Assembly (NCBI RefSeq): GCF_023634065.1
Contig: NZ_JALKCV010000006.1
Location: 124,001-188,000 of the forward strand
DNA length: 64,000 nucleotides
Source of the DNA: Microbulbifer litoralis
GTDB taxonomy: Bacteria > Pseudomonadota > Gammaproteobacteria > Pseudomonadales > Cellvibrionaceae
Reading direction: 5' to 3'
The translations under genes and the position numbers were made by a program. The number at the start of each line of letters is the position of its first letter. Positions within the stretch are counted from its first letter, which is position 1. The notes under the pieces were generated by a model. That model did not search any database and was not told the DNA's origin. It saw nothing but the letters and a program-made list of their open reading frames with translations. Positions 1-64,000 of the stretch are shown here, piece by piece.

Positions 1-1285
1 GGTCTTCCGTGTGCTCGGAAACCGCATTGCCGTACATCACGTCCAGCACCATGCTGTCGCTCAGGTCAAACTGGCCGGACAAGACGACCTGGCGGAAGTC
101 CGTCTCGCTGAACTGGCCGCGGCTCTCGGAGCGCGGTGTGACGTTATCGAATTCACCGGCGACGATATAGCGGCCGCTATCATCCAGCGTCACACTGGTG
201 GGCACTATCTGGTCGTAGGTATTGCGGAACTGGGCAAAATAGTTGTACGACGTAACGTCCGCTTTCAGGTTCGACGTCAGTACATCCAGGGAGAACTCCA
301 TTGCGTCGGTGGGGCGGAACTGCAACGACGTGGTCAGGCCCAGGCGCTCCTGGTCGCGGTTGAAGGAATCCATACGCGGCAGGCGTGGAGTCCACATATA
401 ATCCAGCGGCAACCTGTCCCCGGCGACCGAGTCGCCGTTGGCGGACGGATTCGGTGTGCCACTAATTGCCGGGTCCATAATATTGTTGTGTTCATAACCG
501 GTAATTCTCTCGGGATCTTCCGGATCCTCATACAGGGCCGTACAGTCCCAGCACATGCCGTTGGCATCCGGACTGGTCCAGCGCACGGAGCCGAACCCCT
601 CCTGGCGCACCGTGCGTTCGGAGTAGGCGGCACTCACCAGCACACCGAACCTGTCGTCGAGAAAGGTATTGCTGTACAGGCCGGTCAGGCGCGGATTCGA
701 CTCGCCGGCGAAGCTGTCGGCCATAAACTGGCCGCCGAAGTGTACCTGCTGGCCCGGGTTATCGAAGGGTTTTGCCGTGGACAGTTCCACGGTCGACGCC
801 AGGCCGCCCTCCTCTACGGAAGCGATCGGCGACTTGTGAATGGTGATGCGGTTGAACAGCTCCGAGGCGAACACATTGAAGTCGAAATCCCGCCCGCGGT
901 TGACACCACCGGACGAGTCCAGGCCACCGGTGCTGGCCGGTACTTCCATGCCGTTGAGCGTGGTGCGGGAAAAACCCGGCCCCAGGCCGCGCACGGTGAT
1001 ATTGCGGCCCTCACCGCCCTCGCGGGAAATGGCAACGCCGGGCACCCGCTGCAGGGATTCCGCCAGGTTCAGGTCCGGCATCTTGCCGATGTCCTCGGCG
1101 ATGATACTGTCGGTATTGTTGGCGCTCATGCGCTTGGTATCGAGCGCGCGTTCCAGCGACTGGCGGAAACCGGTCACGGTGATCTCCTCCAGGGATGCAC
1201 TGCCGGGCGCCTCCTGATCCTGGGCCATCGCCGGAGTCGCGACTGTCATGGCCAGTACGAGCGGTTTGAGTGGGTATCTCATCAT
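1..1285 (-). CDS. TonB-dependent receptor, N-terminal part (gene runs off the window)
   Basis: Outer-membrane TonB-dependent receptor, presumably importing pectin-derived oligosaccharides by energy from TonB. The frame starts with two ATGs at 1285/1282 and stays open to base 1, so the C-terminal barrel is missing from view. It begins with a Sec signal peptide (MRYPLKPLVLAMTVATPAMA), then a possible TonB-box stretch (LEEITVTGFRQSLERALDTK) and the plug domain with the typical DLNLAESLQRVPGVAISREG and RNITVRGLGPGFS motifs. The plug closely resembles that of the second receptor at 7233-9863, so the two are paralogues. It is the last gene seen in the minus-strand pectin cluster, 65 bp after the GH28 gene. 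The substrate is inferred from neighbours only. Confidence 0.9.
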   Translation of the reverse strand, partial: MMRYPLKPLVLAMTVATPAMAQDQEAPGSASLEEITVTGFRQSLERALDTKRMSANNTDSIIAEDIGKMPDLNLAESLQRVPGVAISREGGEGRNITVRGLGPGFSRTTLNGMEVPASTGGLDSSGGVNRGRDFDFNVFASELFNRITIHKSPIASVEEGGLASTVELSTAKPFDNPGQQVHFGGQFMADSFAGESNPRLTGLYSNTFLDDRFGVLVSAAYSERTVRQEGFGSVRWTSPDANGMCWDCTALYEDPEDPERITGYEHNNIMDPAISGTPNPSANGDSVAGDRLPLDYMWTPRLPRMDSFNRDQERLGLTTSLQFRPTDAMEFSLDVLTSNLKADVTSYNYFAQFRNTYDQIVPTSVTLDDSGRYIVAGEFDNVTPRSESRGQFSETDFRQVVLSGQFDLSDSMVLDVMYGNAVSEHTED

Positions 1286-1350
1286 CTGGTCTCCTTCTCT
1301 CATTTGTGCAGGACTTGTAATGCTTATTTCTCTTTGCCCTTACTTCTTTT

Positions 1351-2703
1351 TTATTCTTCTCGCCAGCTCAGTACACCATCGATCTGCTGGCTTCCGAGCC
1401 TGACCTTTTCAAACGTCAGGCCGGCTGCGTTTTCGACAATCAGGGGCGTATCCACCTTTTCGACACGAACATTCCGGAACTGCACTTCCTGCAGCGGGGC
1501 CGCCGCCGGTGCGTGCACTTCCAGAAAAGTGCCGACTTCCCGTGCCCGGATGTTTTCAAACACGATGTCCCGGTATCTGGACGGAAAAAAACCGCCCAAC
1601 TCACCGGGATAATTCAGCTGGAACCAGAAGAGATTGTCGAAGGATTCCACCTGCAGGTTGCGCAGGTGGATATTCTCCACCAGGCCGCCGCGATCCAGGT
1701 TCGCCTTGAACCGGAACGCGGATTTTCCCTGGCGCAGAATATTGTCGCTAAAGAAGACGTCGCGGATGCCACCGGACATTTCGCTGCCGAGCGCGATACC
1801 GTCCTCCCCTCCCATATCGTTGTTGCGCACGACGATGCGCTCGCTGGGCACGCCGATGGTGCGGCCGTCGAGATCGCGCCCCGACTTGACCACCACCGAG
1901 TCGTCGCCGGTGCGGAACCAGCTGTCTTCCACCAGGACATTCCTGCTGGACTCGATATCCACACCGTCATTATTGGGAAAATGGCTGTCGACGCGGATAC
2001 CGCGTACTGTCGCGTCCTCGGTATAGACCAGGTGATTGACCCAAAAAGGGGAGTTCAGCGCAGTGTAGCCCTGCAGCAGTACGCGCTCGGCGTGGAAGAA
2101 CTGTATCAGCGGCGGGCGCAGGAAGGCGCCCTCACCGAACCGCCGCTTCTCCACCGGCACACCGCTGGCACCCATTTCGCGCAGCTTCTGCATATCCGGG
2201 CGCGCCTTGCGATACCACGGCAGGAACGCACTGTCCGCATTGCCATCGATGGCACCTTTTCCGGTAATCGCCACGTCCTCGACGTCGGCGGCATAGATCA
2301 GCGGCGAATAGGTATAGACCTCGGTGCCCTCCCAGCGCGTCTTCACTACCGGCAGGTAATCTTCGGGATCGGGAGAGAACAGCAGTTTTGCGCCCTCGGC
2401 CAGGTGCAGCTCGATGCGGCTCTGCAGAACCAGTGGACCGGAGACTGTCCAGGTGCCCTCCGGCACCAGCACGCGACCACCGCCGTCTTTCGAGGCGGCC
2501 TCGATTGCCGCCAGTATTGCCGCGCGCGCATCGGCAGAGGCGCCGAATTCGGTAATCGGATAGTCGCGCTCGGGGATTTCCGGCTGGCGGATTTCCTCCA
2601 CGATCTGCGTGGCCAGCGCCCAGTCTTCGGCACTGGCGGACAGCGTGCCGCACAGGAAAATTGCCGCCCACAGCAGCGGAGCGGGGATACCCTTTCTCAT
2701 CAT
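1351..2703 (-). CDS. GH28 polygalacturonase-family protein with altered active-site motif
   Basis: A 450-aa right-handed beta-helix protein of glycoside hydrolase family 28, which normally hydrolyses galacturonan. A Sec signal peptide ends near residue 25 (LLWAAIFLCGTLSASA), so it is periplasmic or secreted. Of the four GH28 signatures, NND (244-246; usual NTD) and GDD (266-268) keep the catalytic aspartates. The GHG motif reads GED (299-301), replacing the usually invariant His by Glu, and RIK reads RFK (331-333). The paralogue at 10062-11480 has the normal GHG and RIK. The protein may therefore have changed specificity or activity, for example on rhamnogalacturonan or unsaturated ends. It lies between kduD and the receptor in one transcription direction. 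Confidence 0.88.
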   Translation of the reverse strand: MMRKGIPAPLLWAAIFLCGTLSASAEDWALATQIVEEIRQPEIPERDYPITEFGASADARAAILAAIEAASKDGGGRVLVPEGTWTVSGPLVLQSRIELHLAEGAKLLFSPDPEDYLPVVKTRWEGTEVYTYSPLIYAADVEDVAITGKGAIDGNADSAFLPWYRKARPDMQKLREMGASGVPVEKRRFGEGAFLRPPLIQFFHAERVLLQGYTALNSPFWVNHLVYTEDATVRGIRVDSHFPNNDGVDIESSRNVLVEDSWFRTGDDSVVVKSGRDLDGRTIGVPSERIVVRNNDMGGEDGIALGSEMSGGIRDVFFSDNILRQGKSAFRFKANLDRGGLVENIHLRNLQVESFDNLFWFQLNYPGELGGFFPSRYRDIVFENIRAREVGTFLEVHAPAAAPLQEVQFRNVRVEKVDTPLIVENAAGLTFEKVRLGSQQIDGVLSWREE

Positions 2704-2805
2704 GGCAGTTGACCATTGGTCGTTATTATTATGCGGAGGAGTACTGCCCCTCTCTCCTCCGCTTTGCGATAGCAGGTTCCGGCGCGCATCCGCGCGCCGC
2801 GGTGA

Positions 2806-3594
2806 CTATTCGTTCGAGGGCTTGCCGATGGTCGCCAGTATGCCGCCGTCGACATAGACGATCTGGCCGGTGACAAAATCACTCGCCTCGCTGGCGAGGA
2901 ATACGGCGGTGCCCTGCAGGTCCTCCGGGTTGCCCCAGCGTCCAGCCGGCGTACGGCCGATGATGAATTCGTTCATCGGGTGGCCATCGACGCGGATCGG
3001 CGCCGTCTGGCTGGTGGCAAAGTAGCCGGGGCCGATACCGTTGACCTGCACATTGTGCCTGGCCCACTCGGTGGCCATGTTGCGGGTCAGCATTTTAAGG
3101 CCGCCTTTGGCGGCGGCGTAGGCAGAGACCGAATCGCGCCCCAGCTCGCTCATCATCGAGCAGATATTGATGACCTTGCCGGCGCCGCGCCCGATCATGC
3201 GCTTGACCACCGGGCGGCTCATGGTGAAGACACCGGTCAGATTGGTATCGATCACCTGCTGCCAGTCCCCCAGCTCCATTTCCAGCAGTGGCACGCGGCG
3301 GATGATGCCGGCGTTGTTGACCAGGACATCGATCGGTGCGACTTCGCTCTCGATCTGGCCCACCGCGTCGGCAACCTGTGCCTCGTCGGTGACATTGAAC
3401 AGGTAACCGTGGGCGTCGAAGCCCTTTTCGCGCAGCTGGGCGACGGCGCCGTCGAGTTTTTCCCGGGACGAGTGGCCGGTAATCACCAGCGTCGCCCCGG
3501 CGTTACCCAGGCCTTCTGCCATGGCCATACCCAGGCCGTGGGTGGCGCCGGTGACCAGGGCGAGTTTTCCGGTTAAATCAAATAGGGAACTCAT
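2806..3594 (-). CDS. kduD: 2-dehydro-3-deoxy-D-gluconate 5-dehydrogenase KduD
   Basis: A cytoplasmic short-chain dehydrogenase of 262 aa that reduces 2,5-diketo-3-deoxygluconate to KDG with NAD(P)H, the step after KduI in catabolism of unsaturated galacturonate. Visible features are the Rossmann motif TGATHGLG (15-22), NNAG (93-96), the catalytic Ser146, and Tyr159-x3-Lys163 in SAYAAAKGG. The C-terminus (DFVTGQIVYVDGGILATIGK) is typical of KduD. The ATG at 3594 is preceded by AGAGG at a 9-nt spacing. It follows kduI across a 117-bp gap filled by a palindromic repeat. Generic SDRs look similar, but adjacency to kduI makes KduD very likely. Confidence 0.93.
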   Translation of the reverse strand: MSSLFDLTGKLALVTGATHGLGMAMAEGLGNAGATLVITGHSSREKLDGAVAQLREKGFDAHGYLFNVTDEAQVADAVGQIESEVAPIDVLVNNAGIIRRVPLLEMELGDWQQVIDTNLTGVFTMSRPVVKRMIGRGAGKVINICSMMSELGRDSVSAYAAAKGGLKMLTRNMATEWARHNVQVNGIGPGYFATSQTAPIRVDGHPMNEFIIGRTPAGRWGNPEDLQGTAVFLASEASDFVTGQIVYVDGGILATIGKPSNE

Positions 3595-3642
3595 AAAATT
3601 GAACCTCTAAATTCGAATCATGAACCATGAAACTTCCACAAT

Positions 3643-3704
3643 CGTCATCCCGGACTTGATCCGGGTCGGAGTTCCTTGATTCCGGCCTTCGCCGGAATGG
3701 CGAC
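3643..3704. repeat. REP-like double hairpin between kduI and kduD
   Basis: Two adjacent hairpins are visible: CCCGGA/TCCGGG around CTTGA (3649-3665) and ATTCCGGC/GCCGGAAT around CTTC (3679-3698). The wording (GTCATCCCGGACTTGATCCG) matches a dispersed intergenic repeat seen in many proteobacteria. It may stabilise or attenuate the transcript between the two genes. Confidence 0.7.
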
Positions 3705-3711
3705 AAAAGGG

Positions 3712-4554
3712 TCAGCGCAGCTGGTTCGGCTGCACGAAATCCATATCGCTGTAATCCTGGTTCTCCCCGGCCATCCCCCAGATAAAGGTGTAGTTGCAGG
3801 TGCCGACACCGGAATGCAGCGACCAGGTGGGCGAGATGACCGCCTGCTCGTTGGCCATCCAGATATTGCGGGTCTGCTGCGGCGGCCCCATGAAATGGCA
3901 CACGGCCTGGTCTTCCGGCAGGTTGAAATAGAAGTAGGCTTCCATGCGGCGACTGTGGGTATGGCAGGGCATGGTGTTCCAGACGCTGCCGGGCGCTATC
4001 TCGGTCATGCCCATCTGCAGCTGGCAGGTTTCCAGCACATCGCTGACCAGCAGCTTGCGCAGCGTCCGCTGGTTGCAGGTTTCCTTGCTGCCGAGTTCGA
4101 TTACCTGTGCGTCGCCCTGCCCCACCTTGCGAGTGCTGTACTCGCGGTGCGCAGTGGTGGAGTTCAGGTAGAACTTGGCCGGGGCAGAACTGGAGTTGCT
4201 GCTGAATTTCACCTCGCGCGCACCGCGAGTCACATACAGCGCCTCCCTGGTACCGACTTCGAATACCTCGCTGTCCACCTCGATGCAGCCGGGTCCGCCG
4301 ACATTGATCGCGCCCAGCTCCCGGCGCCGGAGGAAGTACTCCGCTTTCAGCGGGGCGATTGCCTCCAAGGGCAGTACCTTGTCCACCGGCATGGCACCGC
4401 CGATGATGATGCGGTCGATATGGGTATAGGTCAGGCGAATCCTGTCCTGCTCGAATACCGTCGGTACCAGGAATTCCTCGCGCAGGCGATCGGTATCGTA
4501 ATTTACGTAATCGCGCGGATGTACAGCGTAACGCTCTTCGTAAACGGTGGTCAT
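3712..4554 (-). CDS. kduI: 5-keto-4-deoxyuronate isomerase KduI
   Basis: Cytoplasmic 4-deoxy-L-threo-5-hexosulose-uronate ketol-isomerase (EC 5.3.1.17). It converts the product of unsaturated galacturonate into 2,5-diketo-3-deoxygluconate for KduD. The 280-aa length from the ATG at 4554 matches the family (about 278 aa); an in-frame ATG at 4566 would add MGPV and is less likely. The cupin metal-site segment PCHTHSRRMEAYFYFNLPE and the C-terminal end GENQDYSDMDFVQPNQLR are characteristic. It lies 25 bp downstream of the DUF4861-GH105 gene and is probably cotranscribed with it. Confidence 0.95.
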   Translation of the reverse strand: MTTVYEERYAVHPRDYVNYDTDRLREEFLVPTVFEQDRIRLTYTHIDRIIIGGAMPVDKVLPLEAIAPLKAEYFLRRRELGAINVGGPGCIEVDSEVFEVGTREALYVTRGAREVKFSSNSSSAPAKFYLNSTTAHREYSTRKVGQGDAQVIELGSKETCNQRTLRKLLVSDVLETCQLQMGMTEIAPGSVWNTMPCHTHSRRMEAYFYFNLPEDQAVCHFMGPPQQTRNIWMANEQAVISPTWSLHSGVGTCNYTFIWGMAGENQDYSDMDFVQPNQLR

Positions 4555-4579
4555 GACTGGCCCCACTTTTCCGGATGAA

Positions 4580-7075
4580 TCAGTTGTATTTGCTCAGTAG
4601 TTTATGCATCTCGACACCGGCCATAATGAAGGGACCGGTACCTTTCGGATCGTCGGTAAAGACCGGTTCGCTCATGTAATAGCGGTAGCTGCCATCGCGG
4701 CCGTAACCGAGGCCGGCCACCTGGCACATGCTGGTGATACTGACAGTGCCGTCGGCGTGAACCTGTACAAACTCATCCAGCAGGCCCCGGTAGGCCTTCT
4801 TCGCCGTGCCGACATAGTCCTCGGGCAGGTAGCCGTTGTTGATGGCCTTGGCATAGAAATAGGTGAACATGATGCTGGCGGTGGACTCGCGGTAGTTGCC
4901 GCGCTCTGCAGCCATATCGATCATCTGCCACCAGGTGCCGGTCTCTGCATCCTGGTATTTCTGCAACACCGGTGCCAGGCCAGCGATCATGTCCAGCAGG
5001 TACTGGCGATCCTCGGTATTGTCTTCCGGTATGAACTCCAGCACGTCGACCAGCGCCATCGCCAGCCAGCCCATGCCGCGGGACCAGTGGTAGCCGGACA
5101 GGCCGGTTTCCGCATCGGCCCATTCCTGCGCGCGCTTTTCGTCCCATGCGTGGTAGAAAAGGCCGGTCTCGGGATCGCGCAGCTTTTCATTGACGACCTT
5201 GAATTCCGCCAGCACCTCTTCGAAATCCGGATCTTCGTGCATCAGCTGTTCGTAGTGCGCCAGGAACGGAATACCCATATAGACGCCGTCCAGCCACACC
5301 TGGCCCGGGTAGCGCTTCTTGTGCCAGAAGGCGCCGGCGGTCGTGCGCGGGTGGTTTTCCAGTTGCTGGTACAGGGTATCCACCGCGGCCTTGAAACTCG
5401 GCTTCTGGTTGCGCTCGAACAGACGCAGCAGCATCTTGCCAGCGTTGATGCTGTCGATATTGTATTTCGACTGCACATAGCCGTTGATGCTGCCGTCGGG
5501 ATTGACGAAGGACCCCATGACTTCCTTCACCGCCCGGCTGTAGCGGGGATCCGGCGCGACCTGGTTCAGGTCGTCGTAGCCCTGCATCAGCAACCCGGTG
5601 GTGTACTCGAAATAGGACGGGCGCTTGCGGATCGGGTCGAAGCCGCCAAACGCGTAATCCATGGTTTTGCGTTCCAGTTCCGAATCCGCCACGCGCTGGC
5701 TCCAGCGCAGCGCGGACTTCGCCGTCAGCGGCTGTTCAGTCAGCGCCTCGCTGGCGGCGGTGGTGAGGCGGCGGCGCAGCGGCATGGTGAGCTTTTCCGC
5801 CTCGTGTTGCAGGTAAGTGCGGAACTGCTCGACATCGGTGATCGGGCCGTGTTCGCTCGGAACTTCCTTTTCCCAGGCGGCGGTGAAGTAATACTCGATC
5901 TCACTGGCCTTTGGTTCGAGTACCAGCAGGTGGTTGTGTTCATCCTCGGCAACCTTCTCGATTGCCTTGCGTTTCGCCAGCAGGCCCATGCCCAGTTTGC
6001 TGCCGTCCAGGCTCTGCTCGCCGTATGTGCCGAGATAGGTCCACTCATTGCCGGGAATATCCAGGTCGCCGACAATCAGCTCGGTGCCCGGATGCTTGAC
6101 CAGGCCGGCCACCATGGGGCCGATTTCAGAAGCCGTTTTCGCACGGACCTTCACCAACCGGCTGCCGGCGTGCATGGACAGCACCGTGTCCAGGTCGGTC
6201 TGCTTTTCCGCCGCAGGTTTCCAGCCGGCATACTGCAGCGCAAACGACGAGTAGAGATCGCCGTTGTCGACGATCTGCGCGCTCCAGTCCTGCACATCGC
6301 TGACACGCACGGCCTTTTCGCCATCCCAATAGCCATAGCCGCCCATGCCCAGCGCGTCGCCGACCTTGAGGATATCCATGCCCCAGTCGGACATTTCATG
6401 GTAGGAGTCAAATCCATCCTGGCCCACGCCCTGCAACACCGGCTCCCGCGTGCGCTTGCCAAAAATGTCGAAGCCGTTGCGCCAGTCCAGGTAGACCCGG
6501 TAGCCCACCAGATCGGACTCGATACCCGGGCCCTCGTAGCGGATAAACCACGAGTGGTCGGTGTGTTCCGGCGGTACATCCAGCGCATTCACATTTTCGA
6601 AACGGCCACCCTGGTATTCGCGCTCGACCCACTCGCCGCCGGTCTTGCGGGAGATTTCCGCCTGGGTGCGCTTGTCGCCCTGCGCCGGCTCGCCGCCGGT
6701 GATACGGAGCTCCAGTTCCTGGTCCACAGCCACGTCGACGGTAAACAGGATACCGTCGTCGATGCCATCGGCATCGCTGTCGACAGCCTGTGCCGGAATT
6801 TTCTCCTGCTGCTGCCATACTGCCAGCGCCTGTGACTGGTCCGCCGGCAGGCCAAGCTCGTGATAGCTCAGGTAAACGGCTTCATCGAGGCGCGCGAAAT
6901 CCGACGGGTTGGAGAGCTCCAGGCGCGCGACCTCCGACGGGCCCGACGCGGCCACCTCGCTTTTTTCCGCTTTCGCAGCCGAAACCGCACTGCTTGCTGG
7001 CTTGTTTGCCTCACCGCAGGAAGCGAGTGTCGCCAGCGCTATGGAAATCAGACTGAGTTTTCCCAACAGTTTCAC
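4580..7075 (-). CDS. DUF4861-GH105 two-domain lipoprotein (unsaturated rhamnogalacturonyl hydrolase-like)
   Basis: A lipoprotein of 831 aa from a GTG at 7075, supported by GGAG nine nt upstream; translation from there gives the signal peptide KLLGKLSLISIALATLASC with a lipobox cysteine. A longer in-frame ATG at 7132 would place 19 residues before it and spoil the signal. The N-terminal half (about 45-410) looks like DUF4861, a domain found in pectin loci. The C-terminal half (about 450-825) is an (alpha/alpha)6-barrel of the GH88/GH105 type with HWSRGMGWLAMAL near residue 665. Such enzymes hydrate and release 4,5-unsaturated galacturonate from pectin-lyase products, feeding KduI. Export as a lipoprotein implies action in the periplasm or at a membrane face. 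Confidence 0.85.
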   Translation of the reverse strand: MKLLGKLSLISIALATLASCGEANKPASSAVSAAKAEKSEVAASGPSEVARLELSNPSDFARLDEAVYLSYHELGLPADQSQALAVWQQQEKIPAQAVDSDADGIDDGILFTVDVAVDQELELRITGGEPAQGDKRTQAEISRKTGGEWVEREYQGGRFENVNALDVPPEHTDHSWFIRYEGPGIESDLVGYRVYLDWRNGFDIFGKRTREPVLQGVGQDGFDSYHEMSDWGMDILKVGDALGMGGYGYWDGEKAVRVSDVQDWSAQIVDNGDLYSSFALQYAGWKPAAEKQTDLDTVLSMHAGSRLVKVRAKTASEIGPMVAGLVKHPGTELIVGDLDIPGNEWTYLGTYGEQSLDGSKLGMGLLAKRKAIEKVAEDEHNHLLVLEPKASEIEYYFTAAWEKEVPSEHGPITDVEQFRTYLQHEAEKLTMPLRRRLTTAASEALTEQPLTAKSALRWSQRVADSELERKTMDYAFGGFDPIRKRPSYFEYTTGLLMQGYDDLNQVAPDPRYSRAVKEVMGSFVNPDGSINGYVQSKYNIDSINAGKMLLRLFERNQKPSFKAAVDTLYQQLENHPRTTAGAFWHKKRYPGQVWLDGVYMGIPFLAHYEQLMHEDPDFEEVLAEFKVVNEKLRDPETGLFYHAWDEKRAQEWADAETGLSGYHWSRGMGWLAMALVDVLEFIPEDNTEDRQYLLDMIAGLAPVLQKYQDAETGTWWQMIDMAAERGNYRESTASIMFTYFYAKAINNGYLPEDYVGTAKKAYRGLLDEFVQVHADGTVSITSMCQVAGLGYGRDGSYRYYMSEPVFTDDPKGTGPFIMAGVEMHKLLSKYN

Positions 7076-7181
7076 AGCTATCTCCAGAAATCCGGTTTGT
7101 TTATATGCTCTAGTGGGCCTTCTCCCGATCAATTCAGGTTCGGGTAACCGTCACCGGTAAGCAGGCTCCTGTAAAAACAGC

Positions 7182-7219
7182 AAAAAGGCGGGGCGCCGTT
7201 GCCGGCGCCCGCCTTTTTT
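7182..7219 (-). terminator. Rho-independent terminator after the second TonB receptor
   Basis: A GC-rich stem (GGCGGGGCGCC paired with GGCGCCCGCC, one bulge) is flanked by an A5 run on the left and a T7 run on the right, so it could work in both directions. It lies 14 bp past the stop of the receptor and separates it from the GH105-kduI-kduD genes. Confidence 0.85.
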
Positions 7220-7232
7220 ATTCAAGCCCTTG

Positions 7233-9863
7233 TCAGAACTTGTATTGGGCCCCGACGTAGTACTGTCGACCATAGGTATGGTCCACCACGATACGACCGG
7301 AGCTATCGATCATCTGGCGGTTGGGCTCGTCGGTCAGGTTGATCCCTTCGAGACTCAGCTTCCAGTTGTCGTTCAGGTGATAGCTGGCAACGAAATCGAT
7401 ATTGGAAGTACCTTCGGTGTACTCGATATCGTTGTCGTTACGACCCTGCCCCTGTGCCTTGGTGTTGTAGTCATCCCGTGCGGCATAGGACAGACGCGCG
7501 CTGAAGTCGTCGTCTTCATAGTAAACGGTGGCGTTGTACGAATTTTGGGACTGGTTGTTCAGCGGGCCGTAGTTCGGCTCGTCCTGGGTACCGTGGTTCA
7601 TTTCCGAATCCACGTAGGTGTAGTTCAGGATCAGGCCGTAGTTGTCGAAGAACACCTGCTGGTACTGCAGCTCGAGACCGGAGATCTCACCACCTTCGCC
7701 GTTGAAGTTGCGTTCGATATCCCATTCATCGTTTTCGTCGTAGGTCCCCTCATCGGTCAACGTGGAAGCATCCAGGCCGGTATCGGCCCAGGACTGGTTC
7801 TCAAAGGTATCGGACTTGATGAAGGTCTCCACGTCTTTGTAGAAGTAGGCCGCCGCAAAAACCGCATCCTCGGAGAAATACCACTCGTAAGAGAGGTCGT
7901 AGGCGCGCGCACGGAACGGATCCAGTTTCGGGTTGCCGTATTCGACCACACCGTTGTACTGATCGATCTTGCCGCCGGGGGTCAGATCACCCAGAGCCGG
8001 GCGGGCCATCACGTCGGACACAGACGCGCGCAGGATCATCTCGTCGTTCAGGTCGTAAGCCAGGTTCAGTGACGGCAGGGTATCGGTGTACTCGTTTTCC
8101 ACCTGTACCGGGATCAGCTCACCACCGAGGTCGGTCAAACCACTGGAGACCACTTCGGTTTTGACCTGGCGCACACCGAAGTTACCGCGCACCGGCAAGC
8201 CGGCAATTTCGCTCCAGCCCAACTGCAGGTAGTAACCGGTATCGTCTTCCTGCACGTTGCGGATATCGCTGGCGCGCGGCGCCATGCTGTCGGCCACCGC
8301 ATCGGCGTAGGCATCCAGGGTGGACCCCACATCCGGGGAGAACCAGGTAATACCGTTCATACTGGTTGTGCTGCCCTGCAACTCGGTCGCCGAAATACCG
8401 CTGAACTTCGGTCCCGCGCGGTTTTCCTCCACGTCGAACTCGAAGCTCTTGCTGGAGAAACCACCTTTCAGGGACATGGTGTCGTTCAGGTCGAACTCCA
8501 GGTTGAAGGCAACCGTGTCGAAGGTGTTGTCGACGGTATTCGGACGGTGGCGCAGTTCGACGAAGTCGAAGTTTTCCGGGTTGGAGGTATCGAAGTCGGC
8601 AAAGTCGATGGTGCCGCCGCTGGTAGTGGCGTTGTAGGTGAACTCGTTCTGGACGTTGATCGCATCGACAATCGCCGTGGTCTGCATCGGGTTGCTGAAG
8701 TTGGACTCGGAAGAGCCCCACAGCACATCGCCGCGCAGGCGATCGGTAAACTCGTGTGACGCGCGCAGCGAGAGCTGGTCGAACTTGGTTTCCAGTTCGT
8801 CGTAACGGTGTTCGACACGCAGGTCGTAGTTGTCGACGGTCATGGAGGTGATGGTGTTATTGCTGTCCATCACATAGTCAGTGACATCGTACTCCGGGAA
8901 GTTGCCGCCGTCTTTCAGGCTCACGGATACGAACTCTTCCTCACGGGTCGCGTCGAAGCGCGAGGTCAGGTAGTCCAGCAGGATCTCGGTTTTTTCCGTG
9001 GGGCGGAACTGCAGGGTACCGGTAAAGCCCTGGCGTTCCTGCTCGTGGGTGAACTTGCCGTAGCGCGGGATACGCGGGAAGAAACCTTCGTTCAGCGCTG
9101 CCAGCTCGGCATCGTCAGCACAGGCGGAACAGTTGGCGATCTCCTCTTCCCTGGTCCAGCGCACGGTGGAGAAGCCCTGCTCCAGCACGTTGCGGTCGGA
9201 CTGGGAGTAGGTCGCCAGCCAGCCGAAGGTGCCTTCGTCGTTCTGTCCACCCACCATGAACGAGGTGCGTGGGTCCGCTTCCTCGGAGGCGCTGTTGTAG
9301 CCCATCTGCGCATTGGCGGCGAAGATGAAATCGTCCGCCATATCCAGCGGCCGGCCGGTGTTCAGGTCTACCGTGGCACCCAGGGACCCCTCGTCCAGCT
9401 CGGCGGAGGAGGTCTTGTGCACGGTCAGGTTGGAGAACAGCTCGGAGGCAAAGGTGTTGAAATCGAAGGTGCGGTCGCGGTTGGCGCCACCGGAGGAATC
9501 GGCACCACCGGTGGTGGAGACCGCTTCCAGGCCGTTGATCCGCACGCGGGTAAACTGGGCACCCAGGCCGCGCACGGAAATATTGCGGCCCTCACCGGCG
9601 TCGCGGGTAATGGCCACGCCGGGAATCCGCTGCAGGGACTCCGCCAGGTTCAGGTCGGGGAAATCGGCGATATCTTCCGCCAGGATTGCATCCTTGCTGC
9701 CCACCGAATTGCGTTTCTGGTCGAGCGCTTTGGCGAGGCTGTCGCGATAGCTGGCGGTGACCTCGATTTCCTCGAGGACTGCATCGCTCTCTGTTTGTGC
9801 CAGTGCCGGAACCGCGATGACGGTCATGGCAAGGGCCAGGGGTTTGAGTTCGAATGTCTTCAT
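7233..9863 (-). CDS. TonB-dependent receptor (pectin locus)
   Basis: A full-length outer-membrane receptor of 876 aa. The start at 9863 (MKTFELKPLALAM) has GGAG nine nt upstream; an ATG nine nt earlier abuts that site and is less likely. A Sec signal peptide ends at ALAQ, followed by LEEIEVTASYRDSLAKAL and the plug motifs DLNLAESLQRIPGVAI and ISVRGLGAQFTRVRINGLE. The rest is a beta-barrel ending in the outer-membrane-protein signature QYYVGAQYKF with terminal Phe. It is the large type common in marine carbohydrate degraders. Its leader contains FadR-type operator-like palindromes (9891-9916), suggesting uronate-dependent control. Uptake of oligogalacturonides is inferred from context. Confidence 0.93.
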   Translation of the reverse strand: MKTFELKPLALAMTVIAVPALAQTESDAVLEEIEVTASYRDSLAKALDQKRNSVGSKDAILAEDIADFPDLNLAESLQRIPGVAITRDAGEGRNISVRGLGAQFTRVRINGLEAVSTTGGADSSGGANRDRTFDFNTFASELFSNLTVHKTSSAELDEGSLGATVDLNTGRPLDMADDFIFAANAQMGYNSASEEADPRTSFMVGGQNDEGTFGWLATYSQSDRNVLEQGFSTVRWTREEEIANCSACADDAELAALNEGFFPRIPRYGKFTHEQERQGFTGTLQFRPTEKTEILLDYLTSRFDATREEEFVSVSLKDGGNFPEYDVTDYVMDSNNTITSMTVDNYDLRVEHRYDELETKFDQLSLRASHEFTDRLRGDVLWGSSESNFSNPMQTTAIVDAINVQNEFTYNATTSGGTIDFADFDTSNPENFDFVELRHRPNTVDNTFDTVAFNLEFDLNDTMSLKGGFSSKSFEFDVEENRAGPKFSGISATELQGSTTSMNGITWFSPDVGSTLDAYADAVADSMAPRASDIRNVQEDDTGYYLQLGWSEIAGLPVRGNFGVRQVKTEVVSSGLTDLGGELIPVQVENEYTDTLPSLNLAYDLNDEMILRASVSDVMARPALGDLTPGGKIDQYNGVVEYGNPKLDPFRARAYDLSYEWYFSEDAVFAAAYFYKDVETFIKSDTFENQSWADTGLDASTLTDEGTYDENDEWDIERNFNGEGGEISGLELQYQQVFFDNYGLILNYTYVDSEMNHGTQDEPNYGPLNNQSQNSYNATVYYEDDDFSARLSYAARDDYNTKAQGQGRNDNDIEYTEGTSNIDFVASYHLNDNWKLSLEGINLTDEPNRQMIDSSGRIVVDHTYGRQYYVGAQYKF

Positions 9864-9890
9864 GACTCTCATCTCCGCTTCTCATTTATT

Positions 9891-9916
9891 TTTGGTATAC
9901 CTTTCTGGTAATACCA
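9891..9916. promoter_or_regulatory. Two FadR-subfamily-type palindromes upstream of the receptor
   Basis: TTTGGTATACC (9891-9901) holds the perfect palindrome GGTATACC, as in enterobacterial ExuR/UxuR sites (TTGGTATACCAA). TGGTAATACCA (9906-9916) fits the FadR-subfamily consensus TGGTnnnACCA exactly. They lie 28-53 bp before the receptor start. The adjacent GntR regulator at 11749-12486 is the obvious candidate binder; this is inference. Confidence 0.55.
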
Positions 9917-10061
9917 CTTATTAGTAAAGCGAGCTGATAATGGCACACGGATGACCAACTGACAACATTTTGGGCTGACCAATTCTGGTTAAAGCCGTTT
10001 TCTGCCGCCTGACCGATGAATATAGCGCCAATCATCAGTTGCTACCGGCCTTGCCCGCGGG

Positions 10062-11480
10062 TCAGCCGGGGCGGAAAGCCTCCCCGTTGATACTGACGCG
10101 ACTGACGGTCAGGCCGGTTACCTCCTCGATCACCCCCAGCGAGGCCGCCTGCTGAATGGCGCTGTCGGAGATGTGGAGGCCGCGGATCGGCGCCCGCTCG
10201 AAGCCGCGGATATGGAAGGCGCGCTCGGCCCGGTCGCAGCGCAGGTTGTCGACGAAGATGTTGTAGACCTCCGGGTCGAACTGGCCCCGATCCCCCTCTT
10301 CGTAGAAGAAGTTGATCACGATCACGTCCTGCACCTGGCCGATACTGACGTTGCGCACGTAGATATCGTGAATCTCACCACCGCGCATGGCATTGGTCTT
10401 GATACGCAGGCCGCGCTTCAGGTGGGGGCTGCTCATGACACAGTTTTCCAGGAACACATTGCGCACGCCGCCGGAAATCTCGCTGCCCATCACCAGGCCG
10501 CCGTGACCATCGCGCATCTGGCAGTCCCTGATGACGATATTTTCACTGGGTGCGGCCAGTCGGCGGCCGTCGGCGTTGCGGCCGGACTTGATCGCGATGC
10601 AGTCGTCGCCGTTGTCGAACAGGCACTTCTCGATCAGCACGTTGCGGCAGGACTCGGGGTCGCAGCCGTCGGAGTTGGGACCGTGGCTGCGGGCGGTGAT
10701 ATTGCGCACAGTGACACTTTCGCAGAGCACCGGGTGCACGACCCAGAAGGGGGAGTTCTCCAGGGTCACATCCTCGATCAGCACATTGCGGCACCCGTAG
10801 AACTGCACCAACGGCGGGCGCAGGTAGCTGCCGTCGGCATAGAGGCGCTCGGCCACCGGCACACCCCGCTCCGCATCGGCGAACAACGCCTGCCGGCCGG
10901 GCTGCTGGGTCGGGCTTTCGACGAACTCGCACTTGGCGTTCTCGCCCTTCCAGGGCCACCAGGTGTCGCAGTCGGCGCCGCCGTCGATACGCCCCCTGCC
11001 GGTGAGCGCGATATTTTCGCAGTCGCGCGCGTAGATCAGCGGTGAATACCCCATCAGCTCCACGCCTTCCCAGCGGGTCTTGACAGCTGGCAGGTAGCGC
11101 TCGGGCTCGGGGATGAAATGCAGGCTGGCGCCTTCCTCGAGGTGCAGCTCGGTGTTGGACACCAGATGGATCGGACCGCTGCGGTAGTCGCCCGCCGGAA
11201 CCACGATACGACCGCCACCGACCTTGCCACAGGCGGCCAGGGCAGCGGCAAAGGCCGCACTGTCGTCGGCGACGCCGTCGCCCCTGGCGCCAAATTCGCG
11301 GATATTGAAATCCCGCGCGGGAATGCGCGGCAGTTGAATACTGTCCAGGATTTCCGGTACCCGGCCCCAGGGGCCACTGTAATCCGCCGCCGGCGGGCGG
11401 CTCATGGCCCGCGGCACTACCGGAATCGCGGCCGCAGCCAGCCCGGACGCCAGGAAATTGCGTCTGCTCAGTCTCATCAT
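10062..11480 (-). CDS. GH28 polygalacturonase, Tat-exported
   Basis: A 472-aa glycoside hydrolase family 28 protein with all four active-site motifs: NSD (269-271), GDD (291-293), GHG (325-327) and RIK (359-361). It should hydrolyse alpha-1,4-galacturonan in an inverting, probably exo-acting manner; exo action is a guess from the periplasmic setting. The N-terminus SRRNFLASGLAAAAIPVVPRA is a twin-arginine signal peptide, so the folded enzyme leaves through Tat, unlike its Sec-exported paralogue at 1351-2703. The two share the layout of motifs and the segment YSPLIYA. The upstream region of 268 bp separates it from the GntR gene. Confidence 0.92.
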   Translation of the reverse strand: MMRLSRRNFLASGLAAAAIPVVPRAMSRPPAADYSGPWGRVPEILDSIQLPRIPARDFNIREFGARGDGVADDSAAFAAALAACGKVGGGRIVVPAGDYRSGPIHLVSNTELHLEEGASLHFIPEPERYLPAVKTRWEGVELMGYSPLIYARDCENIALTGRGRIDGGADCDTWWPWKGENAKCEFVESPTQQPGRQALFADAERGVPVAERLYADGSYLRPPLVQFYGCRNVLIEDVTLENSPFWVVHPVLCESVTVRNITARSHGPNSDGCDPESCRNVLIEKCLFDNGDDCIAIKSGRNADGRRLAAPSENIVIRDCQMRDGHGGLVMGSEISGGVRNVFLENCVMSSPHLKRGLRIKTNAMRGGEIHDIYVRNVSIGQVQDVIVINFFYEEGDRGQFDPEVYNIFVDNLRCDRAERAFHIRGFERAPIRGLHISDSAIQQAASLGVIEEVTGLTVSRVSINGEAFRPG

Positions 11481-11748
11481 TTGCCCCCTGGGAATTTATT
11501 CTTTTGCTGCAGAACCCCGCCCCTGCCAAAGCGGCAAGACCAGAGTGGAGGTTTCGCTCAGTCTGTCATACCAATTCTGGGAGGTCAAAGACCGGATCAC
11601 AAAAAAACGGATAGAGGAAAAGCGTCATTGCGGAGCGATCGGGGAGAGCGAGAAGGGCCGAAAGCCGGGAAAATCCGGGGAGGAGTGGATAGGCAAATGG
11701 CCGACAGTGCCGGCCACAAAAAACGGTCTGCTTGTGCCCGCTTCGGCT

Positions 11749-12486
11749 TCAGGGCATCGCGAAGCGTTCGCGGGCGGCGTTGACCTCGCGGCGGGCGGCC
11801 TCCAGAGCCTCCGCCTCGGTTGCATCCAGCAGCTGCTGCACCACCCGCGACAGGTGGTCGCGCATGGCGTTGCGCGCGGCGTCGGCGTCGCGGTTCTTGA
11901 TCGCGTTGAGGATATTCAGGTGCTCCTCGATGCGCGGCTTGGAGCCGGCCTGGCGCACCTTCTCCAGGATGCGCGCGGACACCGTGGAACTGTTGCGCAG
12001 CTGCCACAGGTGTTCACAGACGGAGACCACCGCATCGTTGTGGGTACCGCGGGCGACATGCAGATGGAACTTCTCGTCCGCCACTTCCGCCTTGGCCTCG
12101 GTGGCATTCTCGGCGATCATTTCCTGCAGGATACGCTCCAGCCCGGCGATCTCCTCTTCGGACATCTGCCGCGCGGCCAGGCCCGCGGCCTCCCCCTCGA
12201 ACATGATGCGTGCCTGCAGGATCTCGAAGGGGCCGATATCGGAATCTGCGGCCTTGAAGGAGCCCGCCTCGGCGTCCACCACATAGACCCCGGAGCCGCC
12301 CTTCACTTCCACGCAGCCCGCAAGCTCCAGCGCGATGATCGCCTCGCGCACCGTCGGCCGGCTGACCTCGAAACGCTCGGCCAGCTTGCGCTCCGCCGGC
12401 AGGCGTGTGCCCGGGGGATAATCCCCGGCGGCGATGGCGGCGGCCAGCTGCTCGGCCACCTGTTGGTAGAGTCGCGCACCCTGCAT
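11749..12486 (-). CDS. GntR/FadR-subfamily regulator (UxuR/ExuR-like)
   Basis: A 245-aa transcription factor. Residues 1-75 form the GntR winged helix (YQQVAEQLAAAIAAGDYPPG, LPAERKLAERFEVSRPTVRE) and about 95-225 an all-helical FCD ligand domain with metal-site type histidines (FHLHVARGTHN, EHLNILNAI). FCD regulators of this form sense uronates or their ketoacids in hexuronate loci. It is divergent from uxaA and next to the GH28 gene, so it most likely represses the pectin locus until galacturonate or KDG-type intermediates appear. The ATG at 12486 has GGGAG ten nt upstream. Exact ligand and orthology to UxuR, ExuR or a KdgR substitute cannot be decided here. Confidence 0.88.
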   Translation of the reverse strand: MQGARLYQQVAEQLAAAIAAGDYPPGTRLPAERKLAERFEVSRPTVREAIIALELAGCVEVKGGSGVYVVDAEAGSFKAADSDIGPFEILQARIMFEGEAAGLAARQMSEEEIAGLERILQEMIAENATEAKAEVADEKFHLHVARGTHNDAVVSVCEHLWQLRNSSTVSARILEKVRQAGSKPRIEEHLNILNAIKNRDADAARNAMRDHLSRVVQQLLDATEAEALEAARREVNAARERFAMP

Positions 12487-12812
12487 GAGGTGTGTCTCCC
12501 TTTAGGGTAGTTACGGTGTCGGGCGAGTTTAGCAGATGGGGTTAAACCGCCACAACAGATTATCTGCCACCACAGTCTTACCAAAATCTTGTAAAATCAA
12601 GATTGCGGCCTTACCAATATAGTGCTAGATTGCAACCATTCACAGAGTTAACGGTTTGCCTGGATACCGGGCCGCGAGCTGCTCGCGGCCGGTTGGCGGC
12701 GGGGAACCCGGACACAGGTTTGCGCACCTGCCCCGGGCCCTTCAAGAACAATAAGATTTCCAGCCGCCGGCAGCGCTGTAGATTACCGGCCCGGTACGGA
12801 GTCAGTGCACAG
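12487..12812. promoter_or_regulatory. Divergent control region between the GntR gene and uxaA
   Basis: 326 bp without a gene. It contains two near-identical direct repeats, CTTACCAAAAT (12577-12587) and CTTACCAATAT (12610-12620), spaced 33 bp start to start, about three helical turns. Each carries TTACCA, the half-site of FadR-subfamily operators (TGGTAA on the other strand). I infer an autoregulatory and uxaA-controlling site. No clean -35/-10 pair could be assigned. Confidence 0.45.
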
Positions 12813-14336
12813 ATGGATCTAATTCATATACACGAAAACGACAATGTGGCCCTGTGCCGCGCCAGGCTGCCCGCCGGCAGCCTGGTGAACTGGCGCGGTT
12901 CCATGCTGGAACTGGTGTCGGCAGTACCCGCCATGCACAAGGTGGCGGTGAGCCCGATCGCCGGCGGCGAGCCGGTACTGAAATACGGCCAGGTCATCGG
13001 TTTCGCCGCCCGTGCGATCGCCGCCGGCGAACATGTGCACGAGCACAATATGGTGGCCAGGAGCCATCACGCCGACTACGCCTTCTGCAGCGAGGCCAGC
13101 CCCACCGATTTTGTCAGCGACGGTGAGCGCGCCACCTTCATGGGCTTCCGGCGCCCCAACGGGCGCGCCGGCACGCGCAATTTTCTCGCCGTGGTCTCCA
13201 CCGTCAACTGCTCGGTCACCGTGTCCCGCGCCGTCGCCGCGCACTTCCAGCACAGCGGCAAGCTGCGCGACTATCCCAATATCGATGGCGTCGTGGCCCT
13301 GGGCCACGACAGCGGCTGCGGCATGTCCACTGCCGACGAGGGCTACCGCACGTTGATGCGCACATTGAACGGCTATATCGGCCACCCGAATTTTGCCGGA
13401 GTCCTGATGATCGGCCTCGGCTGCGAGGCGATGCAGGTCAACAGTGTTCTGCGGGAAAACGGCCTGGAGGTCGGCCCGCTGTTCCAGACGCTGACCATCC
13501 AGCAACAGGGCGGCACCCGCGCTGCGGTGGAAGCCGGTATCGAAAAGCTCACCGATATGCTGCCGGCCGCAAACGCCTGCCGGCGCGAACCGGTGCCGGT
13601 ATCGGAACTGACACTGGCGGTGCAGTGCGGCGGCAGCGATGCCTATTCCGGTATCACCGCCAACTCGGCGCTGGGCGCCGCGGCGGACCTGCTGGTGCGC
13701 CACGGCGGTACCGTGATCTATTCGGAAACCCCGGAAATCTATGGCGCCGAGCACCTGCTGACACGCCGCTCGGCGACGCCGGAGATCGCCCGGAAACTGG
13801 TGGACCGGATCCACTGGTGGGAACACTACACCGAGATCAACGGTGTGGCCCTGAACAACAATCCCTCGCCGGGCAACAAGGCCGGCGGCCTGACGACCAT
13901 CGCGGAGAAATCCCTCGGCGCCCAAGCCAAGGGCGGCACCAGCACGCTGCAGGGCGTGTACCTGTACGCGGAGACGGTGCGCACCAAGGGGCTGGTATTC
14001 ATGGACAGTCCCGGCTTCGACCCGGTGTCGGTGACCGGCCAGATCGCCTCCGGCGCCAACGTGGTCTGCTTTACCACCGGTCGCGGCTCCGCGTTCGGCG
14101 CCAAACCGGTGCCCAGTATCAAGCTCGCCAGCAATTCGGAGCTGTACCGGCGCATGAGCGAGGATATGGATATCGACTGCGGCGGTATCCTCGAGGGCGA
14201 ATACACGGTGGCCGAACGCGGCGAGTTCATTTTCCAGCGTATCCTGGCCATCGCCTCCGGCGAGCAAAGTGCCAGCGAAAAACTGGACTACGGCGACAAC
14301 GAGTTCGCACCCTGGCGTATCGGCGCGGTGATCTGA
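12813..14336 (+). CDS. uxaA: Altronate dehydratase UxaA
   Basis: Cytoplasmic D-altronate dehydratase (EC 4.2.1.7), giving KDG plus water in the galacturonate isomerase pathway. The 507-aa product from the ATG at 12813 matches the family; the open frame extends 210 nt further upstream, but that stretch looks non-coding. The N-terminal SAF domain (about 1-95) starts LIHIHENDNVALCRARLPAG. The catalytic UxaA domain opens with FMGFRRPNGRAGTRN and contains GHDSGCGMS and LAVQCGGSDAYSGITANSA. It meets the KduI/KduD branch at KDG. UxaB and UxaC are not in the window. Confidence 0.94.
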   Translation: MDLIHIHENDNVALCRARLPAGSLVNWRGSMLELVSAVPAMHKVAVSPIAGGEPVLKYGQVIGFAARAIAAGEHVHEHNMVARSHHADYAFCSEASPTDFVSDGERATFMGFRRPNGRAGTRNFLAVVSTVNCSVTVSRAVAAHFQHSGKLRDYPNIDGVVALGHDSGCGMSTADEGYRTLMRTLNGYIGHPNFAGVLMIGLGCEAMQVNSVLRENGLEVGPLFQTLTIQQQGGTRAAVEAGIEKLTDMLPAANACRREPVPVSELTLAVQCGGSDAYSGITANSALGAAADLLVRHGGTVIYSETPEIYGAEHLLTRRSATPEIARKLVDRIHWWEHYTEINGVALNNNPSPGNKAGGLTTIAEKSLGAQAKGGTSTLQGVYLYAETVRTKGLVFMDSPGFDPVSVTGQIASGANVVCFTTGRGSAFGAKPVPSIKLASNSELYRRMSEDMDIDCGGILEGEYTVAERGEFIFQRILAIASGEQSASEKLDYGDNEFAPWRIGAVI

Positions 14337-14445
14337 ACGGTAGGAACGACCGTCAGGCACAGGAAAACAAACAGCCGTACGGGACTGGCATAGCGTACCC
14401 GACGCCGGGCGACATATTCACGCGACAGGCAACCGGGTCGGGCAA

Positions 14446-16131
14446 TCAGGAAAACACGGCGCGCTGCCAGAAGGGCACTTTTTTGCGCAGGTGTGCCGGG
14501 GTTTCCTCCGGCGGGACCTTGTAGACAAACCTGCGCCGCGCCCGGTGATACTCCGATTGCGGGTCGAAAAATACGGCCGCCATTTTTTCCAGTTCCCGCT
14601 CGCGGTAGCCCTGCAGCGGGCTGCGCTTTTCATCCGCCTCGCGCATGGCCGCCTTGGCCCTGAGCTGCGCGTCCAGGTCCGCGCTCTGCGCGATGCGCTG
14701 GCAGAAACTGTCCAGTTCGCGCCAGTAGGCCTGCCAGTCCTCGTCGAACACTTCGTCGCCAAACCCGATCTGCAGCGCCTCGCTGGCGAGCAGCGGTAGG
14801 CATTTCCGGGTCAGCGCCGCGGCCGTCTTCTTGCCCAGGCGACGGGGTAGCAGGTAGGTCCAGTATTCGGAGCCGTAGAGCCCCACGGCCCGATAGTGCG
14901 GATTCAGGACCACTCCCTCCCGCAGCAGGATATGGTCGCAAGCCAGCGCCATCATGGCGCCACCGGCGGCGGCATTATTGCGCAGCGCCGCCACGGTAAC
15001 CGTGTCGGTGGTATCGATCAGCGCCGCGACAAAATCGTCGATCGCATTGATGTTTTCCCAGGATTCCCGCCCCGGATCTTCCGCTGCCTCGATCCGGTTC
15101 AGGTCGATTCCGTTGCTCCAGAAATCCTCGCCGCCCATCAGCACGATCACGCGGGCATCGCCGGACTGCAGCTCGCGGTAATGTGCCAGCAGGCGGCGGC
15201 ACTGGTCCGCGTCCATGGCGCCGCCGGCGAAATTGAAATGGAGGTAGGCCACATCCCCGAGCCGCTCGCTGTAGATATCCTCAATCGCAATGGGGATGGC
15301 ATCGAGTGGGTCCGGGGTGCTGTCCAGCAGTGGCAACAACACCTGCGCGGCGGGTAACTTGATTCCGCCTTCCCGCCGGGCCTGCATGATCCAGACAGCA
15401 CCATCAATGGTGGCGCGGCAGATGGCGCCGTTACTGTGGGCGATAAACTCACCGGGTGCGCCGCCCAGGGAATCCTCCCTGCGCACGCCATAGAGGAATA
15501 CCGACTGGCCGCCGACCTCTTCCCGCACACCCGGTGCACTGTCGGCGGCGCGCAGGCGCGAGATGACGGCATCGGTGGTGTGACGCTGCCAGTCGATGGC
15601 CCTGTCCGCCTGGGTCATCGCCGGCAACAGGCGGCCGGGGGCGGCCTGCGGGTCGAGCGGGCGCGGGCGGAAATCCGGGTCCTGCAGTGCGGCAACGGCC
15701 TTTTTGACCAGGTCCGCAGCGGCGGCGGTGACCTCGCGCTGGTAGAGTCCAGTCTTGCTGGCGGCGCGCAGCGGAAATACCGCGGTGCCCCAGATATCCC
15801 CGGCATCCATTTCCCCACAGGCCTGCAGCAGGGTCACCCCCCACTCGATACAGTTGTATTCGATCGCCCAGTCCAGCGACGACGGGCCGCGATCGCCCTC
15901 GATGCCCGGGTGTACGACCAGGCACGGGATTTTTTTCCAGATGGCGGCGGGAATACGCCGGGTCAGGAAAGGACAGACAATCAGGCGCGGGCGAAAATCG
16001 GCGACCGCTTTTTTCATATCCGCCGCACCGGAGACCAGTTGTACCGACACATCGCAGCCGAGCAGCCGCAGCTCGCAGTGAATCCGCTGGCTGAGGCCAT
16101 TGAAGGCATTGCACAACAGCAGAATGCGCAT
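14446..16131 (-). CDS. hypX: HypX/HoxX-type hydrogenase maturation protein (CO-forming)
   Basis: A two-domain cytoplasmic protein of 561 aa. The N-terminal half (about 1-270) resembles formyl-THF-dependent transferases and carries HPGIEGDRGPSSLDWAIEYN. The C-terminal half is a crotonase fold with the HypX hallmarks GGEDFWSNGIDLNRIEAAED, ESWENINAIDD and LNPHYRAVGLYGSEYWTYLL. Known HypX proteins make the CO ligand of [NiFe]-hydrogenase under oxic conditions, via formyl-CoA from formyl-THF. The ATG at 16131 has AAGGAG nine nt upstream. No hydrogenase or other hyp gene is in the 64 kb, so the gene is an orphan here; another CO- or formyl-CoA-producing role is possible. Confidence 0.87.
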   Translation of the reverse strand: MRILLLCNAFNGLSQRIHCELRLLGCDVSVQLVSGAADMKKAVADFRPRLIVCPFLTRRIPAAIWKKIPCLVVHPGIEGDRGPSSLDWAIEYNCIEWGVTLLQACGEMDAGDIWGTAVFPLRAASKTGLYQREVTAAAADLVKKAVAALQDPDFRPRPLDPQAAPGRLLPAMTQADRAIDWQRHTTDAVISRLRAADSAPGVREEVGGQSVFLYGVRREDSLGGAPGEFIAHSNGAICRATIDGAVWIMQARREGGIKLPAAQVLLPLLDSTPDPLDAIPIAIEDIYSERLGDVAYLHFNFAGGAMDADQCRRLLAHYRELQSGDARVIVLMGGEDFWSNGIDLNRIEAAEDPGRESWENINAIDDFVAALIDTTDTVTVAALRNNAAAGGAMMALACDHILLREGVVLNPHYRAVGLYGSEYWTYLLPRRLGKKTAAALTRKCLPLLASEALQIGFGDEVFDEDWQAYWRELDSFCQRIAQSADLDAQLRAKAAMREADEKRSPLQGYRERELEKMAAVFFDPQSEYHRARRRFVYKVPPEETPAHLRKKVPFWQRAVFS

Positions 16132-16267
16132 GAAGTGACACTCCTTGTTACTTTATTGCTTTTTTGACGGTATCTGCGCGCCACCGTTCCGAACCGGTTA
16201 CCTGTCGCGCCGACGGCAGCGGCACGCCCTCGCCGCTGCATTCGCCCTGTATTTTTTACTGCTGTCG

Positions 16268-16311
16268 AAAAAATAAAGCAGGAACTGTGCCCGGTTTTGA
16301 TGCACAGTTCC
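16268..16311 (-). terminator. Rho-independent terminator after the M17 peptidase gene
   Basis: A perfect 10-bp stem, GGAACTGTGC (16281-16290) with GCACAGTTCC (16302-16311), is followed on the minus strand by a T-rich run (TTTATTTTTT). It lies just past the stop at 16335 and separates the peptidase gene from hypX. Confidence 0.88.
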
Positions 16312-16334
16312 AGCGCCAATTACCGAACGGGGAT

Positions 16335-17624
16335 TCAGCTTTCCTGCAGGAAGCGGGCAATGGTTCTCAGCCCGTGTCCTTTGGCGCCCTGGGCCCACAG
16401 GTCATTGGCGCCCGGCTGGTAGGAGCCGGACAGGTCCATGTGTACCCAGCCGCGCCCTTCATCGCGCACGAAGCGGGCCAGGAAGGCGGCGGCGGTGGAG
16501 GCCCCGGGGCTGCCGTCGGCACCCACGTTGGCGATATCGGCGAAGCCGGACGGGATCTGCTCCAGGTGGAACTTTTCCAGCGGCAGGCGCCAGGCCTTTT
16601 CATTTTCGCCGGCCGCGGCATCCAGCACTTTCTGCGCGGTGTCATCCTCGAAACTGAGCACCGAGTTGTAATCGCGGCCGACGGCAATTTTGGCGGCGCC
16701 GGTCAGCGTGGCCGCGTCCAGGATCCAGCGCGGGTCCTGTTCGGAGGCGGCGATCAGGCCATCCGCCAGCACCAGGCGCCCCTCCGCATCGGTATTCAGA
16801 ATCTCCGCGCTGACACCGTTCTTGTAGCGGATGATATCGCCGAGCTTGAAGGCGTGGCCGGACACCAGGTTTTCCGCGCAGCACAGGTACAGCCGCACGC
16901 GCTTCTCCAGCCCGCGGGCAATCGCCAGCGCCAGGCCGCCGGTGACCATGGCGGCACCGCCCATATCGGATTTCATCGTCGCCATGCCGGCGGACGGCTT
17001 GAGGCTGTAGCCGCCGGAATCGAAGGTGATGCCCTTGCCCACCAGGCAGGTGTCCACCGGCGCGCTCTCATCGCCGGACGGGTTGTAGTCCAGTTGCAGC
17101 ATCGCCGGCGGGCGTTCGCTGCCGCGGCCGACATTGTGGATACCGACAAATTGCTCCTCGAGCAGTTCGTCGCCGGCAATGATCCGGTAGCTGACGGCGT
17201 CCGGCGCCAGTTCTTTCAGCAGGTCCGCCGCGCTCTGTGCCAGCACTTGCGGCGAGACATCCTCCGGCGTGCCGTTGGTGATCTCGCGCACCCAGCGCGC
17301 GGCTTGCTCGCGCGCTCCGAGTTCGGCCAGTTCGATCTTGTCTGCGGTGCCCCAGTCCAGCGCATTGTCGCGCGTCGGGTTGTAGTAACCGGCCCAGAAG
17401 GCCCAGCGCCGCTCCAAGTCCCAGCCGTCGCCGGCCAGTTGCACCGCCGGCACCCCCATACCATCCAGGCGCCGCGCGGCGCGCTGCGCGGCCACCAGCG
17501 GGCCACCGGTGGCCTCAATGGCGTGAATCGTCGCGCCGCTGCCATCGAAACTGACCAGCGCCTTGTCGCCCCAGGCCTCCGCCGCCGCGGTCTCCGTCAG
17601 CTGTACCTGCATCGCGTTCGTCAT
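16335..17624 (-). CDS. M17 leucyl aminopeptidase-family protein
   Basis: A cytosolic dinuclear-metal aminopeptidase of about 429 aa, releasing N-terminal residues from peptides. The C-terminal catalytic domain (about 150-425) shows the metal and active-site motifs GKGITFDSGGYSLKPSAGMA, MKSDMGGAA and NTDAEGRLVLADGL. The N-terminal domain is short compared with PepA (about 500 aa). I prefer the ATG at 17624 (MTNAMQVQLTE) because AGGA lies 8 nt before it; an ATG at 17648 adds eight residues. It is monocistronic, with its own terminator. Confidence 0.92.
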   Translation of the reverse strand: MTNAMQVQLTETAAAEAWGDKALVSFDGSGATIHAIEATGGPLVAAQRAARRLDGMGVPAVQLAGDGWDLERRWAFWAGYYNPTRDNALDWGTADKIELAELGAREQAARWVREITNGTPEDVSPQVLAQSAADLLKELAPDAVSYRIIAGDELLEEQFVGIHNVGRGSERPPAMLQLDYNPSGDESAPVDTCLVGKGITFDSGGYSLKPSAGMATMKSDMGGAAMVTGGLALAIARGLEKRVRLYLCCAENLVSGHAFKLGDIIRYKNGVSAEILNTDAEGRLVLADGLIAASEQDPRWILDAATLTGAAKIAVGRDYNSVLSFEDDTAQKVLDAAAGENEKAWRLPLEKFHLEQIPSGFADIANVGADGSPGASTAAAFLARFVRDEGRGWVHMDLSGSYQPGANDLWAQGAKGHGLRTIARFLQES

Positions 17625-17814
17625 ACTGCAATCCTGTTTTTCCGTCATTTTCCGGGCTTTGCCCGCGATCCGGACAGTATTTTAACACCTGCGCTCCGGG
17701 GCGCAGTGCGGGCGGACAATTGCGCCGCCGCACCAGCGGCCGATAAACTGCGGGGCGGCATCCGGGCGCCGCCCGGTAACCAGGGAAATAACGATAACCG
17801 ACAGGGAAAAATGT

Positions 17815-19233
17815 ATGGCCGAGCCGTGTAACTATCACTCGGGGCGCGACGCCAGCTGGCATTGCCAACCCTGCGGGCGCCACTACTGCGGCCGCTGTAT
17901 TCCCGGCGCCGCCGCCAACTATCCCACCGGCCGTCCGGACTGCCCGCTGTGCCACAAGCCGCTGGCATTCATCGGCGCCAGCAACAGCGCCCGCCCCTTC
18001 TGGCAGATGGGGCTCTTCTATTTCCGCTATGCGCTGCAACCGGGGCCGCTGACCGTGCTGGCGCTGGCCTCGGCGGCCAGCCTGATGATTTCCGGCCTGG
18101 GCATCCTGTCGTTGGTCATCCTGGTGGCCGCCATCGCGCTGGTCAGCCGCTACAACCTGCTGGTCATCGACACCCTGGCCCACGGCAACCTGGAGGCGCC
18201 GGCGTTCGGCGACGCGCTGGACGGCAACAGCGCGCCGCTGTTCGCCAAGGTGATCGGCATGACCCTGATCGCCGGTTTTGTCGGCTACCAGTTCGCCAAA
18301 CTGGGCCAGGGTGCGCTGCAGCTCTACTCCATCGCCCTGTCGCTACTGGCGCCGGCGGCGATGATCGTACTGGCGCTGGAACGCAGCCTGCGCGCCGCCA
18401 TCAACCCACTCAAGCTGTTGCAATTCACCCTGGTGATCGGCTGGCCCTACTGGTTGCTGTGGCTCGCCACCAGTACCATTTCCGCCGCGCCCGGCTACCT
18501 GGTCCAGATCGTCGCCAGCAAACTGCCGCTGTGGGCGCTGATGCCGGTGGTGGCCGCCGTCACCAGCTATTTCTATATCGTCACCAGCGCCATGATGGGC
18601 TACATCTGTCTGTCGCGGCAGCAGCGCCTGGGTCTCACCGCCGAGCTGGACGACGGAGACGACTATCTGGAGGAGGCGGAATTCAACCGCGCCCGCGCGC
18701 TGGCCGACGCGCAGATACTGATGCGCGAAGGCGACTTCAAGGCCGCCCGCCGCGCCCTGGTGGAGGCCCTGCGCCGCTACCCGGACGACGCGGCCCTGAA
18801 CGAACACTACTACCGGTTGCTGCTGGCCACGCAGGATAAAAAGGCCCTGCGCGAACTGGGCCCGCACCTGTTGGACAAGTTCATCCGCATGAACCGCGCC
18901 CACAAGGCGGCCGAACTCTACCTGGCCACGGAGCCGCTGCCGACCATCGACAAATCCCACCTGCGCCACGGCCTGGCGGAGGCACTGTTCCGGCAACAGA
19001 AATACCGGCCGGCGGCACAATTGCTGGTCAACCTGCACAAAGAAGACAGCGACTACGGGCGCCTGGATGCGGCCTACCTGCTACTGGCACAGATCTATCT
19101 GGACGGTTTCAACCGGGAGGATATGGCCAAGAAACTGCTCGCATTTGTGCAGCAGAAGTTTCCCGACAGCCGGTTGCAGGAGCAGATTTCAACCCTGCGG
19201 GAAGTACTCGACAAGGCAGCCGTGCCCGGGTGA
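17815..19233 (+). CDS. B-box-type zinc finger, multi-TM, TPR-like membrane protein
   Basis: A protein of 472 aa without a family name I can give securely. The N-terminus is Cys/His-rich with CNYH, CQPC, CGRC and CPLCH pairs (residues about 5-45), like a bacterial B-box or treble-clef zinc site. Several hydrophobic segments follow (about 70-265), including LVILVAAIALVSRYNLLVI, resembling DUF4013/Yip1-like membrane regions. The C-terminal third (about 280-470) is helical with repeated AR-ALVEALRRYPDDA-type units typical of TPR. The ATG at 17815 has AGGGA eight nt upstream. Its TGA overlaps a GTG that could start the COQ7-like gene, so the two may be translationally coupled. Confidence 0.7.
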   Translation: MAEPCNYHSGRDASWHCQPCGRHYCGRCIPGAAANYPTGRPDCPLCHKPLAFIGASNSARPFWQMGLFYFRYALQPGPLTVLALASAASLMISGLGILSLVILVAAIALVSRYNLLVIDTLAHGNLEAPAFGDALDGNSAPLFAKVIGMTLIAGFVGYQFAKLGQGALQLYSIALSLLAPAAMIVLALERSLRAAINPLKLLQFTLVIGWPYWLLWLATSTISAAPGYLVQIVASKLPLWALMPVVAAVTSYFYIVTSAMMGYICLSRQQRLGLTAELDDGDDYLEEAEFNRARALADAQILMREGDFKAARRALVEALRRYPDDAALNEHYYRLLLATQDKKALRELGPHLLDKFIRMNRAHKAAELYLATEPLPTIDKSHLRHGLAEALFRQQKYRPAAQLLVNLHKEDSDYGRLDAAYLLLAQIYLDGFNREDMAKKLLAFVQQKFPDSRLQEQISTLREVLDKAAVPG

Positions 19234-19292
19234 AGGGCCGGTATAACCCCTCAAAACCCTTCAAAAAAACACAGGAAAATACGGACCGCGAA

Positions 19293-19832
19293 ATGGAATA
19301 CAGGGACAGCAAGGGCAAGCTGGATACGGCCCGGAAAATCCTGAAGGTCAATCACGCCGGGGAGTTCGGCGCGATAAATATATACCGCTCTCAACTGTTG
19401 GTCGCCAGGTTGTTCATGCGCGACCTGGTGCCGCTTCTGGAATCATTCCTGACGGATGAAAAGCGACACCTGCAGGTGTTCTGGGACGAAATCTGTTCAC
19501 GCAAGGGCGTCAAGTGCAAGAGCTTCTGGCTCTGTGGACTCGGCGGCTACTTCATGGGGTTTGTATCCGCCCTGTTGGGCCGGAAAGGCATCATGGCCTG
19601 TACCTGGGCCGTAGAATCCGTGGTCGTCGACCACCTGCGTACCCAACTCGCCTACCTCGAACGCAAGTCGGACAGGGCCGCCTACGATACCGTGGCCTAT
19701 ATTCTCGAAGACGAAAAGAACCACCGGGATATCGGCAGCCGACACGGCGGGGCCGACAATTTCTGGTACCACCCCCTCAGGTTTTCCATCAGTCTTTTTA
19801 CCGAAGCGGTGATCCGGCTGGGGATGCGTTGA
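19293..19832 (+). CDS. COQ7-family di-iron hydroxylase (demethoxyubiquinone hydroxylase-like)
   Basis: A carboxylate-bridged di-iron protein of 179 aa from the ATG at 19293. COQ7 enzymes hydroxylate demethoxyubiquinone in ubiquinone synthesis at the membrane. The iron-ligand motifs are present: NHAGEFGAINIY, LTDEKRHLQVFWDE, AVESVVVDHL and LEDEKNHRDIG, with Glu and Glu-x2-His ligands in ferritin-like order. The central hydrophobic stretch LGGYFMGFVSALLGRKG is typical of the family. A GTG at 19230, overlapping the upstream stop, would give 200 aa and translational coupling. A ubiquinone role is the family default and untested for this divergent copy. Confidence 0.85.
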   Translation: MEYRDSKGKLDTARKILKVNHAGEFGAINIYRSQLLVARLFMRDLVPLLESFLTDEKRHLQVFWDEICSRKGVKCKSFWLCGLGGYFMGFVSALLGRKGIMACTWAVESVVVDHLRTQLAYLERKSDRAAYDTVAYILEDEKNHRDIGSRHGGADNFWYHPLRFSISLFTEAVIRLGMR

Positions 19833-19905
19833 AAACTATCCTTACCACTGGTGTGCTGTGTGGGATTAGTGTGCTGTGTGGGATCCACTCTCACATTTCT
19901 CCACA

Positions 19906-21315
19906 CTACGACTGCCCCGTCACCTCCAGCGACGGGAACAGCGCCATGACCTCCCGTGCCCGCGCCTCTTCGCCGCGACGCCGGTAGTGGGCCACCAGCG
20001 TATCGCTCAGTTTGACCAACAGCGGGTGCTGGACATTCTGGCGTCGCAACCGGCGCAGCAGCTCCTCCAGCCAGTTCCAGTTCCCATCCCTGGCGGCGCG
20101 GCGCGCCAGCAGCAGGCAGGCCTTTGGCGATAGTGCGCGGGGATTTTCACTGGATTGCAGGTAGCGGCGATAGCCCTCGGCGAGAGTGCGGCCGTCCACG
20201 TCGGGATCGTCGGCCAGCGCGAACAGTGCCAGGTTGGCGCGGTGGTGGGCCTCGCTGTCCGGGGCCGCCGCGGTCAGTTCCACTGCGCGCTCGACCAGCA
20301 ACAGCGATTTGGGATACTGGCGCACGGCGGCGCTGGCCGCCTCCCCGGCCTCCAGCAGTTTGCCCTGCTCGCGGAGGCGCTCGATACGGGCCAGGGTGCG
20401 CTGCTGCGGCGAGGGCGATTCGGGCTCCACCGGCATCGTCTCCAGCGGCGGGCGGCGGCTGATCAACACCAGGGTGGCGACAAAGCCGGCCACCAGGCCG
20501 CCGGTGTGGGCCCAGTAGGCGATACCGGCATCGCCGTAGAAATAGCCGAAGATTTCCTTGCCCAGCCACAGCGGCAGTACCAGCAACGCCGGTGCCGTGA
20601 ATTCGCCGAACACAAAGCCGGCGGTGTAGAAGAAGCGCAAGCGGCGCACACCGTAGACGGCCACGAACATGCCCATGATCGCCGATACGGCGCCGGAGGC
20701 GCCCACCATCGGCATGGGACTGCCCGCTTCCACGGCCATGTGCAGGCCGGCGGCGGCGAGGCCGCCGAGCAGGTATAAGCCGGCGAACCAGAGGCCCCCA
20801 AGGGCCAGCTCCACCGACAGGCCGAACAGCAGCAGGAATACCATATTGCCGATCAGGTGATCCCAGCTGCCGTGCAGGAACATGTGGCCGAACAGGCCGG
20901 ACAGGGTCGGTTCCGCAGGAGTCAGGCCGTAGGCAAAACTGCTCAGCCGGTCGCGCAGCTCACCGAACCGCTGCCGTTGCCGCAGCCACTCGGCCTCGCC
21001 CTCGGCGCGCAACTGCGGCAGCAGCCACTGGTGGAACTCGCGGTTGGCGAGCAGCTCCCGGTAGACGAACTCCTCGCCCTGGGTGTCCACCTGCATGCGC
21101 CACTCGGGGTGTTCCTCGTTGACGTAGATCAGGAAGCGCTGCTCTTCGTATTCCGGCAGCTCGCTGGAGAAGTAGTACTCTTCGGCCTGCTGCCAGCGGG
21201 CCTCGTCGCGGCCCTGGTAGAGGGTGAACACCAGCAGGTTGAGCGCGATCAGCACAAAGCACATCAGCGGCGGCCGGCGCCAGTCGGGCCTGTTCTGGAT
21301 GGGGATGATCAGCAC
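19906..21315 (-). CDS. Rhomboid intramembrane serine protease with C-terminal helical extension
   Basis: A polytopic inner-membrane protease of 469 aa from a GTG at 21315 (LIIPIQNRPDWRRPP). The frame is open to 21465, but that would overlap the end of the MscS-type gene. Rhomboid signatures are MFLHGSWDHLIGNMVFLL (His-x3-Asn type), the nucleophile serine in GASGAVSAIMG, and the catalytic His in YWAHTGGLVAGF. About 175 residues follow the last membrane helix, rich in ARIERLREQGKLLEAGEAA-like helices, probably a TPR-type cytosolic domain. It follows the MscS-type gene closely and may share its transcript. The substrate is unknown. Confidence 0.9.
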   Translation of the reverse strand: MLIIPIQNRPDWRRPPLMCFVLIALNLLVFTLYQGRDEARWQQAEEYYFSSELPEYEEQRFLIYVNEEHPEWRMQVDTQGEEFVYRELLANREFHQWLLPQLRAEGEAEWLRQRQRFGELRDRLSSFAYGLTPAEPTLSGLFGHMFLHGSWDHLIGNMVFLLLFGLSVELALGGLWFAGLYLLGGLAAAGLHMAVEAGSPMPMVGASGAVSAIMGMFVAVYGVRRLRFFYTAGFVFGEFTAPALLVLPLWLGKEIFGYFYGDAGIAYWAHTGGLVAGFVATLVLISRRPPLETMPVEPESPSPQQRTLARIERLREQGKLLEAGEAASAAVRQYPKSLLLVERAVELTAAAPDSEAHHRANLALFALADDPDVDGRTLAEGYRRYLQSSENPRALSPKACLLLARRAARDGNWNWLEELLRRLRRQNVQHPLLVKLSDTLVAHYRRRGEEARAREVMALFPSLEVTGQS

Positions 21316-21422
21316 GGGGCCGGCCTGTCTCTGGTTGCGTGAACAGCGTCCCAGAATACAGCGGGACAGGGTCCGGAACAAACCGCGGCGACGGCCCGCA
21401 GTGACCGGTCGGTACCCGCCCT

Positions 21423-23600
21423 CTAATCGCCGCTGCGGCGGGCCATCTTCACCGGCACATCCCAACTGCGCAGGTGCAGATCCCGCTGCGGGAAGGGAAT
21501 CTCGATACCGCGGTCGTTGAACTCCCGCAGCAGCTCCAGGTTATAGAGCGCGTAGGGATCGTCCAGCGGCGACACCATATTGCTGTTGACCCACACCACC
21601 AGTTTGAATTTCAGTGCGTAGTCGCCGAACTCCATCAGCCAGACCTCGGTCTTGCGCTTCCAGTCGGTGTGGGTGATGTTGACCTGCTCGGCAGCTTCCG
21701 TGGCCGCCTCGCGCACCAGGTCCGGATCCGAGCCGTAGGCCACATTGAAAGACACATGGATACGGCGCACCGGATCGTCCAGCGTGTGGTTGATCACGCG
21801 ACCGGCGACGAATTCGGTGTTGGGGACCAGGATGTCGATATTGTCGCGGGTGGTAACGCGGGTTGAGCGCACATTGATATCGCGGATACGGCCGAAGACC
21901 CCGGACTCCAACTCCACCAGGTCGCCGACCCGCAGCGGCTGTTCGAACAGCAGTATCAGCCCGGAAATGAAGTTGGAGAAAATCGCCTGCATGCCGAAAC
22001 CGATACCCACGGACAGGGCACCGGCCACCAGCGCCAGCTTGGACGCGTCCAGCCCCAGCATCACCAGCGCCACCATCAGCGCGATCCCGATAATGCTGTA
22101 GTGCAGTACCCGCCCGAGGTTGTACATCGACTGTTCGCTGGCGTGCTTCTTGCGCACCAGGCGATTGAGGAAGCGGCGGACCAGCCCGGAGATCAGCCAG
22201 GCGATCACCAGCACGAAGATAATCCGCGCGATCCCCCGCAGCGTGATCGGGCTCTCGGCGATGGTAAACAGCTCGTGGTCAGCCAGCCCCCGCCAGCGGG
22301 TATAGGCCATATTGAAGAAGTGGCCGCTGCGTTCGCGCACCGTCGCCCACCAGCCCTGGCGCTCGCGGTAGACCTTCAGTTGCGCCGCCTCGTAGCGCAC
22401 CACATCGTCGATCAGGTCGGCCGCGCGACCCAGCGCGCTGTCGATGCGCTCGAAGTAGCGCCACCAGCGGCTCATGTCCTCGCTCTCATCGTCCGTCCAG
22501 GCGACCACCTGGCGCTGGCGGATGTTGAGTTCGCGCGAGGTGCTGTCGATCAGGTTGCGCGCCGTTTCCAGCAAGTCGCGGTCCATCACCAACTGGTGGT
22601 CGGGAAGCTCGGGGTTGAGCACGCGGTTGATCGACTGCAGCAGCTCATCCTTGCGTTTTTGCAGGTAGTTCTCCAGCAGCCTGGTCTCCAGCTCCATCAA
22701 CTGCAGGTCCCGCTGCATGTTCACGTCCGGCTCCGCGGACTGCAGGGTGCTGCTGCGCAGTTCCGCCCGCTTGGCGGTGAGCTGCTCTATCTTGTCGCTC
22801 TTGCCATTTAAGCTCTCCTGCAGTTTTTCCCCGGCCTCGGCGCTGTAGCGGATCTCATTCAGCATGCGCGCAAGCTGGGCCTCTCCCAGGTCGATCTGCT
22901 CCTGCCAGACGCGCATCTGCTCTTCCAGCGCGGAACGCTGTTCGATGATGTTGATCTGGTTGAGCTGCGCGGCGAGCAGCGACAGGGCGGCCAGCTGCCG
23001 GTCGAGCCCCTCCGAGCCCGCCTCCCGCAATACCACCACACGCTGGCGCAGGCGACTGAGAGACTGGCCCAGGGTGTCGTCCACCTGCCGCACTTCCAAC
23101 TGCAGGCTTACCAGCCGCTGGCGACCGCGCGCGACGGCGGCATCGGATTCCGCCCAGGCCAGTACACTGGGATTGCGGGGAAATTCGACCTCCGGCAATA
23201 CCGCGACTTTCTGGTATTCGCCGAATTTATCCCAGGTGACGCGAATGCCCTTGAGACTTCTCTCGACTTCGTCGGCGCGCTCCTGCAGGTCCTCGTTGTC
23301 CGGCAGCGTGACGCGCCAGTCCCGCCAGGCCTCGTCCAGCGTATCGAGCCACTGCTTTTTCTCTTCCGTGGAGGCATCGGGCCAGCCGGTCCACCAATCG
23401 GCGCTGGGGGCACTGAAATCGGGAACGACCGGCTCGAACGACTCGGGCTTTTTGCCCGGTAGCTGCGCAGTGGTGGGAAGCGCGGAGCACAGGAACAGCG
23501 CGCCGAGCAGGAGGGCCAGCAATACTCGAGCGCCGCAACCGGAGTGACCGGAGTCACTGCGCGCAGTGCGAATGGGGGAAAAACTACAGTCGCCCGCCAT
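21423..23600 (-). CDS. Large MscS-family mechanosensitive channel
   Basis: An inner-membrane mechanosensitive channel of 725 aa, larger than MscS (about 286 aa) and more like MscM/MscK-type proteins with a periplasmic extension. A signal sequence near 25-46 (VLLALLLGALFLCSALPTTA) is followed by a coiled-coil-rich periplasmic region (about 60-400), then membrane helices (about 445-545) and the MscS pore and beta domain: GFGMQAIFSNFISGLILLFE, RVGDLVELESGVFGRIRDIN and PNTEFVAGRVINHTLDD. It protects against hypo-osmotic lysis in known family members. It is upstream of the rhomboid gene on the same strand. Confidence 0.92.
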   Translation of the reverse strand: MAGDCSFSPIRTARSDSGHSGCGARVLLALLLGALFLCSALPTTAQLPGKKPESFEPVVPDFSAPSADWWTGWPDASTEEKKQWLDTLDEAWRDWRVTLPDNEDLQERADEVERSLKGIRVTWDKFGEYQKVAVLPEVEFPRNPSVLAWAESDAAVARGRQRLVSLQLEVRQVDDTLGQSLSRLRQRVVVLREAGSEGLDRQLAALSLLAAQLNQINIIEQRSALEEQMRVWQEQIDLGEAQLARMLNEIRYSAEAGEKLQESLNGKSDKIEQLTAKRAELRSSTLQSAEPDVNMQRDLQLMELETRLLENYLQKRKDELLQSINRVLNPELPDHQLVMDRDLLETARNLIDSTSRELNIRQRQVVAWTDDESEDMSRWWRYFERIDSALGRAADLIDDVVRYEAAQLKVYRERQGWWATVRERSGHFFNMAYTRWRGLADHELFTIAESPITLRGIARIIFVLVIAWLISGLVRRFLNRLVRKKHASEQSMYNLGRVLHYSIIGIALMVALVMLGLDASKLALVAGALSVGIGFGMQAIFSNFISGLILLFEQPLRVGDLVELESGVFGRIRDINVRSTRVTTRDNIDILVPNTEFVAGRVINHTLDDPVRRIHVSFNVAYGSDPDLVREAATEAAEQVNITHTDWKRKTEVWLMEFGDYALKFKLVVWVNSNMVSPLDDPYALYNLELLREFNDRGIEIPFPQRDLHLRSWDVPVKMARRSGD

Positions 23601-23721
23601 AGCCCGTATCTATCCGTGACAGGGAATCCGACGCATCAACAAACGCGGAAGTGTGATGATCCGTTTTTTTCAGTGTAGCCGGGGCCGCGGCTGGCGTTCA
23701 GCGGGCGGAAGGACACGCCAA

Positions 23722-23885
23722 CTAGTGGTCCATGCGGAAAGTTGTGTAACTGTTCGCGTCGCCAAAGCGCCCAGCTCTGCGTTGAGAAAGCTTGAAATAG
23801 AACCACTATTCCTGCGCTTTCTCGCCTTGATCTGAACACTTTGGCTGTGCTCCTTAGTCACCAAACTTTCCGCATGGACCACTAG
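23722..23885. mobile_element. MITE-like element, 164 bp with 22-bp perfect terminal inverted repeats
   Basis: The left end CTAGTGGTCCATGCGGAAAG.. (23722-23743) is repeated in perfect inverse orientation at 23864-23885. Both ends finish in CTAG; if CTAG is the target duplication, the inverted repeat proper is 18 bp starting TGGTCCATGC. The interior is partly self-complementary (GAGAAAGC/GCTTTCTC and AATAG/CTATT around 23784-23823) and has no transposase. The right end supplies the TAG stop codon of the gene at 23882-24538. Size, ends and CTAG target fit a non-autonomous element, perhaps moved by an IS5-type transposase; that family link is inference. Confidence 0.8.
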
Positions 23886-24538
23886 CGCATGCAGCGCTCG
23901 TATTCGTCGCTGTAACTGCCCGGCTGGCGGCGATAGGGACCCACCCTGGCGCGGCGCGACTGGTCGTCGGCAATGCGACGGCAGGTGGATCGGCGCTCCT
24001 CATAACTTTCATCGCGAATATTGTCGCGGAAACCGTAGCGACCGTAGTAGCCGCCGCCGGGATAGCTGCCGTAGTAGTCGCTGCGGTAAGCCCCGCCCCC
24101 CGGCTCGGCGCGGTATCCGGGCTCTGCCCGGGGATAGGCTCGGGGAATTGCCCGGGGCTGTTCGGGCGCCGCGAGCGATTGCAGTTCCGGCGACCCGCGG
24201 TAGTAATCCCGCCAGCCGGGAGGCGGTGAGACAACCGAATAGTCGCCGCCGCGGGGATCGTACAGGAAGAAGGAACCGCTGCCGGTCACGACATAGCGAT
24301 CGCCGCCGATGGTGAAGCTGCCGGCATCGCCGGGTACATCGGGTACCCGCGCGCCCAGTGGCGGATCCACGCGCAGGTAACCTCTGCCGTCGGGGCGGTA
24401 AAAGGCGCCGCCCGAATAGTAGTAGGTTTCACCGCGCACGAGCAGTTGCGAGGCACCGGCGGGCAGGGCGCCCGTCCGTTCCTGGGCCCAGGTCAAGGAG
24501 ACTGCGAGGCCGAGCAGGAGTGCAATGGCGTAATGCAT
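23882..24538 (-). CDS. Secreted DUF6515-like Gly/Tyr-rich protein
   Basis: A protein of 218 aa with a Sec signal peptide (ALLLGLAVSLTWAQ). It has a conserved-looking segment LLVRGETYYYSGGAFYRPDG followed by RVDPPLGARVPDVPG, as in DUF6515-type envelope proteins, then YVVTGSGSFFLYDP. The C-terminal third is low-complexity, rich in Arg, Tyr, Gly and Pro (YYGSYPGGGYYGRYG). Two Cys near the end (RSTCRRIADDQSRRAR, EYERCMR) match those of its neighbour at 24711-25091, so the two are paralogues. Its stop codon lies inside the end of the MITE-like element, so its last residues may have been altered by insertion. Function unknown. Confidence 0.75.
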   Translation of the reverse strand: MHYAIALLLGLAVSLTWAQERTGALPAGASQLLVRGETYYYSGGAFYRPDGRGYLRVDPPLGARVPDVPGDAGSFTIGGDRYVVTGSGSFFLYDPRGGDYSVVSPPPGWRDYYRGSPELQSLAAPEQPRAIPRAYPRAEPGYRAEPGGGAYRSDYYGSYPGGGYYGRYGFRDNIRDESYEERRSTCRRIADDQSRRARVGPYRRQPGSYSDEYERCMR

Positions 24539-24623
24539 GACGGCATCCCCTCACTTGCAAACTACGGGAAGTCTACTCGGCGGCGACACCGATCCCCAAT
24601 CGCATCAGCGCTATTCCCGAATC

Positions 24624-24674
24624 AAAAAAATCCGCCCCCGCACCGCAGTAGGCGGTACTGGAGCGGATTTTTTG
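24624..24674. terminator. Bidirectional hairpin terminator between the two DUF6515-like genes
   Basis: AAAAAAATCCGC (24624-24635) pairs with GCGGATTTTTTG (24663-24674), giving an A/T-tailed stem usable on both strands. On the minus strand it ends transcription of the gene at 24711-25091 before the second paralogue. Confidence 0.8.
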
Positions 24675-24710
24675 TCCGGCAGATCCGTTGCCGCAATCAC
24701 CGGTTTCCGT

Positions 24711-25091
24711 TTAGTTCTGCCTGGCCATATTCATGCAGCGGTTGAACTCCGCGATATAGACACGACCGCCGGTTTGCGGGTTGCGGTTGGCCAGGTCCGC
24801 AGCCTGGTTGCGGCAGCCGCGTTCGATGCTCTGATCGACGCTGGGACGCTGCTGCGACATGTCGCGGCGATATTCATGCGCCTGGCTGCTTCTGGAGGCA
24901 GTCGGCGGCACTACCTCATAGTAGTAGCCACCCTGCGGATGGAAGCGATAATAGGTATCGCCGTGTTGGTAGTATGTCTGTCCCCTTACCTGGATTTCCG
25001 AGGTATTGGCGGGCAGCTCGGTGAGTCGGTCCTGCGCCTGGCTATAGCCGGCGAGGGAACACATCAGTAGCAGTGGGATTAGAAAACGCAT
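24711..25091 (-). CDS. Small secreted DUF6515-like protein
   Basis: A protein of 126 aa with a signal peptide (FLIPLLLMCSLAGYSQAQ). The mature part begins LTELPANTSEIQVRGQTYYQ and YYRFHPQGGYYYEVVPPTAS, the same arrangement as LLVRGETYYYSGGAFYRPDG in the paralogue at 23882-24538. It ends with two Cys-containing helices (IERGCRNQAADLANRNPQTG and EFNRCMNMARQN). The ATG at 25091 has AGGAG about nine nt upstream. An envelope location is likely; no activity can be assigned. Confidence 0.75.
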   Translation of the reverse strand: MRFLIPLLLMCSLAGYSQAQDRLTELPANTSEIQVRGQTYYQHGDTYYRFHPQGGYYYEVVPPTASRSSQAHEYRRDMSQQRPSVDQSIERGCRNQAADLANRNPQTGGRVYIAEFNRCMNMARQN

Positions 25092-25216
25092 AGGGACTTT
25101 CTCCTCTCTTTCGTTTCGCCCCGAAGTCTATTTACTCCGGCGTCCAGTCCCCAACTTAATTGGGAAAACCGGCGATCGAGGGGAGATGCCCGCCGGACGC
25201 GGCGGGCGGGCAATCC

Positions 25217-26035
25217 CTACAGGAAATGCTGGACCTTGTTCTTGTAACTGCGGCTCATCTTCAGGCGCTCGCCGTTATTGAGCACCAGGTGGTATTCACC
25301 GTTGATATGGGCACAGATTTCGCGCACCCGGCTCAGGTTGACGATGGTCGAGCGGTGAATGCGCTGGAAGACCTTGGGATTCAGTTGCTGCTCCAGCTCC
25401 TTCATGGTGATGCGCATCACGTGGGTCTCGCCGTTGGCGTGCACACACATGTAGTCGCCGGCGGCGTCGATCCAGTCGATCTCGCGCGACGGTACCAGCG
25501 TGATCTTGCCGGAATCCTTGATCGCGATCTTGTCCGGGTACTGGCTGCCAGACAGTTCCCCGGCCACCAGTTTCTGCTCCAGGGCCTCGGGCGACTCACG
25601 GGTCAGGTCTGCCACCGCCTCCAGCAGCTGCTCGCGCTGGCTGGCGATATCGGCGCTGGCCAGTTTTTCCCGCACCCGCTCCAGCGCCCGCGCCAGGCGA
25701 TCGTCCTCGATCGGTTTCAGCACATAGTCCACCGCGTTGACCTCGAACGCCTCCACGGCGTACTGGTCATAGGCGGTCACGAACACGATCTGCGGCAACT
25801 GGTCGCGGGGCAACTGCTGCACCAGTTGCAGGCCGTTGACGCCCGGCATCTGGATATCCACGAAAACCACATCCGGCCCATGCTCCAGTATCTGCCCGCG
25901 CGCTTCGCGGCCGTTGCCGCTCTCGGCGATCACCTCGATTCCCTCCATGGCCTCGAGCCGCAGGCGCAGACCGCGCCGCGCCAGGGGTTCGTCATCGACG
26001 ACGATGGCTTTCAGTATCTGCTGTGCACCACTCAT
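25217..26035 (-). CDS. LytTR-family response regulator
   Basis: A DNA-binding response regulator of 272 aa. The receiver domain (about 8-125) has the acidic pocket VVDDEP, phospho-acceptor Asp60 in VVFVDIQMPGVNG and Lys in YVLKPIEDDR. The C-terminal LytTR domain (about 165-270) includes EIDWIDAAGDYMCVHANGE and FQRIHRSTIVNLSRVREI. Its ATG overlaps the TGA of the histidine kinase gene as ATGA, so the two form a coupled pair. Target genes are not evident; AlgR- or BtsR-type regulators are the nearest families. Confidence 0.92.
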   Translation of the reverse strand: MSGAQQILKAIVVDDEPLARRGLRLRLEAMEGIEVIAESGNGREARGQILEHGPDVVFVDIQMPGVNGLQLVQQLPRDQLPQIVFVTAYDQYAVEAFEVNAVDYVLKPIEDDRLARALERVREKLASADIASQREQLLEAVADLTRESPEALEQKLVAGELSGSQYPDKIAIKDSGKITLVPSREIDWIDAAGDYMCVHANGETHVMRITMKELEQQLNPKVFQRIHRSTIVNLSRVREICAHINGEYHLVLNNGERLKMSRSYKNKVQHFL

Positions 26036-27189
26036 CCGGTTCTTCCTGTCTCGTAGGGAATTCTTATATGGACCGCCAGCCCGCCGCCATCGCGGTTGCG
26101 GAAGCGGACTTTCTGCTCCTCGCCATAGAGCGCCCTGAGGCGCTCGCAGGTATTGCGGATACCGACGCCGTAGCCGGAGCCCAGCGCCGCCAACTTGTCT
26201 TCCGGCATTCCGGGGCCATTGTCGCTGACCTCCAGCAACAGTTCACCGGCGAAGACCCGCGCCTTGATGGTGATCTCCCCGCCCCACTCGCACTGGGAGA
26301 TGCCGTATTTGATCGCATTTTCCACCAGGGGTTGCAGCAACAGACTGGGCACCAGCGCGCGCGGGGACTCCCCCTCCAGGTCCAGGCTCACCCCCAGGCG
26401 ATCGGCAAAGCGCACCTTTTCGATATCCAGGTAGAGCATCAGCGCCTCCACCTCCTTGGCCAGCGTGACCTTCAACATCGGGTCGTTGTCGAGTGAGTAG
26501 CGCAGGAACTGGGACAGCCGCGAGACCATGTCGTTGGCCGTGCGACCCTGCTTGTCGAGAATCAGGGTGGAAATCGCGTTCAGGGTGTTGAACAGGAAGT
26601 GCGGGTTCAACTGGTAGCGCAGCATTTTCAATTTGGCCTGGTGTGCCATGGATTCCGCCCGCAGGGCTTTCTCCTGCTGGGTCTGCGACGTCTGGTAGTA
26701 CTTGATGCCGTAGTAGAGCGCCGCCCAGGTCATCATGATCAGGAACGAATAGGAGAACCAGTAGATGGCCAGCACCGCCGGGTGCTCGTCGCGCTCCTTG
26801 CCGTAGAGCCACAGGGAACCGCCGAACTTGATCGCCGCCCACACCAGCGCCGCCAGGATCACCACCCCCAGGGTCCCGAACAGGCGCGCGGCATCGGGCT
26901 TGTTCCAGAGACGCTGGAAACAGCGTCGCATGCACTCCGACAACATCACGCCGGAAGAGGTTGCCACGGCGATATAGCCGGAGTGCAGCCAGTGGTTCTC
27001 GACCCAGAAAAAGCTGCCGACAAAGATCAGCAGCGTATAGCCGCCCCAGCCGGACAGCTGCAGCGCCCAGTACTGCCACTGTGGTGCTGCCAGCCTTTCA
27101 GACAGCCATTGGAATGCGTTGTGACCCATAAAATCCCGTACTGCGCCGCTCAGCTCCGCGGCGGCCATTGATATATTGCCGGGCTTCAT
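26032..27189 (-). CDS. LytS-type sensor histidine kinase
   Basis: An inner-membrane sensor kinase of about 385 aa. Four hydrophobic segments occupy about 35-165 (GGYTLLIFVGSFF, LFGTLGVVILAALVWAA, AIYWFSYSFLIMMTWAALYY). The PF06580-type phosphorylation motif RYQLNPHFLFNTLNAIST follows, then the N-box PLVENAIKYG and G-box VSDNGPGMPEDK of the ATPase. The frame is open upstream to 27762, but that region overlaps the divergent EVE gene, so I start at the ATG at 27189; ATGs at 27168 and 27129 are alternatives and none has a strong ribosome site. It phosphorylates the LytTR regulator encoded just downstream. Confidence 0.88.
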   Translation of the reverse strand: MKPGNISMAAAELSGAVRDFMGHNAFQWLSERLAAPQWQYWALQLSGWGGYTLLIFVGSFFWVENHWLHSGYIAVATSSGVMLSECMRRCFQRLWNKPDAARLFGTLGVVILAALVWAAIKFGGSLWLYGKERDEHPAVLAIYWFSYSFLIMMTWAALYYGIKYYQTSQTQQEKALRAESMAHQAKLKMLRYQLNPHFLFNTLNAISTLILDKQGRTANDMVSRLSQFLRYSLDNDPMLKVTLAKEVEALMLYLDIEKVRFADRLGVSLDLEGESPRALVPSLLLQPLVENAIKYGISQCEWGGEITIKARVFAGELLLEVSDNGPGMPEDKLAALGSGYGVGIRNTCERLRALYGEEQKVRFRNRDGGGLAVHIRIPYETGRTG

Positions 27190-27261
27190 ACTAAATGGCG
27201 ATACCCGCTGGCGGAATACCATCGGGCGCAGCATCGGGACAGACTGCCGCAGGAGCACAGC

Positions 27262-27723
27262 GTGAATTACTGGCTTTTCAAATCCGAACCGGACGAATAC
27301 AGCATCGATGACCTGGCGGCCGAACCCGGCCGCGTGGGCCGCTGGGACGACATCCGCAACTACCAGGCGCGCAACTTTCTCCGCGACCGGGTCGCCGGGG
27401 GCGACTGCGTCTTCTTCTACCACAGCTCCTGCAAAGTGCCGGCCATTGTCGGCACCGCCGAGGTGGTGCGTGCGGCCTATCCGGATCCGGCCCAGTTCGA
27501 CCCGGAGAGCAAATACTTCGATACAAAGGCGAGCGCCGACCGGCCGCGCTGGTTCTGTGTCGATATCCGCTGGCTGAGCAAGTTTGCGCGGCCGGTGCCG
27601 CTGGCGGAGATCAAGCGGAACCCGGCACTGGCGGAGATGGTGCTGGTAAAGCAGGGGCGGCTGTCGATCCAGCCGGTGACGGCGCAAGAGTGGAAAACCG
27701 TGCTGGCGCTGGGCGATATGTAA
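27262..27723 (+). CDS. EVE domain protein
   Basis: A protein of 153 aa made of a single EVE domain, related to thymocyte nuclear protein 1 and the YTH/PUA-like fold. It begins NYWLFKSEPDEYSIDDLA and contains GRWDDIRNYQARNFLRDRVA, FFYHSSCKVPAIVGTAEVVR and RWFCVDIRWLSK, all standard for the family. EVE proteins bind modified bases in RNA or DNA; the target here is unknown. The GTG start has AGGAG six nt upstream. It is divergent from the sensor kinase with a 72-bp spacer. Confidence 0.93.
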   Translation: MNYWLFKSEPDEYSIDDLAAEPGRVGRWDDIRNYQARNFLRDRVAGGDCVFFYHSSCKVPAIVGTAEVVRAAYPDPAQFDPESKYFDTKASADRPRWFCVDIRWLSKFARPVPLAEIKRNPALAEMVLVKQGRLSIQPVTAQEWKTVLALGDM

Positions 27724-27794
27724 CCCGGATATCGCCGCACCACCTGCGGGGCAGGCTCCCACGCTTCAGCGATATACAGCGTCCTACAGTATCA

Positions 27795-28223
27795 TTAGCT
27801 CGGCGGATGCACCCGCTCCCGCACCACCGCGGCCAACGCCCGCGTCAGCGTGGCGGTGGACACACCGATCATCAGCGCGCCGTTGATCGCCTCCAGCGGG
27901 CCCAGCAGGCGGTGCTTTTCCGACATCACGATATCCCCGTAGCCGAGCGTGGCGAAGTTCACGCCGGAATGATAGAAAGCCGCCTCCCAGTCCCCGAACT
28001 CGCCCAGTGCGTAAAACAGCAGCGCCCAGGCCGCGACCTGCGCGAGGCAGGTGAAAATCAGGATCAGCATCAGCCCGGCCACCACCGCCACCGCCCGGCG
28101 AAAGGTCGAGTGCAGCCGCTGTTCGCGGCGCGTGTAGTAGCGCAGCGCGGCCACCACGAGCAGACTCTGCAGCAACAGGCACAGCGTCATGACGGCGATA
28201 CCGAGCAGCAGATCCAGCAGCAT
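27795..28223 (-). CDS. Two-TM ion-channel protein (potassium-channel type)
   Basis: A protein of 142 aa starting at the ATG at 28223, which overlaps the preceding TGA as TGATG. Two membrane spans (LLDLLLGIAVMTLCLLLQSL and VVAGLMLILIFTCLAQVAAW) are followed by a pore-loop segment VNFATLGYGDIVMSEKHRLL and a third hydrophobic stretch. TLGYGD is the potassium selectivity-filter signature of the Ion_trans_2 family. It is the last gene of the efflux operon. Coupling to the transporter genes is unusual and its role there is not clear. Confidence 0.85.
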   Translation of the reverse strand: MLLDLLLGIAVMTLCLLLQSLLVVAALRYYTRREQRLHSTFRRAVAVVAGLMLILIFTCLAQVAAWALLFYALGEFGDWEAAFYHSGVNFATLGYGDIVMSEKHRLLGPLEAINGALMIGVSTATLTRALAAVVRERVHPPS

Positions 28224-29284
28224 CAGCGCCACTCCCGGCGGGGCCCGCCACCCGCCCCGGTACGCCACCATTCCAACAGCGACATGGCCAGCAACGCGTA
28301 TACGGTGACGCCCAGGAACAGGGCCATGCGCACGGCGAAGGCCTGGTAGACGTCCTTGCCGCCGGCGCTGTCCTGCACCGCGGCGCCGAGCAGGATCAGT
28401 GCCGTCACCAGCGCATTGATCCAGAAGCCGGGCGTCAGCCGGTTGCGGAAAACCCGGTAGGCACCGGCGGCCAGCAGCAGGCTGAGCAGCAGCATCCAGC
28501 CACTGAAAAACCACAATGTCACCGCCAGGCGCAGGCACCACCAGACACAGATTGCACAGGCGCCGCCGAGCAGCGTGGAGCCGACAAGCTCGCGGCTGGC
28601 ACCGCGCAATTGTATGTCCCCGGCCTCGCGCCCCAGCAGGACGCTCTTTACCAGGAACGGCAGGTAACTGGCCGGGTTCACCAGCGTAAACACGAACGCC
28701 GGCAGTACGATCAGGGTCGCGCGCAGGGACCGCCAGTTCTGCTGCGCCGGCGCCGCCGGTTTCACCGGCGGCACCTCAGCGTCTTCCGGAAACAGCGGGT
28801 ACACCAGCCACAGGCAGCCAATGGCCACCGCCATACCCAGCACCATGGCGGCAACGAGCGCCGCCGACAGCGCCGGGCTGGCGGCTTCGGCGGCGGGAAT
28901 AACGGTAAAACCGAAGGTCAGCAGGGTGGCCGGGATTTCCCTGCCGGCGACCATGGCCAGCCGGTTGCTGAAAAACACCCCCAGGGCGATCAGCAGCAGC
29001 GCGGGCAGCGGCGCCCGCTGCAACAGCGGGCCGAGCAGCAGCCCGATCCCCAGCGCCAGTGCCAGCAACAGCAGCAACGCCAGCGCCTGTGCCGGCGCCG
29101 GCGGTCGCGCCGGCCGCGCCGCCAGCAGCACGGCGAACAGCGGCGCGACAAAGGGCACGCCCAGGTCCAGCCCATAGCACAGGGCCAGCGCCAGGCCGGT
29201 GGCGAATGCCAGCCGATAGCAGCGGCGCGCGGCCAGCGGCATCCGCCTGCGGGGAAATGGTCTCCTGTCACCGGGAATCGCCAT
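28223..29284 (-). CDS. DUF2955 / FUSC-like inner-membrane permease
   Basis: A very hydrophobic protein of 353 aa with about ten predicted spans (LALLLLLALALGIGLLLGPL, WMLLLSLLLAAGAYRVF). It belongs to the DUF2955 group, related to the FUSC/aromatic-acid efflux permeases that work with HlyD-type adaptors. The ATG at 29284 has GGGG six nt upstream and lies 12 nt after the adaptor's stop, although the frame is open further upstream. With the adaptor and the NodT protein it likely forms a tripartite pump for small aromatic or amphiphilic compounds; the substrate is inferred from the family only. Confidence 0.8.
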   Translation of the reverse strand: MAIPGDRRPFPRRRMPLAARRCYRLAFATGLALALCYGLDLGVPFVAPLFAVLLAARPARPPAPAQALALLLLLALALGIGLLLGPLLQRAPLPALLLIALGVFFSNRLAMVAGREIPATLLTFGFTVIPAAEAASPALSAALVAAMVLGMAVAIGCLWLVYPLFPEDAEVPPVKPAAPAQQNWRSLRATLIVLPAFVFTLVNPASYLPFLVKSVLLGREAGDIQLRGASRELVGSTLLGGACAICVWWCLRLAVTLWFFSGWMLLLSLLLAAGAYRVFRNRLTPGFWINALVTALILLGAAVQDSAGGKDVYQAFAVRMALFLGVTVYALLAMSLLEWWRTGAGGGPRREWR

Positions 29285-29295
29285 CGTATGCCCCG

Positions 29296-30441
29296 TCAGT
29301 ATGCGTAGGACAGGTAACTGAGCACGCGGATATACAGTTTGCCCAGCAGCCGCAACAGGCCGTCGTCGTCGCTGTAGGCAATCACCGAGGCCTGGCCACC
29401 GACGCGCAACTGGCGCAGCACTTCCGGCGGTGGCGGCGAGCTGAACTCGACCCGCACCGGAAACCGCTGTGCCCGGCGCAGCCAGTCGCGGTTGTTGTCC
29501 ACGTCCGGCAGGGTACCGGGCGGTGGCGCGCGGCCGGCGCTGACACCGATACCGATATCGCGCACCCGCCCCCGCAGCACCTGCCCCGGCAGTGCGTCCA
29601 GCAGTATCTCCACCGGCGTGCCGCGGCGCAGGCGGCCCAGGTTGTTTTCCGTGTAGTCGGCGCTGATCCACAGGTCCTCGAATGCGATCAGCGTCAGTAC
29701 CGGGCTGCCGGCGCCGGCGTACTGGCCGACCTCGGTGCGCAGGTCGGTGATGACGCCATCGGACTGCGCCAGCACGGTGGTGTTATCGAGATCCAGTTGC
29801 GCCCGGTCGACCTCGGCGCGGGCCAGTTGCAGCAGGGTGTTGGCGCCCTCGCCATTACCGCCCTTCTGTTCGATGGCCTGTACGATGGCCGCTTCCGCCG
29901 CCGCGACCCGGGCGCGCGCCTGCTCCAGGCCGGCGTGGGAGTTTTCCAGGCGGCGCTCGGAAATCGTGCCCGGGTCGTCCCGCCACAGGGCCGTGAGCCG
30001 CGTGTAATCCTGCTGCGCCTCCTGCAGGCCGGCGAGCGCGGCGCGCAAATTGGCGCGCTCCCGCTCCACCGCCGCGTCCCCGGCCGCCACCTGCTGCCAG
30101 GTGTTGTCGAGGTTGGCGCGCGCGCTCTGCAGTGCCAGTTGGTAGCGGGCGCGGTCGACGGCGAACAGTTTCTCGCCGGCCTTCACCGACTGGTTGTTAT
30201 CGACCCAGACGTGGGTGACCACACCGGCGACCTCCGGCGCAACACCCACCACATAGCCCTGCACCCGCGCCTGGGAGGTGTAGGGGGTGAAGCGGTCCGC
30301 CAGCAGGGACCAGCAGAGCGAGGCCAGGATCACCGCCAGCAGGATCTTCACGCCGCGCGCCACCGCGACGCGCGATTCGGTTTCGGCGCTCTCCAGCGGC
30401 CCGGCCGGCGCGGCGCCGGCTCGCTCGTCGACCTCGCTCAC
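29296..30441 (-). CDS. HlyD/EmrA-type periplasmic adaptor
   Basis: A membrane-fusion protein of 381 aa. One N-terminal membrane anchor (VKILLAVILASLCWSLLADR) is followed by a barrel-sandwich domain (VVGVAPEVAGVVTHVWVDNN), a long coiled-coil hairpin (about 85-200) and the second half of the lipoyl-like domain (VLAQSDGVITDLRTEVGQYA). It bridges the inner-membrane permease and the outer-membrane protein. It begins with a GTG that overlaps the TGA of the NodT gene (GTGA), showing translational coupling. Confidence 0.93.
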   Translation of the reverse strand: MSEVDERAGAAPAGPLESAETESRVAVARGVKILLAVILASLCWSLLADRFTPYTSQARVQGYVVGVAPEVAGVVTHVWVDNNQSVKAGEKLFAVDRARYQLALQSARANLDNTWQQVAAGDAAVERERANLRAALAGLQEAQQDYTRLTALWRDDPGTISERRLENSHAGLEQARARVAAAEAAIVQAIEQKGGNGEGANTLLQLARAEVDRAQLDLDNTTVLAQSDGVITDLRTEVGQYAGAGSPVLTLIAFEDLWISADYTENNLGRLRRGTPVEILLDALPGQVLRGRVRDIGIGVSAGRAPPPGTLPDVDNNRDWLRRAQRFPVRVEFSSPPPPEVLRQLRVGGQASVIAYSDDDGLLRLLGKLYIRVLSYLSYAY

Positions 30442-31979
30442 GGCTCAGCTCTCCGTTCCGGCCCGGCCGGCAGGGGCGCGTCCAGCAGCCCGCCCCAGTC
30501 GGTGCGCTCGCGCATGCGGCGGCGCATCGCGGGCGGGATAATCCCGTCGATGGTCGCCGCCCGCCAGCCGCCGCCCAGTGACTTGTACAGGTCGATCACG
30601 GCCGCCACATGGTCGCCGCGGTTGATCACCGCCTGATCGGACTGGGCAAACAGTGCCGCCTGGGCGTCCAGTACCCGCTGGAAATCCGAGTAGCCCTCCC
30701 GGTAGCGGCGGCTGGCGATCTCCAGCGAGCGTTCCGCCGCCGCCAGGGATTCGTCGAGGATCCGCTGGCGGGCCGCGGTCCGCGCCATGCGGCTGGCGGC
30801 ATCGTCTATCTCGCGGGCGGCGTCCAGGACCCTGGCCTGGAAGTTTTCCAGCGCCTGCTGCAGGCGCGCGTCCTGGACCCGTACATTGTTTTCCAGGCGC
30901 CCGTAGCTGAAGATGTTCCAGCTCAGCGCCGGCCCCGCCACCAGGCTCGACACATCGCCCACTTCATCGAGGCTGTTGCCGGCCCAGCCCACCGTGCCGA
31001 ACAGCGAAATGGCCGGGTAGAGATCCGTCATGGCCACCCCCACCTGCGCCGATTGCGCCGCCGCCTGCCAGGCCGCCGCGCGCACGTCCGGTCGCCGCAG
31101 CAGCAGGTTCGCCGGCATCTCCGGCAGCGCGATGCGGTCCGCCGGCGGCAGGCTGCCATCGATCCCCGCCAGTTCCGGCAGCTCCCCCGGCGCCCGCCCC
31201 AACAGTGCGCAGAGCGCGTTGCGCTGCCGGGTCAGTTCCAGCTGCAGCGCGGGGATGATGGCCAGGGTGGCGAGGTACTGGGTGCGCGCCTGCTGCAGGT
31301 CTAGCTCGGATTCCTGGCCGCTCTCGAACAGCTTGCGCGTGATCTCCAGGCTGCGCTGCTGCACCGCGACATTGTCGCGCGCTATGGCGATGCGCTGCAG
31401 CGTGGTCTTGTAGCCGTAGTAGAGCGTCGCCACCTGCGCCGCCAGCAGCACCTGCACGTCGCGCTGGTTGGCAACGGAGGCGAAGAAAGCCGCATCGGCC
31501 GATTCGATGCCGCGGCGGAAGCGGCCCCAGAAATCCATTTCCCACTGAATGTCGAAGGCGATATCGCCGGTGCGGAATTCCCGATGGCCGTCGTCGGGGC
31601 CGCCGTCGATATATTCGGAGACGTAGGCCCCGGCCGCGTTGATCTGCTGCAGTTGCGGGTATTTCAGGCCGACGGCGATGCCGAGCGCAGCGCGGCTCTC
31701 GAGAATGCGCAGGCCGGCGATACGCAGCCCGGGATTCTCCCGCCGCGCCTGTTCGATCAGGCCCGCCAGCACCGGGTCGCCAAAGCGCCGCCACCAGCGG
31801 CCGATGTCATCCGCCTGCGGGTCCGGGGCAACCTGGCCATACAGATCCGGCTGCCAGGCCGCCAGCCAGTCGATATGCGGCTCGCTGAAGTCGGGCCCCA
31901 GCGGCGCGCAGGCCACCGCGCTCACCAGCAGCGCCGGCGCCAGCGGGCGTGCGCCGGGACGGACGGCCGCCCGGATCAT
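30438..31979 (-). CDS. NodT-family outer-membrane efflux lipoprotein
   Basis: A TolC-like outer-membrane channel of 513 aa with two OEP domains. The start at 31979 gives a lipoprotein signal (LAPALLVSAVAC, Cys24), and its ATG overlaps the upstream TGA as ATGA. NodT signatures are PHIDWLAAWQPD, DIGRWWRRFGDPVLAGLIEQ, NPGLRIAGLRILESRA and LPANLLLRRPDVRAAAWQAA. It forms the outer duct of the pump built with the HlyD and DUF2955 proteins downstream. The frame is open upstream to 32267, but that stretch lies inside the AI-2E gene. Confidence 0.93.
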   Translation of the reverse strand: MIRAAVRPGARPLAPALLVSAVACAPLGPDFSEPHIDWLAAWQPDLYGQVAPDPQADDIGRWWRRFGDPVLAGLIEQARRENPGLRIAGLRILESRAALGIAVGLKYPQLQQINAAGAYVSEYIDGGPDDGHREFRTGDIAFDIQWEMDFWGRFRRGIESADAAFFASVANQRDVQVLLAAQVATLYYGYKTTLQRIAIARDNVAVQQRSLEITRKLFESGQESELDLQQARTQYLATLAIIPALQLELTRQRNALCALLGRAPGELPELAGIDGSLPPADRIALPEMPANLLLRRPDVRAAAWQAAAQSAQVGVAMTDLYPAISLFGTVGWAGNSLDEVGDVSSLVAGPALSWNIFSYGRLENNVRVQDARLQQALENFQARVLDAAREIDDAASRMARTAARQRILDESLAAAERSLEIASRRYREGYSDFQRVLDAQAALFAQSDQAVINRGDHVAAVIDLYKSLGGGWRAATIDGIIPPAMRRRMRERTDWGGLLDAPLPAGPERRAEP

Positions 31980-33094
31980 CCGGCGTTCGCGTCCGGGCCC
32001 GTATCGGACGGGCGCTCCGGCTCCATCGCGTACACCCAGGCGCGGAAAATCCGGTAGGCCAGCGCGAGGGCGACGGCGCCGACGAACAGGCCGATCAGGC
32101 CGGCGGAGATCATGCCGCCGATGGCGCCCAGCAGCACCACCGGCATGGGCACGGCCAGGCCGCGCCCCAGCAGCAGCGGCTTGAGCACATTGTCCGCCAG
32201 CCCGGCCAGCAGCAGGTAGCCGGTGACCAGTGTATTGGCGCCGGTGGAAGCCTCCCCCTCCATCCACAGCCAGGCCAGCACGGGAATGACGAGCAGTATC
32301 GCCGGGACCTGGGCGATGCCCAGCAGCAGCGCCACCAGTGCCAGCAGACCGGCCGCCGGCACACCGCCGAGCAGGAAACCCACCCCCAGCAACACCGCCT
32401 GGATAAAGGCCACGCCGATCACCCCGGCCGTGACCGAGCGCACCGTGGCGACGGACAGTTCGAGCAGCTGCGGTCCGAACGCCGGACCGCAGATGCGGCT
32501 GAAGATACGCCGCGAGGATTCCTCGCCGGGCGCGGCGTAGGCCAGCATGATACCGGCGACGATGAAGGCGCCGACGAAGGCCAGCAGCCTGGCCATGGTG
32601 CCGCCCACCGCGGCGGCCGCACCGCGCGAGAGTTCGTGCAGTTGCGGTTGGTAATTGCCGGCAAACTTATCGAAATCGGCGGCGGCCGCCTGCCAGGCGG
32701 CGTACAACCGGTCGCCGACCAGCGGCCACTCCTCCAGCGCGGGATTCGGTGGCGGCAAAACGACGCGGCCCTCGGACAAGCCGCGATAGAGTTCCAGCGC
32801 ATGGTCGACAAAGGAGATACCGAGCAACAGGGTGGGCGCGCCGAGCAACAGCAACATCAACAGTACCAGCAGTGTAGCGGCACGGCCCTTGGACGTTGCC
32901 AGCGCGGCGGCCAGCCTGCGGTTGAGCGGATACAGGGATACGGCCAGCACCAGCGCCCAGGCCATCAGCACAAGAAAGGGCGCAAAGGCGCGCGCGGCCA
33001 GCCACGCCAGCAGCGCAAACACGGCCAGGCGCACGGCGATATCGACGAAGGCATTGGGGCTGAAGGCGCGTTGATTGTTTTCGGGCGCGTCCAT
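31976..33094 (-). CDS. AI-2E family transporter (PerM/YdiK type)
   Basis: A polytopic membrane protein of 372 aa of the AI-2E/PerM family. Hydrophobic spans include VLMAWALVLAVSLYPLN, LLVLLMLLLLGAPTLLLGIS and ILLVIPVLAWLWMEGEAS. The late VTGYLLLAGLADNVLKPLLL motif with Asp-Asn is typical. Members export or import diverse solutes, or act as Na+/H+ antiporters. It is the first gene of the five-gene efflux operon and its TGA overlaps the next start. Confidence 0.88.
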   Translation of the reverse strand: MDAPENNQRAFSPNAFVDIAVRLAVFALLAWLAARAFAPFLVLMAWALVLAVSLYPLNRRLAAALATSKGRAATLLVLLMLLLLGAPTLLLGISFVDHALELYRGLSEGRVVLPPPNPALEEWPLVGDRLYAAWQAAAADFDKFAGNYQPQLHELSRGAAAAVGGTMARLLAFVGAFIVAGIMLAYAAPGEESSRRIFSRICGPAFGPQLLELSVATVRSVTAGVIGVAFIQAVLLGVGFLLGGVPAAGLLALVALLLGIAQVPAILLVIPVLAWLWMEGEASTGANTLVTGYLLLAGLADNVLKPLLLGRGLAVPMPVVLLGAIGGMISAGLIGLFVGAVALALAYRIFRAWVYAMEPERPSDTGPDANAG

Positions 33095-33221
33095 GCACTG
33101 AACTCCCTGTTCGGCGGGCGGGAGATCCGCTCCCCGGCACGGCCCGCTTGCGGCAGGAATTATAGCAGCCGGTCGATGGCGAACTTGGTCGCGGGCGTGC
33201 AGCAGCCCCCGACTGCGGCTG

Positions 33222-33425
33222 TCAGACCACGCCTTTGGTACGCGCGATCAGTACGCTGACCAGCGACAGCAGGGTGAGCACGCCGACGATCACCGCCAGC
33301 AGCAGCCAGGGCCGGAACGGTTTGCGCTCCACGTCGTTGACGCCGCTGTGCAGGTAGCTTTCGACCCTGGCCTGGTCTTCGTCGGAGAGTTTCTTTGCGG
33401 GGGTGTCGTCGGGCTTGTCGGACAT
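33222..33425 (-). CDS. DUF3094-like small membrane protein
   Basis: A small protein of 67 aa from the ATG at 33425. The N-terminal part is charged (SDKPDDTPAKKLSDEDQARV) and is followed by the conserved-looking segment SGVNDVERKPFRPW, then one membrane span (LLLAVIVGVLTLLSLVSVLI). This layout fits DUF3094. The frame is open to 33599, but that would read through a terminator hairpin and a dispersed repeat. Function unknown; it is probably transcribed alone. Confidence 0.75.
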   Translation of the reverse strand: MSDKPDDTPAKKLSDEDQARVESYLHSGVNDVERKPFRPWLLLAVIVGVLTLLSLVSVLIARTKGVV

Positions 33426-33482
33426 GGTGGCGGCAGCTGGCTGGTTATTGTTTGCCACGAGTGTAGGAGAAAGGCCGGATAC

Positions 33483-33505
33483 AAAAAAGCCCCGCGCTGC
33501 GGGGC
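33483..33505 (-). terminator. Rho-independent terminator downstream of the acyl-CoA dehydrogenase gene
   Basis: GCCCCGC (33489-33495) pairs with GCGGGGC (33499-33505) around a 3-nt loop, with an A6 run at 33483-33488 that is a U-run on the minus strand. It would end transcripts from the acyl-CoA dehydrogenase gene before the DUF3094 gene. Confidence 0.85.
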
Positions 33506-33560
33506 CCGATCGGCAGATCGAATTTGTCCGGTGGGAACCGGCCCGCCGAATCTTCAGACT

Positions 33561-33590
33561 GTAGCCTGGATGGAGCGAAGCGGAATCCGG
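33561..33590. repeat. Dispersed repeat, copy 1 (GTAGCCTGGATGGAGCGAAG type)
   Basis: The 30-bp sequence differs at two positions from the copy at 35581-35610. This wording is a known family of short intergenic repeats in proteobacteria. The two copies flank the acyl-CoA dehydrogenase gene in the same orientation. Confidence 0.75.
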
Positions 33591-33642
33591 GATTCCCACC
33601 CCGCGCGCGCTCTCGCAATGCGGGAGAGCACGCGGGAGAGGG

Positions 33643-35424
33643 TCAGAAGAGCTCTTCCTCGATATCCATCAGCGTGGCACTGCCGGCGTTGACGCTGGCG
33701 GCCAGGGCCCGCGCCTGGGGCAGCAGGCGCGCGAAGTAGAAGCGCGCGGTCTTGAGCTGGCCCCTGTAGAAGTCGTCCCCGCCGGTTTTCGGCAGCGCGA
33801 CCGAGGCGATCCTGGCCCACATGAAGGCGTAGGCCACGGTGCCGAACAGGTGCAGGTACTCGACTGAGGCGGCGCCGGGCGCGTGCGGGTCTTCCTTGGC
33901 CGCGGCCAGCACCTTGTCCGTCGCCTCGCGCAGGCGCTGCAGCTCGGCCGCCAGCGGCTGCACGAATTCCGCCATCTCCTCGCGGTCGACCTCACTGTCG
34001 ATAAATGCCTGCACGTCGGCGGCAAACAGCTCGAACAGGGCGCCGCCGTTGGCGACCGTCTTGCGGCCCACCAGGTCCAGCGCCTGGATGCCATTGGTGC
34101 CCTCGTAGATCTGGGTGATACGCACGTCGCGCACCAGCTGTTCCTGGCCCCACTCGCGGATATAGCCGTGGCCGCCGAACACCTGCTGGCCGATCACGGT
34201 GCAGTCCAGGCCCTTGTCGGTGAAGAAGGCCTTGGCGACTGGAGTGAGCAGCGCGACCATGCCTTCGGCGTTTTTCTGCTCCTCGCCCTCGCCGAACTTG
34301 GCGATATCCAGCCACTGCGCCACGTAGGTGGACAGCGCCCGGCCGCCGCCAATCAGCGCCTTCTGGGTCAGCAACATGCGGCGCACGTCCGGGTGCACGA
34401 TGATCGGGTCGGCGCTCTTGTCCGGTTGCTGCGCGCCCGCCGGTGAGCGGCTCTGCACCCGCTCGCGGGCGTATTCCAGCGCGTTCTGATAGCTGCGCTC
34501 GGAGGCGCCCAGACCCTGGATACCCACGCCCAGGCGCTCGTAGTTCATCATCGTGAACATGGCGGCGAGGCCCTTGTTTTCCTCACCCACCAGCCAGCCC
34601 TTGGCGCCATCGAAATTCATCGCGCAGGTGGCGGAGGCCTTGATGCCCATCTTGTGTTCGATGGAGCCGCAATTGACCGCGTTGCGCTCGCCGAGGCTGC
34701 CATCCTCGTTCACCAGGTACTTGGGCACGATAAACAGGGAGATGCCCTTTGGGCCCGGGGGTGCGTCCGGCAGCTTGGCCAACACCAGGTGAATGATGTT
34801 CTCGGACAGGTCGTGGTCGCCGCCGGTGATGAAGATCTTGCTGCCGGTGATGCGGTAGCTACCGTCGTCCTGCGGTTCCGCCCTGGTGCGGATGATGCCC
34901 AGGTCGGTGCCGGCGTGGGGCTCGGTCAGGTCCATGGCGCCGGCCCAGGTGCCCTCGTACATCTTCGGCAGGTAGCGCTCCTTGAGTGCCTCGCTGGCGT
35001 GGGCGTCGATCGCCAGGCAGGCGCCGGCGGTCAGGATCGGGTAGAGCGCAAAGGAGATATTCGCCGCGGTGATCATCTCTTCCACCTGCGCACCGAGCAT
35101 CTTCGGCATGCCCATGCCGCCGTATTCGGGGTTGCCCAGCAGCGCGCCCCAGCCGCCCTCGCAGAAGGTGGCGTAGGCTTCGGGAAAGCCTTTTGGCGTG
35201 GTGACCTCACCGTCGTTCCAGTGACAGCCCTCCTCGTCGCCGGAGCGGTTGATCGGATCCAGGGTATTGGCGGCCAGCTTGGCCATCTCTTCCAGGATCG
35301 CGTCCGCGGTCTCGCGGTCCACGGCGCCGTCCAGCCCGGGCAGGCGCGCCCAGAGTTCGTCCGCAGCAAATACTTCGTGCAGCAGGAAGTTCATCTCCCG
35401 CAGTGGTGCCTTGTACTCGGCCAT
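33643..35424 (-). CDS. Acyl-CoA dehydrogenase (DmdC/FadE-like, long form)
   Basis: An FAD-dependent acyl-CoA dehydrogenase of 593 aa, the long form with a C-terminal domain (as in DmdC, 3-methylthiopropionyl-CoA dehydrogenase, and some fatty-acyl enzymes). Core motifs are WAGAMDLTEPHAGTDLGIIR, GSKIFITGGDHDLSENIIHL and the flavin/active-site end RITQIYEGTNGIQALDLVGR. The start at 35424 (MAEYKAPL) has GAGG nine nt upstream; an ATG at 35439 is less likely. A PsrA-type palindrome lies just upstream, which points to fatty-acid-responsive control and so to a beta-oxidation role more than to DMSP demethylation. Substrate is unproven. Confidence 0.9.
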   Translation of the reverse strand: MAEYKAPLREMNFLLHEVFAADELWARLPGLDGAVDRETADAILEEMAKLAANTLDPINRSGDEEGCHWNDGEVTTPKGFPEAYATFCEGGWGALLGNPEYGGMGMPKMLGAQVEEMITAANISFALYPILTAGACLAIDAHASEALKERYLPKMYEGTWAGAMDLTEPHAGTDLGIIRTRAEPQDDGSYRITGSKIFITGGDHDLSENIIHLVLAKLPDAPPGPKGISLFIVPKYLVNEDGSLGERNAVNCGSIEHKMGIKASATCAMNFDGAKGWLVGEENKGLAAMFTMMNYERLGVGIQGLGASERSYQNALEYARERVQSRSPAGAQQPDKSADPIIVHPDVRRMLLTQKALIGGGRALSTYVAQWLDIAKFGEGEEQKNAEGMVALLTPVAKAFFTDKGLDCTVIGQQVFGGHGYIREWGQEQLVRDVRITQIYEGTNGIQALDLVGRKTVANGGALFELFAADVQAFIDSEVDREEMAEFVQPLAAELQRLREATDKVLAAAKEDPHAPGAASVEYLHLFGTVAYAFMWARIASVALPKTGGDDFYRGQLKTARFYFARLLPQARALAASVNAGSATLMDIEEELF

Positions 35425-35447
35425 GCTCCCGGTCCTCATTCAAGCGT

Positions 35448-35465
35448 TTCAAACGGTTGTTTGAA
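35448..35465. promoter_or_regulatory. PsrA-type operator upstream of the acyl-CoA dehydrogenase
   Basis: TTCAAAC and GTTTGAA form a perfect 7-bp inverted repeat with a GGTT spacer. The core CAAAC-N4-GTTTG fits the published PsrA consensus (G/C)AAAC-N2-4-GTTT(G/C). It lies 24 bp before the chosen start codon, a position suited to repression. No psrA gene is in the window. Confidence 0.7.
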
Positions 35466-35580
35466 TCTAGGCGCGGACGCGGGGATTGTCAACTGGGAGC
35501 GGCGACCGGGGGCGTATTCGGCTTTTTCATGTGGGGTGGCTACGCGATGCGCGCGGCACCCCGGCGGGCTACAGGTTGTT

Positions 35581-35610
35581 GTAGCCCGGATGGAGCGCAG
35601 CGGAATCCGG
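35581..35610. repeat. Dispersed repeat, copy 2 (GTAGCCCGGATGGAGCGCAG type)
   Basis: The second copy of the repeat at 33561-33590, 28 of 30 positions identical. It ends two bases before the bioD stop codon. Confidence 0.75.
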
Positions 35611-35612
35611 AA

Positions 35613-36299
35613 TCACCCGGGCAACAGTGGCGTCGGGTCCAGGTGGGCGGCGGCGCTGCGGTAGTCGGCCTGCGGGTCGAACGGCAGCACGCCCAGCAGC
35701 GGCGCGGGCAACAGGGTTTTCAGGGTGGCCAGGTTCTCATCCGGGCGCGACATTGGAACGGGAGAACGGAAGTTCGCCACCCAGCCGGCCAGCGCCAGGC
35801 CGTCGCGGTGGACGGCCTCGGCGGTCAGCAGCGCGTGGTTGATGCAGCCCAGTTGCATGCCCACCACCAGGATCACCGGAATATCCAGCTCCCGCGGCAG
35901 CTGCGACAGGAAAGTGCGCGGTCCAAGCGGCGTGCGCCAGCCACCGGCGCCCTCGATCAATACCAGGTCGGCGCCGGCAGACATGACGCCGCGGCAGACG
36001 CCCGCCATGCGGGATACATCCAGCCGCCTGCCCGCCTCCATCGCCGCGATATGCGGGGCAATGGCGGGTTCCAGTGCGATCGGGTTGACCTGCTGGTAGG
36101 GCAACTCCAGCGTCATCGCCCGCTGCAACAGCAGCGCGTCGGCGTTGCGCAGGCCGTCCGCCGTCTCCTCGCAGCCGGAGGCCACCGGCTTCACGGCCGC
36201 CGTCGTGAGGCCGCGCTGCGCGGCACTTGCCAGCAGTGCGGCGGTCACATGGGTCTTGCCGACTTCGGTGTCGGTGCCGGCGACAAAATAGCTCTTCAC
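35613..36299 (-). CDS. bioD: Dethiobiotin synthetase BioD
   Basis: ATP-dependent dethiobiotin synthase (EC 6.3.3.3) of 228 aa, closing the ureido ring of 7,8-diaminopelargonate with CO2. The P-loop SYFVAGTDTEVGKTHVTAAL starts the protein, followed by VKPVASGCEE and VLIEGAGGWRTPLGPRTF, the standard BioD segments. I start at the GTG at 36299, which has GGAG seven nt upstream; the frame is open to 36344. It lies apart from bioB-F-HC, 2.4 kb away and separated by an L,D-transpeptidase gene. bioA is not in the window. Confidence 0.95.
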   Translation of the reverse strand: MKSYFVAGTDTEVGKTHVTAALLASAAQRGLTTAAVKPVASGCEETADGLRNADALLLQRAMTLELPYQQVNPIALEPAIAPHIAAMEAGRRLDVSRMAGVCRGVMSAGADLVLIEGAGGWRTPLGPRTFLSQLPRELDIPVILVVGMQLGCINHALLTAEAVHRDGLALAGWVANFRSPVPMSRPDENLATLKTLLPAPLLGVLPFDPQADYRSAAAHLDPTPLLPG

Positions 36300-36547
36300 G
36301 ATCGATCTCCGGTTTTTTGTTGACGCCCCTTTAAACGTCATCATATTGGTGATAAATTACCCAAACAGTGCAATTTTCATCCGCTCAACCCCCTTCTTTC
36401 TGTAGGGCTTTAGGATGACTGCCTAGAAACAGCAGAGGACAACGCTGTCACCGCATTGCGCCACAAATTTCCGTTGGGCGAGACTGCGGGAGCACGGAGG
36501 CCGCCGTTTTACGGAATAACTGAAAACGAAACCAGCTTGCCAAGACC

Positions 36548-37033
36548 ATGAGATACCTGACATTTGCCCTGCTGATGCTGGCGCCTCTGTTCGCCTCCGC
36601 CACCATCAAACCCGTCGACCATGTGGTCGTGTATAAATCCAAAGGCCTGATGCAATTGATTCGCGACGAGCGCGTGGTCAAGAGTTACAAGGTGGTTTTC
36701 GGGGAAAACCCGAAAGGCCACAAGATGCAACAGGGCGACGAGCGGACGCCGGAGGGACGCTACTACCTCGACTGGAAGAACCCCAACAGCCGCTTCTACC
36801 GTTCGATCCATATCTCCTACCCCAACAAGCGCGACCGCGCGCGCGCCGCGCGCCGGGGCGTCGATCCCGGCGGTGCCATCATGATCCACGGCATCAAGCC
36901 GCAGTGGAAAGGCATGGAGACCTACCTGCAGAAAATGAACTGGACCGATGGCTGTATCGCCGTGACCAACCGCGAGATGGACGAGATCTGGGCGATGGTG
37001 AAGACACCGACACCGATCGATATCTATCCGTGA
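36548..37033 (+). CDS. L,D-transpeptidase (YafK/YkuD-family)
   Basis: A periplasmic YkuD-fold protein of 161 aa. A signal peptide (YLTFALLMLAPLFASA) leads to the catalytic domain with VVFGENPKGHKMQQGDERTP, the active-site His114 in GGAIMIHG and Cys136 in MNWTDGCIAVT. Family members crosslink peptidoglycan stems or attach/detach lipoproteins (LdtF/DpaA type for YafK). The SHGC motif is DGC here, common in the YafK branch. Its stop is followed at once by the GGGACTC repeat array. Confidence 0.92.
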   Translation: MRYLTFALLMLAPLFASATIKPVDHVVVYKSKGLMQLIRDERVVKSYKVVFGENPKGHKMQQGDERTPEGRYYLDWKNPNSRFYRSIHISYPNKRDRARAARRGVDPGGAIMIHGIKPQWKGMETYLQKMNWTDGCIAVTNREMDEIWAMVKTPTPIDIYP

Positions 37034-37037
37034 GGCC

Positions 37038-37072
37038 GGGACTCGGGACTCGGGACTCGGGACTCGGGACTC
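37038..37072. repeat. Five perfect tandem copies of GGGACTC
   Basis: A 35-bp heptamer array (37038-37072) begins five bases after the L,D-transpeptidase stop codon. Such arrays slip in replication and their copy number often varies between strains. It is outside the reading frame. Confidence 0.95.
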
Positions 37073-37077
37073 TCAGT

Positions 37078-37169
37078 AGGGTGCGCCGTGCGCACCGGCC
37101 GATCAATGCCGAAAAAGAGTTCCGAAGCCGAACCAGAAGGCCCTATCAACGGTGCGCACGGCGCACCCT
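37078..37169. repeat. 92-bp hairpin element with 20-bp perfect inverted arms
   Basis: AGGGTGCGCCGTGCGCACCG (37078-37097) is repeated inverted at 37150-37169. The arm wording is that of a dispersed intergenic repeat seen in several proteobacteria. The stop codon of bioHC (37146-37148) lies in the loop, and the right arm encodes the last residues of BioHC (RVRRAHR). It may also serve as a convergent terminator between the two genes. Confidence 0.85.
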
Positions 37170-38720
37170 GCCACTCCCTGTAGCGGCTTTTGCCAGCTTC
37201 AGGTAGATCACCTCGTAACTCGCCGGCAGCCCCGCCGGCGATCGCCATTCCTCATAGGCGTCAGCCAGGCGTCGCAGTTTTTCCCGGCCGGACAGCCCCT
37301 TGCCCGCATCGCGATTCACGTTGTGCGCGCCGATGCTTTTCAGTTCCCGCATCAGTTGTCGCACACCGTCGAAATGCAGTACCCGCTCTTCGCGCTGCAC
37401 CCGGCCCGGCAGGCCGCTGTCGGCGGCGGCGCGCTGCCATTCGTGCAGGGGCAGGAAACGGTTTACGTGCACACAGTTGTCCACCCGCGCCCAACTGTGT
37501 TTCAGCTCCCGCAGGGTGCCGGGACCGAGGCTAGATACCAGGCAGTGGCCGCCGTCGGCCAGTACCCGCTGCAACTCGCCGAAAAGCTGCGGCAGCCGGT
37601 AGCACCACTGCAGCGCCAGGCTGGAAAACACCAGCTCCACACTGCCATCCGCGAGCGGCAGCTGTTCCGCGTCGGCGGCAATATGAAAATCCGCCGCCGG
37701 GCGCTCTGCGCGCGCATAGCGCAACATGCCCTCGGCCAGGTCCAGCGCGATGATCCGCGCCTGTGGAAAGCACCTGCGCAATAGTTCACTGCCGTAGCCC
37801 GTGCCGCTGCCCAGGTCGAGAATGGTGCTCGGCGCGGGCGCGCCGTCGAGTTCGGCCAACAATTGGCGGCAGACGGCCCGCTGCAGGTGAGCGGCATCGT
37901 CGTAGCTGGCGGCGGCGCGGCCGAAGGAGCGGGCCACGGCAGATTTGCTGAATGGGACCTCCCGGGAGCGCGGAGCTCCAGCTCCGCTTGCGGGCCGCAG
38001 GCCCGCCACAAGGCCGCGGAGCAACGCCGCAACCCGTTCCGGTCGCGAAACCTGCGGCGCGTGACCGCAACCGGGTAAAATCTCGACCTGCGCGCCCGCT
38101 GCGCGCATTTTCGCTGCCGCGGCCGCCGGGACCAGCGCATCGCGCTCGCCGAGCAGATGCAGCGACGGTATTTCCAATTGCCCCAACAGGTTCCGGTTAT
38201 CGAGATGACCGAGGCAGTCGAGAGCGTCCAGCCACTGATCGCCGATCTCCCGCGGTCGCCAGCTTTTCAGCTGCTTCAGCAGCGGGCGCATGGCGCTGTC
38301 GCCGCGGGCCTGCAGGCCGCAGAATTTTTCCCGGGTTTGTTGCGGTTCACTGCGCATCGACTCGCGAAAATCCGCAAACACCTGCGGATTCATGCCCGGC
38401 CAGTCGCCGCGCTGTACAAAACTGCCGTTGGCGGCGATGGTGATCAGCCCGGCTATTTTTTCCTGCCCCGGCAATGCTGCCAGCCGCGCAGCGAGCATGC
38501 CGCCGAGCGAGTGCCCTATCAACAGGCAGTTGTGCGGCAACTGCCTGTAGAGACTCTGCAGCAGTGAGTCATCTCCCGGCCAGGCCTGGCGGTTGTCTCC
38601 AAAACCCGGCAGCTCCAGACAGGTTACCGGCCGATCGAAATCGCCGCAGTCGAGCAGCGGCTGCCAGATACGCGCGTCGCCGCCCCAGCCGTGCAGCAGC
38701 ACCAGGTGTTCCACCCGCAT
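37146..38720 (-). CDS. bioHC: Bifunctional BioH-BioC (pimeloyl-ACP ester esterase / malonyl-ACP O-methyltransferase)
   Basis: A fusion of 524 aa joining the two enzymes that start and end pimelate synthesis. The N-terminal alpha/beta hydrolase BioH (about 1-240) has nucleophile Ser71 in LIGHSLGG, Asp194 in LGERDALVP and His220 in GCGHAPQVS. The C-terminal BioC (about 255-515) has the SAM motif STILDLGSGTGYGSELL and FSSLALQWCYRLPQLFGELQ. BioC methylates malonyl-ACP; BioH later removes the ester. The ATG at 38720 overlaps the bioF TGA (TGATG); an adjacent GTG at 38723 is possible. The last residues (GRVRRAHR) are encoded by an inserted repeat element. Confidence 0.95.
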   Translation of the reverse strand: MRVEHLVLLHGWGGDARIWQPLLDCGDFDRPVTCLELPGFGDNRQAWPGDDSLLQSLYRQLPHNCLLIGHSLGGMLAARLAALPGQEKIAGLITIAANGSFVQRGDWPGMNPQVFADFRESMRSEPQQTREKFCGLQARGDSAMRPLLKQLKSWRPREIGDQWLDALDCLGHLDNRNLLGQLEIPSLHLLGERDALVPAAAAAKMRAAGAQVEILPGCGHAPQVSRPERVAALLRGLVAGLRPASGAGAPRSREVPFSKSAVARSFGRAAASYDDAAHLQRAVCRQLLAELDGAPAPSTILDLGSGTGYGSELLRRCFPQARIIALDLAEGMLRYARAERPAADFHIAADAEQLPLADGSVELVFSSLALQWCYRLPQLFGELQRVLADGGHCLVSSLGPGTLRELKHSWARVDNCVHVNRFLPLHEWQRAAADSGLPGRVQREERVLHFDGVRQLMRELKSIGAHNVNRDAGKGLSGREKLRRLADAYEEWRSPAGLPASYEVIYLKLAKAATGSGRVRRAHR

Positions 38721-39913
38721 CACGCGCCCACCGCCCGCTGCGCGCGCAGGGCTTCCGCCAGTGCCTCGAGCAGGCCATTGATCTGGTCCTGGCTGTGCGC
38801 GGCGCTCAGGGTGATACGCAGTCGCGCGGTACCGCCCGGCACCGTCGGCGGGCGTATCGCGCCCACCAGGAAACCGCGTTGCTGCAATGCGGCGGCGACT
38901 GCCATGACGGTTTTCTCACAGCCCAGCAGCAGCGGCTGGATAGCGCTGGCGGACTCCGCCAGCGGCAGGGCGAGCTGCGCCGCGCGGTCGCGCAAATAAC
39001 GGATATTATCGGCCAGGCGCTCGCGGTGCCGCGGCTCGCGCTGCATCCGTTCGATCGCCGCCAGGCTGCCGGCGGCAACCGCCGGCGGCATGCCGGTGGT
39101 GTAGATATAGGGCCGCGCAAACTGCACCAGGTAGTCGATCAGCGCCCGCGAGCCGGCTATAAAGGCGCCGGCGTTGCCGACCGCCTTGCCCAGCGTGCCC
39201 ATCATTACCGGTGCGTCATCCTGAGCCAGCCCCGCGGCGGCAACGCTGCCGGCAATGGGCAATCGCTCGCTGCCCATGACACCGAAGCCGTGGGCCTCGT
39301 CCACCATCAGCCAGGCATCGTAGTGGCGGCACAGCGCGGCGATTTCCGCCAGCGGCGCGCAGTCGCCGTCCATGCTGTAGACGCCGTCGACGGCGACCAG
39401 GATATTGCCGTCCGATTTCGCCGCCCGCTGCAACTGCCGTTCGAGCGCGCCCAGGTCGCTGTGGGCAAAGCGCAGGCTGGCGGCGCCGCACAGGCGCGCG
39501 CCATCGATCAGCGAGGCGTGGTTGAGTTTGTCGGAGATCACGGTGTCGCCGCGGCCGACCAGCGCGCCGATGGTGCCGACATTGGCCATATAGCCGCTGG
39601 AAAATACCAGTGCCGCCTCGCGCCCGGTCGCCTCGGCAATTTTGTCCTGCAGTTTTTCGTGAATCTGCAGGTGGCCGTTGACCAGGTGGGAGGCGGTGGC
39701 ACCGGCACCGAGCTCGGCACCGGCCTGCTGGGCGGCGATCACGGCCGGGTGGGTGGCCAGGCCCAGGTAGTCGTTGCTGCTGAAGGCGATCAGCTCGCGA
39801 CCGTCCACCTGCGCCACCGGTCCCGGCGCCGCGGCCAGGGTCTTCAGCTCGCGGTACAGATCGCGCTCGCGGCGCCGAGCAAGGCGCCGGCGCAGCGTGG
39901 TTTGCAGGTTCAT
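38720..39913 (-). CDS. bioF: 8-amino-7-oxononanoate synthase BioF
   Basis: A PLP enzyme of 397 aa (EC 2.3.1.47) condensing pimeloyl-ACP with L-alanine. Motifs include [34 protein letters not shown], the PLP-site aspartate in [13 protein letters not shown] and the Schiff-base lysine in [19 protein letters not shown]. Its ATG overlaps the bioB TGA (ATGA), and its own TGA overlaps the bioHC start, so the three genes are one translationally coupled operon. Confidence 0.97.
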
Positions 39914-40998
39914 TTTGCCGCGTCGTAGAAGAAGGGGTCGTTCTGCTGTTCACTGACCTGCGCTGCCAGGTCCGCTTCCACTTCGGCGTCGTCGGCGTAC
40001 TGCTGGTATTCCTCCGGCTGGATCCCCAGGCGGCTGAACAGCTGCATGTCCTTGTTGGTTTCCGGGTTGGCGGTGGTCAGCAGTTTCTCGCCGTAGAAAA
40101 TCGAGTTGGCGCCGGCGAGGAAGGCCAGCGACTGCATCTCGTCACTCATCTCTTCGCGACCGGCGGACAGGCGCACATGGGATCCCGGCATCATGATGCG
40201 GGCCACGGCGATGCAGCGGATAAACTCGAACGGGTCCAGGTCCTTCTCGCTTTCCAGCGGCGTGCCGGCCACCTTCACCAGCATATTGATCGGCACCGAT
40301 TCCGGGTGCTCCGGCAGGTTGGCCAACTGCATCAGCAGGCCGGCGCGGTCTTTCTCGCCCTCGCCCATGCCGACAATGCCGCCGGCGCAGACCTTCATGC
40401 CCGCGTCGCGCACCCGCTGCAGGGTTTCCAGCCGGTCCCGGTAAGTGCGGGTGGTGATGATCTCGCCGTAGTATTCGGGGGAGGTGTCCAGGTTGTGGTT
40501 GTAGTAGTCGAGCCCCGCTTCGGCCAGCTCCCGCGCCTGCTCGTCCTTCAGCATGCCCAGGGTCATGCAGGTCTCCAGCCCCAGCGCCTTGACCTCGCGC
40601 ACCATCTGCGTGACGTAGGGCATGTCCTTTTTCTTCGGCGAGCGCCAGGCGGCGCCCATGCAGAAACGCGTGGCGCCGCCGGCCCTGGCCGCGCGGGCCT
40701 CCTCCAGCACCTTTTCCACCTTCATCAACTGCTCCCGCTCCAGGCCGGTGTCGTAGCGGGCGCTCTGCGGGCAGTAGGCGCAGTCCTCCGGGCAGGCACC
40801 GGTCTTGATCGAGCAGAGGGTGCTGACCTGCACCCGGTTGGCATCGAAATGCGAGCGGTGCACCTGCTGGGCAGTGAACAGCAGGTCGTTGAACGGCAGC
40901 GCGAACAGGTCCAGGACCTGCTGGCGGGTCCAGTCGTGGCGTATCTGTGCGGTGGGCATTTGCCGGTTGGCGGTCACTGGGCTTAATCTCCCGATCAT
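39910..40998 (-). CDS. bioB: Biotin synthase BioB
   Basis: A radical-SAM enzyme (EC 2.8.1.6) of about 362 aa that inserts sulfur into dethiobiotin. The Fe4S4 cysteines are C69, C73 and C76 in [18 protein letters not shown]; the Fe2S2 ligand region includes [20 protein letters not shown] and [16 protein letters not shown] start at the ATG at 40998, which has GGA seven nt upstream; the ATG at 40959 ([10 protein letters not shown]) would give 349 aa and is a fair alternative. It is the first gene of bioB-bioF-bioHC, with a BirA-type operator in front of it. Confidence 0.96.
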
Positions 40999-41039
40999 TA
41001 TTGTTCCGTAAAGCGGCCAGTGTAGCCGGGGCCGGACCA

Positions 41040-41072
41040 CTGTCAACCGGGAAGCCGGGTAATGGTTTACAG
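41040..41072. promoter_or_regulatory. BirA-type biotin operator between bioB and comF
   Basis: CTGTCAACC (41040-41048) and GGTTTACAG (41064-41072) are separated by 15 nt, inverted, with one mismatch. This fits the proteobacterial BirA consensus TTGTAAACC-N15/16-GGTTTACAA. The site is 42 bp upstream of the bioB start, and its right half overlaps the comF start codon at 41062. birA itself is not in the window. Confidence 0.82.
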
Positions 41073-41769
41073 ACTGTTTTCGCAGTTTTTGTCACGCAGC
41101 CTGGTGCGCTGCCTGCTGTGTGGCGACAGTTGCATGCATTCCAGCGGCCTCTGCGACGGCTGCCGGGCCGAACTGCCGCACCTGCACAGCGCCTGCGAGT
41201 GCTGTGCCCTGCCGCTGCCCCCGTCGCCATCCCAGTCCGGGCGCCAGTGCCCGCGCTGTCTGCAGCATCCGCCGGCCTTCGCCAGCGCCCGCGCCGCCTG
41301 GCACTACGCTTTCCCCATCGGCCAGCTGGTGCAGCGCTTCAAGTATCGCGGTGACCTGGTCGCCGGCCACAGCCTGGCGCGGCTGGCGGCCGCGCGCCTG
41401 GAGCCGATGGCGGACAGGCCCGACCTGCTGGTGCCGATCCCACTGCATTGGCGCAAATTCCTGTTCAAACGCGGCTTCAACCAGGCGCAGCTGATCGCGG
41501 CGGAGTTCGGACGCCAGTGGCGCATTCCGGTGGCGGCGCGATTACTGCGCAAGCGGGGTGCCGGCGCCAGCCAGCAGACGCTGACCCGCGCCCGGCGGCT
41601 GCGCAACCTGATTCGCAGCTTCGACGTGCGGCAACCGGTGCGGGGCCTGCATATCGGCCTGGTGGACGATGTCATCACCACCGGCGCGACGCTGGAGGCC
41701 GCCTCTCGCGCGCTGCTCGAGGCCGGCGCCTGGCGAATCAGCACCTATGCACTGGCCAGAACGCCATAA
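41062..41769 (+). CDS. comF: ComF-family phosphoribosyltransferase-like protein
   Basis: A protein of 235 aa related to ComF/GntX. The N-terminal zinc-finger region has [22 protein letters not shown] and CPRC pairs (about 17-75). The phosphoribosyltransferase domain follows, with the PRPP loop [20 protein letters not shown] near residue 205. In naturally competent bacteria ComF is needed for DNA uptake; in others it is of unknown use. It is divergent from bioB, and the BirA-type operator overlaps its start codon, so its expression may respond to biotin by proximity. Confidence 0.93.
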
Positions 41770-41934
41770 CATCCCGTCCCCACAGTACATAGACCGGAAT
41801 CGGCAATCCCGTCACAATAGCCGCCCTTTGCCTGCCTGGTACGGCCGTTTTGGTCGGGCCGGCGCTGCTAACGTTTAACTAGAGAAGAGTCGCTCGCACC
41901 CGCTCCAACTCTGCCGCGAGCCAAGGATTCAGCG

Positions 41935-43080
41935 ATGAGTGAATACAAACTGCCGCGCGGTATCGCAATCAGCGGCACCGGCCTGTGGACACCACCGGAA
42001 GCCATTGGCAACGAGGAACTGGTGGATTCGTACAACACCTGGGCGGAGCGCTACAACCGCGAGCACGCCGGTGAAATCGAGGCCGGCGAGCTGGCGGCCA
42101 AGCCGCTGTCCTCGGCCGAGTTCATCGAGAAGGCCTCCGGTATCAAGAGCCGCTATGTGCTGAGCCGCGAGGGCATTTTGGACCCGGACCGCATGCGCCC
42201 CTACATCCCCGAGCGCGCCGACGACGAACTCTCCGTACAGGCGGAAATGGGCCTGAAGGCGGCGAAGCTGGCACTGGAGAAAGCCAACAAACGGCCGGAG
42301 GAAATAGACACGGTGATCGTCGGCGCCTCCTACCTGCAGCGCGCCTACCCGGCCATCGCCATCGAGATCCAGCATGCGCTGGGTATCGATGGCTTCGCCT
42401 TCGATATGGAAGTGGCCTGTTCCTCGGCCACCTTCTCGATGCAGCGCGCGGTGGACGCGGTCGCGGCGGGCTCCGCCGGCGCGGTGCTGGTGGTCAACCC
42501 GGAACTGGCCTCGCCGCAGGTGGACTACACCGATCGCGACAGCCACTTCATCTTCGGCGACGTGGCCGTGGCCAGCGTCATCGAGCGGCGCGAGACCTGC
42601 CGTGCGGACAGCGCCTGGGAGATTCTCGGCACGCGGGCGAAGACCGTCTTTTCCAGCAATATCCGCTCGAATTTCGGCTACACCGCCCGCGCCGCGGATG
42701 TGGATCCGTTCGGCGCCGGCAAGCTGTTTCGCCAGAACGGCCGCAAGGTGTTCAAGGAAGTGTGTCCCATGGCCGCGGCACATATCGAGGAGCACGTGCG
42801 CGCAACCGGCGTCGAACCGGGCGGGGTGCGCCGCTACTGGCTGCACCAGGCCAACCTCAACATGAACAACCTGATCATCAGGAAACTGATGGGCGACGAC
42901 GCCAGCGAGGAGCGCGCACCGGTGGTACTGGATCGCTATGCCAATACCGCCAGCGCCGGCTCGGTGATCGCCTTCAACCTGCACAGCGACGACCTGCAGC
43001 CCGGGGACCGCGGTGTCATCTGCTCCTTCGGCGCCGGCTACTCGATCGGCAGCCTGGTGGTGGAGAAGTTCCACCCCTGA
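41935..43080 (+). CDS. Beta-ketoacyl-ACP synthase III-family protein (FabH-like)
   Basis: A thiolase-fold condensing enzyme of 381 aa. The catalytic triad of FabH-type synthases is present: Cys162 in EVACSSATFS, His304 in YWLHQANLNMN and Asn337 in YANTASAGS. It is longer than housekeeping FabH (about 317-330 aa) because of an N-terminal insertion (about 35-100) rich in Glu. It may feed an acyl-CoA primer into fatty-acid synthesis, as the alternative FabH of Pseudomonas does; that comparison is from memory of the family and not proven. It stands alone, with a 165-bp leader. Confidence 0.85.
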   Translation: MSEYKLPRGIAISGTGLWTPPEAIGNEELVDSYNTWAERYNREHAGEIEAGELAAKPLSSAEFIEKASGIKSRYVLSREGILDPDRMRPYIPERADDELSVQAEMGLKAAKLALEKANKRPEEIDTVIVGASYLQRAYPAIAIEIQHALGIDGFAFDMEVACSSATFSMQRAVDAVAAGSAGAVLVVNPELASPQVDYTDRDSHFIFGDVAVASVIERRETCRADSAWEILGTRAKTVFSSNIRSNFGYTARAADVDPFGAGKLFRQNGRKVFKEVCPMAAAHIEEHVRATGVEPGGVRRYWLHQANLNMNNLIIRKLMGDDASEERAPVVLDRYANTASAGSVIAFNLHSDDLQPGDRGVICSFGAGYSIGSLVVEKFHP

Positions 43081-43277
43081 TCCCTACCGCCTGCGGGGAC
43101 AGGCCTGGATATCCGGCCCACCCCCGCTGCGCTCAACGCGGCAGCGCAGGATCCAGGCGAAGCGCAGCAGTGCGAAAGCGATGCGAAATATCCGGCCACC
43201 ACCTCCCCGATCTCGGCAGGCTTGGCGGATGGGGGGTGTGGGTCGCGGCTGTCGCTCCGGCACAAAGCGCACGCGGC

Positions 43278-43814
43278 TTAGCGCTGGTCCAGCTCCCGCA
43301 ACAGCTTCTCCGCCCACTGAATCCAGGTCTGCTCCGCCTCGATACCCAGCAACAGCGTCTGGTGTGCCAGCCAGTAGCGTTCCTGCAGGGCCGGGTCGCT
43401 GTTCAGCACCCGCTCGTTCTGTTCCACATAGCTCGCCAGCAGCGCCCGGTGCTCGTCCAGCTGCTTCCGCACCAACGCCCGCGCCTGGTCGTTTTCCAGA
43501 TGGTGGCCGGCGAACAGTTGGATCAGGAAGGGCTCGCGGATCTTCTGCGCCGGCGCCGGCCGCCGCACCCAGTCCGCCAGCGCGGCGCGGCCGCTATCGG
43601 TGAGAGAGTAGATCTTCTTGTCCGGCTTGCCGGCCTGGGCCTGTTCGGTGCAATCCAGCAGCCCCTCGTCGTGCAGTTTGTGCAGTTCCCGGTACATCTG
43701 CTGGTGGCTGGCGCTCCAGAAGTGGGACACGCTGCGCTCGAACCTGCGTTTCAGGTCGTAGCCGCTGCCGGGCTCGATATCCAGCAGGGTGAGAACGGCA
43801 TAGCGCAGGGACAT
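43278..43814 (-). CDS. PadR-family transcriptional regulator
   Basis: A regulator of 178 aa. The PadR winged helix (about 1-85) has SLRYAVLTLLDIEPGSGYDL, SHQQMYRELHKLHDEGLL and KKIYSLTDSGRAALADWV. The C-terminal half is the helical dimerisation domain of the Vir_act_alpha_C type (about 90-175). I start at MSLRYAVL (43814); the frame opens at 43835. It is divergent from alaE across an AT-rich region and is the natural candidate to control alaE and the racemase-like gene. Confidence 0.88.
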   Translation of the reverse strand: MSLRYAVLTLLDIEPGSGYDLKRRFERSVSHFWSASHQQMYRELHKLHDEGLLDCTEQAQAGKPDKKIYSLTDSGRAALADWVRRPAPAQKIREPFLIQLFAGHHLENDQARALVRKQLDEHRALLASYVEQNERVLNSDPALQERYWLAHQTLLLGIEAEQTWIQWAEKLLRELDQR

Positions 43815-44085
43815 TCGGCCTCCATGGATCGGCAACGGTTATGCAAAGAGTTTCATATCGCGGCCATGTTAACCGGCAATAAGGACGTTGCCCATCCTCA
43901 GCCGGTGCAGACTTGGAAAACAATGCAGACACAAAATTGACATAAAATAGGATGCATATATCAATATAGACAGAAAATTAAGATGTAAAGCTAGATCTTG
44001 AGCGGATTGTAGATATAATCGCCACCACTTTCCGGCCGCCGGCGCCGACCGGCGATCCGTTGTTTTTGAGAGGTACCGAACCGCC
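43815..44085. promoter_or_regulatory. AT-rich divergent region between padR-type gene and alaE
   Basis: 271 bp, clearly richer in A/T than the surroundings from 43930 to 44020. It holds a perfect TTGACA (43937-43942) and a perfect TATAAT (44014-44019), but neither has a well-spaced partner. A PadR operator and the alaE promoter probably lie here; I cannot define them. Confidence 0.35.
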
Positions 44086-44595
44086 ATGTCCACCGAAGTC
44101 CTGATGCCGGAGACCGACGACGCCCCGCCGCCGGCCGTGCCGCCGACTTCCCGGCGCCGCGAACTGCTGCTGGATATCTTTGCGATGAACAGCTTCTCCT
44201 GGGCCATCGCAATCCCGATCGAGCTGCTGCTGGCGGGCATGGGCTGGCGCGAGCACCTGAAGGTGCGGCTGCTGGCAGTGGTGTTCAATACGCTGATCGC
44301 GCGTCCGTTCAGCGTCTACCGACAGTGGGTGGCGAACCGCTTTGGCGGCCGCGGCGCGTTGAACGCCTATCTGGTGGACACCTTCGTATTCCTGAGTTTC
44401 CAGTTCCCGCTCTACCTGGGCAATATGCTGCTCGGCGGCGCCAGCTGGGTGGAGATCGCCACCGCCAGTGCCACCTTCATGCTGATTGCCGGCGGCCTCG
44501 GTCGGCCCTACGGAATTTACCTCGACTGGCTGCGCCGGTTGTGGATTAATAGCGCCCGGAGCGGGCCGCGTACACTGGCCCGACAGCCGGGATAA
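44086..44595 (+). CDS. alaE: AlaE-family L-alanine exporter
   Basis: An inner-membrane protein of 169 aa with four predicted spans, similar in layout to AlaE (149 aa): MNSFSWAIAIPIELLLAGMG, LLAVVFNTLIARPFSVYRQW, VDTFVFLSFQFPLYLGNMLL and FMLIAGGLGRPYGIYLDWLR, followed by RRLW. AlaE expels L-alanine when it accumulates from peptides. A proline-rich cytosolic N-terminal tail of about 25 residues is extra. The racemase-like gene follows after 33 bp, probably in one operon. Confidence 0.88.
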   Translation: MSTEVLMPETDDAPPPAVPPTSRRRELLLDIFAMNSFSWAIAIPIELLLAGMGWREHLKVRLLAVVFNTLIARPFSVYRQWVANRFGGRGALNAYLVDTFVFLSFQFPLYLGNMLLGGASWVEIATASATFMLIAGGLGRPYGIYLDWLRRLWINSARSGPRTLARQPG

Positions 44596-44628
44596 CAGAC
44601 AGCGAACAGATAACGAGAGGGCCGGGCC

Positions 44629-45321
44629 GTGTTGACCAACGCCATCGAAAACAGCGCAACGACCCTGGGCGTGGTCGCCGGCACCGCCATCGACACCCGT
44701 TTCGGGCTGGACTTTCTCGCCGCCCGCGACATCCGCGGCGTCGGGCTTTCGCTGTCTGCCTCGCCGCAGGCCCAGACCCAGTTGCAGGCCCTGGGCCGCG
44801 ACGCGCTGACCCGGCAACTGATCGACGCCATCGCCGGGCTGCACGAGGCCGGCGCCGGGGCCGCGATGATCTACTGCAACTCCCTGTCCGGCGCGGTGGA
44901 TATGGACGCGGTGCGCGCGGCGTCGCCGATCGAGGTGATATCGCCGCTGGAAGTCTACGCCGAGTTGACCGGGCGCTACCGCAACTTCGGCCTGCTGGCG
45001 GCCAACTGCCAGAGCTGCGCCAATATCGAGCGCGAGATCCTGTCCCGCAACAGCACCGCCAAGGTGATCGGCATCGGCAACCTGCAGATCGTGGAGGATA
45101 TCGAGGACAGCGTGGCGCCGGAGATGATTGTGCAACAGCACGCCCTCGACGACCTGGCCGCGGCACTGACCAAGAGCGGCGTGCAGATACTGATCCTCGG
45201 CTGCACCCATTTCGACTACTTCTACCGCGAGCTGGACCGCCACTGCGATGGTATCCGCCTCTTTTCTCCGTCCGAGCGGATGCTGCAATTGCTCTGCGCA
45301 CGCCTGCCCCGTGTCGCCTGA
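44629..45321 (+). CDS. Asp/Glu racemase-family protein
   Basis: A protein of 230 aa of the aspartate/glutamate/hydantoin racemase superfamily. The two catalytic cysteines sit in AAMIYCNSLSGAVD and LILGCTHFDYFYREL, as in cofactor-independent racemases; the end of the first motif (CNSLSG in place of CNTAH/CNT) is atypical. It begins with a GTG preceded by AGGG at 8 nt. Its place after alaE suggests amino-acid detoxification or D-amino-acid formation. Substrate cannot be read from the sequence. Confidence 0.8.
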   Translation: MLTNAIENSATTLGVVAGTAIDTRFGLDFLAARDIRGVGLSLSASPQAQTQLQALGRDALTRQLIDAIAGLHEAGAGAAMIYCNSLSGAVDMDAVRAASPIEVISPLEVYAELTGRYRNFGLLAANCQSCANIEREILSRNSTAKVIGIGNLQIVEDIEDSVAPEMIVQQHALDDLAAALTKSGVQILILGCTHFDYFYRELDRHCDGIRLFSPSERMLQLLCARLPRVA

Positions 45322-45490
45322 TTCCCCGGCCCATTACACCCGCTTACATGGCTAGTACTTACGTACCTGGCAGGTCGTACCATTTCTCATTTTTTGCTTG
45401 AGTAAGGCGCCAGTTTGCAGTATCAATCGCGCTGAAGCCCTGAACTTCCGCCTTCACGACACACGACCCGGCGGGCGCCGGACAGCCCGC

Positions 45491-45512
45491 ACCGACCACA
45501 GACCGACCACAG
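45491..45512. repeat. Two tandem copies of ACCGACCACAG
   Basis: A perfect 11-bp duplication in the 202-bp gap before the next gene. It lies 11 bp upstream of the chosen start codon and is too short to assign a role. Confidence 0.6.
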
Positions 45513-45523
45513 TGGTAACAAGG

Positions 45524-46894
45524 ATGAACAAGACCCTTTTTCACCGGGAGCGGGCTCGCTCCGGTATCGCAAGTCGTCTGCGCATCGCGGCCGCCGCGGG
45601 CAGCGCCTGCATCGCTCCCGCCGCATCGGCACTGCCACAGCAGCTCTCCCTGACCGCGACACAGGTATCGCTCTACTGGCCGGCGGGGCTCGGTGCCGCC
45701 CTGCTGCTGGCGGGCGGCATCGCCATCCTGCTGCGGATACGCCTCGGGCGCACCATCGAGGACAGCGACAACCTGGCCGAGTCCCTGCGGGCCGACAACA
45801 AGAGTGTCTACCGCCAGCTGCAGTCCTACGGCAGCGAACTGTCCGTGCGCGAACGGGAGCTGGGGGAGGCGCGCGAAACCATCGCCCGGCAGCAGCGGGA
45901 GAAGACCGACCTGCAGGCGGTGATCGACCAGCGGCTGCGACGGCCGCTGGACGCCGTGCACAGCACCCTCAACCTGCTCGCCCGCAGCGGTGACCGGGAC
46001 TCCGCGCAACTGGTGGGCATCGCCCAGCGCCAGTTGCAGAGCGGCCTGCAGTCACTGGATGAAATCCAGCGCCTGGGGGAACTGGAGGCGGCGGAGCCGA
46101 AGCTGCCCACGGACAGTCCCGACAGCACCAGCCTGTCGATCCTGCTGGTGGAGGCCTCGGCGGAGGGCTCGCTGATAGAGCCGCTGGAGACCCGCGGTCA
46201 CCGGGTGCAGCGGGAGACCAACGGCATCGATGGCGCCGAAGCGGCGCTGCGACACAACTTCGACCTGATCCTGATGGACAGCAGGCTGCCGCTGCTCGAC
46301 GGCGTCGAGGCCGCCGGCAGGATCCGCCGCGGCAACCCGGACCAGCCGATCTTCGCCATGGTGGCGGGCCCGCAGCCCGGCGACAAGGAGCGCTACCAGG
46401 CGCGGGGGCTGACCGGCGTCCTGGCCCGCCCGGTCAGTGACTACCAGTTGCAGCAGCTGCTCAAATGGACCGTGCGCCGCCTGCACAGGACGACCACCAG
46501 CCGCGAACAGCGGCCGCGCCCCACGCGCCTGCTGAACAACAGCACCCTGCTGCGCCAGCGCGACACTCTCGGCCACCTGCAGTTCGCCGAGCTGTTGAGC
46601 GACCGCATCGCCACACTGCCGAAGAAAATCACCGCCCTGACCAGCGCCCTGACCGGGCGCCACTGGATCGATGCGGAAAAATTGGCGCAGGCCCTCGGCG
46701 CCAGCGCCGGGGAAATCGGCCTGGAGGCCATCGCCGCGCGCCTGCAGGCGCTGGCGTCGCGGCTGGCCATCGACAGCGAGCGGGAATACGGCCGGCACCA
46801 GCGCACCGAATTGCTGAACCTGATGCGGGCGTCGATCCAGCAACTCAAAGCCTGGCGGGACAAGAATTTGAACTCCGAGTGGGCACTGCAGTAG
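45524..46894 (+). CDS. Membrane protein with degenerate HisKA, receiver and HPt-like domains
   Basis: A protein of 456 aa that looks like a hybrid sensor kinase stripped of its catalytic parts. After an N-terminal signal-like and membrane segment (YWPAGLGAALLLAGGIAILL, 51-70) comes a coiled coil and a HisKA-like helix, where the usual HELRTPL reads RLRRPLDAV (138-145) with no His. No HATPase follows. The receiver (about 205-320) keeps phospho-acceptor Asp252 in LILMDSRLPLLDG but has LLVEAS in place of LLVEDD. The C-terminus resembles an HPt domain (AQALGASAGEIGLEA, 388-402) without the phospho-His. It may act as a phosphate-independent or receiving partner of another kinase. Confidence 0.72.
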   Translation: MNKTLFHRERARSGIASRLRIAAAAGSACIAPAASALPQQLSLTATQVSLYWPAGLGAALLLAGGIAILLRIRLGRTIEDSDNLAESLRADNKSVYRQLQSYGSELSVRERELGEARETIARQQREKTDLQAVIDQRLRRPLDAVHSTLNLLARSGDRDSAQLVGIAQRQLQSGLQSLDEIQRLGELEAAEPKLPTDSPDSTSLSILLVEASAEGSLIEPLETRGHRVQRETNGIDGAEAALRHNFDLILMDSRLPLLDGVEAAGRIRRGNPDQPIFAMVAGPQPGDKERYQARGLTGVLARPVSDYQLQQLLKWTVRRLHRTTTSREQRPRPTRLLNNSTLLRQRDTLGHLQFAELLSDRIATLPKKITALTSALTGRHWIDAEKLAQALGASAGEIGLEAIAARLQALASRLAIDSEREYGRHQRTELLNLMRASIQQLKAWRDKNLNSEWALQ

Positions 46895-47007
46895 CCGCCG
46901 CTGGCGGTCGGCGCGGGCCCATTCCGGCGGGAGTGCATCCGGACGTGGCGGTCGGGGCGTCTTGATAATGAATCGGGAGCCCCACACTATATATTGGAGA
47001 AACGCAA

Positions 47008-47376
47008 TTGCGAGAAAATGCCATGTCCGAGCAGTATCCCACCAGAAGCCCGGAAGCCCGCGAACAGAGCGGTCGCGACCTTGCCACGCTGGTCTACCTG
47101 ATACAGGCCATCGCCCTGTTTACCGCCGTGCCCTTCTTTATCGGTGTACTGATCAACTACTTCAAACGCGGCGACGTGCGCGGCACGCTGGCGGAATCCC
47201 ACTTCCGCTGGCAGATCCGCACCTTCTGGTTCAGCCTGCTGTGGGTCGTGGTGGGCTGGGCCACCGTGTGGATTTTCGGGCTGGGCTTCCTGATCCTGGG
47301 GATCAGTTGGCTGTGGGTGGTGTACCGCGTGATTCGCGGCTGGCTGGTGCTGGCGGACAACCGGCCCGCCTACTGA
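47008..47376 (+). CDS. DUF4870-like small membrane protein
   Basis: A protein of 122 aa with three hydrophobic spans (LATLVYLIQAIALFTAVPFF, FWFSLLWVVVGWATVWIFGL, FLILGISWLWVVYRVIRGWL), matching the DUF4870/YidH-like group. The start is ambiguous. A TTG at 47008 has GGAG seven nt upstream, while the ATG at 47023 (MSEQYPTRS, 117 aa) has only a weak GAGA. I give the TTG because its ribosome site is better. No function can be assigned. Confidence 0.75.
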   Translation: MRENAMSEQYPTRSPEAREQSGRDLATLVYLIQAIALFTAVPFFIGVLINYFKRGDVRGTLAESHFRWQIRTFWFSLLWVVVGWATVWIFGLGFLILGISWLWVVYRVIRGWLVLADNRPAY

Positions 47377-47461
47377 ATGACCTTTCCGGATCGGGGTGCG
47401 CTGCGCGCATCGGGTGCAGGAGAGGCCGCCGCAGCGGTCGATGCGCGCGATAGCGCGCAAT

Positions 47462-48709
47462 TCAGAATTTGCCCATCAGCGCCAGCATGAACAGGTCCGG
47501 CGGCAGCAACTGGCCGTTGACCTGCAGTTGGCCCCGATTCACCTGCAGGTGCATCTGCAGCTCCCCGTCGTTTTCCAGCAACAGGCCGTAGTCGCGCAGG
47601 GTCATAGCCTGGCCCACCAGCGGCGACTGCAACAGCGCCTGTTCCGCGGCCGAGAAGGTCGCGGTGCCGGTCAGCGGCTCCAGCCACTGCGCCGGCGCCT
47701 GCGACACCGGCCGCGCGCCGGCGGCGATACCGGCCCAGTCGATATTCGCATCGAGCAGCACCGGGCCGTTGGCGGATTCGATCGCCAACTGCTGCTGCAG
47801 CTGCAGCGGGCGCCGCAGCACCCGCGGCCAGTTGCGATCCGCCGGTGCCTGCAACAGCGGGCGCAGGAAATGATTCAGGTCGGCAAGACTGATTTCCGGC
47901 AGGGTCATCTGCTGGCGCACCGAGCTGATCGGGGTGGCCGACTGGATCTGCGGTGCCCGCAGGTCCGATACCAGTTTCAGCTTGTGGGAGCGCAGGAATT
48001 CCGCCGCGATCTGCAGGGACAGGTCGCGGATTTCCAGCGGGCCCGAATCGGACTCGGCCCGCAGCAGCGGCAGTTGCAGGGATATCTCGCCGGAAACGCC
48101 CGGCTGGACACTGAAACGGCCCTGCAGCGGATCCGTATGGAGCCGCTCGCGACCGCCGCGGGTCCAGCGCACCGAGCCCATCTCGATGGTGCCCGCCGGC
48201 GCCGCGCCGCTGTAGTCGGTTTCCAGCCGCACCCGGCCGCCGTCAAACTGCAGCTCGCCGTTGCCATCGCGGCGGGTAAAGGGCTCCAGGCGCAGGGTAT
48301 TGACCACGCGGTTGTTCGCCGCCACCAGCGATTCCAGCACCACCGGGCTGTGCTCCAGGCGGCCGTACAGCTGCTCCAGTTGCGCGCGCAGCTGCGGCGC
48401 CAGGCCCTCCAGCGACAACCGCGTCTCGCTGTAGACGGCGCCCACCCTGGGGCCACTGGCGGTAAACAACAGCGGGCCGTGCTGGATATCGCTCTGCAGC
48501 AGCGTGGTATCGCCGCCACTGCGGACCAGGGTATCGGCCTCGGCGCCGAACCAGCCGCGCTCGTAGCCACTGACCTCGCCGCCCTGCAGCCGCGACAGCT
48601 GCTGTTTCCAGATCTCCTCCACCTTGGGACCGATAAAGCCGGGCGCCGCCAGCGCGACGGCGACAATCAGGGCGGTGAGGGCAAACAGGGTCAGGCGCAG
48701 AAACTTCAT
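47462..48709 (-). CDS. DUF945 (YdgA-family) protein
   Basis: A protein of 415 aa of the DUF945/YdgA family. One N-terminal membrane anchor or signal (FLRLTLFALTALIVAVALAA) is followed by a long periplasmic region of beta-rich repeats: EVSGYERGWFGAEADTLVRS, DIQHGPLLFTASGPRVGAVY and LRLEPFTRRDGNGELQFDGG. The ends QVNRGQLQVNGQLLPPDLF and LMALMGKF are typical of the family. YdgA-like proteins have been linked to motility and envelope traits, but no activity is known. Confidence 0.87.
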   Translation of the reverse strand: MKFLRLTLFALTALIVAVALAAPGFIGPKVEEIWKQQLSRLQGGEVSGYERGWFGAEADTLVRSGGDTTLLQSDIQHGPLLFTASGPRVGAVYSETRLSLEGLAPQLRAQLEQLYGRLEHSPVVLESLVAANNRVVNTLRLEPFTRRDGNGELQFDGGRVRLETDYSGAAPAGTIEMGSVRWTRGGRERLHTDPLQGRFSVQPGVSGEISLQLPLLRAESDSGPLEIRDLSLQIAAEFLRSHKLKLVSDLRAPQIQSATPISSVRQQMTLPEISLADLNHFLRPLLQAPADRNWPRVLRRPLQLQQQLAIESANGPVLLDANIDWAGIAAGARPVSQAPAQWLEPLTGTATFSAAEQALLQSPLVGQAMTLRDYGLLLENDGELQMHLQVNRGQLQVNGQLLPPDLFMLALMGKF

Positions 48710-48784
48710 GGGCAGCGGATCGGATTCAAAATTTGCCCGATCATAGCAGATTGGCTGTGACGCAGTCCCGCCGGCGCAGGGCCG

Positions 48785-49333
48785 TCAACCGGCTTTCTGC
48801 TGGCTCTCGATCATGTTCGGTTGCAGTATCTCAATCCAGTAACCGTCCGGGTCGCGGATGAACGCCAGGCCCTTCATCTTGCCGTCGTCCGGGCGCTTCT
48901 GGAACGGCACTCCCAGCGTCTCGAAACGCTCGGCCGCCCGGTACACATCGGGTACGGCGATACCGATATGGCCGAAGCCCTGGGGTTCGTCGTTGCCGTT
49001 GTGGTAGCTGAAGTCCGCATCCTTCTCGGTACCCCAGTTGTGGGTCAGCTCCAGCATTGCCTCGCGGCCGAAGGTGTAGGTGGTGCGCCGGCTGTCGTCC
49101 TCCGGCACCTGTTCGGCCTGCCGCTCGTCCAGGTAGCCGAGGAAATACAGCGTGAACTGCATTTCCGGGAAATCGAGTTTGCGCACCAGGCGCATACCCA
49201 GCACGCGGGTGTAGAAATCCAGGCTGCGCTCGGGGTCCTTGATGCGCAGCATCGTCTGGTTGAAAACGTAGCCTTCGGTATCCGGATCGGCGCTTTCCGC
49301 GAGGCCCGGGGCCTGTTCGAAGTGGCGGGACAT
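48785..49333 (-). CDS. gloA: Lactoylglutathione lyase (glyoxalase I)
   Basis: Glyoxalase I (EC 4.4.1.5) of 182 aa, converting the methylglyoxal-glutathione adduct to S-lactoylglutathione. It is the long, eukaryote/Pseudomonas-like type with insertions (about 175-185 aa) that usually binds zinc. Metal ligands are visible as Gln in [10 protein letters not shown], Glu in [14 protein letters not shown], His in [11 protein letters not shown] and Glu in [12 protein letters not shown]. It is monocistronic on the minus strand. Confidence 0.94.
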
Positions 49334-49418
49334 CTGCTGACTCCTTGGAGGGATTCGGTGTTCCGCTAACGATGGGGGCCGGCGGCGGCGGTTTCAAGCG
49401 CGCCGCTGGGGAGAGCTC

Positions 49419-50327
49419 TCAGCCGGCCAGCGCCCGCGCCACGCGCGAGTTGCTGTCCCGGTCCAGCTTGTGGGAGATGAAGTTGCCGGCGTCCGCCAGC
49501 AGCTGCAGGTCGACACCGGTCTCGATCCCCAGGCCGTTCAGCAGGTAGAGCACATCCTCACTGGCGACATTGCCGGAGGCGCCCTGGGCATAGGGGCAGC
49601 CGCCGAGGCCGGCCACGGCGGAATCCACCACCGCCACCCCCATCTGCAGCGCGGCGTAGATATTGGCCAGCGCCTGGCCGAAGGTATCGTGAAAATGTAC
49701 CGCCAGTTTTTCCAGCGGCACCTTCGCCGCCACCGCCCCGATCATACGCCTGGCCGCCTCGGGGGTGCCGACGCCGATGGTGTCGCCGAGGGAGATTTCG
49801 TAGCAGCCCATCTCCATCAGCGCCGAGCTGACTTCGGCCACCCTGGCCGGATCGATATCGCCCTCATAGGGACAGCCGAGCACACAGGAGACATAGCCGC
49901 GCACGCGGATACCATCTTTCTGAGCCCGTTCCAGCAGCGGCCGGAAACGCTCCAGGCTCTCCTCGATCGAGCAGTTGATATTTTTCTGCGTGAAGGACTC
50001 GGAGGCCGCACCGAAGACCGCCACCTCGTCGGCGCCGGCTGCGATCGCGCGCTCGTAGCCTTTCATGTTCGGCGTCAGCGCACTGTAGACGGTGCCGGGT
50101 TTGCGCTGGATACCGGCCAGTACCTCGTCGCTGGCGGCCATCTGCGGCACCCATTTGGGGCTGACAAAACTGCCGGCCTCGATCACCGGCAGGCCGGCGG
50201 CGCTGAGGCGATCGATCAGCGACACGCGAGTGGCCACGTCGATTTCGCGCTTCTCGTTCTGCAGGCCATCGCGCGGGCCCACCTCGACCATTTTTACTCT
50301 GCTTGGCAGGTTCATAATCATTTCCAA
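49419..50327 (-). CDS. liuE: Hydroxymethylglutaryl-CoA lyase LiuE
   Basis: HMG-CoA lyase (EC 4.1.3.4) of 302 aa, cleaving HMG-CoA to acetyl-CoA and acetoacetate, the last step of leucine catabolism. The TIM-barrel motifs are [20 protein letters not shown], the metal-site [17 protein letters not shown] and the cysteine loop [20 protein letters not shown]. It is the last gene of the liu operon, separated from liuD by a 49-bp gap that is mostly a perfect palindrome. Confidence 0.96.
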
Positions 50328-50342
50328 AAACTGGAGTTTACC

Positions 50343-50374
50343 TGTAGGAGCCTGCCTGCAGGCAGGCTCCTACA
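50343..50374. repeat. 32-bp perfect palindrome between liuD and liuE
   Basis: TGTAGGAGCCTGCCTG (50343-50358) is followed directly by its exact complement. The RNA would form a 16-bp hairpin two bases past the liuD stop. The wording resembles TGTAGGAG-type dispersed repeats, and weaker relatives lie at 27740-27762. No U-run follows, so it is not a classic terminator; it could adjust liuE expression or mRNA decay. Confidence 0.9.
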
Positions 50375-50376
50375 AG

Positions 50377-52380
50377 TCAGGCCTGACTTTCCGCGGCAAA
50401 GTCGATCAGCAACCGACCGCCATCCACCAGCTCGCCGGCGGCACAGAAAAACTGCTGCACGGTGCCGGCGGCGGGTGCGCGCAGCGTGTGCTCCATTTTC
50501 ATCGCTTCCATGACCAGCAGCGGCTGGTCTTTCTCCACTTCTGCGCCCGCCTCCACCAGCAGTGTAACGATGGTGCCGTTCATCGGCGCTTCCAGCCCCT
50601 GCTGGTAGTCTCCGGCCTCGCCCATATCCGGCGGCAGCAGTTCAAACTCCACCTGGGTACCGTCGATGAAAATGGAGCCGCCCTGCCCGGTATCCACGCT
50701 GGAAAAACTCACCCGGCGGCCATCCACCAACGCCAGCTCGCGACCGCGCAGCAGGTGGATTTCGCCGGACAGCTCCCGGCCCTGCGTGTCGCGGCTCTGC
50801 CAGTTCAGGGTTTCGCCGTCGCGGGCGAACAGTATCTCGGCGTGCTGGCCGCGGTGATCGATACTGTGCCGGCGGCGGCCGGTCAGGTTGCCGCGCCAGT
50901 TGTCGCCGGTGTGCCACGGCGATTGGGGATCGGCCTGCGGAGCCCGGGCGCGCAGGTTGCACTCCTCGCGCTCGCTCAGGTAGCCGGCGATGGCGGCGCA
51001 TTTCAGCGGCGTCAGTTCGTGTTCCCGCTGCAGGATTTCTCTTTCGTGATCCTCGATAAAATGGGTCGTGGCGCGGCCACCGGCAAATTCGCGGTGGTTG
51101 ATGACGCGGCGCAGGAACTCGATATTGTGGCGCACGCCGGCGATCTGGTACTGCTGCAGTGCGCGGTCGAGTTTGGCCAGCGCCTCGCGGCGGTTGCGGC
51201 CGTGGCAGATCAGCTTGGCGATCATCGGGTCGTAGTGCACGCTGATCTCGTCGCCGCCCTGCACACCGGTATCCACGCGCACGCCGTCGCCCTCTTTCGG
51301 CGGACGGTGGCGCACCAGGGTGCCGGTGGCGGGCAGGAAGTCGTTGTCCGGGTCCTCGGCGTAGATACGCACTTCGAAGGCGTGGCCGAGTATCGTCAGG
51401 TCGTCCTGTTGCAGCGGCAACGGGTCGCCGGCGGCGACCGCCAGCTGCCAGGCCACCAGGTCCTGGCCGGTGATCATTTCGGTGACCGGATGCTCCACCT
51501 GCAGGCGGGTGTTCATCTCCATAAAATAGAAGGCGCCGCTGGCATCGAGCAGGAATTCCACTGTACCGGCGCCGACGTAGCCGATGGCGTGGGCGGCGCG
51601 CAACGCCGCCTCGCCCATGCGCGCCCGCAGGTCTTCGTTCATGCCCGGCGCGGGCGCTTCCTCGACCACTTTCTGGTGGCGGCGCTGCACGGAGCAGTCG
51701 CGTTCGAACAGGTAGACGCCGTTGCCCTGTTTGTCACAGAACACCTGGATTTCCACGTGGCGCGGCTCGACCACGTAGCGCTCCAGCAGCATCAGGTCGT
51801 CGCTGAAGGCATTCATCGCCTCGCGCTTGGCCGCTTCCAGTGCGCTGTGGAATTGATCCGCGCTGTCGACGCGGCGCATGCCCTTGCCGCCACCGCCGGC
51901 GGCGGCCTTCAGCAATACCGGGTAGCCGATGCGCTGGGCGTGGCCCTCGAGGATATCGGCGTTCTGGTTGGTGCCGTGATAGCCCGGTACCAGTGGCACG
52001 CCCGCCTCTTCCATGATGCGCTTGGCGGCGGACTTGGAACCCATGGATTCGATCGCGCCCGCCGGCGGGCCGACAAAGATGATACCGGCGCTGTCACAGG
52101 CGCGGCAGAATTCCGCGTTCTCGGACAGGAAGCCGTAGCCGGGGTGCACCGCGTCGGCACCGGTCTGTTGCGCGGCGGCAATCACTTTCCGGATATCCAG
52201 GTAGGATTCCTTCGCCGGCGCCGGCCCCAGGTGCACGGCCTCGTCGGCCAGTTGTACATGCAGCGCTCCGGCGTCTGCGTCGGAGTAGACCGCAACGGTG
52301 GCAACACCGAGCCGGCGGGCGGTCTTGATGATACGGCAGGCTATTTCACCGCGGTTGGCAATTAACAGTTTGCGAATCAT
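50377..52380 (-). CDS. liuD: Methylcrotonyl-CoA carboxylase, biotin-bearing alpha subunit LiuD
   Basis: The biotin carboxylase/BCCP subunit of methylcrotonyl-CoA carboxylase (EC 6.4.1.4), 667 aa. The ATP-grasp biotin carboxylase (about 1-450) starts MIRKLLIANRGEIACRIIKT and has LLKAAAGGGGKGMRRVDS and NTRLQVEHPVTEMITGQDLV. A linker (BT-like) region follows, and the C-terminal biotinyl domain has the acceptor Lys628 in VMEAMKMEHTL. It must be biotinylated by BirA, linking it to the bio operon at 37-41 kb. The partner subunit is LiuB. Confidence 0.96.
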   Translation of the reverse strand: MIRKLLIANRGEIACRIIKTARRLGVATVAVYSDADAGALHVQLADEAVHLGPAPAKESYLDIRKVIAAAQQTGADAVHPGYGFLSENAEFCRACDSAGIIFVGPPAGAIESMGSKSAAKRIMEEAGVPLVPGYHGTNQNADILEGHAQRIGYPVLLKAAAGGGGKGMRRVDSADQFHSALEAAKREAMNAFSDDLMLLERYVVEPRHVEIQVFCDKQGNGVYLFERDCSVQRRHQKVVEEAPAPGMNEDLRARMGEAALRAAHAIGYVGAGTVEFLLDASGAFYFMEMNTRLQVEHPVTEMITGQDLVAWQLAVAAGDPLPLQQDDLTILGHAFEVRIYAEDPDNDFLPATGTLVRHRPPKEGDGVRVDTGVQGGDEISVHYDPMIAKLICHGRNRREALAKLDRALQQYQIAGVRHNIEFLRRVINHREFAGGRATTHFIEDHEREILQREHELTPLKCAAIAGYLSEREECNLRARAPQADPQSPWHTGDNWRGNLTGRRRHSIDHRGQHAEILFARDGETLNWQSRDTQGRELSGEIHLLRGRELALVDGRRVSFSSVDTGQGGSIFIDGTQVEFELLPPDMGEAGDYQQGLEAPMNGTIVTLLVEAGAEVEKDQPLLVMEAMKMEHTLRAPAAGTVQQFFCAAGELVDGGRLLIDFAAESQA

Positions 52381-52509
52381 GGTTCACTCTTTTTAACCAC
52401 TTCCGGCCCACTTCTCAGTTGCCGGGGAACGATATACTTCTCAACCGAAGTTTCTGAATTGAATAAACCCACCGCTGCACAAGCCGCAACGAAACCCTGG
52501 CATTCCGAT

Positions 52510-53307
52510 TTATTCGTTGCCACTGGGCATCCAATTGGGCGCACGTTTTTCCAGAAACGCACTCAGCCCCTCCTGCCCTTCCGGCGATACGCGCACGGCG
52601 GCGATCAGGGCGCTGGTCTGGCCCTGCAGTTCTTCGTTGATCACGCGATTGGACATGGACATCGCCAGCTGCTTGGCCATGGCCACGGCGCGCGGGCCGT
52701 TGTCGGTAATCGCATTGACGAGCTTCTGCACCGCCAGGTCCAGTTCCGCTTCGGGGCAGACTTCCGACACCAGGCCGATCTCCCGTGCGCGCTCGGCAGA
52801 GAAACGCTCGGCAGTGACGAAATAGCGCCGCGCCTGGCGCGCGCCCACCGCGTTGATCACATAGGGGCTGATGGTGGCCGGCAGCAGGCCGATCTTGACT
52901 TCCGACAGGCAGAAGCTCGCGCGCTCGCTGGCCACGGCCATATCGCAGCAACTGACCAGACCCACGGCGCCGCCGAAGGCCGCACCCTGTACCCGGGCGA
53001 TGGTCGGGGCCGGAAAGGTATCCAGCTTGTACAGCATGGCCGCCAGCCCGGCGGCGTCGCGGCGGTTGTCCTCCTCGGAGTAGTCCGCCACGCGTTTCAT
53101 CCAGTTCAGGTCGGCGCCGGCGGAGAAGCTCTTGCCGTTGGAGGCCAGCACCAGCGCGCGGATCCCGGGCTTTTGCGACAGCTGGTCGAAGGTTTCGCCC
53201 AGTTCGCGAATCAACGCATCGTCGAAGGCGTTGTGGACATCCGGCCGGTTCAGGGTAACCGTGGCCACGCCCTCACTGTCGATTTCGCACTGCAGTTTGT
53301 CGCTCAT
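52510..53307 (-). CDS. liuC: Methylglutaconyl-CoA hydratase LiuC
   Basis: An enoyl-CoA hydratase/crotonase-fold protein of 265 aa, hydrating 3-methylglutaconyl-CoA to HMG-CoA (EC 4.2.1.18). Crotonase motifs are ALVLASNGKSFSAGADLNWM and PTIARVQGAAFGGAVGLVSC, with oxyanion glycines. The LNWMKRVADYSEEDNRRDAA segment is typical of LiuC. It lies between the two carboxylase genes, the usual liu order A-B-C-D-E. Confidence 0.94.
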   Translation of the reverse strand: MSDKLQCEIDSEGVATVTLNRPDVHNAFDDALIRELGETFDQLSQKPGIRALVLASNGKSFSAGADLNWMKRVADYSEEDNRRDAAGLAAMLYKLDTFPAPTIARVQGAAFGGAVGLVSCCDMAVASERASFCLSEVKIGLLPATISPYVINAVGARQARRYFVTAERFSAERAREIGLVSEVCPEAELDLAVQKLVNAITDNGPRAVAMAKQLAMSMSNRVINEELQGQTSALIAAVRVSPEGQEGLSAFLEKRAPNWMPSGNE

Positions 53308-53407
53308 TGTGAATTCCTTGTTCGGTAAATGGGTGGGCTCACCCTACAGCAAAATTCTGCGGCCTTCGCCTGGAAGCCTCCCCGCTCATGGAGGCGGAGG
53401 GCTCTCG

Positions 53408-55015
53408 CTACATACGGAAAACGCCGAACTTCGTCTCCTGCGGTTCCCTGTGCGTCGCCGCCGCCAGGCACAGCCCCAGCACCCGGCGCGTATCCGCCGG
53501 GTCGATCACGCCGTCGTCCCACAGTCGCGCCGAGGCGTAGTATGGGTGCCCCTGGTGCTCGTAGTCGTCGACGATCGGCTGCCGGAACGCCTGTTCCTCC
53601 TCCGCGCTCCAAGATTCGCCGCGCGCCTCCATCTGGTCGCGCTTGACCTGCGCCAGTACGCCGGCGGCCTGCTCACCACCCATCACCGAGATGCGCGCGT
53701 TGGGCCACATAAACAGGAAGTTCGGGTCGTAGGCGCGGCCGCACATGCCGTAGTTGCCGGCGCCGAAGGAGCCGCCGATCAGGATGGTGATCTTGGGCAC
53801 CCTGGCGGTGGCCACCGCGGTCACCATCTTGGCGCCGTGCTTGGCGATACCGCCGGCCTCGTACTGTTTGCCGACCATGAAGCCGGTGATGTTCTGCAGG
53901 AATACCAGCGGAATATTGCGCTGTGCACACAGCTCGATAAAGTGCGCGCCCTTTTGTGCACTCTCGGCGAACAGGATGCCATTGTTGGCGACGATACCCA
54001 CCGGATAGCCGTGGATGCGTGCGAAGCCGGTCACCAGGGTGGTGCCGTAGAGCGCCTTGAATTCATCGAACTCGGAACCGTCGACGGTGCGGGCGATGAT
54101 TTCGCGCACATCGTACGGCTGGCGGGAATCCGCCGGCACCACGCCGTAGATGTCCTCCGGCGGGTAGATCGGTTCGACCGGTTTGCGGATATCCAGGCCG
54201 GGATTCACAACCCGGTTCAACCGCGCCACCGAGCGCCGCGCCAGCTCCAGTGCGTGCGTATCGTTGTTGGCGTAGTGGTCGGAGACACCGGAATCCCGGC
54301 AGTGCACTTCCGCGCCGCCCAGTTCCTCCGCAGTCACTTCCTCGCCGGTGGCGGCCTTTACCAGCGGCGGGCCGGCCAGGAAAATCGTGGCCTGTTCCTT
54401 GACCATGATGGATTCGTCCGCCATCGCCGGCACATAGGCGCCACCGGCGGTGCAGCTGCCCATGACCACGGCGATCTGCGGGATGTTCTGTGCCGACAGG
54501 TTGGCCTGGTTGAAGAAGATGCGGCCGAAATGCTCGCGGTCCGGGAAGACCTCGTCCTGGCGCGGCAGGTTGGCGCCGCCGGAATCCACCAGGTAGATGC
54601 ACGGCAGGTTGTTCTGTTCGGCGATGGCCTGGGCACGCAGGTGTTTTTTCACCGTCAGCGGATAGTAGGTGCCGCCCTTGACGGTGGCGTCGTTGGCGAC
54701 GATCACACAGGGCTGGCCGGAGACGGTGCCGATGCCGGTGATGATACCGGCCGCCGGTACATCCTCGCCGTAGACGTCGTAGGCGGCCAGCTGGGAGAAC
54801 TCCAGGAAGGGACTGCCCGGATCCAGCAGCGCATCGACGCGGTCCCGCGGCAGCAGCTTGCCCCGGGCGACGTGTTTTTCCCGCGCGCGCTCGCTGCCGC
54901 CGAGGGCAATTTTCTCCACCTTTTCGCGCAGGTCCGCGACCAGTTGCCGCATCTGTTCGCGGTTTTCGGCGAAAGCGGTGTCGCGGGTGTTAATTTTGCT
55001 TTGTAGTTGGCTCAT
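53408..55015 (-). CDS. liuB: Methylcrotonyl-CoA carboxylase, carboxyltransferase beta subunit LiuB
   Basis: The carboxyltransferase subunit of 535 aa, transferring CO2 from biotin to 3-methylcrotonyl-CoA. Typical segments are [57 protein letters not shown] and [20 protein letters not shown]. The N-terminal and C-terminal halves are the paired crotonase-like domains of the family. It is separated from liuA by 287 bp that contain a 92-bp hairpin element. Confidence 0.96.
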
Positions 55016-55080
55016 AGATTCTGATTCACGTTTCCAGGCAGTCGCTAACAGCTCAGAGGTTAGATGCGAAGGCGCTGATG

Positions 55081-55172
55081 CCGGTACTGCCTTGCGAGAC
55101 TGTCCGCGAGAGGGACCTCGCGGACAAGCCTACAGGGATGTATACACGGCGTGTCTCGCAAGGCAGTACCGG
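55081..55172. repeat. 92-bp hairpin element inside the liu operon
   Basis: CCGGTACTGCCTTGCGAGAC (55081-55100) is repeated inverted at 55153-55172; imperfect pairing extends to about 55074-55179. A second 10-bp stem, TGTCCGCGAG with CTCGCGGACA (55101-55126), lies inside next to the left arm. There is no reading frame of note. It sits between liuA and liuB and looks like an inserted REP/BIME-type element. Confidence 0.85.
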
Positions 55173-55255
55173 TAGCAGCGCCGCCACGAAGTTGGCTAAT
55201 GGCACCGCAAAAACCTCAGGAGGCACCGACACCGCCCTCTCCCCCGGCCCCTCTC

Positions 55256-55292
55256 CGGCAAGCGGGAGAGCGGACCTGCGGTCCGCTTGCCG
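55256..55292. repeat. Nested hairpin just downstream of liuA
   Basis: CGGCAAGCGG (55256-55265) pairs with CCGCTTGCCG (55283-55292), and inside it CGGACC pairs with GGTCCG around TGC (55271-55285; the two foldings share bases and exclude each other). It begins 10 bp past the liuA stop and has no U-run. Confidence 0.6.
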
Positions 55293-55302
55293 AGCTGGGG
55301 CT

Positions 55303-56472
55303 CTAGCGGGTCTCGTTAAACAGTTCGCGGCCGATCAGCATGCGGCGGATCTCGGAGGTGCCGGCACCGATTTCGTACAGTTTGGCGTCGCGCAGCAACC
55401 GGCCGGTCGCATACTCGTTGATATAGCCGTTGCCGCCCAGCGTCTGGATCGCCTGCAGGGCCATCTGCGTGGCGCGCTCGGCAGTAAACAGGATCACCGC
55501 GGCGGAATCCTTGCGCGAGTCCTCACCGCGGTCACAGGCGCGGGCCACCGCGTAGAGATAGGCGCGGCTGGCGTTCAGGTCCGTGTACATGTCCGCGATC
55601 TTGCCCTGCATCAGCTGGAATTCGCCGATCGCCCTGCCGAACTGCTTGCGCTCGTGCACATAGGGCACCACCACATCCAGGCAGGCCTGCATGATGCCGA
55701 CCGGACCGCCGGACAGGATGGTGCGCTCGTAGTCCAGGCCGCTCATCAGCACGCGCACACCGCCGTTCAGTTCGCCGAGGATATTCTCCTCCGGCACCTC
55801 GCAGTCCTCGAACACCAACTCGCAGGTGTTGGAACCGCGCATGCCCAGCTTGTCGAGTTTCTGCGCCTGGCTGAAGCCGGGGAAATCCCGCTCGACGATA
55901 AACGCGGTGATACCGCCGGAGCTGACACCCGGTTCGGTGCGCGCGTAGATCACGTAGGTATTCGCATCCGGGCCGTTGGTGATCCACATCTTGTTGCCAT
56001 TGAGGATATAGCGATCGCCCTTTTTCTCCGCGCGCAGCTGCAGGCTGACCACGTCGGAGCCGGAGTTGGGCTCGCTCATCGCCAGCGCGCCGACATGTTC
56101 ACCGGAACAGAGCTTCGGCAGGTACTTCTCTTTCTGCGCCCGGGTACCGTTCTTGCGGATCTGGTTGACACACAGGTTGGAGTGGGCGCCGTAGGACAAG
56201 CCCACGGAAGCGGAGGCGCGGGAGATTTCCTCCATCGCCACCGCGTGGGCCAGGTAGCCCATATTGGAGCCGCCGTACTCCTCCTCGACAGTCATGCCCA
56301 GCAGGCCCAGCTCGCCGAATTTCTTCCACATATCGGCCGGGAACAGATTGTCCTCGTCGATCTGCGCCGCGCGCGGCGCCAGCTCGGCCTGGCTGAACCG
56401 GTAGACCATATCGCGCAGCATATCGATCTCTTCGCCGAGGCCGAAGTTGAGGGTCGGGTAAGCGGTGTTCAT
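55303..56472 (-). CDS. liuA: Isovaleryl-CoA dehydrogenase LiuA
   Basis: An FAD acyl-CoA dehydrogenase of 389 aa (EC 1.3.8.4), oxidising isovaleryl-CoA to 3-methylcrotonyl-CoA. Motifs are [60 protein letters not shown] and the C-terminal [20 protein letters not shown]. The catalytic Glu of isovaleryl enzymes lies in the [14 protein letters not shown] region. It follows the MerR-type regulator gene by 25 bp. Confidence 0.96.
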
Positions 56473-56497
56473 GACAACTCCGTTGGAAATTCTCTCG

Positions 56498-56917
56498 TCA
56501 CTTGTTTTCGGCCTGCGCGAGCGAAGCCCGGGCGCGCGTCTCGGCGTCGTCCAGTTCGCCCATCAGGCTCTCGATATCGCGCAACTGCTGTTGCAGCTGC
56601 GCGCGCTTCTGTTCGATGTGCTGCAGCAACCGGTGCAACTGCTCCACGTTGCCGTGGGCCGGGTCGTACATGTCGATGATTTCCCGGCTCTCGTCCAGGG
56701 AGAAACCCAGCCGCTTGCCGCGCAGTATCAACTTCAGCCGCACCCGATCCTCCGGGCTGTAGACGCGGGTCTGGCCGCGGCGCGCGGGACTGATCAGGCC
56801 CTTGTCCTCGTAGAAACGGATGGTGCGGGTGGTGATATCGAACTCCCGCGCCAGCTCGGAAATGCTGTAGCTGGCGGCCTCGGCGGCGGATGCTGTGCTG
56901 GCGGCTTCGGATTTCAT
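56498..56917 (-). CDS. liuR: MerR-family regulator LiuR
   Basis: A MerR-type regulator of 139 aa at the head of the liu operon. The winged helix (about 16-85) has [20 protein letters not shown] and [20 protein letters not shown], followed by a dimerisation coiled coil (about 90-135; [20 protein letters not shown]). There are no metal-binding cysteines, as expected for LiuR, which responds to branched-chain catabolites. The palindrome at 56955-56968 is its likely operator, so the operon is probably autoregulated. Confidence 0.93.
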
Positions 56918-56954
56918 AGGGCGTCCTCTGGATGCACTGAAGCCTAGCAGAGGC

Positions 56955-56968
56955 TTACGTTAACGTAA
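56955..56968. promoter_or_regulatory. LiuR-type operator
   Basis: TTACGTTAACGTAA is a 14-bp perfect palindrome 38 bp upstream of liuR, with a further ACGTAAAG half-site directly after it (56969-56976). ACGT-centred AT-flanked palindromes are the motif type described for LiuR. Autoregulation is inferred from its position. Confidence 0.72.
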
Positions 56969-57049
56969 ACGTAAAGAAGGGGCGCAAACCGACCACAACT
57001 GGACAGCCGGTCACCATCGACCGACTGCCAACCGCGGCTCGGGAGTAAG

Positions 57050-58138
57050 TCAGGTATTCAGCAGTTGGCGCAGCTGGTTGTCGAGCAGCTTCTGGTAACT
57101 GGCCGCCAGGCCGCTGACCTCGGCGCCCCAGGCGGCACCGTAGCTCTCGATACGCCCCTGCAGCGAGGGATCGTCCAGCAGCTCGCCGTGCAGCGCCAGG
57201 CCGCGCGCCTGGGACAGCAGGTGCTCGCCGGAGAAGTCGAAGGCATCCGGCTCCACCGGCGCCACCGCGACCGACAGCTGCAGGCCGGTGGCACTCTGCA
57301 GTTCCCGCAGCAGCAGGCCGCAACAGACGGCGCGGAAAGCCGCATCTTCACCACAGAAGCCCAGCCCCCGGTGCGGGCCGGCGTGTTTCAGCGGTCGCGC
57401 GTCGTAGATCCGCCGCAGCAGCTGCAGCCGCTCCTGCAGGTCCCACTGCAACTTTTCCAGCGCGCTGCGGCTCAACTGGTTGCCGAGCTGCACCCAGTTC
57501 AGCGGGCGGAGATAGAGTCCCACCCGCACTTCGGGTTCGGGCTCCGGTGGTGGTTTCGCCTCCATCACCGGCAGCGGGCGCCGCGTGCCGGCACCCGACG
57601 CGAGCGAGGACAACTGCCCGGACACCAGCGCCGCGGCGGCACTGAACGGCAGTGCGAACACCAGCGCCAGCAGCAGGCTGGCCCAGGGAAAGCGCACCTC
57701 GCTGCCGGGTATCAGGTTCACGGTCACACTGCCGGCCAGGCTGTCGTGCAGCACCACCGGTGCCGTCACCGTCTCGCCGCGCTCCGGGTCGCCCACCTGC
57801 GCCAGCGGATTGGATTCCACATCCTGCACGGTGATGCCAGTGATGGCCGGCAGTTCCAGCAGCTGCCTGGTCAGCAGCTGCATGCTGATGCGATCGCCGG
57901 CGACGATCCGCTCCAGGCTCTGGCCGGCGAGAAACGTGGCCGCGGCGCGGGCCTCGGCGCGGTCGCGGGCGATGGTCGCGGCTTTCTGCTGGCCGTAGTA
58001 GTGGCCCAGCGCCGCGCTGCAGAAAAGCGCCAGCACCAGCCAGATCAGGCCCGCCAGCAACTGCTGGCGCCGGCGCTGTGGCAGCTGCGCGATCAGCTTC
58101 GGCAATTTCTGGCTGTTGTGGATAAGGGAGGCAATCAT
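57050..58138 (-). CDS. YtjB/AhpA-like membrane-anchored protein
   Basis: A protein of 362 aa. It has an N-terminal membrane span (LLAGLIWLVLALFCSAALGH), a periplasmic segment (about 50-165; ITGITVQDVESNPLAQVGDP), a second span (ASLLLALVFALPFSAAAAL) and a cytosolic C-terminal domain beginning RVGLYLRPLNWVQLGNQLSR. The layout and its place divergent from serB fit the SMP_2/YtjB (E. coli) and AhpA (Pseudomonas) group. A PhoQ-like sensor fold has been suggested for such regions; the function is unknown. Confidence 0.72.
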   Translation of the reverse strand: MIASLIHNSQKLPKLIAQLPQRRRQQLLAGLIWLVLALFCSAALGHYYGQQKAATIARDRAEARAAATFLAGQSLERIVAGDRISMQLLTRQLLELPAITGITVQDVESNPLAQVGDPERGETVTAPVVLHDSLAGSVTVNLIPGSEVRFPWASLLLALVFALPFSAAAALVSGQLSSLASGAGTRRPLPVMEAKPPPEPEPEVRVGLYLRPLNWVQLGNQLSRSALEKLQWDLQERLQLLRRIYDARPLKHAGPHRGLGFCGEDAAFRAVCCGLLLRELQSATGLQLSVAVAPVEPDAFDFSGEHLLSQARGLALHGELLDDPSLQGRIESYGAAWGAEVSGLAASYQKLLDNQLRQLLNT

Positions 58139-58261
58139 GGGCGGCCGCGGTTGGTTGTCGTTGTCGATCCGGGTCGATTTTAGCGAATAATCCCCCGGGA
58201 GCTATAATGCGCCTCCAATTCCGACCATCCCCAATTTCGACCGGACACAGGAAAGACCACT

Positions 58262-59377
58262 ATGGGCACAGCGCCGACACTGCGCGAATTCAGAATGCCG
58301 CTGGAGGAGATCGCGCGGCAGCTCCCGGACTCGGACAGCGCCAGGGTCCGCTATCTCGAGCTCCACGGCAACCGTGCACACCTCGGCCTCGAGTACAGCG
58401 GCGCCTCGCCACTGGGCGAACGGGGCGATGCACCGGCTGCGGCGGCGGCCGAACCCGCCCCGGTGACCGGCCGCTGGTGCGTCACCCTGCTCTCGCCCCG
58501 CGTGGACCTCACGCAGCTGCAGCAACTACTGGCCTTCTTCGCCGGGTGCGAATGGACCCCGGTCGCGGTGGACACCCTGGCCCGTCGCGACGACCGCACC
58601 GTGCTGCGCTTCCAACTGGGGGCGGAGCTGGAGTTTGCAGCGGCCAGGCACGCCTGCCTGCAGCTGGCGGAAACACTGCAGGCGGACCTGGTGCTGCAAC
58701 CCGGCAGCAGCCAGCGGCCGCCGCGGCTGGCGGGTTTCGATATGGACTCCACCCTGATCGACGCAGAGGTGATCGACGAGCTGGCCAGGGTCACCGGCAT
58801 CGGCGAGCAGGTGGCGGCGATCACCGAGGCGGCCATGCGCGGCGAACTGGATTTCCGCCAGAGCTTCAGGAAACGCATGGCGCTGCTGCGGGGCTTCTCC
58901 GAACAGCGCCTGGGCGAGATCGCGGCGCGGCTGCCGCTGAAGGACGGCGCCGAACTGCTGCTGCGGGCGCTGCGCGCGCTGGGCTGCAAGACGGCGATCC
59001 TGTCCGGCGGCTTCACCTATTTCGCCGACTACCTGCAGCGGGAGCGGCTGGCGGTGGATTTTATCCACGCCAACCAGCTGGAATTTGCCGACGGTGCACT
59101 CACCGGTGGCGTGATCGAGCCGATCGTGGACGGTAACCGCAAGCGGTTATTGCTGGAACAGATGGCGGAAGAGCTGAAGCTGGGGCGCGATCAGGTGATC
59201 GCCGTCGGCGACGGTGCCAACGATATCCCGATGCTGAACCTGGGAGCGCTGGGCATCGCGATTCATCCCAAGCCGAAGGTACGTCTGGAGGCGCCGCAGG
59301 CGATTGTACATTTCGGCCTGGACGCAGCGCTGTACCTGTTCGGCCTCAACGATCGACAGATAGAAAAGCTGCTGTAG
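58262..59377 (+). CDS. serB: Phosphoserine phosphatase SerB
   Basis: HAD-family phosphatase (EC 3.1.3.3) of 371 aa making L-serine from phosphoserine. The nucleophile and acid are Asp160 and Asp162 in LAGFDMDSTLIDAEVIDELA; motif II/III features are ILSGGFTYFADYL and NRKRLLLEQMAEEL, and the metal-binding motif is VAVGDGANDIPML. An ACT-like N-terminal region (about 70-150) matches the long gammaproteobacterial form. The ATG at 58262 has AGGA about eleven nt upstream. It is divergent from the YtjB-like gene. Confidence 0.96.
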   Translation: MGTAPTLREFRMPLEEIARQLPDSDSARVRYLELHGNRAHLGLEYSGASPLGERGDAPAAAAAEPAPVTGRWCVTLLSPRVDLTQLQQLLAFFAGCEWTPVAVDTLARRDDRTVLRFQLGAELEFAAARHACLQLAETLQADLVLQPGSSQRPPRLAGFDMDSTLIDAEVIDELARVTGIGEQVAAITEAAMRGELDFRQSFRKRMALLRGFSEQRLGEIAARLPLKDGAELLLRALRALGCKTAILSGGFTYFADYLQRERLAVDFIHANQLEFADGALTGGVIEPIVDGNRKRLLLEQMAEELKLGRDQVIAVGDGANDIPMLNLGALGIAIHPKPKVRLEAPQAIVHFGLDAALYLFGLNDRQIEKLL

Positions 59378-59400
59378 ACGCCGGCGGGGCTATGCGGGAA

Positions 59401-59520
59401 TCAGGCGAAGGCGTGTGGGAACGGCAGCGGACGCTGTTTCTCGCGATCGATGCAGACGCCACCGGTACAACTGCTGGCCAGCAGCACCAGCAGTACCATG
59501 AAGATCATTCGGTTTCGCAT
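59401..59520 (-). CDS. Tiny predicted lipoprotein (39 aa)
   Basis: A minus-strand frame of 39 codons, too short for usual length cut-offs. It begins MRNRMIFMVLLVLLASSC, a positively charged N-terminus, a hydrophobic core and a lipobox-like end before Cys18, followed by TGGVCIDREKQRPLPFPHAF. GGAGA lies five nt before the ATG. It ends 23 bp past the convergent serB stop. The lipobox has Ala at -3 where Leu is usual. Small entericidin-like lipoproteins have this form, but I claim no homology. Confidence 0.55.
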   Translation of the reverse strand: MRNRMIFMVLLVLLASSCTGGVCIDREKQRPLPFPHAFA

Positions 59521-59795
59521 AAGTGTCTCCATTCACTCACCCAGCGCACGGATAAGTTTGCGACTGCAGGTTAGGCAAAGCGTTCCGCGCTGAACAGGGC
59601 AGAGAGGTATTAGCCGCCACTCTTTTGGCCGGATGCGACAAGGGTATCAGGCTTTCGCACACAATCCCCACAAAATTTGCCACAGCTCAGTCCACAGGCA
59701 CAGGTGGGACATGCGTCCGCGCCATGCGGCCGCACGGCCCGGAGAGCATCCCCCACCGGCACGGGTGGGGGATGGATCGAAAGGAGCGGACGGGA
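59521..59795. other. Gap of 275 bp without a recognised gene
   Basis: Sequence between the small lipoprotein and the M1 aminopeptidase stop. I see no convincing reading frame. A short GC-rich near-repeat (CACCGGCACGGGTGGGGGAT around 59754-59773, next to CCCCCACC) could form a hairpin close to the aminopeptidase stop and might be its terminator, but no U-run is present. Confidence 0.5.
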
Positions 59796-61751
59796 TCAGT
59801 CTTCGCTGTCGCCGTAGATGATCTTGCTGTTCACCTTGACGGTCAGCGGATGGTAACCCGGCTTGGCCTTCTCGAAGATGCGTTCGGCCATATCGCGCTT
59901 GCCGTTTTCCACCAGGCTGCGGTAGAGCGGACGCACGAACTTGTTGCGGCCGATGCCGACCATGAATTCCTCCAGGCGCGGGAAGGCCGGCTGGTAGTCG
60001 TTGCGCACGGCGATCATCAGCCAGCTGAAGGCGATCTCATTGTTTTTCGACTCGGTCAGGCCGAAGGTCTCGTCCAGCTCTGCCAGCTGGTCGTCACTGA
60101 GTTTCTCCGGCATGCCGTCGAGGAAGTACTTCCACTGGTGGAAGGTCCAGCCGCTGGTGTCGATATCCCCGGCCGCGATCTCGCCATCCAGCCACTGCTG
60201 GCGCACCGGGTCGATCCTGGCAAAGGCATCGGAGGTCGGGTGCGGAGCGCCCTCCGGCAGGCCCGGCTCGTAGATCCATTCGTGAATGCGCTCGGCACTC
60301 AGTTTGTCCGGGTACTGCTTCAGCAATGTCTCATTCAGGTAGTTCAGGAAATCTTCCGTACTGATGCTCTGGAACGAGAAGTGGTTGAAGTAATCGAGCA
60401 GGAACTGATCGAAGTTCTCGCGACCGACCTTCTGCTCCAGCTCGTACAGGAACAGGGAACCTTTTTCATAGGGGATATTGGAGAAGACCGCGTCCGGGTC
60501 CCGGCCGCGTACATCGGTCGCCAGGATTTCATCGCTGTCCGGGCGATCTGCCATATCCTCTTCCAGGTCCGCATAGCCCAGCGCCATTTCCATTTTGTAG
60601 CGCTCGTCGCCATAGACGTTCTGCATGATGCGATTGGTCAGGTAGGTGGTGAAGCCCTCGTTCAGCCACAGGTCGCGCCAGGTGGCATTGGTCACCAGGT
60701 TGCCGGACCAGGAGTGGGCCAGCTCGTGGGCGATCAGCGCCACCAGGCTCTTGTCACCGGCGATCACAGTCGGGGTGATAAAGCTCAGGCGCGGGTTTTC
60801 CATGCCGCCAAACGGGAAGCTGGGTGGCAGGATCAGCAGGTCGTAGCGGTCCCAGCGATAGGGGCCATAGACCTTCTCGTTGACCTCCAGCATCGACTCG
60901 GTGTCCTCGAACTCCTTCGCCGCCGCGTCCAGCAGGGACGGCTCGGCATAGACACCGGTGCGCTCGCCCATGGCCTTGAAATCCAGGTCGCCGACGGCCA
61001 GCGCCAGCAGGTAGGACGGGATCGGCTGCGGCATCTCGAATTCATAGACACCGTCTTTCTCTGCCTGCGGGTCGTTGTCGGCACTCATCACCGCGCGCAG
61101 CTCTTCCGGGGTTCGGATGGTGGCATTGTAGGTGATGCGCACCGACGGGGTGTCCTGCAGCGGCACAAAGCTGCGCGCGTGGATCGCCTGGGCCTGGGTA
61201 AACAGGAAGGGGTGTTGCTTGCCGGCGGTCTGCTGCGGCTCCAGCCACTGTACGCCGGAGGCGTCCGGGGAGGTGCGGTATTCGATGGCCACGCTGGTGG
61301 CGTTTTTCGGCAGCTGGATTTTGAGCGGTGTGCCCAGGTGATCGTCTTTCTCGCCCAGGGAGAACTTCACCGCTTCCATCTGCCCGCCGTGGCCGGCTTT
61401 CACCGCCTGGATATCCAGGTCGCGGGTGTCGAGTACCAGCGGCGGATTGCCATCGGTGAGGCGCTTGAACTTCAGCTTCGCCTCGCCCTCGAGCACTTTC
61501 TCGTCGAAGTCCACGGCCAGGTCCAGGTCCAGGTGCTCGACGCGGTAATCTTCCGTATTGGCGAAGGAGTGGTAGTCCACGCCGGGCTCCGGCCCCTTGC
61601 TATCGGCCTTCTGCCTGGCCGGCTCGGCCGCGGTCTCGGCGACAGCCTTGTCGGTAGCTTCCGGCTCGGAGACGGGTTCGGGTTTGGAACAGCCGGCCGC
61701 CAGCGCAAGCGCGCTGGCGAGCAGGCCGGTACAGAGTATACGGGGCAACAT
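59796..61751 (-). CDS. M1-family aminopeptidase lipoprotein (leukotriene A4 hydrolase-like)
   Basis: A zinc aminopeptidase of 651 aa. I start at the ATG at 61751, with GGAG six nt upstream; this gives a lipoprotein signal (LCTGLLASALALAAGC, Cys21). The zinc site is HELAH (342-346) with Glu365 in DLWLNEGFTTYL, exactly HEXXH-X18-E, and the substrate motif is GGMENPRL. The C-terminal helical domain (about 480-645; KLSDDQLAELDETFGL, KFVRPLYRSLVENGKRDMAE) is of the LTA4-hydrolase type. A periplasmic or surface role in peptide nutrition is likely. Confidence 0.94.
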   Translation of the reverse strand: MLPRILCTGLLASALALAAGCSKPEPVSEPEATDKAVAETAAEPARQKADSKGPEPGVDYHSFANTEDYRVEHLDLDLAVDFDEKVLEGEAKLKFKRLTDGNPPLVLDTRDLDIQAVKAGHGGQMEAVKFSLGEKDDHLGTPLKIQLPKNATSVAIEYRTSPDASGVQWLEPQQTAGKQHPFLFTQAQAIHARSFVPLQDTPSVRITYNATIRTPEELRAVMSADNDPQAEKDGVYEFEMPQPIPSYLLALAVGDLDFKAMGERTGVYAEPSLLDAAAKEFEDTESMLEVNEKVYGPYRWDRYDLLILPPSFPFGGMENPRLSFITPTVIAGDKSLVALIAHELAHSWSGNLVTNATWRDLWLNEGFTTYLTNRIMQNVYGDERYKMEMALGYADLEEDMADRPDSDEILATDVRGRDPDAVFSNIPYEKGSLFLYELEQKVGRENFDQFLLDYFNHFSFQSISTEDFLNYLNETLLKQYPDKLSAERIHEWIYEPGLPEGAPHPTSDAFARIDPVRQQWLDGEIAAGDIDTSGWTFHQWKYFLDGMPEKLSDDQLAELDETFGLTESKNNEIAFSWLMIAVRNDYQPAFPRLEEFMVGIGRNKFVRPLYRSLVENGKRDMAERIFEKAKPGYHPLTVKVNSKIIYGDSED

Positions 61752-61886
61752 GCGGGGCTCCATGGGTATTCTGCTTATGAAATCGCGGCACAGGATACCC
61801 GAGGGGCGGGAAATGATGAATGCGAAATGCCAAATGGGCCAGACCCGGCCCTTTTGCAAAGTCGGTGAGCGCGGGCCCCGGATCCT

Positions 61887-63974
61887 TCAGTCGAGGCTGA
61901 AATCGAAATCCATTTCCTCGGCCGGCGCCTGCACGTAGTAACCCTGGATATAGTCGGTGCCCGTCTGCCACAGGGTCGGCAGCATGCTGGCCTGTTCGAT
62001 ATGCGGCACTATCACCCTGGTGTCGGCCTCGCCCAACTGCCTGACCAGATTGGCCAGGGTCTCGCTGCTCTCGCCCTCGTCCTGCACCTCGCGCACAAAA
62101 GACGGATCCACCTTGGCGATATCCACCTTGACGTGTTCCAGCGCCTTGAACGGATTGAGGCCGGTGCCGAAATGGCACACCGACACGCGGCAACCGAGTT
62201 CCTGCACCTGCCGGGTGAAATCCCGCGCGGCGTGCAGGTTGCTGTCGATATCCTCCTGGCGCAGCTGGAACACGACGCCCTTGGGCGGCACCTTGGCGGC
62301 CTTGAAGGCGACGCCGAGCCAGGCCGGCAGGCCGGTGTCGAGCAGCGAGGCGCTGGTGATATGCAGCAGCAGGGAGACATTCTTGCCGCCGGCGCGCTGT
62401 GCGGAGGCGGCCTTGATCGCGTTGAGAATCACCCAGCGATCCATCTTGGTGGCCAGGCTCGCCTCGCCCAGGGCCTCGAGGAAAGCCACCGGGGCCAGTT
62501 CCTCCTTGCCGTCCACCAGCCGCACCAGCACCTCGTAGATCTGTTCGCCGCTGCCCTGCAGGCTCAGGATCGGCTGGTAGAGCAGCTTCATATTGCCGTC
62601 TTCCAGCGCCTGCAGCACGCGCGCACGGTGATAGGTGTCGGCATCGCCCTGCTGGTCGGTATCCGGCTCGTAGAGGGCAAAGCCATTGCCTTTTTCCTGC
62701 TGCTGCAGGGCCAGCTCGTGGGCCTGCAGGGCCTGGTCGAGCACTTTCTGCGCCGCACCGGAGGCCTCGCTCAGCAGCGAAATACCCACCGAGGCGGTGA
62801 TGTGCAGTGTCTTGCCGCCGGCCTCGAAAATGGTGTCGGAGATTTTTTGCAGCAGTTCGCGGGTGCGCTGCTCGGCGCTGTCCGGGGTGGTTTCCGGCAT
62901 CAGCAGGCAGAAACTCTCCTCGCCGTAGCGGGCCACCAGGTCGCCGCGACGCAGGCTGGACTGCAACAGCTCGGCCATTTTTTTCTGCAGCGCATCGACA
63001 CCCGCCACCCCCACGGTTTTCTCCACCGTCTCCTCGAAACGGTCGATCTCGATATACATCAGGCCGCCGGTGCGCTGGGCACCGGCAGTGGCGGCAATCG
63101 CCTTGTCCAGCAGTTGCAGGAAATACTGGCGGTTGTAGAGGCCGGTGAGCGGGTCGCGGTTCTTGATATCGCTGAGCTGGGCCTCCAGTTGCTCGGTATC
63201 GCCGCCGCGCGCGGCGATGCGCACCTGCAGGCAGCGCTCCTCGTCGTAGACGGTGGACAATACCTCGGCGCGGATCGGCAGCGGGCTGCCGGAAGCGGTC
63301 TTGGCGGTGAACTTCCACTCCTGCGCCTCCACCTCGTTATTGTCGATGGCGCACTGCTTGAGGAAGTCGCGCGCATCTTCCTGCTCGCCCTCGGTCAGCA
63401 TGTCGATCAGCGGCTGGTACTCGATATCGTCGTTACTGGAATAGCCGAAGCGCTCGGCGAAGGAGTCGTTGGCGTAGACGATCAGGCCGTCGGAGACATA
63501 GGCGATGGCATCCTTGGAACTGTCCAGCAGCTCCTTGGCGCGCTGCAGGGTGGCGTGGTAACGGCGGTCGTGCAGGCGCGCCTTGCGGCGGTTCTCAAGC
63601 GCGATCATCTCGCGCTGGATCACCAGCAGCAGGTGCTGGTCCTCGTCCACAGTGACCACGTCGCGCGCGCCCACCTTGAGGCCCTCCACCACCGGCTGGG
63701 ACCCGCTGCGCTCGCTCAGCAGCACCACCGGCACATCCTTCTGCAGCTTGCTGATGGTGCGCAGCGCCACCGCCGGCGGCACCTTCTCGCTGGTATCGGC
63801 GGCGATCAGCAGGTCCCAGGTCTTGTCCTGCAGCAACTTGACCAGCGCCTCGGCACTGGCCACATGCTGGGCGCGGTTCGGGCGCCCGGCATTGTGCAGC
63901 ATGCTGACCAGGCGCTGGGCCTCGGAGGGAGTATCGTGAATTAACAGAAGTCGGATAGTGTCGTTGCTGCTCAT
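61887..63974 (-). CDS. fimX: FimX-like degenerate GGDEF/EAL protein
   Basis: A protein of 695 aa with the FimX domain order: receiver-like (1-125; position of Asp60 kept, but LLIHDTPS lacks the full acidic pocket), PAS (about 140-265), GGDEF (about 275-435) and EAL (about 450-690). The GGDEF signature reads YGEESF (350-355) and EAL reads EVL (481-483). FimX of Pseudomonas and Xanthomonas has the same kind of loss and acts as a c-di-GMP receptor that drives type IV pilus assembly. Length (691 aa in P. aeruginosa) also agrees. No pil genes are in the window. Confidence 0.88.
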   Translation of the reverse strand: MSSNDTIRLLLIHDTPSEAQRLVSMLHNAGRPNRAQHVASAEALVKLLQDKTWDLLIAADTSEKVPPAVALRTISKLQKDVPVVLLSERSGSQPVVEGLKVGARDVVTVDEDQHLLLVIQREMIALENRRKARLHDRRYHATLQRAKELLDSSKDAIAYVSDGLIVYANDSFAERFGYSSNDDIEYQPLIDMLTEGEQEDARDFLKQCAIDNNEVEAQEWKFTAKTASGSPLPIRAEVLSTVYDEERCLQVRIAARGGDTEQLEAQLSDIKNRDPLTGLYNRQYFLQLLDKAIAATAGAQRTGGLMYIEIDRFEETVEKTVGVAGVDALQKKMAELLQSSLRRGDLVARYGEESFCLLMPETTPDSAEQRTRELLQKISDTIFEAGGKTLHITASVGISLLSEASGAAQKVLDQALQAHELALQQQEKGNGFALYEPDTDQQGDADTYHRARVLQALEDGNMKLLYQPILSLQGSGEQIYEVLVRLVDGKEELAPVAFLEALGEASLATKMDRWVILNAIKAASAQRAGGKNVSLLLHITSASLLDTGLPAWLGVAFKAAKVPPKGVVFQLRQEDIDSNLHAARDFTRQVQELGCRVSVCHFGTGLNPFKALEHVKVDIAKVDPSFVREVQDEGESSETLANLVRQLGEADTRVIVPHIEQASMLPTLWQTGTDYIQGYYVQAPAEEMDFDFSLD

Positions 63975-64000
63975 TATGGTGCTCTTGCTACTGCTGCGAC

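Follow-up and report, generated by a model that had tools for sequence, protein, structure and literature searches.

A small mobile element of Microbulbifer litoralis that probably inserts within CTAG and regenerates the stop codons of host genes

When a mobile element ends exactly on the stop codon of a gene, has it created the end of that gene, or has it landed on a stop codon that was already there? This question is raised by a 64,000-nucleotide stretch of the Microbulbifer litoralis genome (contig NZ_JALKCV010000006.1), referred to here as the window, in which a 164 bp element occupies positions 23722 to 23885. A reading made from the sequence only had described it as MITE-like, had placed the TAG stop codon of a neighboring gene in its right tip, and had suggested that the element either landed at the end of that gene or gave rise to it. 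Reading of the minus-strand ORF confirmed this position: the gene at 23882 to 24538 (minus strand) has its TAG at 23882 to 23884, within the right CTAG tip, and its protein matched PF20125 (DUF6515) with an E value of 1.1e-11. The explanation that we regard as very probable in its entirety is that the element is a MITE mobilized by an IS630-type transposase, and that its insertion at the TA of CTAG regenerates host stop codons.

The 164 bp element and its copies

The left terminal inverted repeat (23722 to 23743, plus strand) opens with a CTAG tip at 23722 to 23725, and the right one (23864 to 23885, minus strand) closes with a CTAG tip at 23882 to 23885. Comparison of the ends bore out the perfect 22 bp repeats of the sequence-only reading: the two ends pair without mismatch when one is reverse-complemented, up to base 22, and differ at base 23. 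The G at 23725 is probably the first base of the element proper, after a duplicated TA. No ORF of at least 20 aa lay wholly within the 164 bp, in agreement with the claimed lack of coding capacity; five ORFs of at least that size overlapped the element and extended past its limits. The interior had been called partly self-complementary, and the single strand (164 bases, DNA parameters) indeed folded far better than shuffled sequences (z score of -7.7, with none of 200 shuffles as good). CTAG was depleted about nine-fold in the window (13 occurrences against a shuffle mean of 122). An RNA family was considered for the element and rejected, as Rfam returned no match with an E value of 1 or lower covering it; the sole match, M23, was below threshold and lay in another part of the stretch.

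A whole-genome search located the element at at least 43 places (80 rows, many of them self-complement, with 40 of 87 candidates scored), and BLAST on the stretches fetched around these and around additional end matches gave 51 distinct places, one of them an IS and the other 50 copies of the element. Of these 50 copies, five measure less than 120 bp, two of the five being cut by contig ends. Three places, the window copy included, were 100% identical over all 164 bases. A palindrome that arose by chance would not recur in this way, with three fully identical copies among 51 distinct places. The window copy belongs to subfamily A, whose ends read CTAGTGGTCCATGCGGAAAGTT; subfamily B has the ends CTAGTGGGCCGCTCGCAAAGTT and CTAGTGGGCCGCTTGTAAAGTT, and A and B stood in tandem with one common CTAG in three pairs. 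Matches, some of them to the ends only, were present in 21 of 58 genomes (that of M. litoralis, those of 19 congeners, and one non-Microbulbifer genome that matched weakly), and exact end matches in the named genome collection came from four stretches, all of them Microbulbifer. Thus, the element has further copies in its own genome and in congeners, and it does not stand at the same site in all relatives (see below); a single copy shared by all relatives had been named as the outcome that would speak against a transposon. It is non-coding and multi-copy, with the anatomy of a non-autonomous transposon, as first proposed.

A diverged copy was found on a conjugative plasmid of Shewanella sp. 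ANA-3 (NC_008573.1; L237:1474-1630), with 72% identity over query bases 28-162. This copy separates the type I restriction genes hsdS and hsdR. Inspected by eye, it has ATAG as its left tip, in which the stop codon of hsdS lies, and an altered right tip.

Other repeats were also noted. A second MITE family (C) also has CTAG tips, with the ends CCCGGATATTTCACCAGG (for example, L040:2557-2880, L050:9678-9927, and L216-L227). Its members are mostly 248 or 322 bp long, it gave 38 end matches in the genome at up to three mismatches, and it adjoins an A or B element in four places. No sufficiently distant end pair that could mark an autonomous partner was seen among these 38 matches. Two of 12 family C copies stood at stop codons, compared with two of 33 free sites, which was not significant. 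In addition, a repeat of about 70 bp that is present more than twenty times in one relative (G016, 26 rows) matched the joined query at about 1820-1891 (contig C13 of M. litoralis, near 28 kb).

Stop codons at the element tips

In M. litoralis, where the stretches analyzed make up about one fifth of the draft genome, 15 of the 50 copies held the TAG stop codon of an adjacent gene in a tip. These copies ended 18 genes, with two convergent genes ended by the same copy at C11:37514, C14:54291, and C6:75110. Element-free CTAG sites from the same stretches as the copies served as the background: 159 sites in 917 kb, of which 101 were intergenic, 41 lay within genes, and 17 were at stop codons, and none ended two genes. 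The difference (15 of 50 against 17 of 159) gave a Fisher p of 0.0026, with genes called by a codon-usage script written for this analysis rather than by standard annotation. In the relatives, sampled as 40 loci chosen from matches in 13 of them, 10 of 42 fetched copies were at stop codons (11 genes, as one copy ends two), and the free CTAG sites there were so placed in 2 of 77 cases (p = 4.9e-4), where a copy was counted within 2 bases of the projected tip and a background site only when exact. Pooled, 25 of 92 copies and 19 of 236 free sites were at stop codons (p = 1.8e-5), the copies being partly dependent (tandem pairs, possible shared insertions among relatives). Double stops occurred in 4 of 92 copies and in 0 of 236 free sites (p = 0.006), and the p values with within-gene sites left out were 0.017 and 0.005. 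The contact of this element family with stop codons is systematic.

Such contact could also arise if the element truncated longer genes and thereby created their stop codons, the tip being physically the stop codon. To distinguish the two, the element and one TA were removed from each site, and the implied empty-site codon was read from TA and the base that follows the far tip. In all 17 assessable genes this codon was an in-frame TAG; the eighteenth stop-site gene, on C22, is cut by a contig end. For three of the assessable genes, the base so read belongs to a neighboring element that adjoins the far tip (a tandem A/B element at C1:37841 and C13:56158, and family C at C12:115259). Because the implied codon is TAG in every assessable gene, we favor the interpretation that the element regenerates an existing stop codon instead of making one. 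As the element would start with G after TA, and TA plus G reads TAG, the stop codon would be preserved from either side.

Where orthologues gave local matches (13 of the 18 stop-site genes), the best one stopped within two residues for 10 genes, the window gene included. The best orthologue of the gene at C11:111114 runs 16 residues further, and three other matches agree with the gene end; two left genes, at C11:37514 and C14:54291, have a best orthologue that ends nine residues away. The closest orthologues that are longer, by nine residues for the left gene of C14:54291 and by 16 for C11:111114, are what truncation would predict. However, the in-frame TAG left by removal of the element and the agreement in 10 of 13 genes argue against it, as does the expectation that random insertion would lead to read-in in two of three frames. 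Called genes ended inside only two of the M. litoralis copies, compared with 18 in a tip, and we consider truncation extremely unlikely. These two copies are C1:93443-93606 (L057) and C8:94336-94497 (L055), into which a called neighboring gene runs for about 80 bp and about 24 bp, respectively; the extensions are possibly fusion tails rather than regenerated stop codons.

The window gene itself was compared by BLAST with 13 loci of relatives that carry the orthologous gene end, and the element was absent from all of them. Two element-free orthologues stop where the window gene does, to the residue: that of L068 with a stop in CTAG, and that of G016 with TGA, with about 24 adjacent bases missing besides the element; no locus among the 13 was close enough to serve as an exact empty site displaying the duplication. 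Because the implied empty-site codon is TAG and the element-free relatives L068 and G016 end at the same residue, the first half of the earlier alternative, insertion at the gene end, is favored over the second, creation of that end. Most likely, the DUF6515 gene already had a TAG stop codon before the element arrived. If TA is what was duplicated, its present stop codon would be composed of the terminal base of the element and the duplicated TA.

The element might instead be a fixed 3'-end device, that is, a formerly mobile terminator or mRNA-stabilizing hairpin that is now selected by the host. The strong hairpin potential (DNA parameters) and the excess of copies at stop codons are consistent with such a role, and so is the convergent-gene setting, which applies to 12 of the 48 M. 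litoralis copies with two called neighbors and to 97 of 573 intergenic gaps (raw counts). Yet 35 of the 50 copies lie away from stop codons, the 13 orthologous loci of the window gene do without the element, identical copies indicate recent spread, and no Rfam match at an E value of 1 or lower fell on the element. We therefore judge a host-selected device to be unlikely and retain the reading of a mobile MITE that regenerates stop codons.

Target site and probable partner transposase

The tips were analyzed in the 78 two-ended copies among the 92 places, 14 being left out. CTAG was present on the left in 60 and on the right in 62 of the 78, and where it stands on both sides, duplication of TA and duplication of CTAG are indistinguishable. 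At the outer base, 15 departures from C/G were counted, and at the inner base four from G/C (p = 0.02, a weak test); among the 63 copies that keep TA at the left and the right tip, the corresponding numbers were 12 and 3 (p = 0.035, also a weak test). One copy reads TTAG...CTAA (L186). Since the outer base departs more often than the inner one, the tips favor, but do not prove, duplication of TA within a preferred CTAG over a 4 bp duplication. Filled and empty sites were sought for 13 of the 15 stop-site copies in eight relatives; the gene ends aligned, and no exact pair was found.

A single PF13358 (DDE_3) match was present in the genome, to an intact transposase of 357 aa, for which the NCBIfam IS630 model gave 272.4 bits, well above its cut-off of 100. 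Its residues D175, D258, and E294 stand at the positions expected from the DDE motif, and no PDB sequence matched it at an E value of 0.01. The transposase is encoded by an IS630 element at C1:329939-331086, 1148 bp from tip to tip, with the ends CTAGTGGTCCATGCGGAAAATAGTGTAAC and CTAGTGGGCCATGCGG; its gene ends with an internal TAA of its own. In comparison with subfamily A, the left end of the IS was 93% identical across 30 bp (E value 4e-9) and its right end 83% identical across 29 bp; the genome thus contains an IS with matching ends, for which the sequence-only reading had proposed a search. Subfamily B shares about 10 end bases with the IS and no more. Descent of the MITE interior from this IS was also considered and rejected, because the interior gave no match to it past the ends.

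IS630-like matches were present in 8 of 48 Microbulbifer genomes, that of M. litoralis counted. The IS630 relatives in G014, G010, G016, G062, G004, and G036 carry one or both IS ends, and neither end was seen in the IS630-like stretch of G006. In G014 and G004, left-type and right-type ends are paired 124-126 bp apart and look like internal-deletion derivatives. In three relatives, 46 bp palindrome-like units (L209:994-1039, L210:939-984, and L211:950-995) are built from a pair of element ends set back to back and carry TAG at either tip.

Judging from these end matches, the mobilizing partner is likely an IS630-like transposase. The sequence-only reading had instead suggested mobilization by an IS5-type transposase, which would go with a 4 bp duplication of CTAG or YTAR. 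CTAG at both tips would fit such a duplication, and a 4-nt CTAG or YTAA duplication is reported for the tentatively IS5-related MITEPsy1 (PMC3189936). However, a search of the whole genome with PF01609, the one IS5 profile used, gave no matches, whereas the same search was positive in 9 of 14 control genomes. The sole transposase found with matching ends, within this choice of profiles, belongs to the IS630 family, and tips such as TTAG...CTAA (L186) differ in their 4-mer between the two sides. With PF01609 as the profile covered, the IS5 attribution was judged very unlikely.

For the IS630-mobilized MITE, the following sequence of events is proposed. A Tc1/mariner-like DDE transposase of the IS630 family would act in trans, cutting into CTAG at its TA, linking this TA to the two ends of the element (GTGG...CCAC), and duplicating it. 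With G as the first base of the element and C as the last, a copy that lands on the TA of a stop codon, be it TAG or TAA, would leave TAG on the gene side, on either strand, and the palindromic target would give the same regeneration for a gene arriving from the opposite side. Insertions at stop codons would leave the protein unchanged and so persist. We infer that mobilization occurs in trans by the IS630 transposase, that TA rather than CTAG is duplicated, and that the excess at stop codons probably arose because silent insertions survived and not through active targeting.

Known systems and implications

IS630 itself is said to prefer CTAG, as Tenzen and Ohtsubo reportedly found in 1991, and the target of IS870, according to what Fournier et al. 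are said to have described in 1993, supplies the stop codon of its own transposase. Like these two, ISY100 and ISPpu2 belong to the IS630 family with its DDE_3 transposase, the type carried by the partner IS in M. litoralis; the window element differs from the family members in being a 164 bp non-coding derivative. It also differs from IS870 in that the MITE would rebuild the stop codons of host genes, whereas IS870 completes that of its own transposase. The four plasmid IS630 relatives that we compared have CTAGTG...CACTAG ends in three cases, one of them annotated as IS870-family, and one end only in the fourth. The IS870-family transposase is 47.5% identical to the 357-aa protein, its element has the ends CTAGTGG...CCACTAG, and its own stop codon is the tip TAG. 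On a Pseudomonas luteola plasmid (NZ_CP044084.1; L235), an IS630-family element seems, by eye, to interrupt a terminator-like inverted repeat, in whose loop it lies at a CTAG. For ISY100, duplication of TA has been reported (PMC2170065).

Among short repeats of other bacteria, RUP of Streptococcus pneumoniae works in a similar way, as a small MITE with ends like those of IS630-Spn1 and a TA target (PMC2229807). It resembles the present element in size class and in its tie to IS630, but it has another sequence and another host than the Microbulbifer element, and the available text of PMC2229807 says nothing of stop codons in host genes being rebuilt by RUP. Pneumococcal BOX repeats encode the stop codon of 36 CDSs, with no strong evidence of truncation; they are linked to ISSpn2, and a CTAG geometry is not described in the accessible part of that source (PMC3049150). 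MITEPsy1 of Pseudomonas syringae, a 100 bp MITE inserted at CTAG or YTAA, differs in its end sequence, its 4-nt duplication, and its tentative assignment to IS5 (PMC3189936). REP/BIME sequences are 20-40 bp palindromic repeats with a GTAG tag (PMC3733652) and have been linked to RAYT (PMC2817692). No description of IS630 MITEs that rebuild host stop codons was found in the literature covered, a collection that leaves most subscription papers outside, and the terms sought on such rebuilding were absent from a review of MITEs (PMC10969869). The CTAG preference of IS630, the stop codon of IS870, and the stop codons in BOX repeats were known already, and a two-sided, quantified regeneration of stop codons was not found described.

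A further reading goes beyond the survival of silent insertions. Stop codons might be a real niche in which the element accumulates as 3'-end punctuation, single copies ending two convergent genes included, and its ends and target may have been selected together. In this niche reading, which we put forward tentatively and hold to be doubtful rather than probable, the healing of stop codons on both strands at once would follow from the TA-in-CTAG target, the ends with G first and C last, and the scarcity of CTAG within genes.

The combination of a transposon's target site and its terminal base can render an insertion silent for the protein. About a quarter of the examined copies (25 of 92) are on stop codons, slightly more than three times the rate at free CTAG sites (19 of 236). 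For annotation, genes ending in such elements should not be labeled as truncated. The same geometry predicts which TA-duplicating elements, namely those with G or A as the first base, can use stop codons as safe sites.
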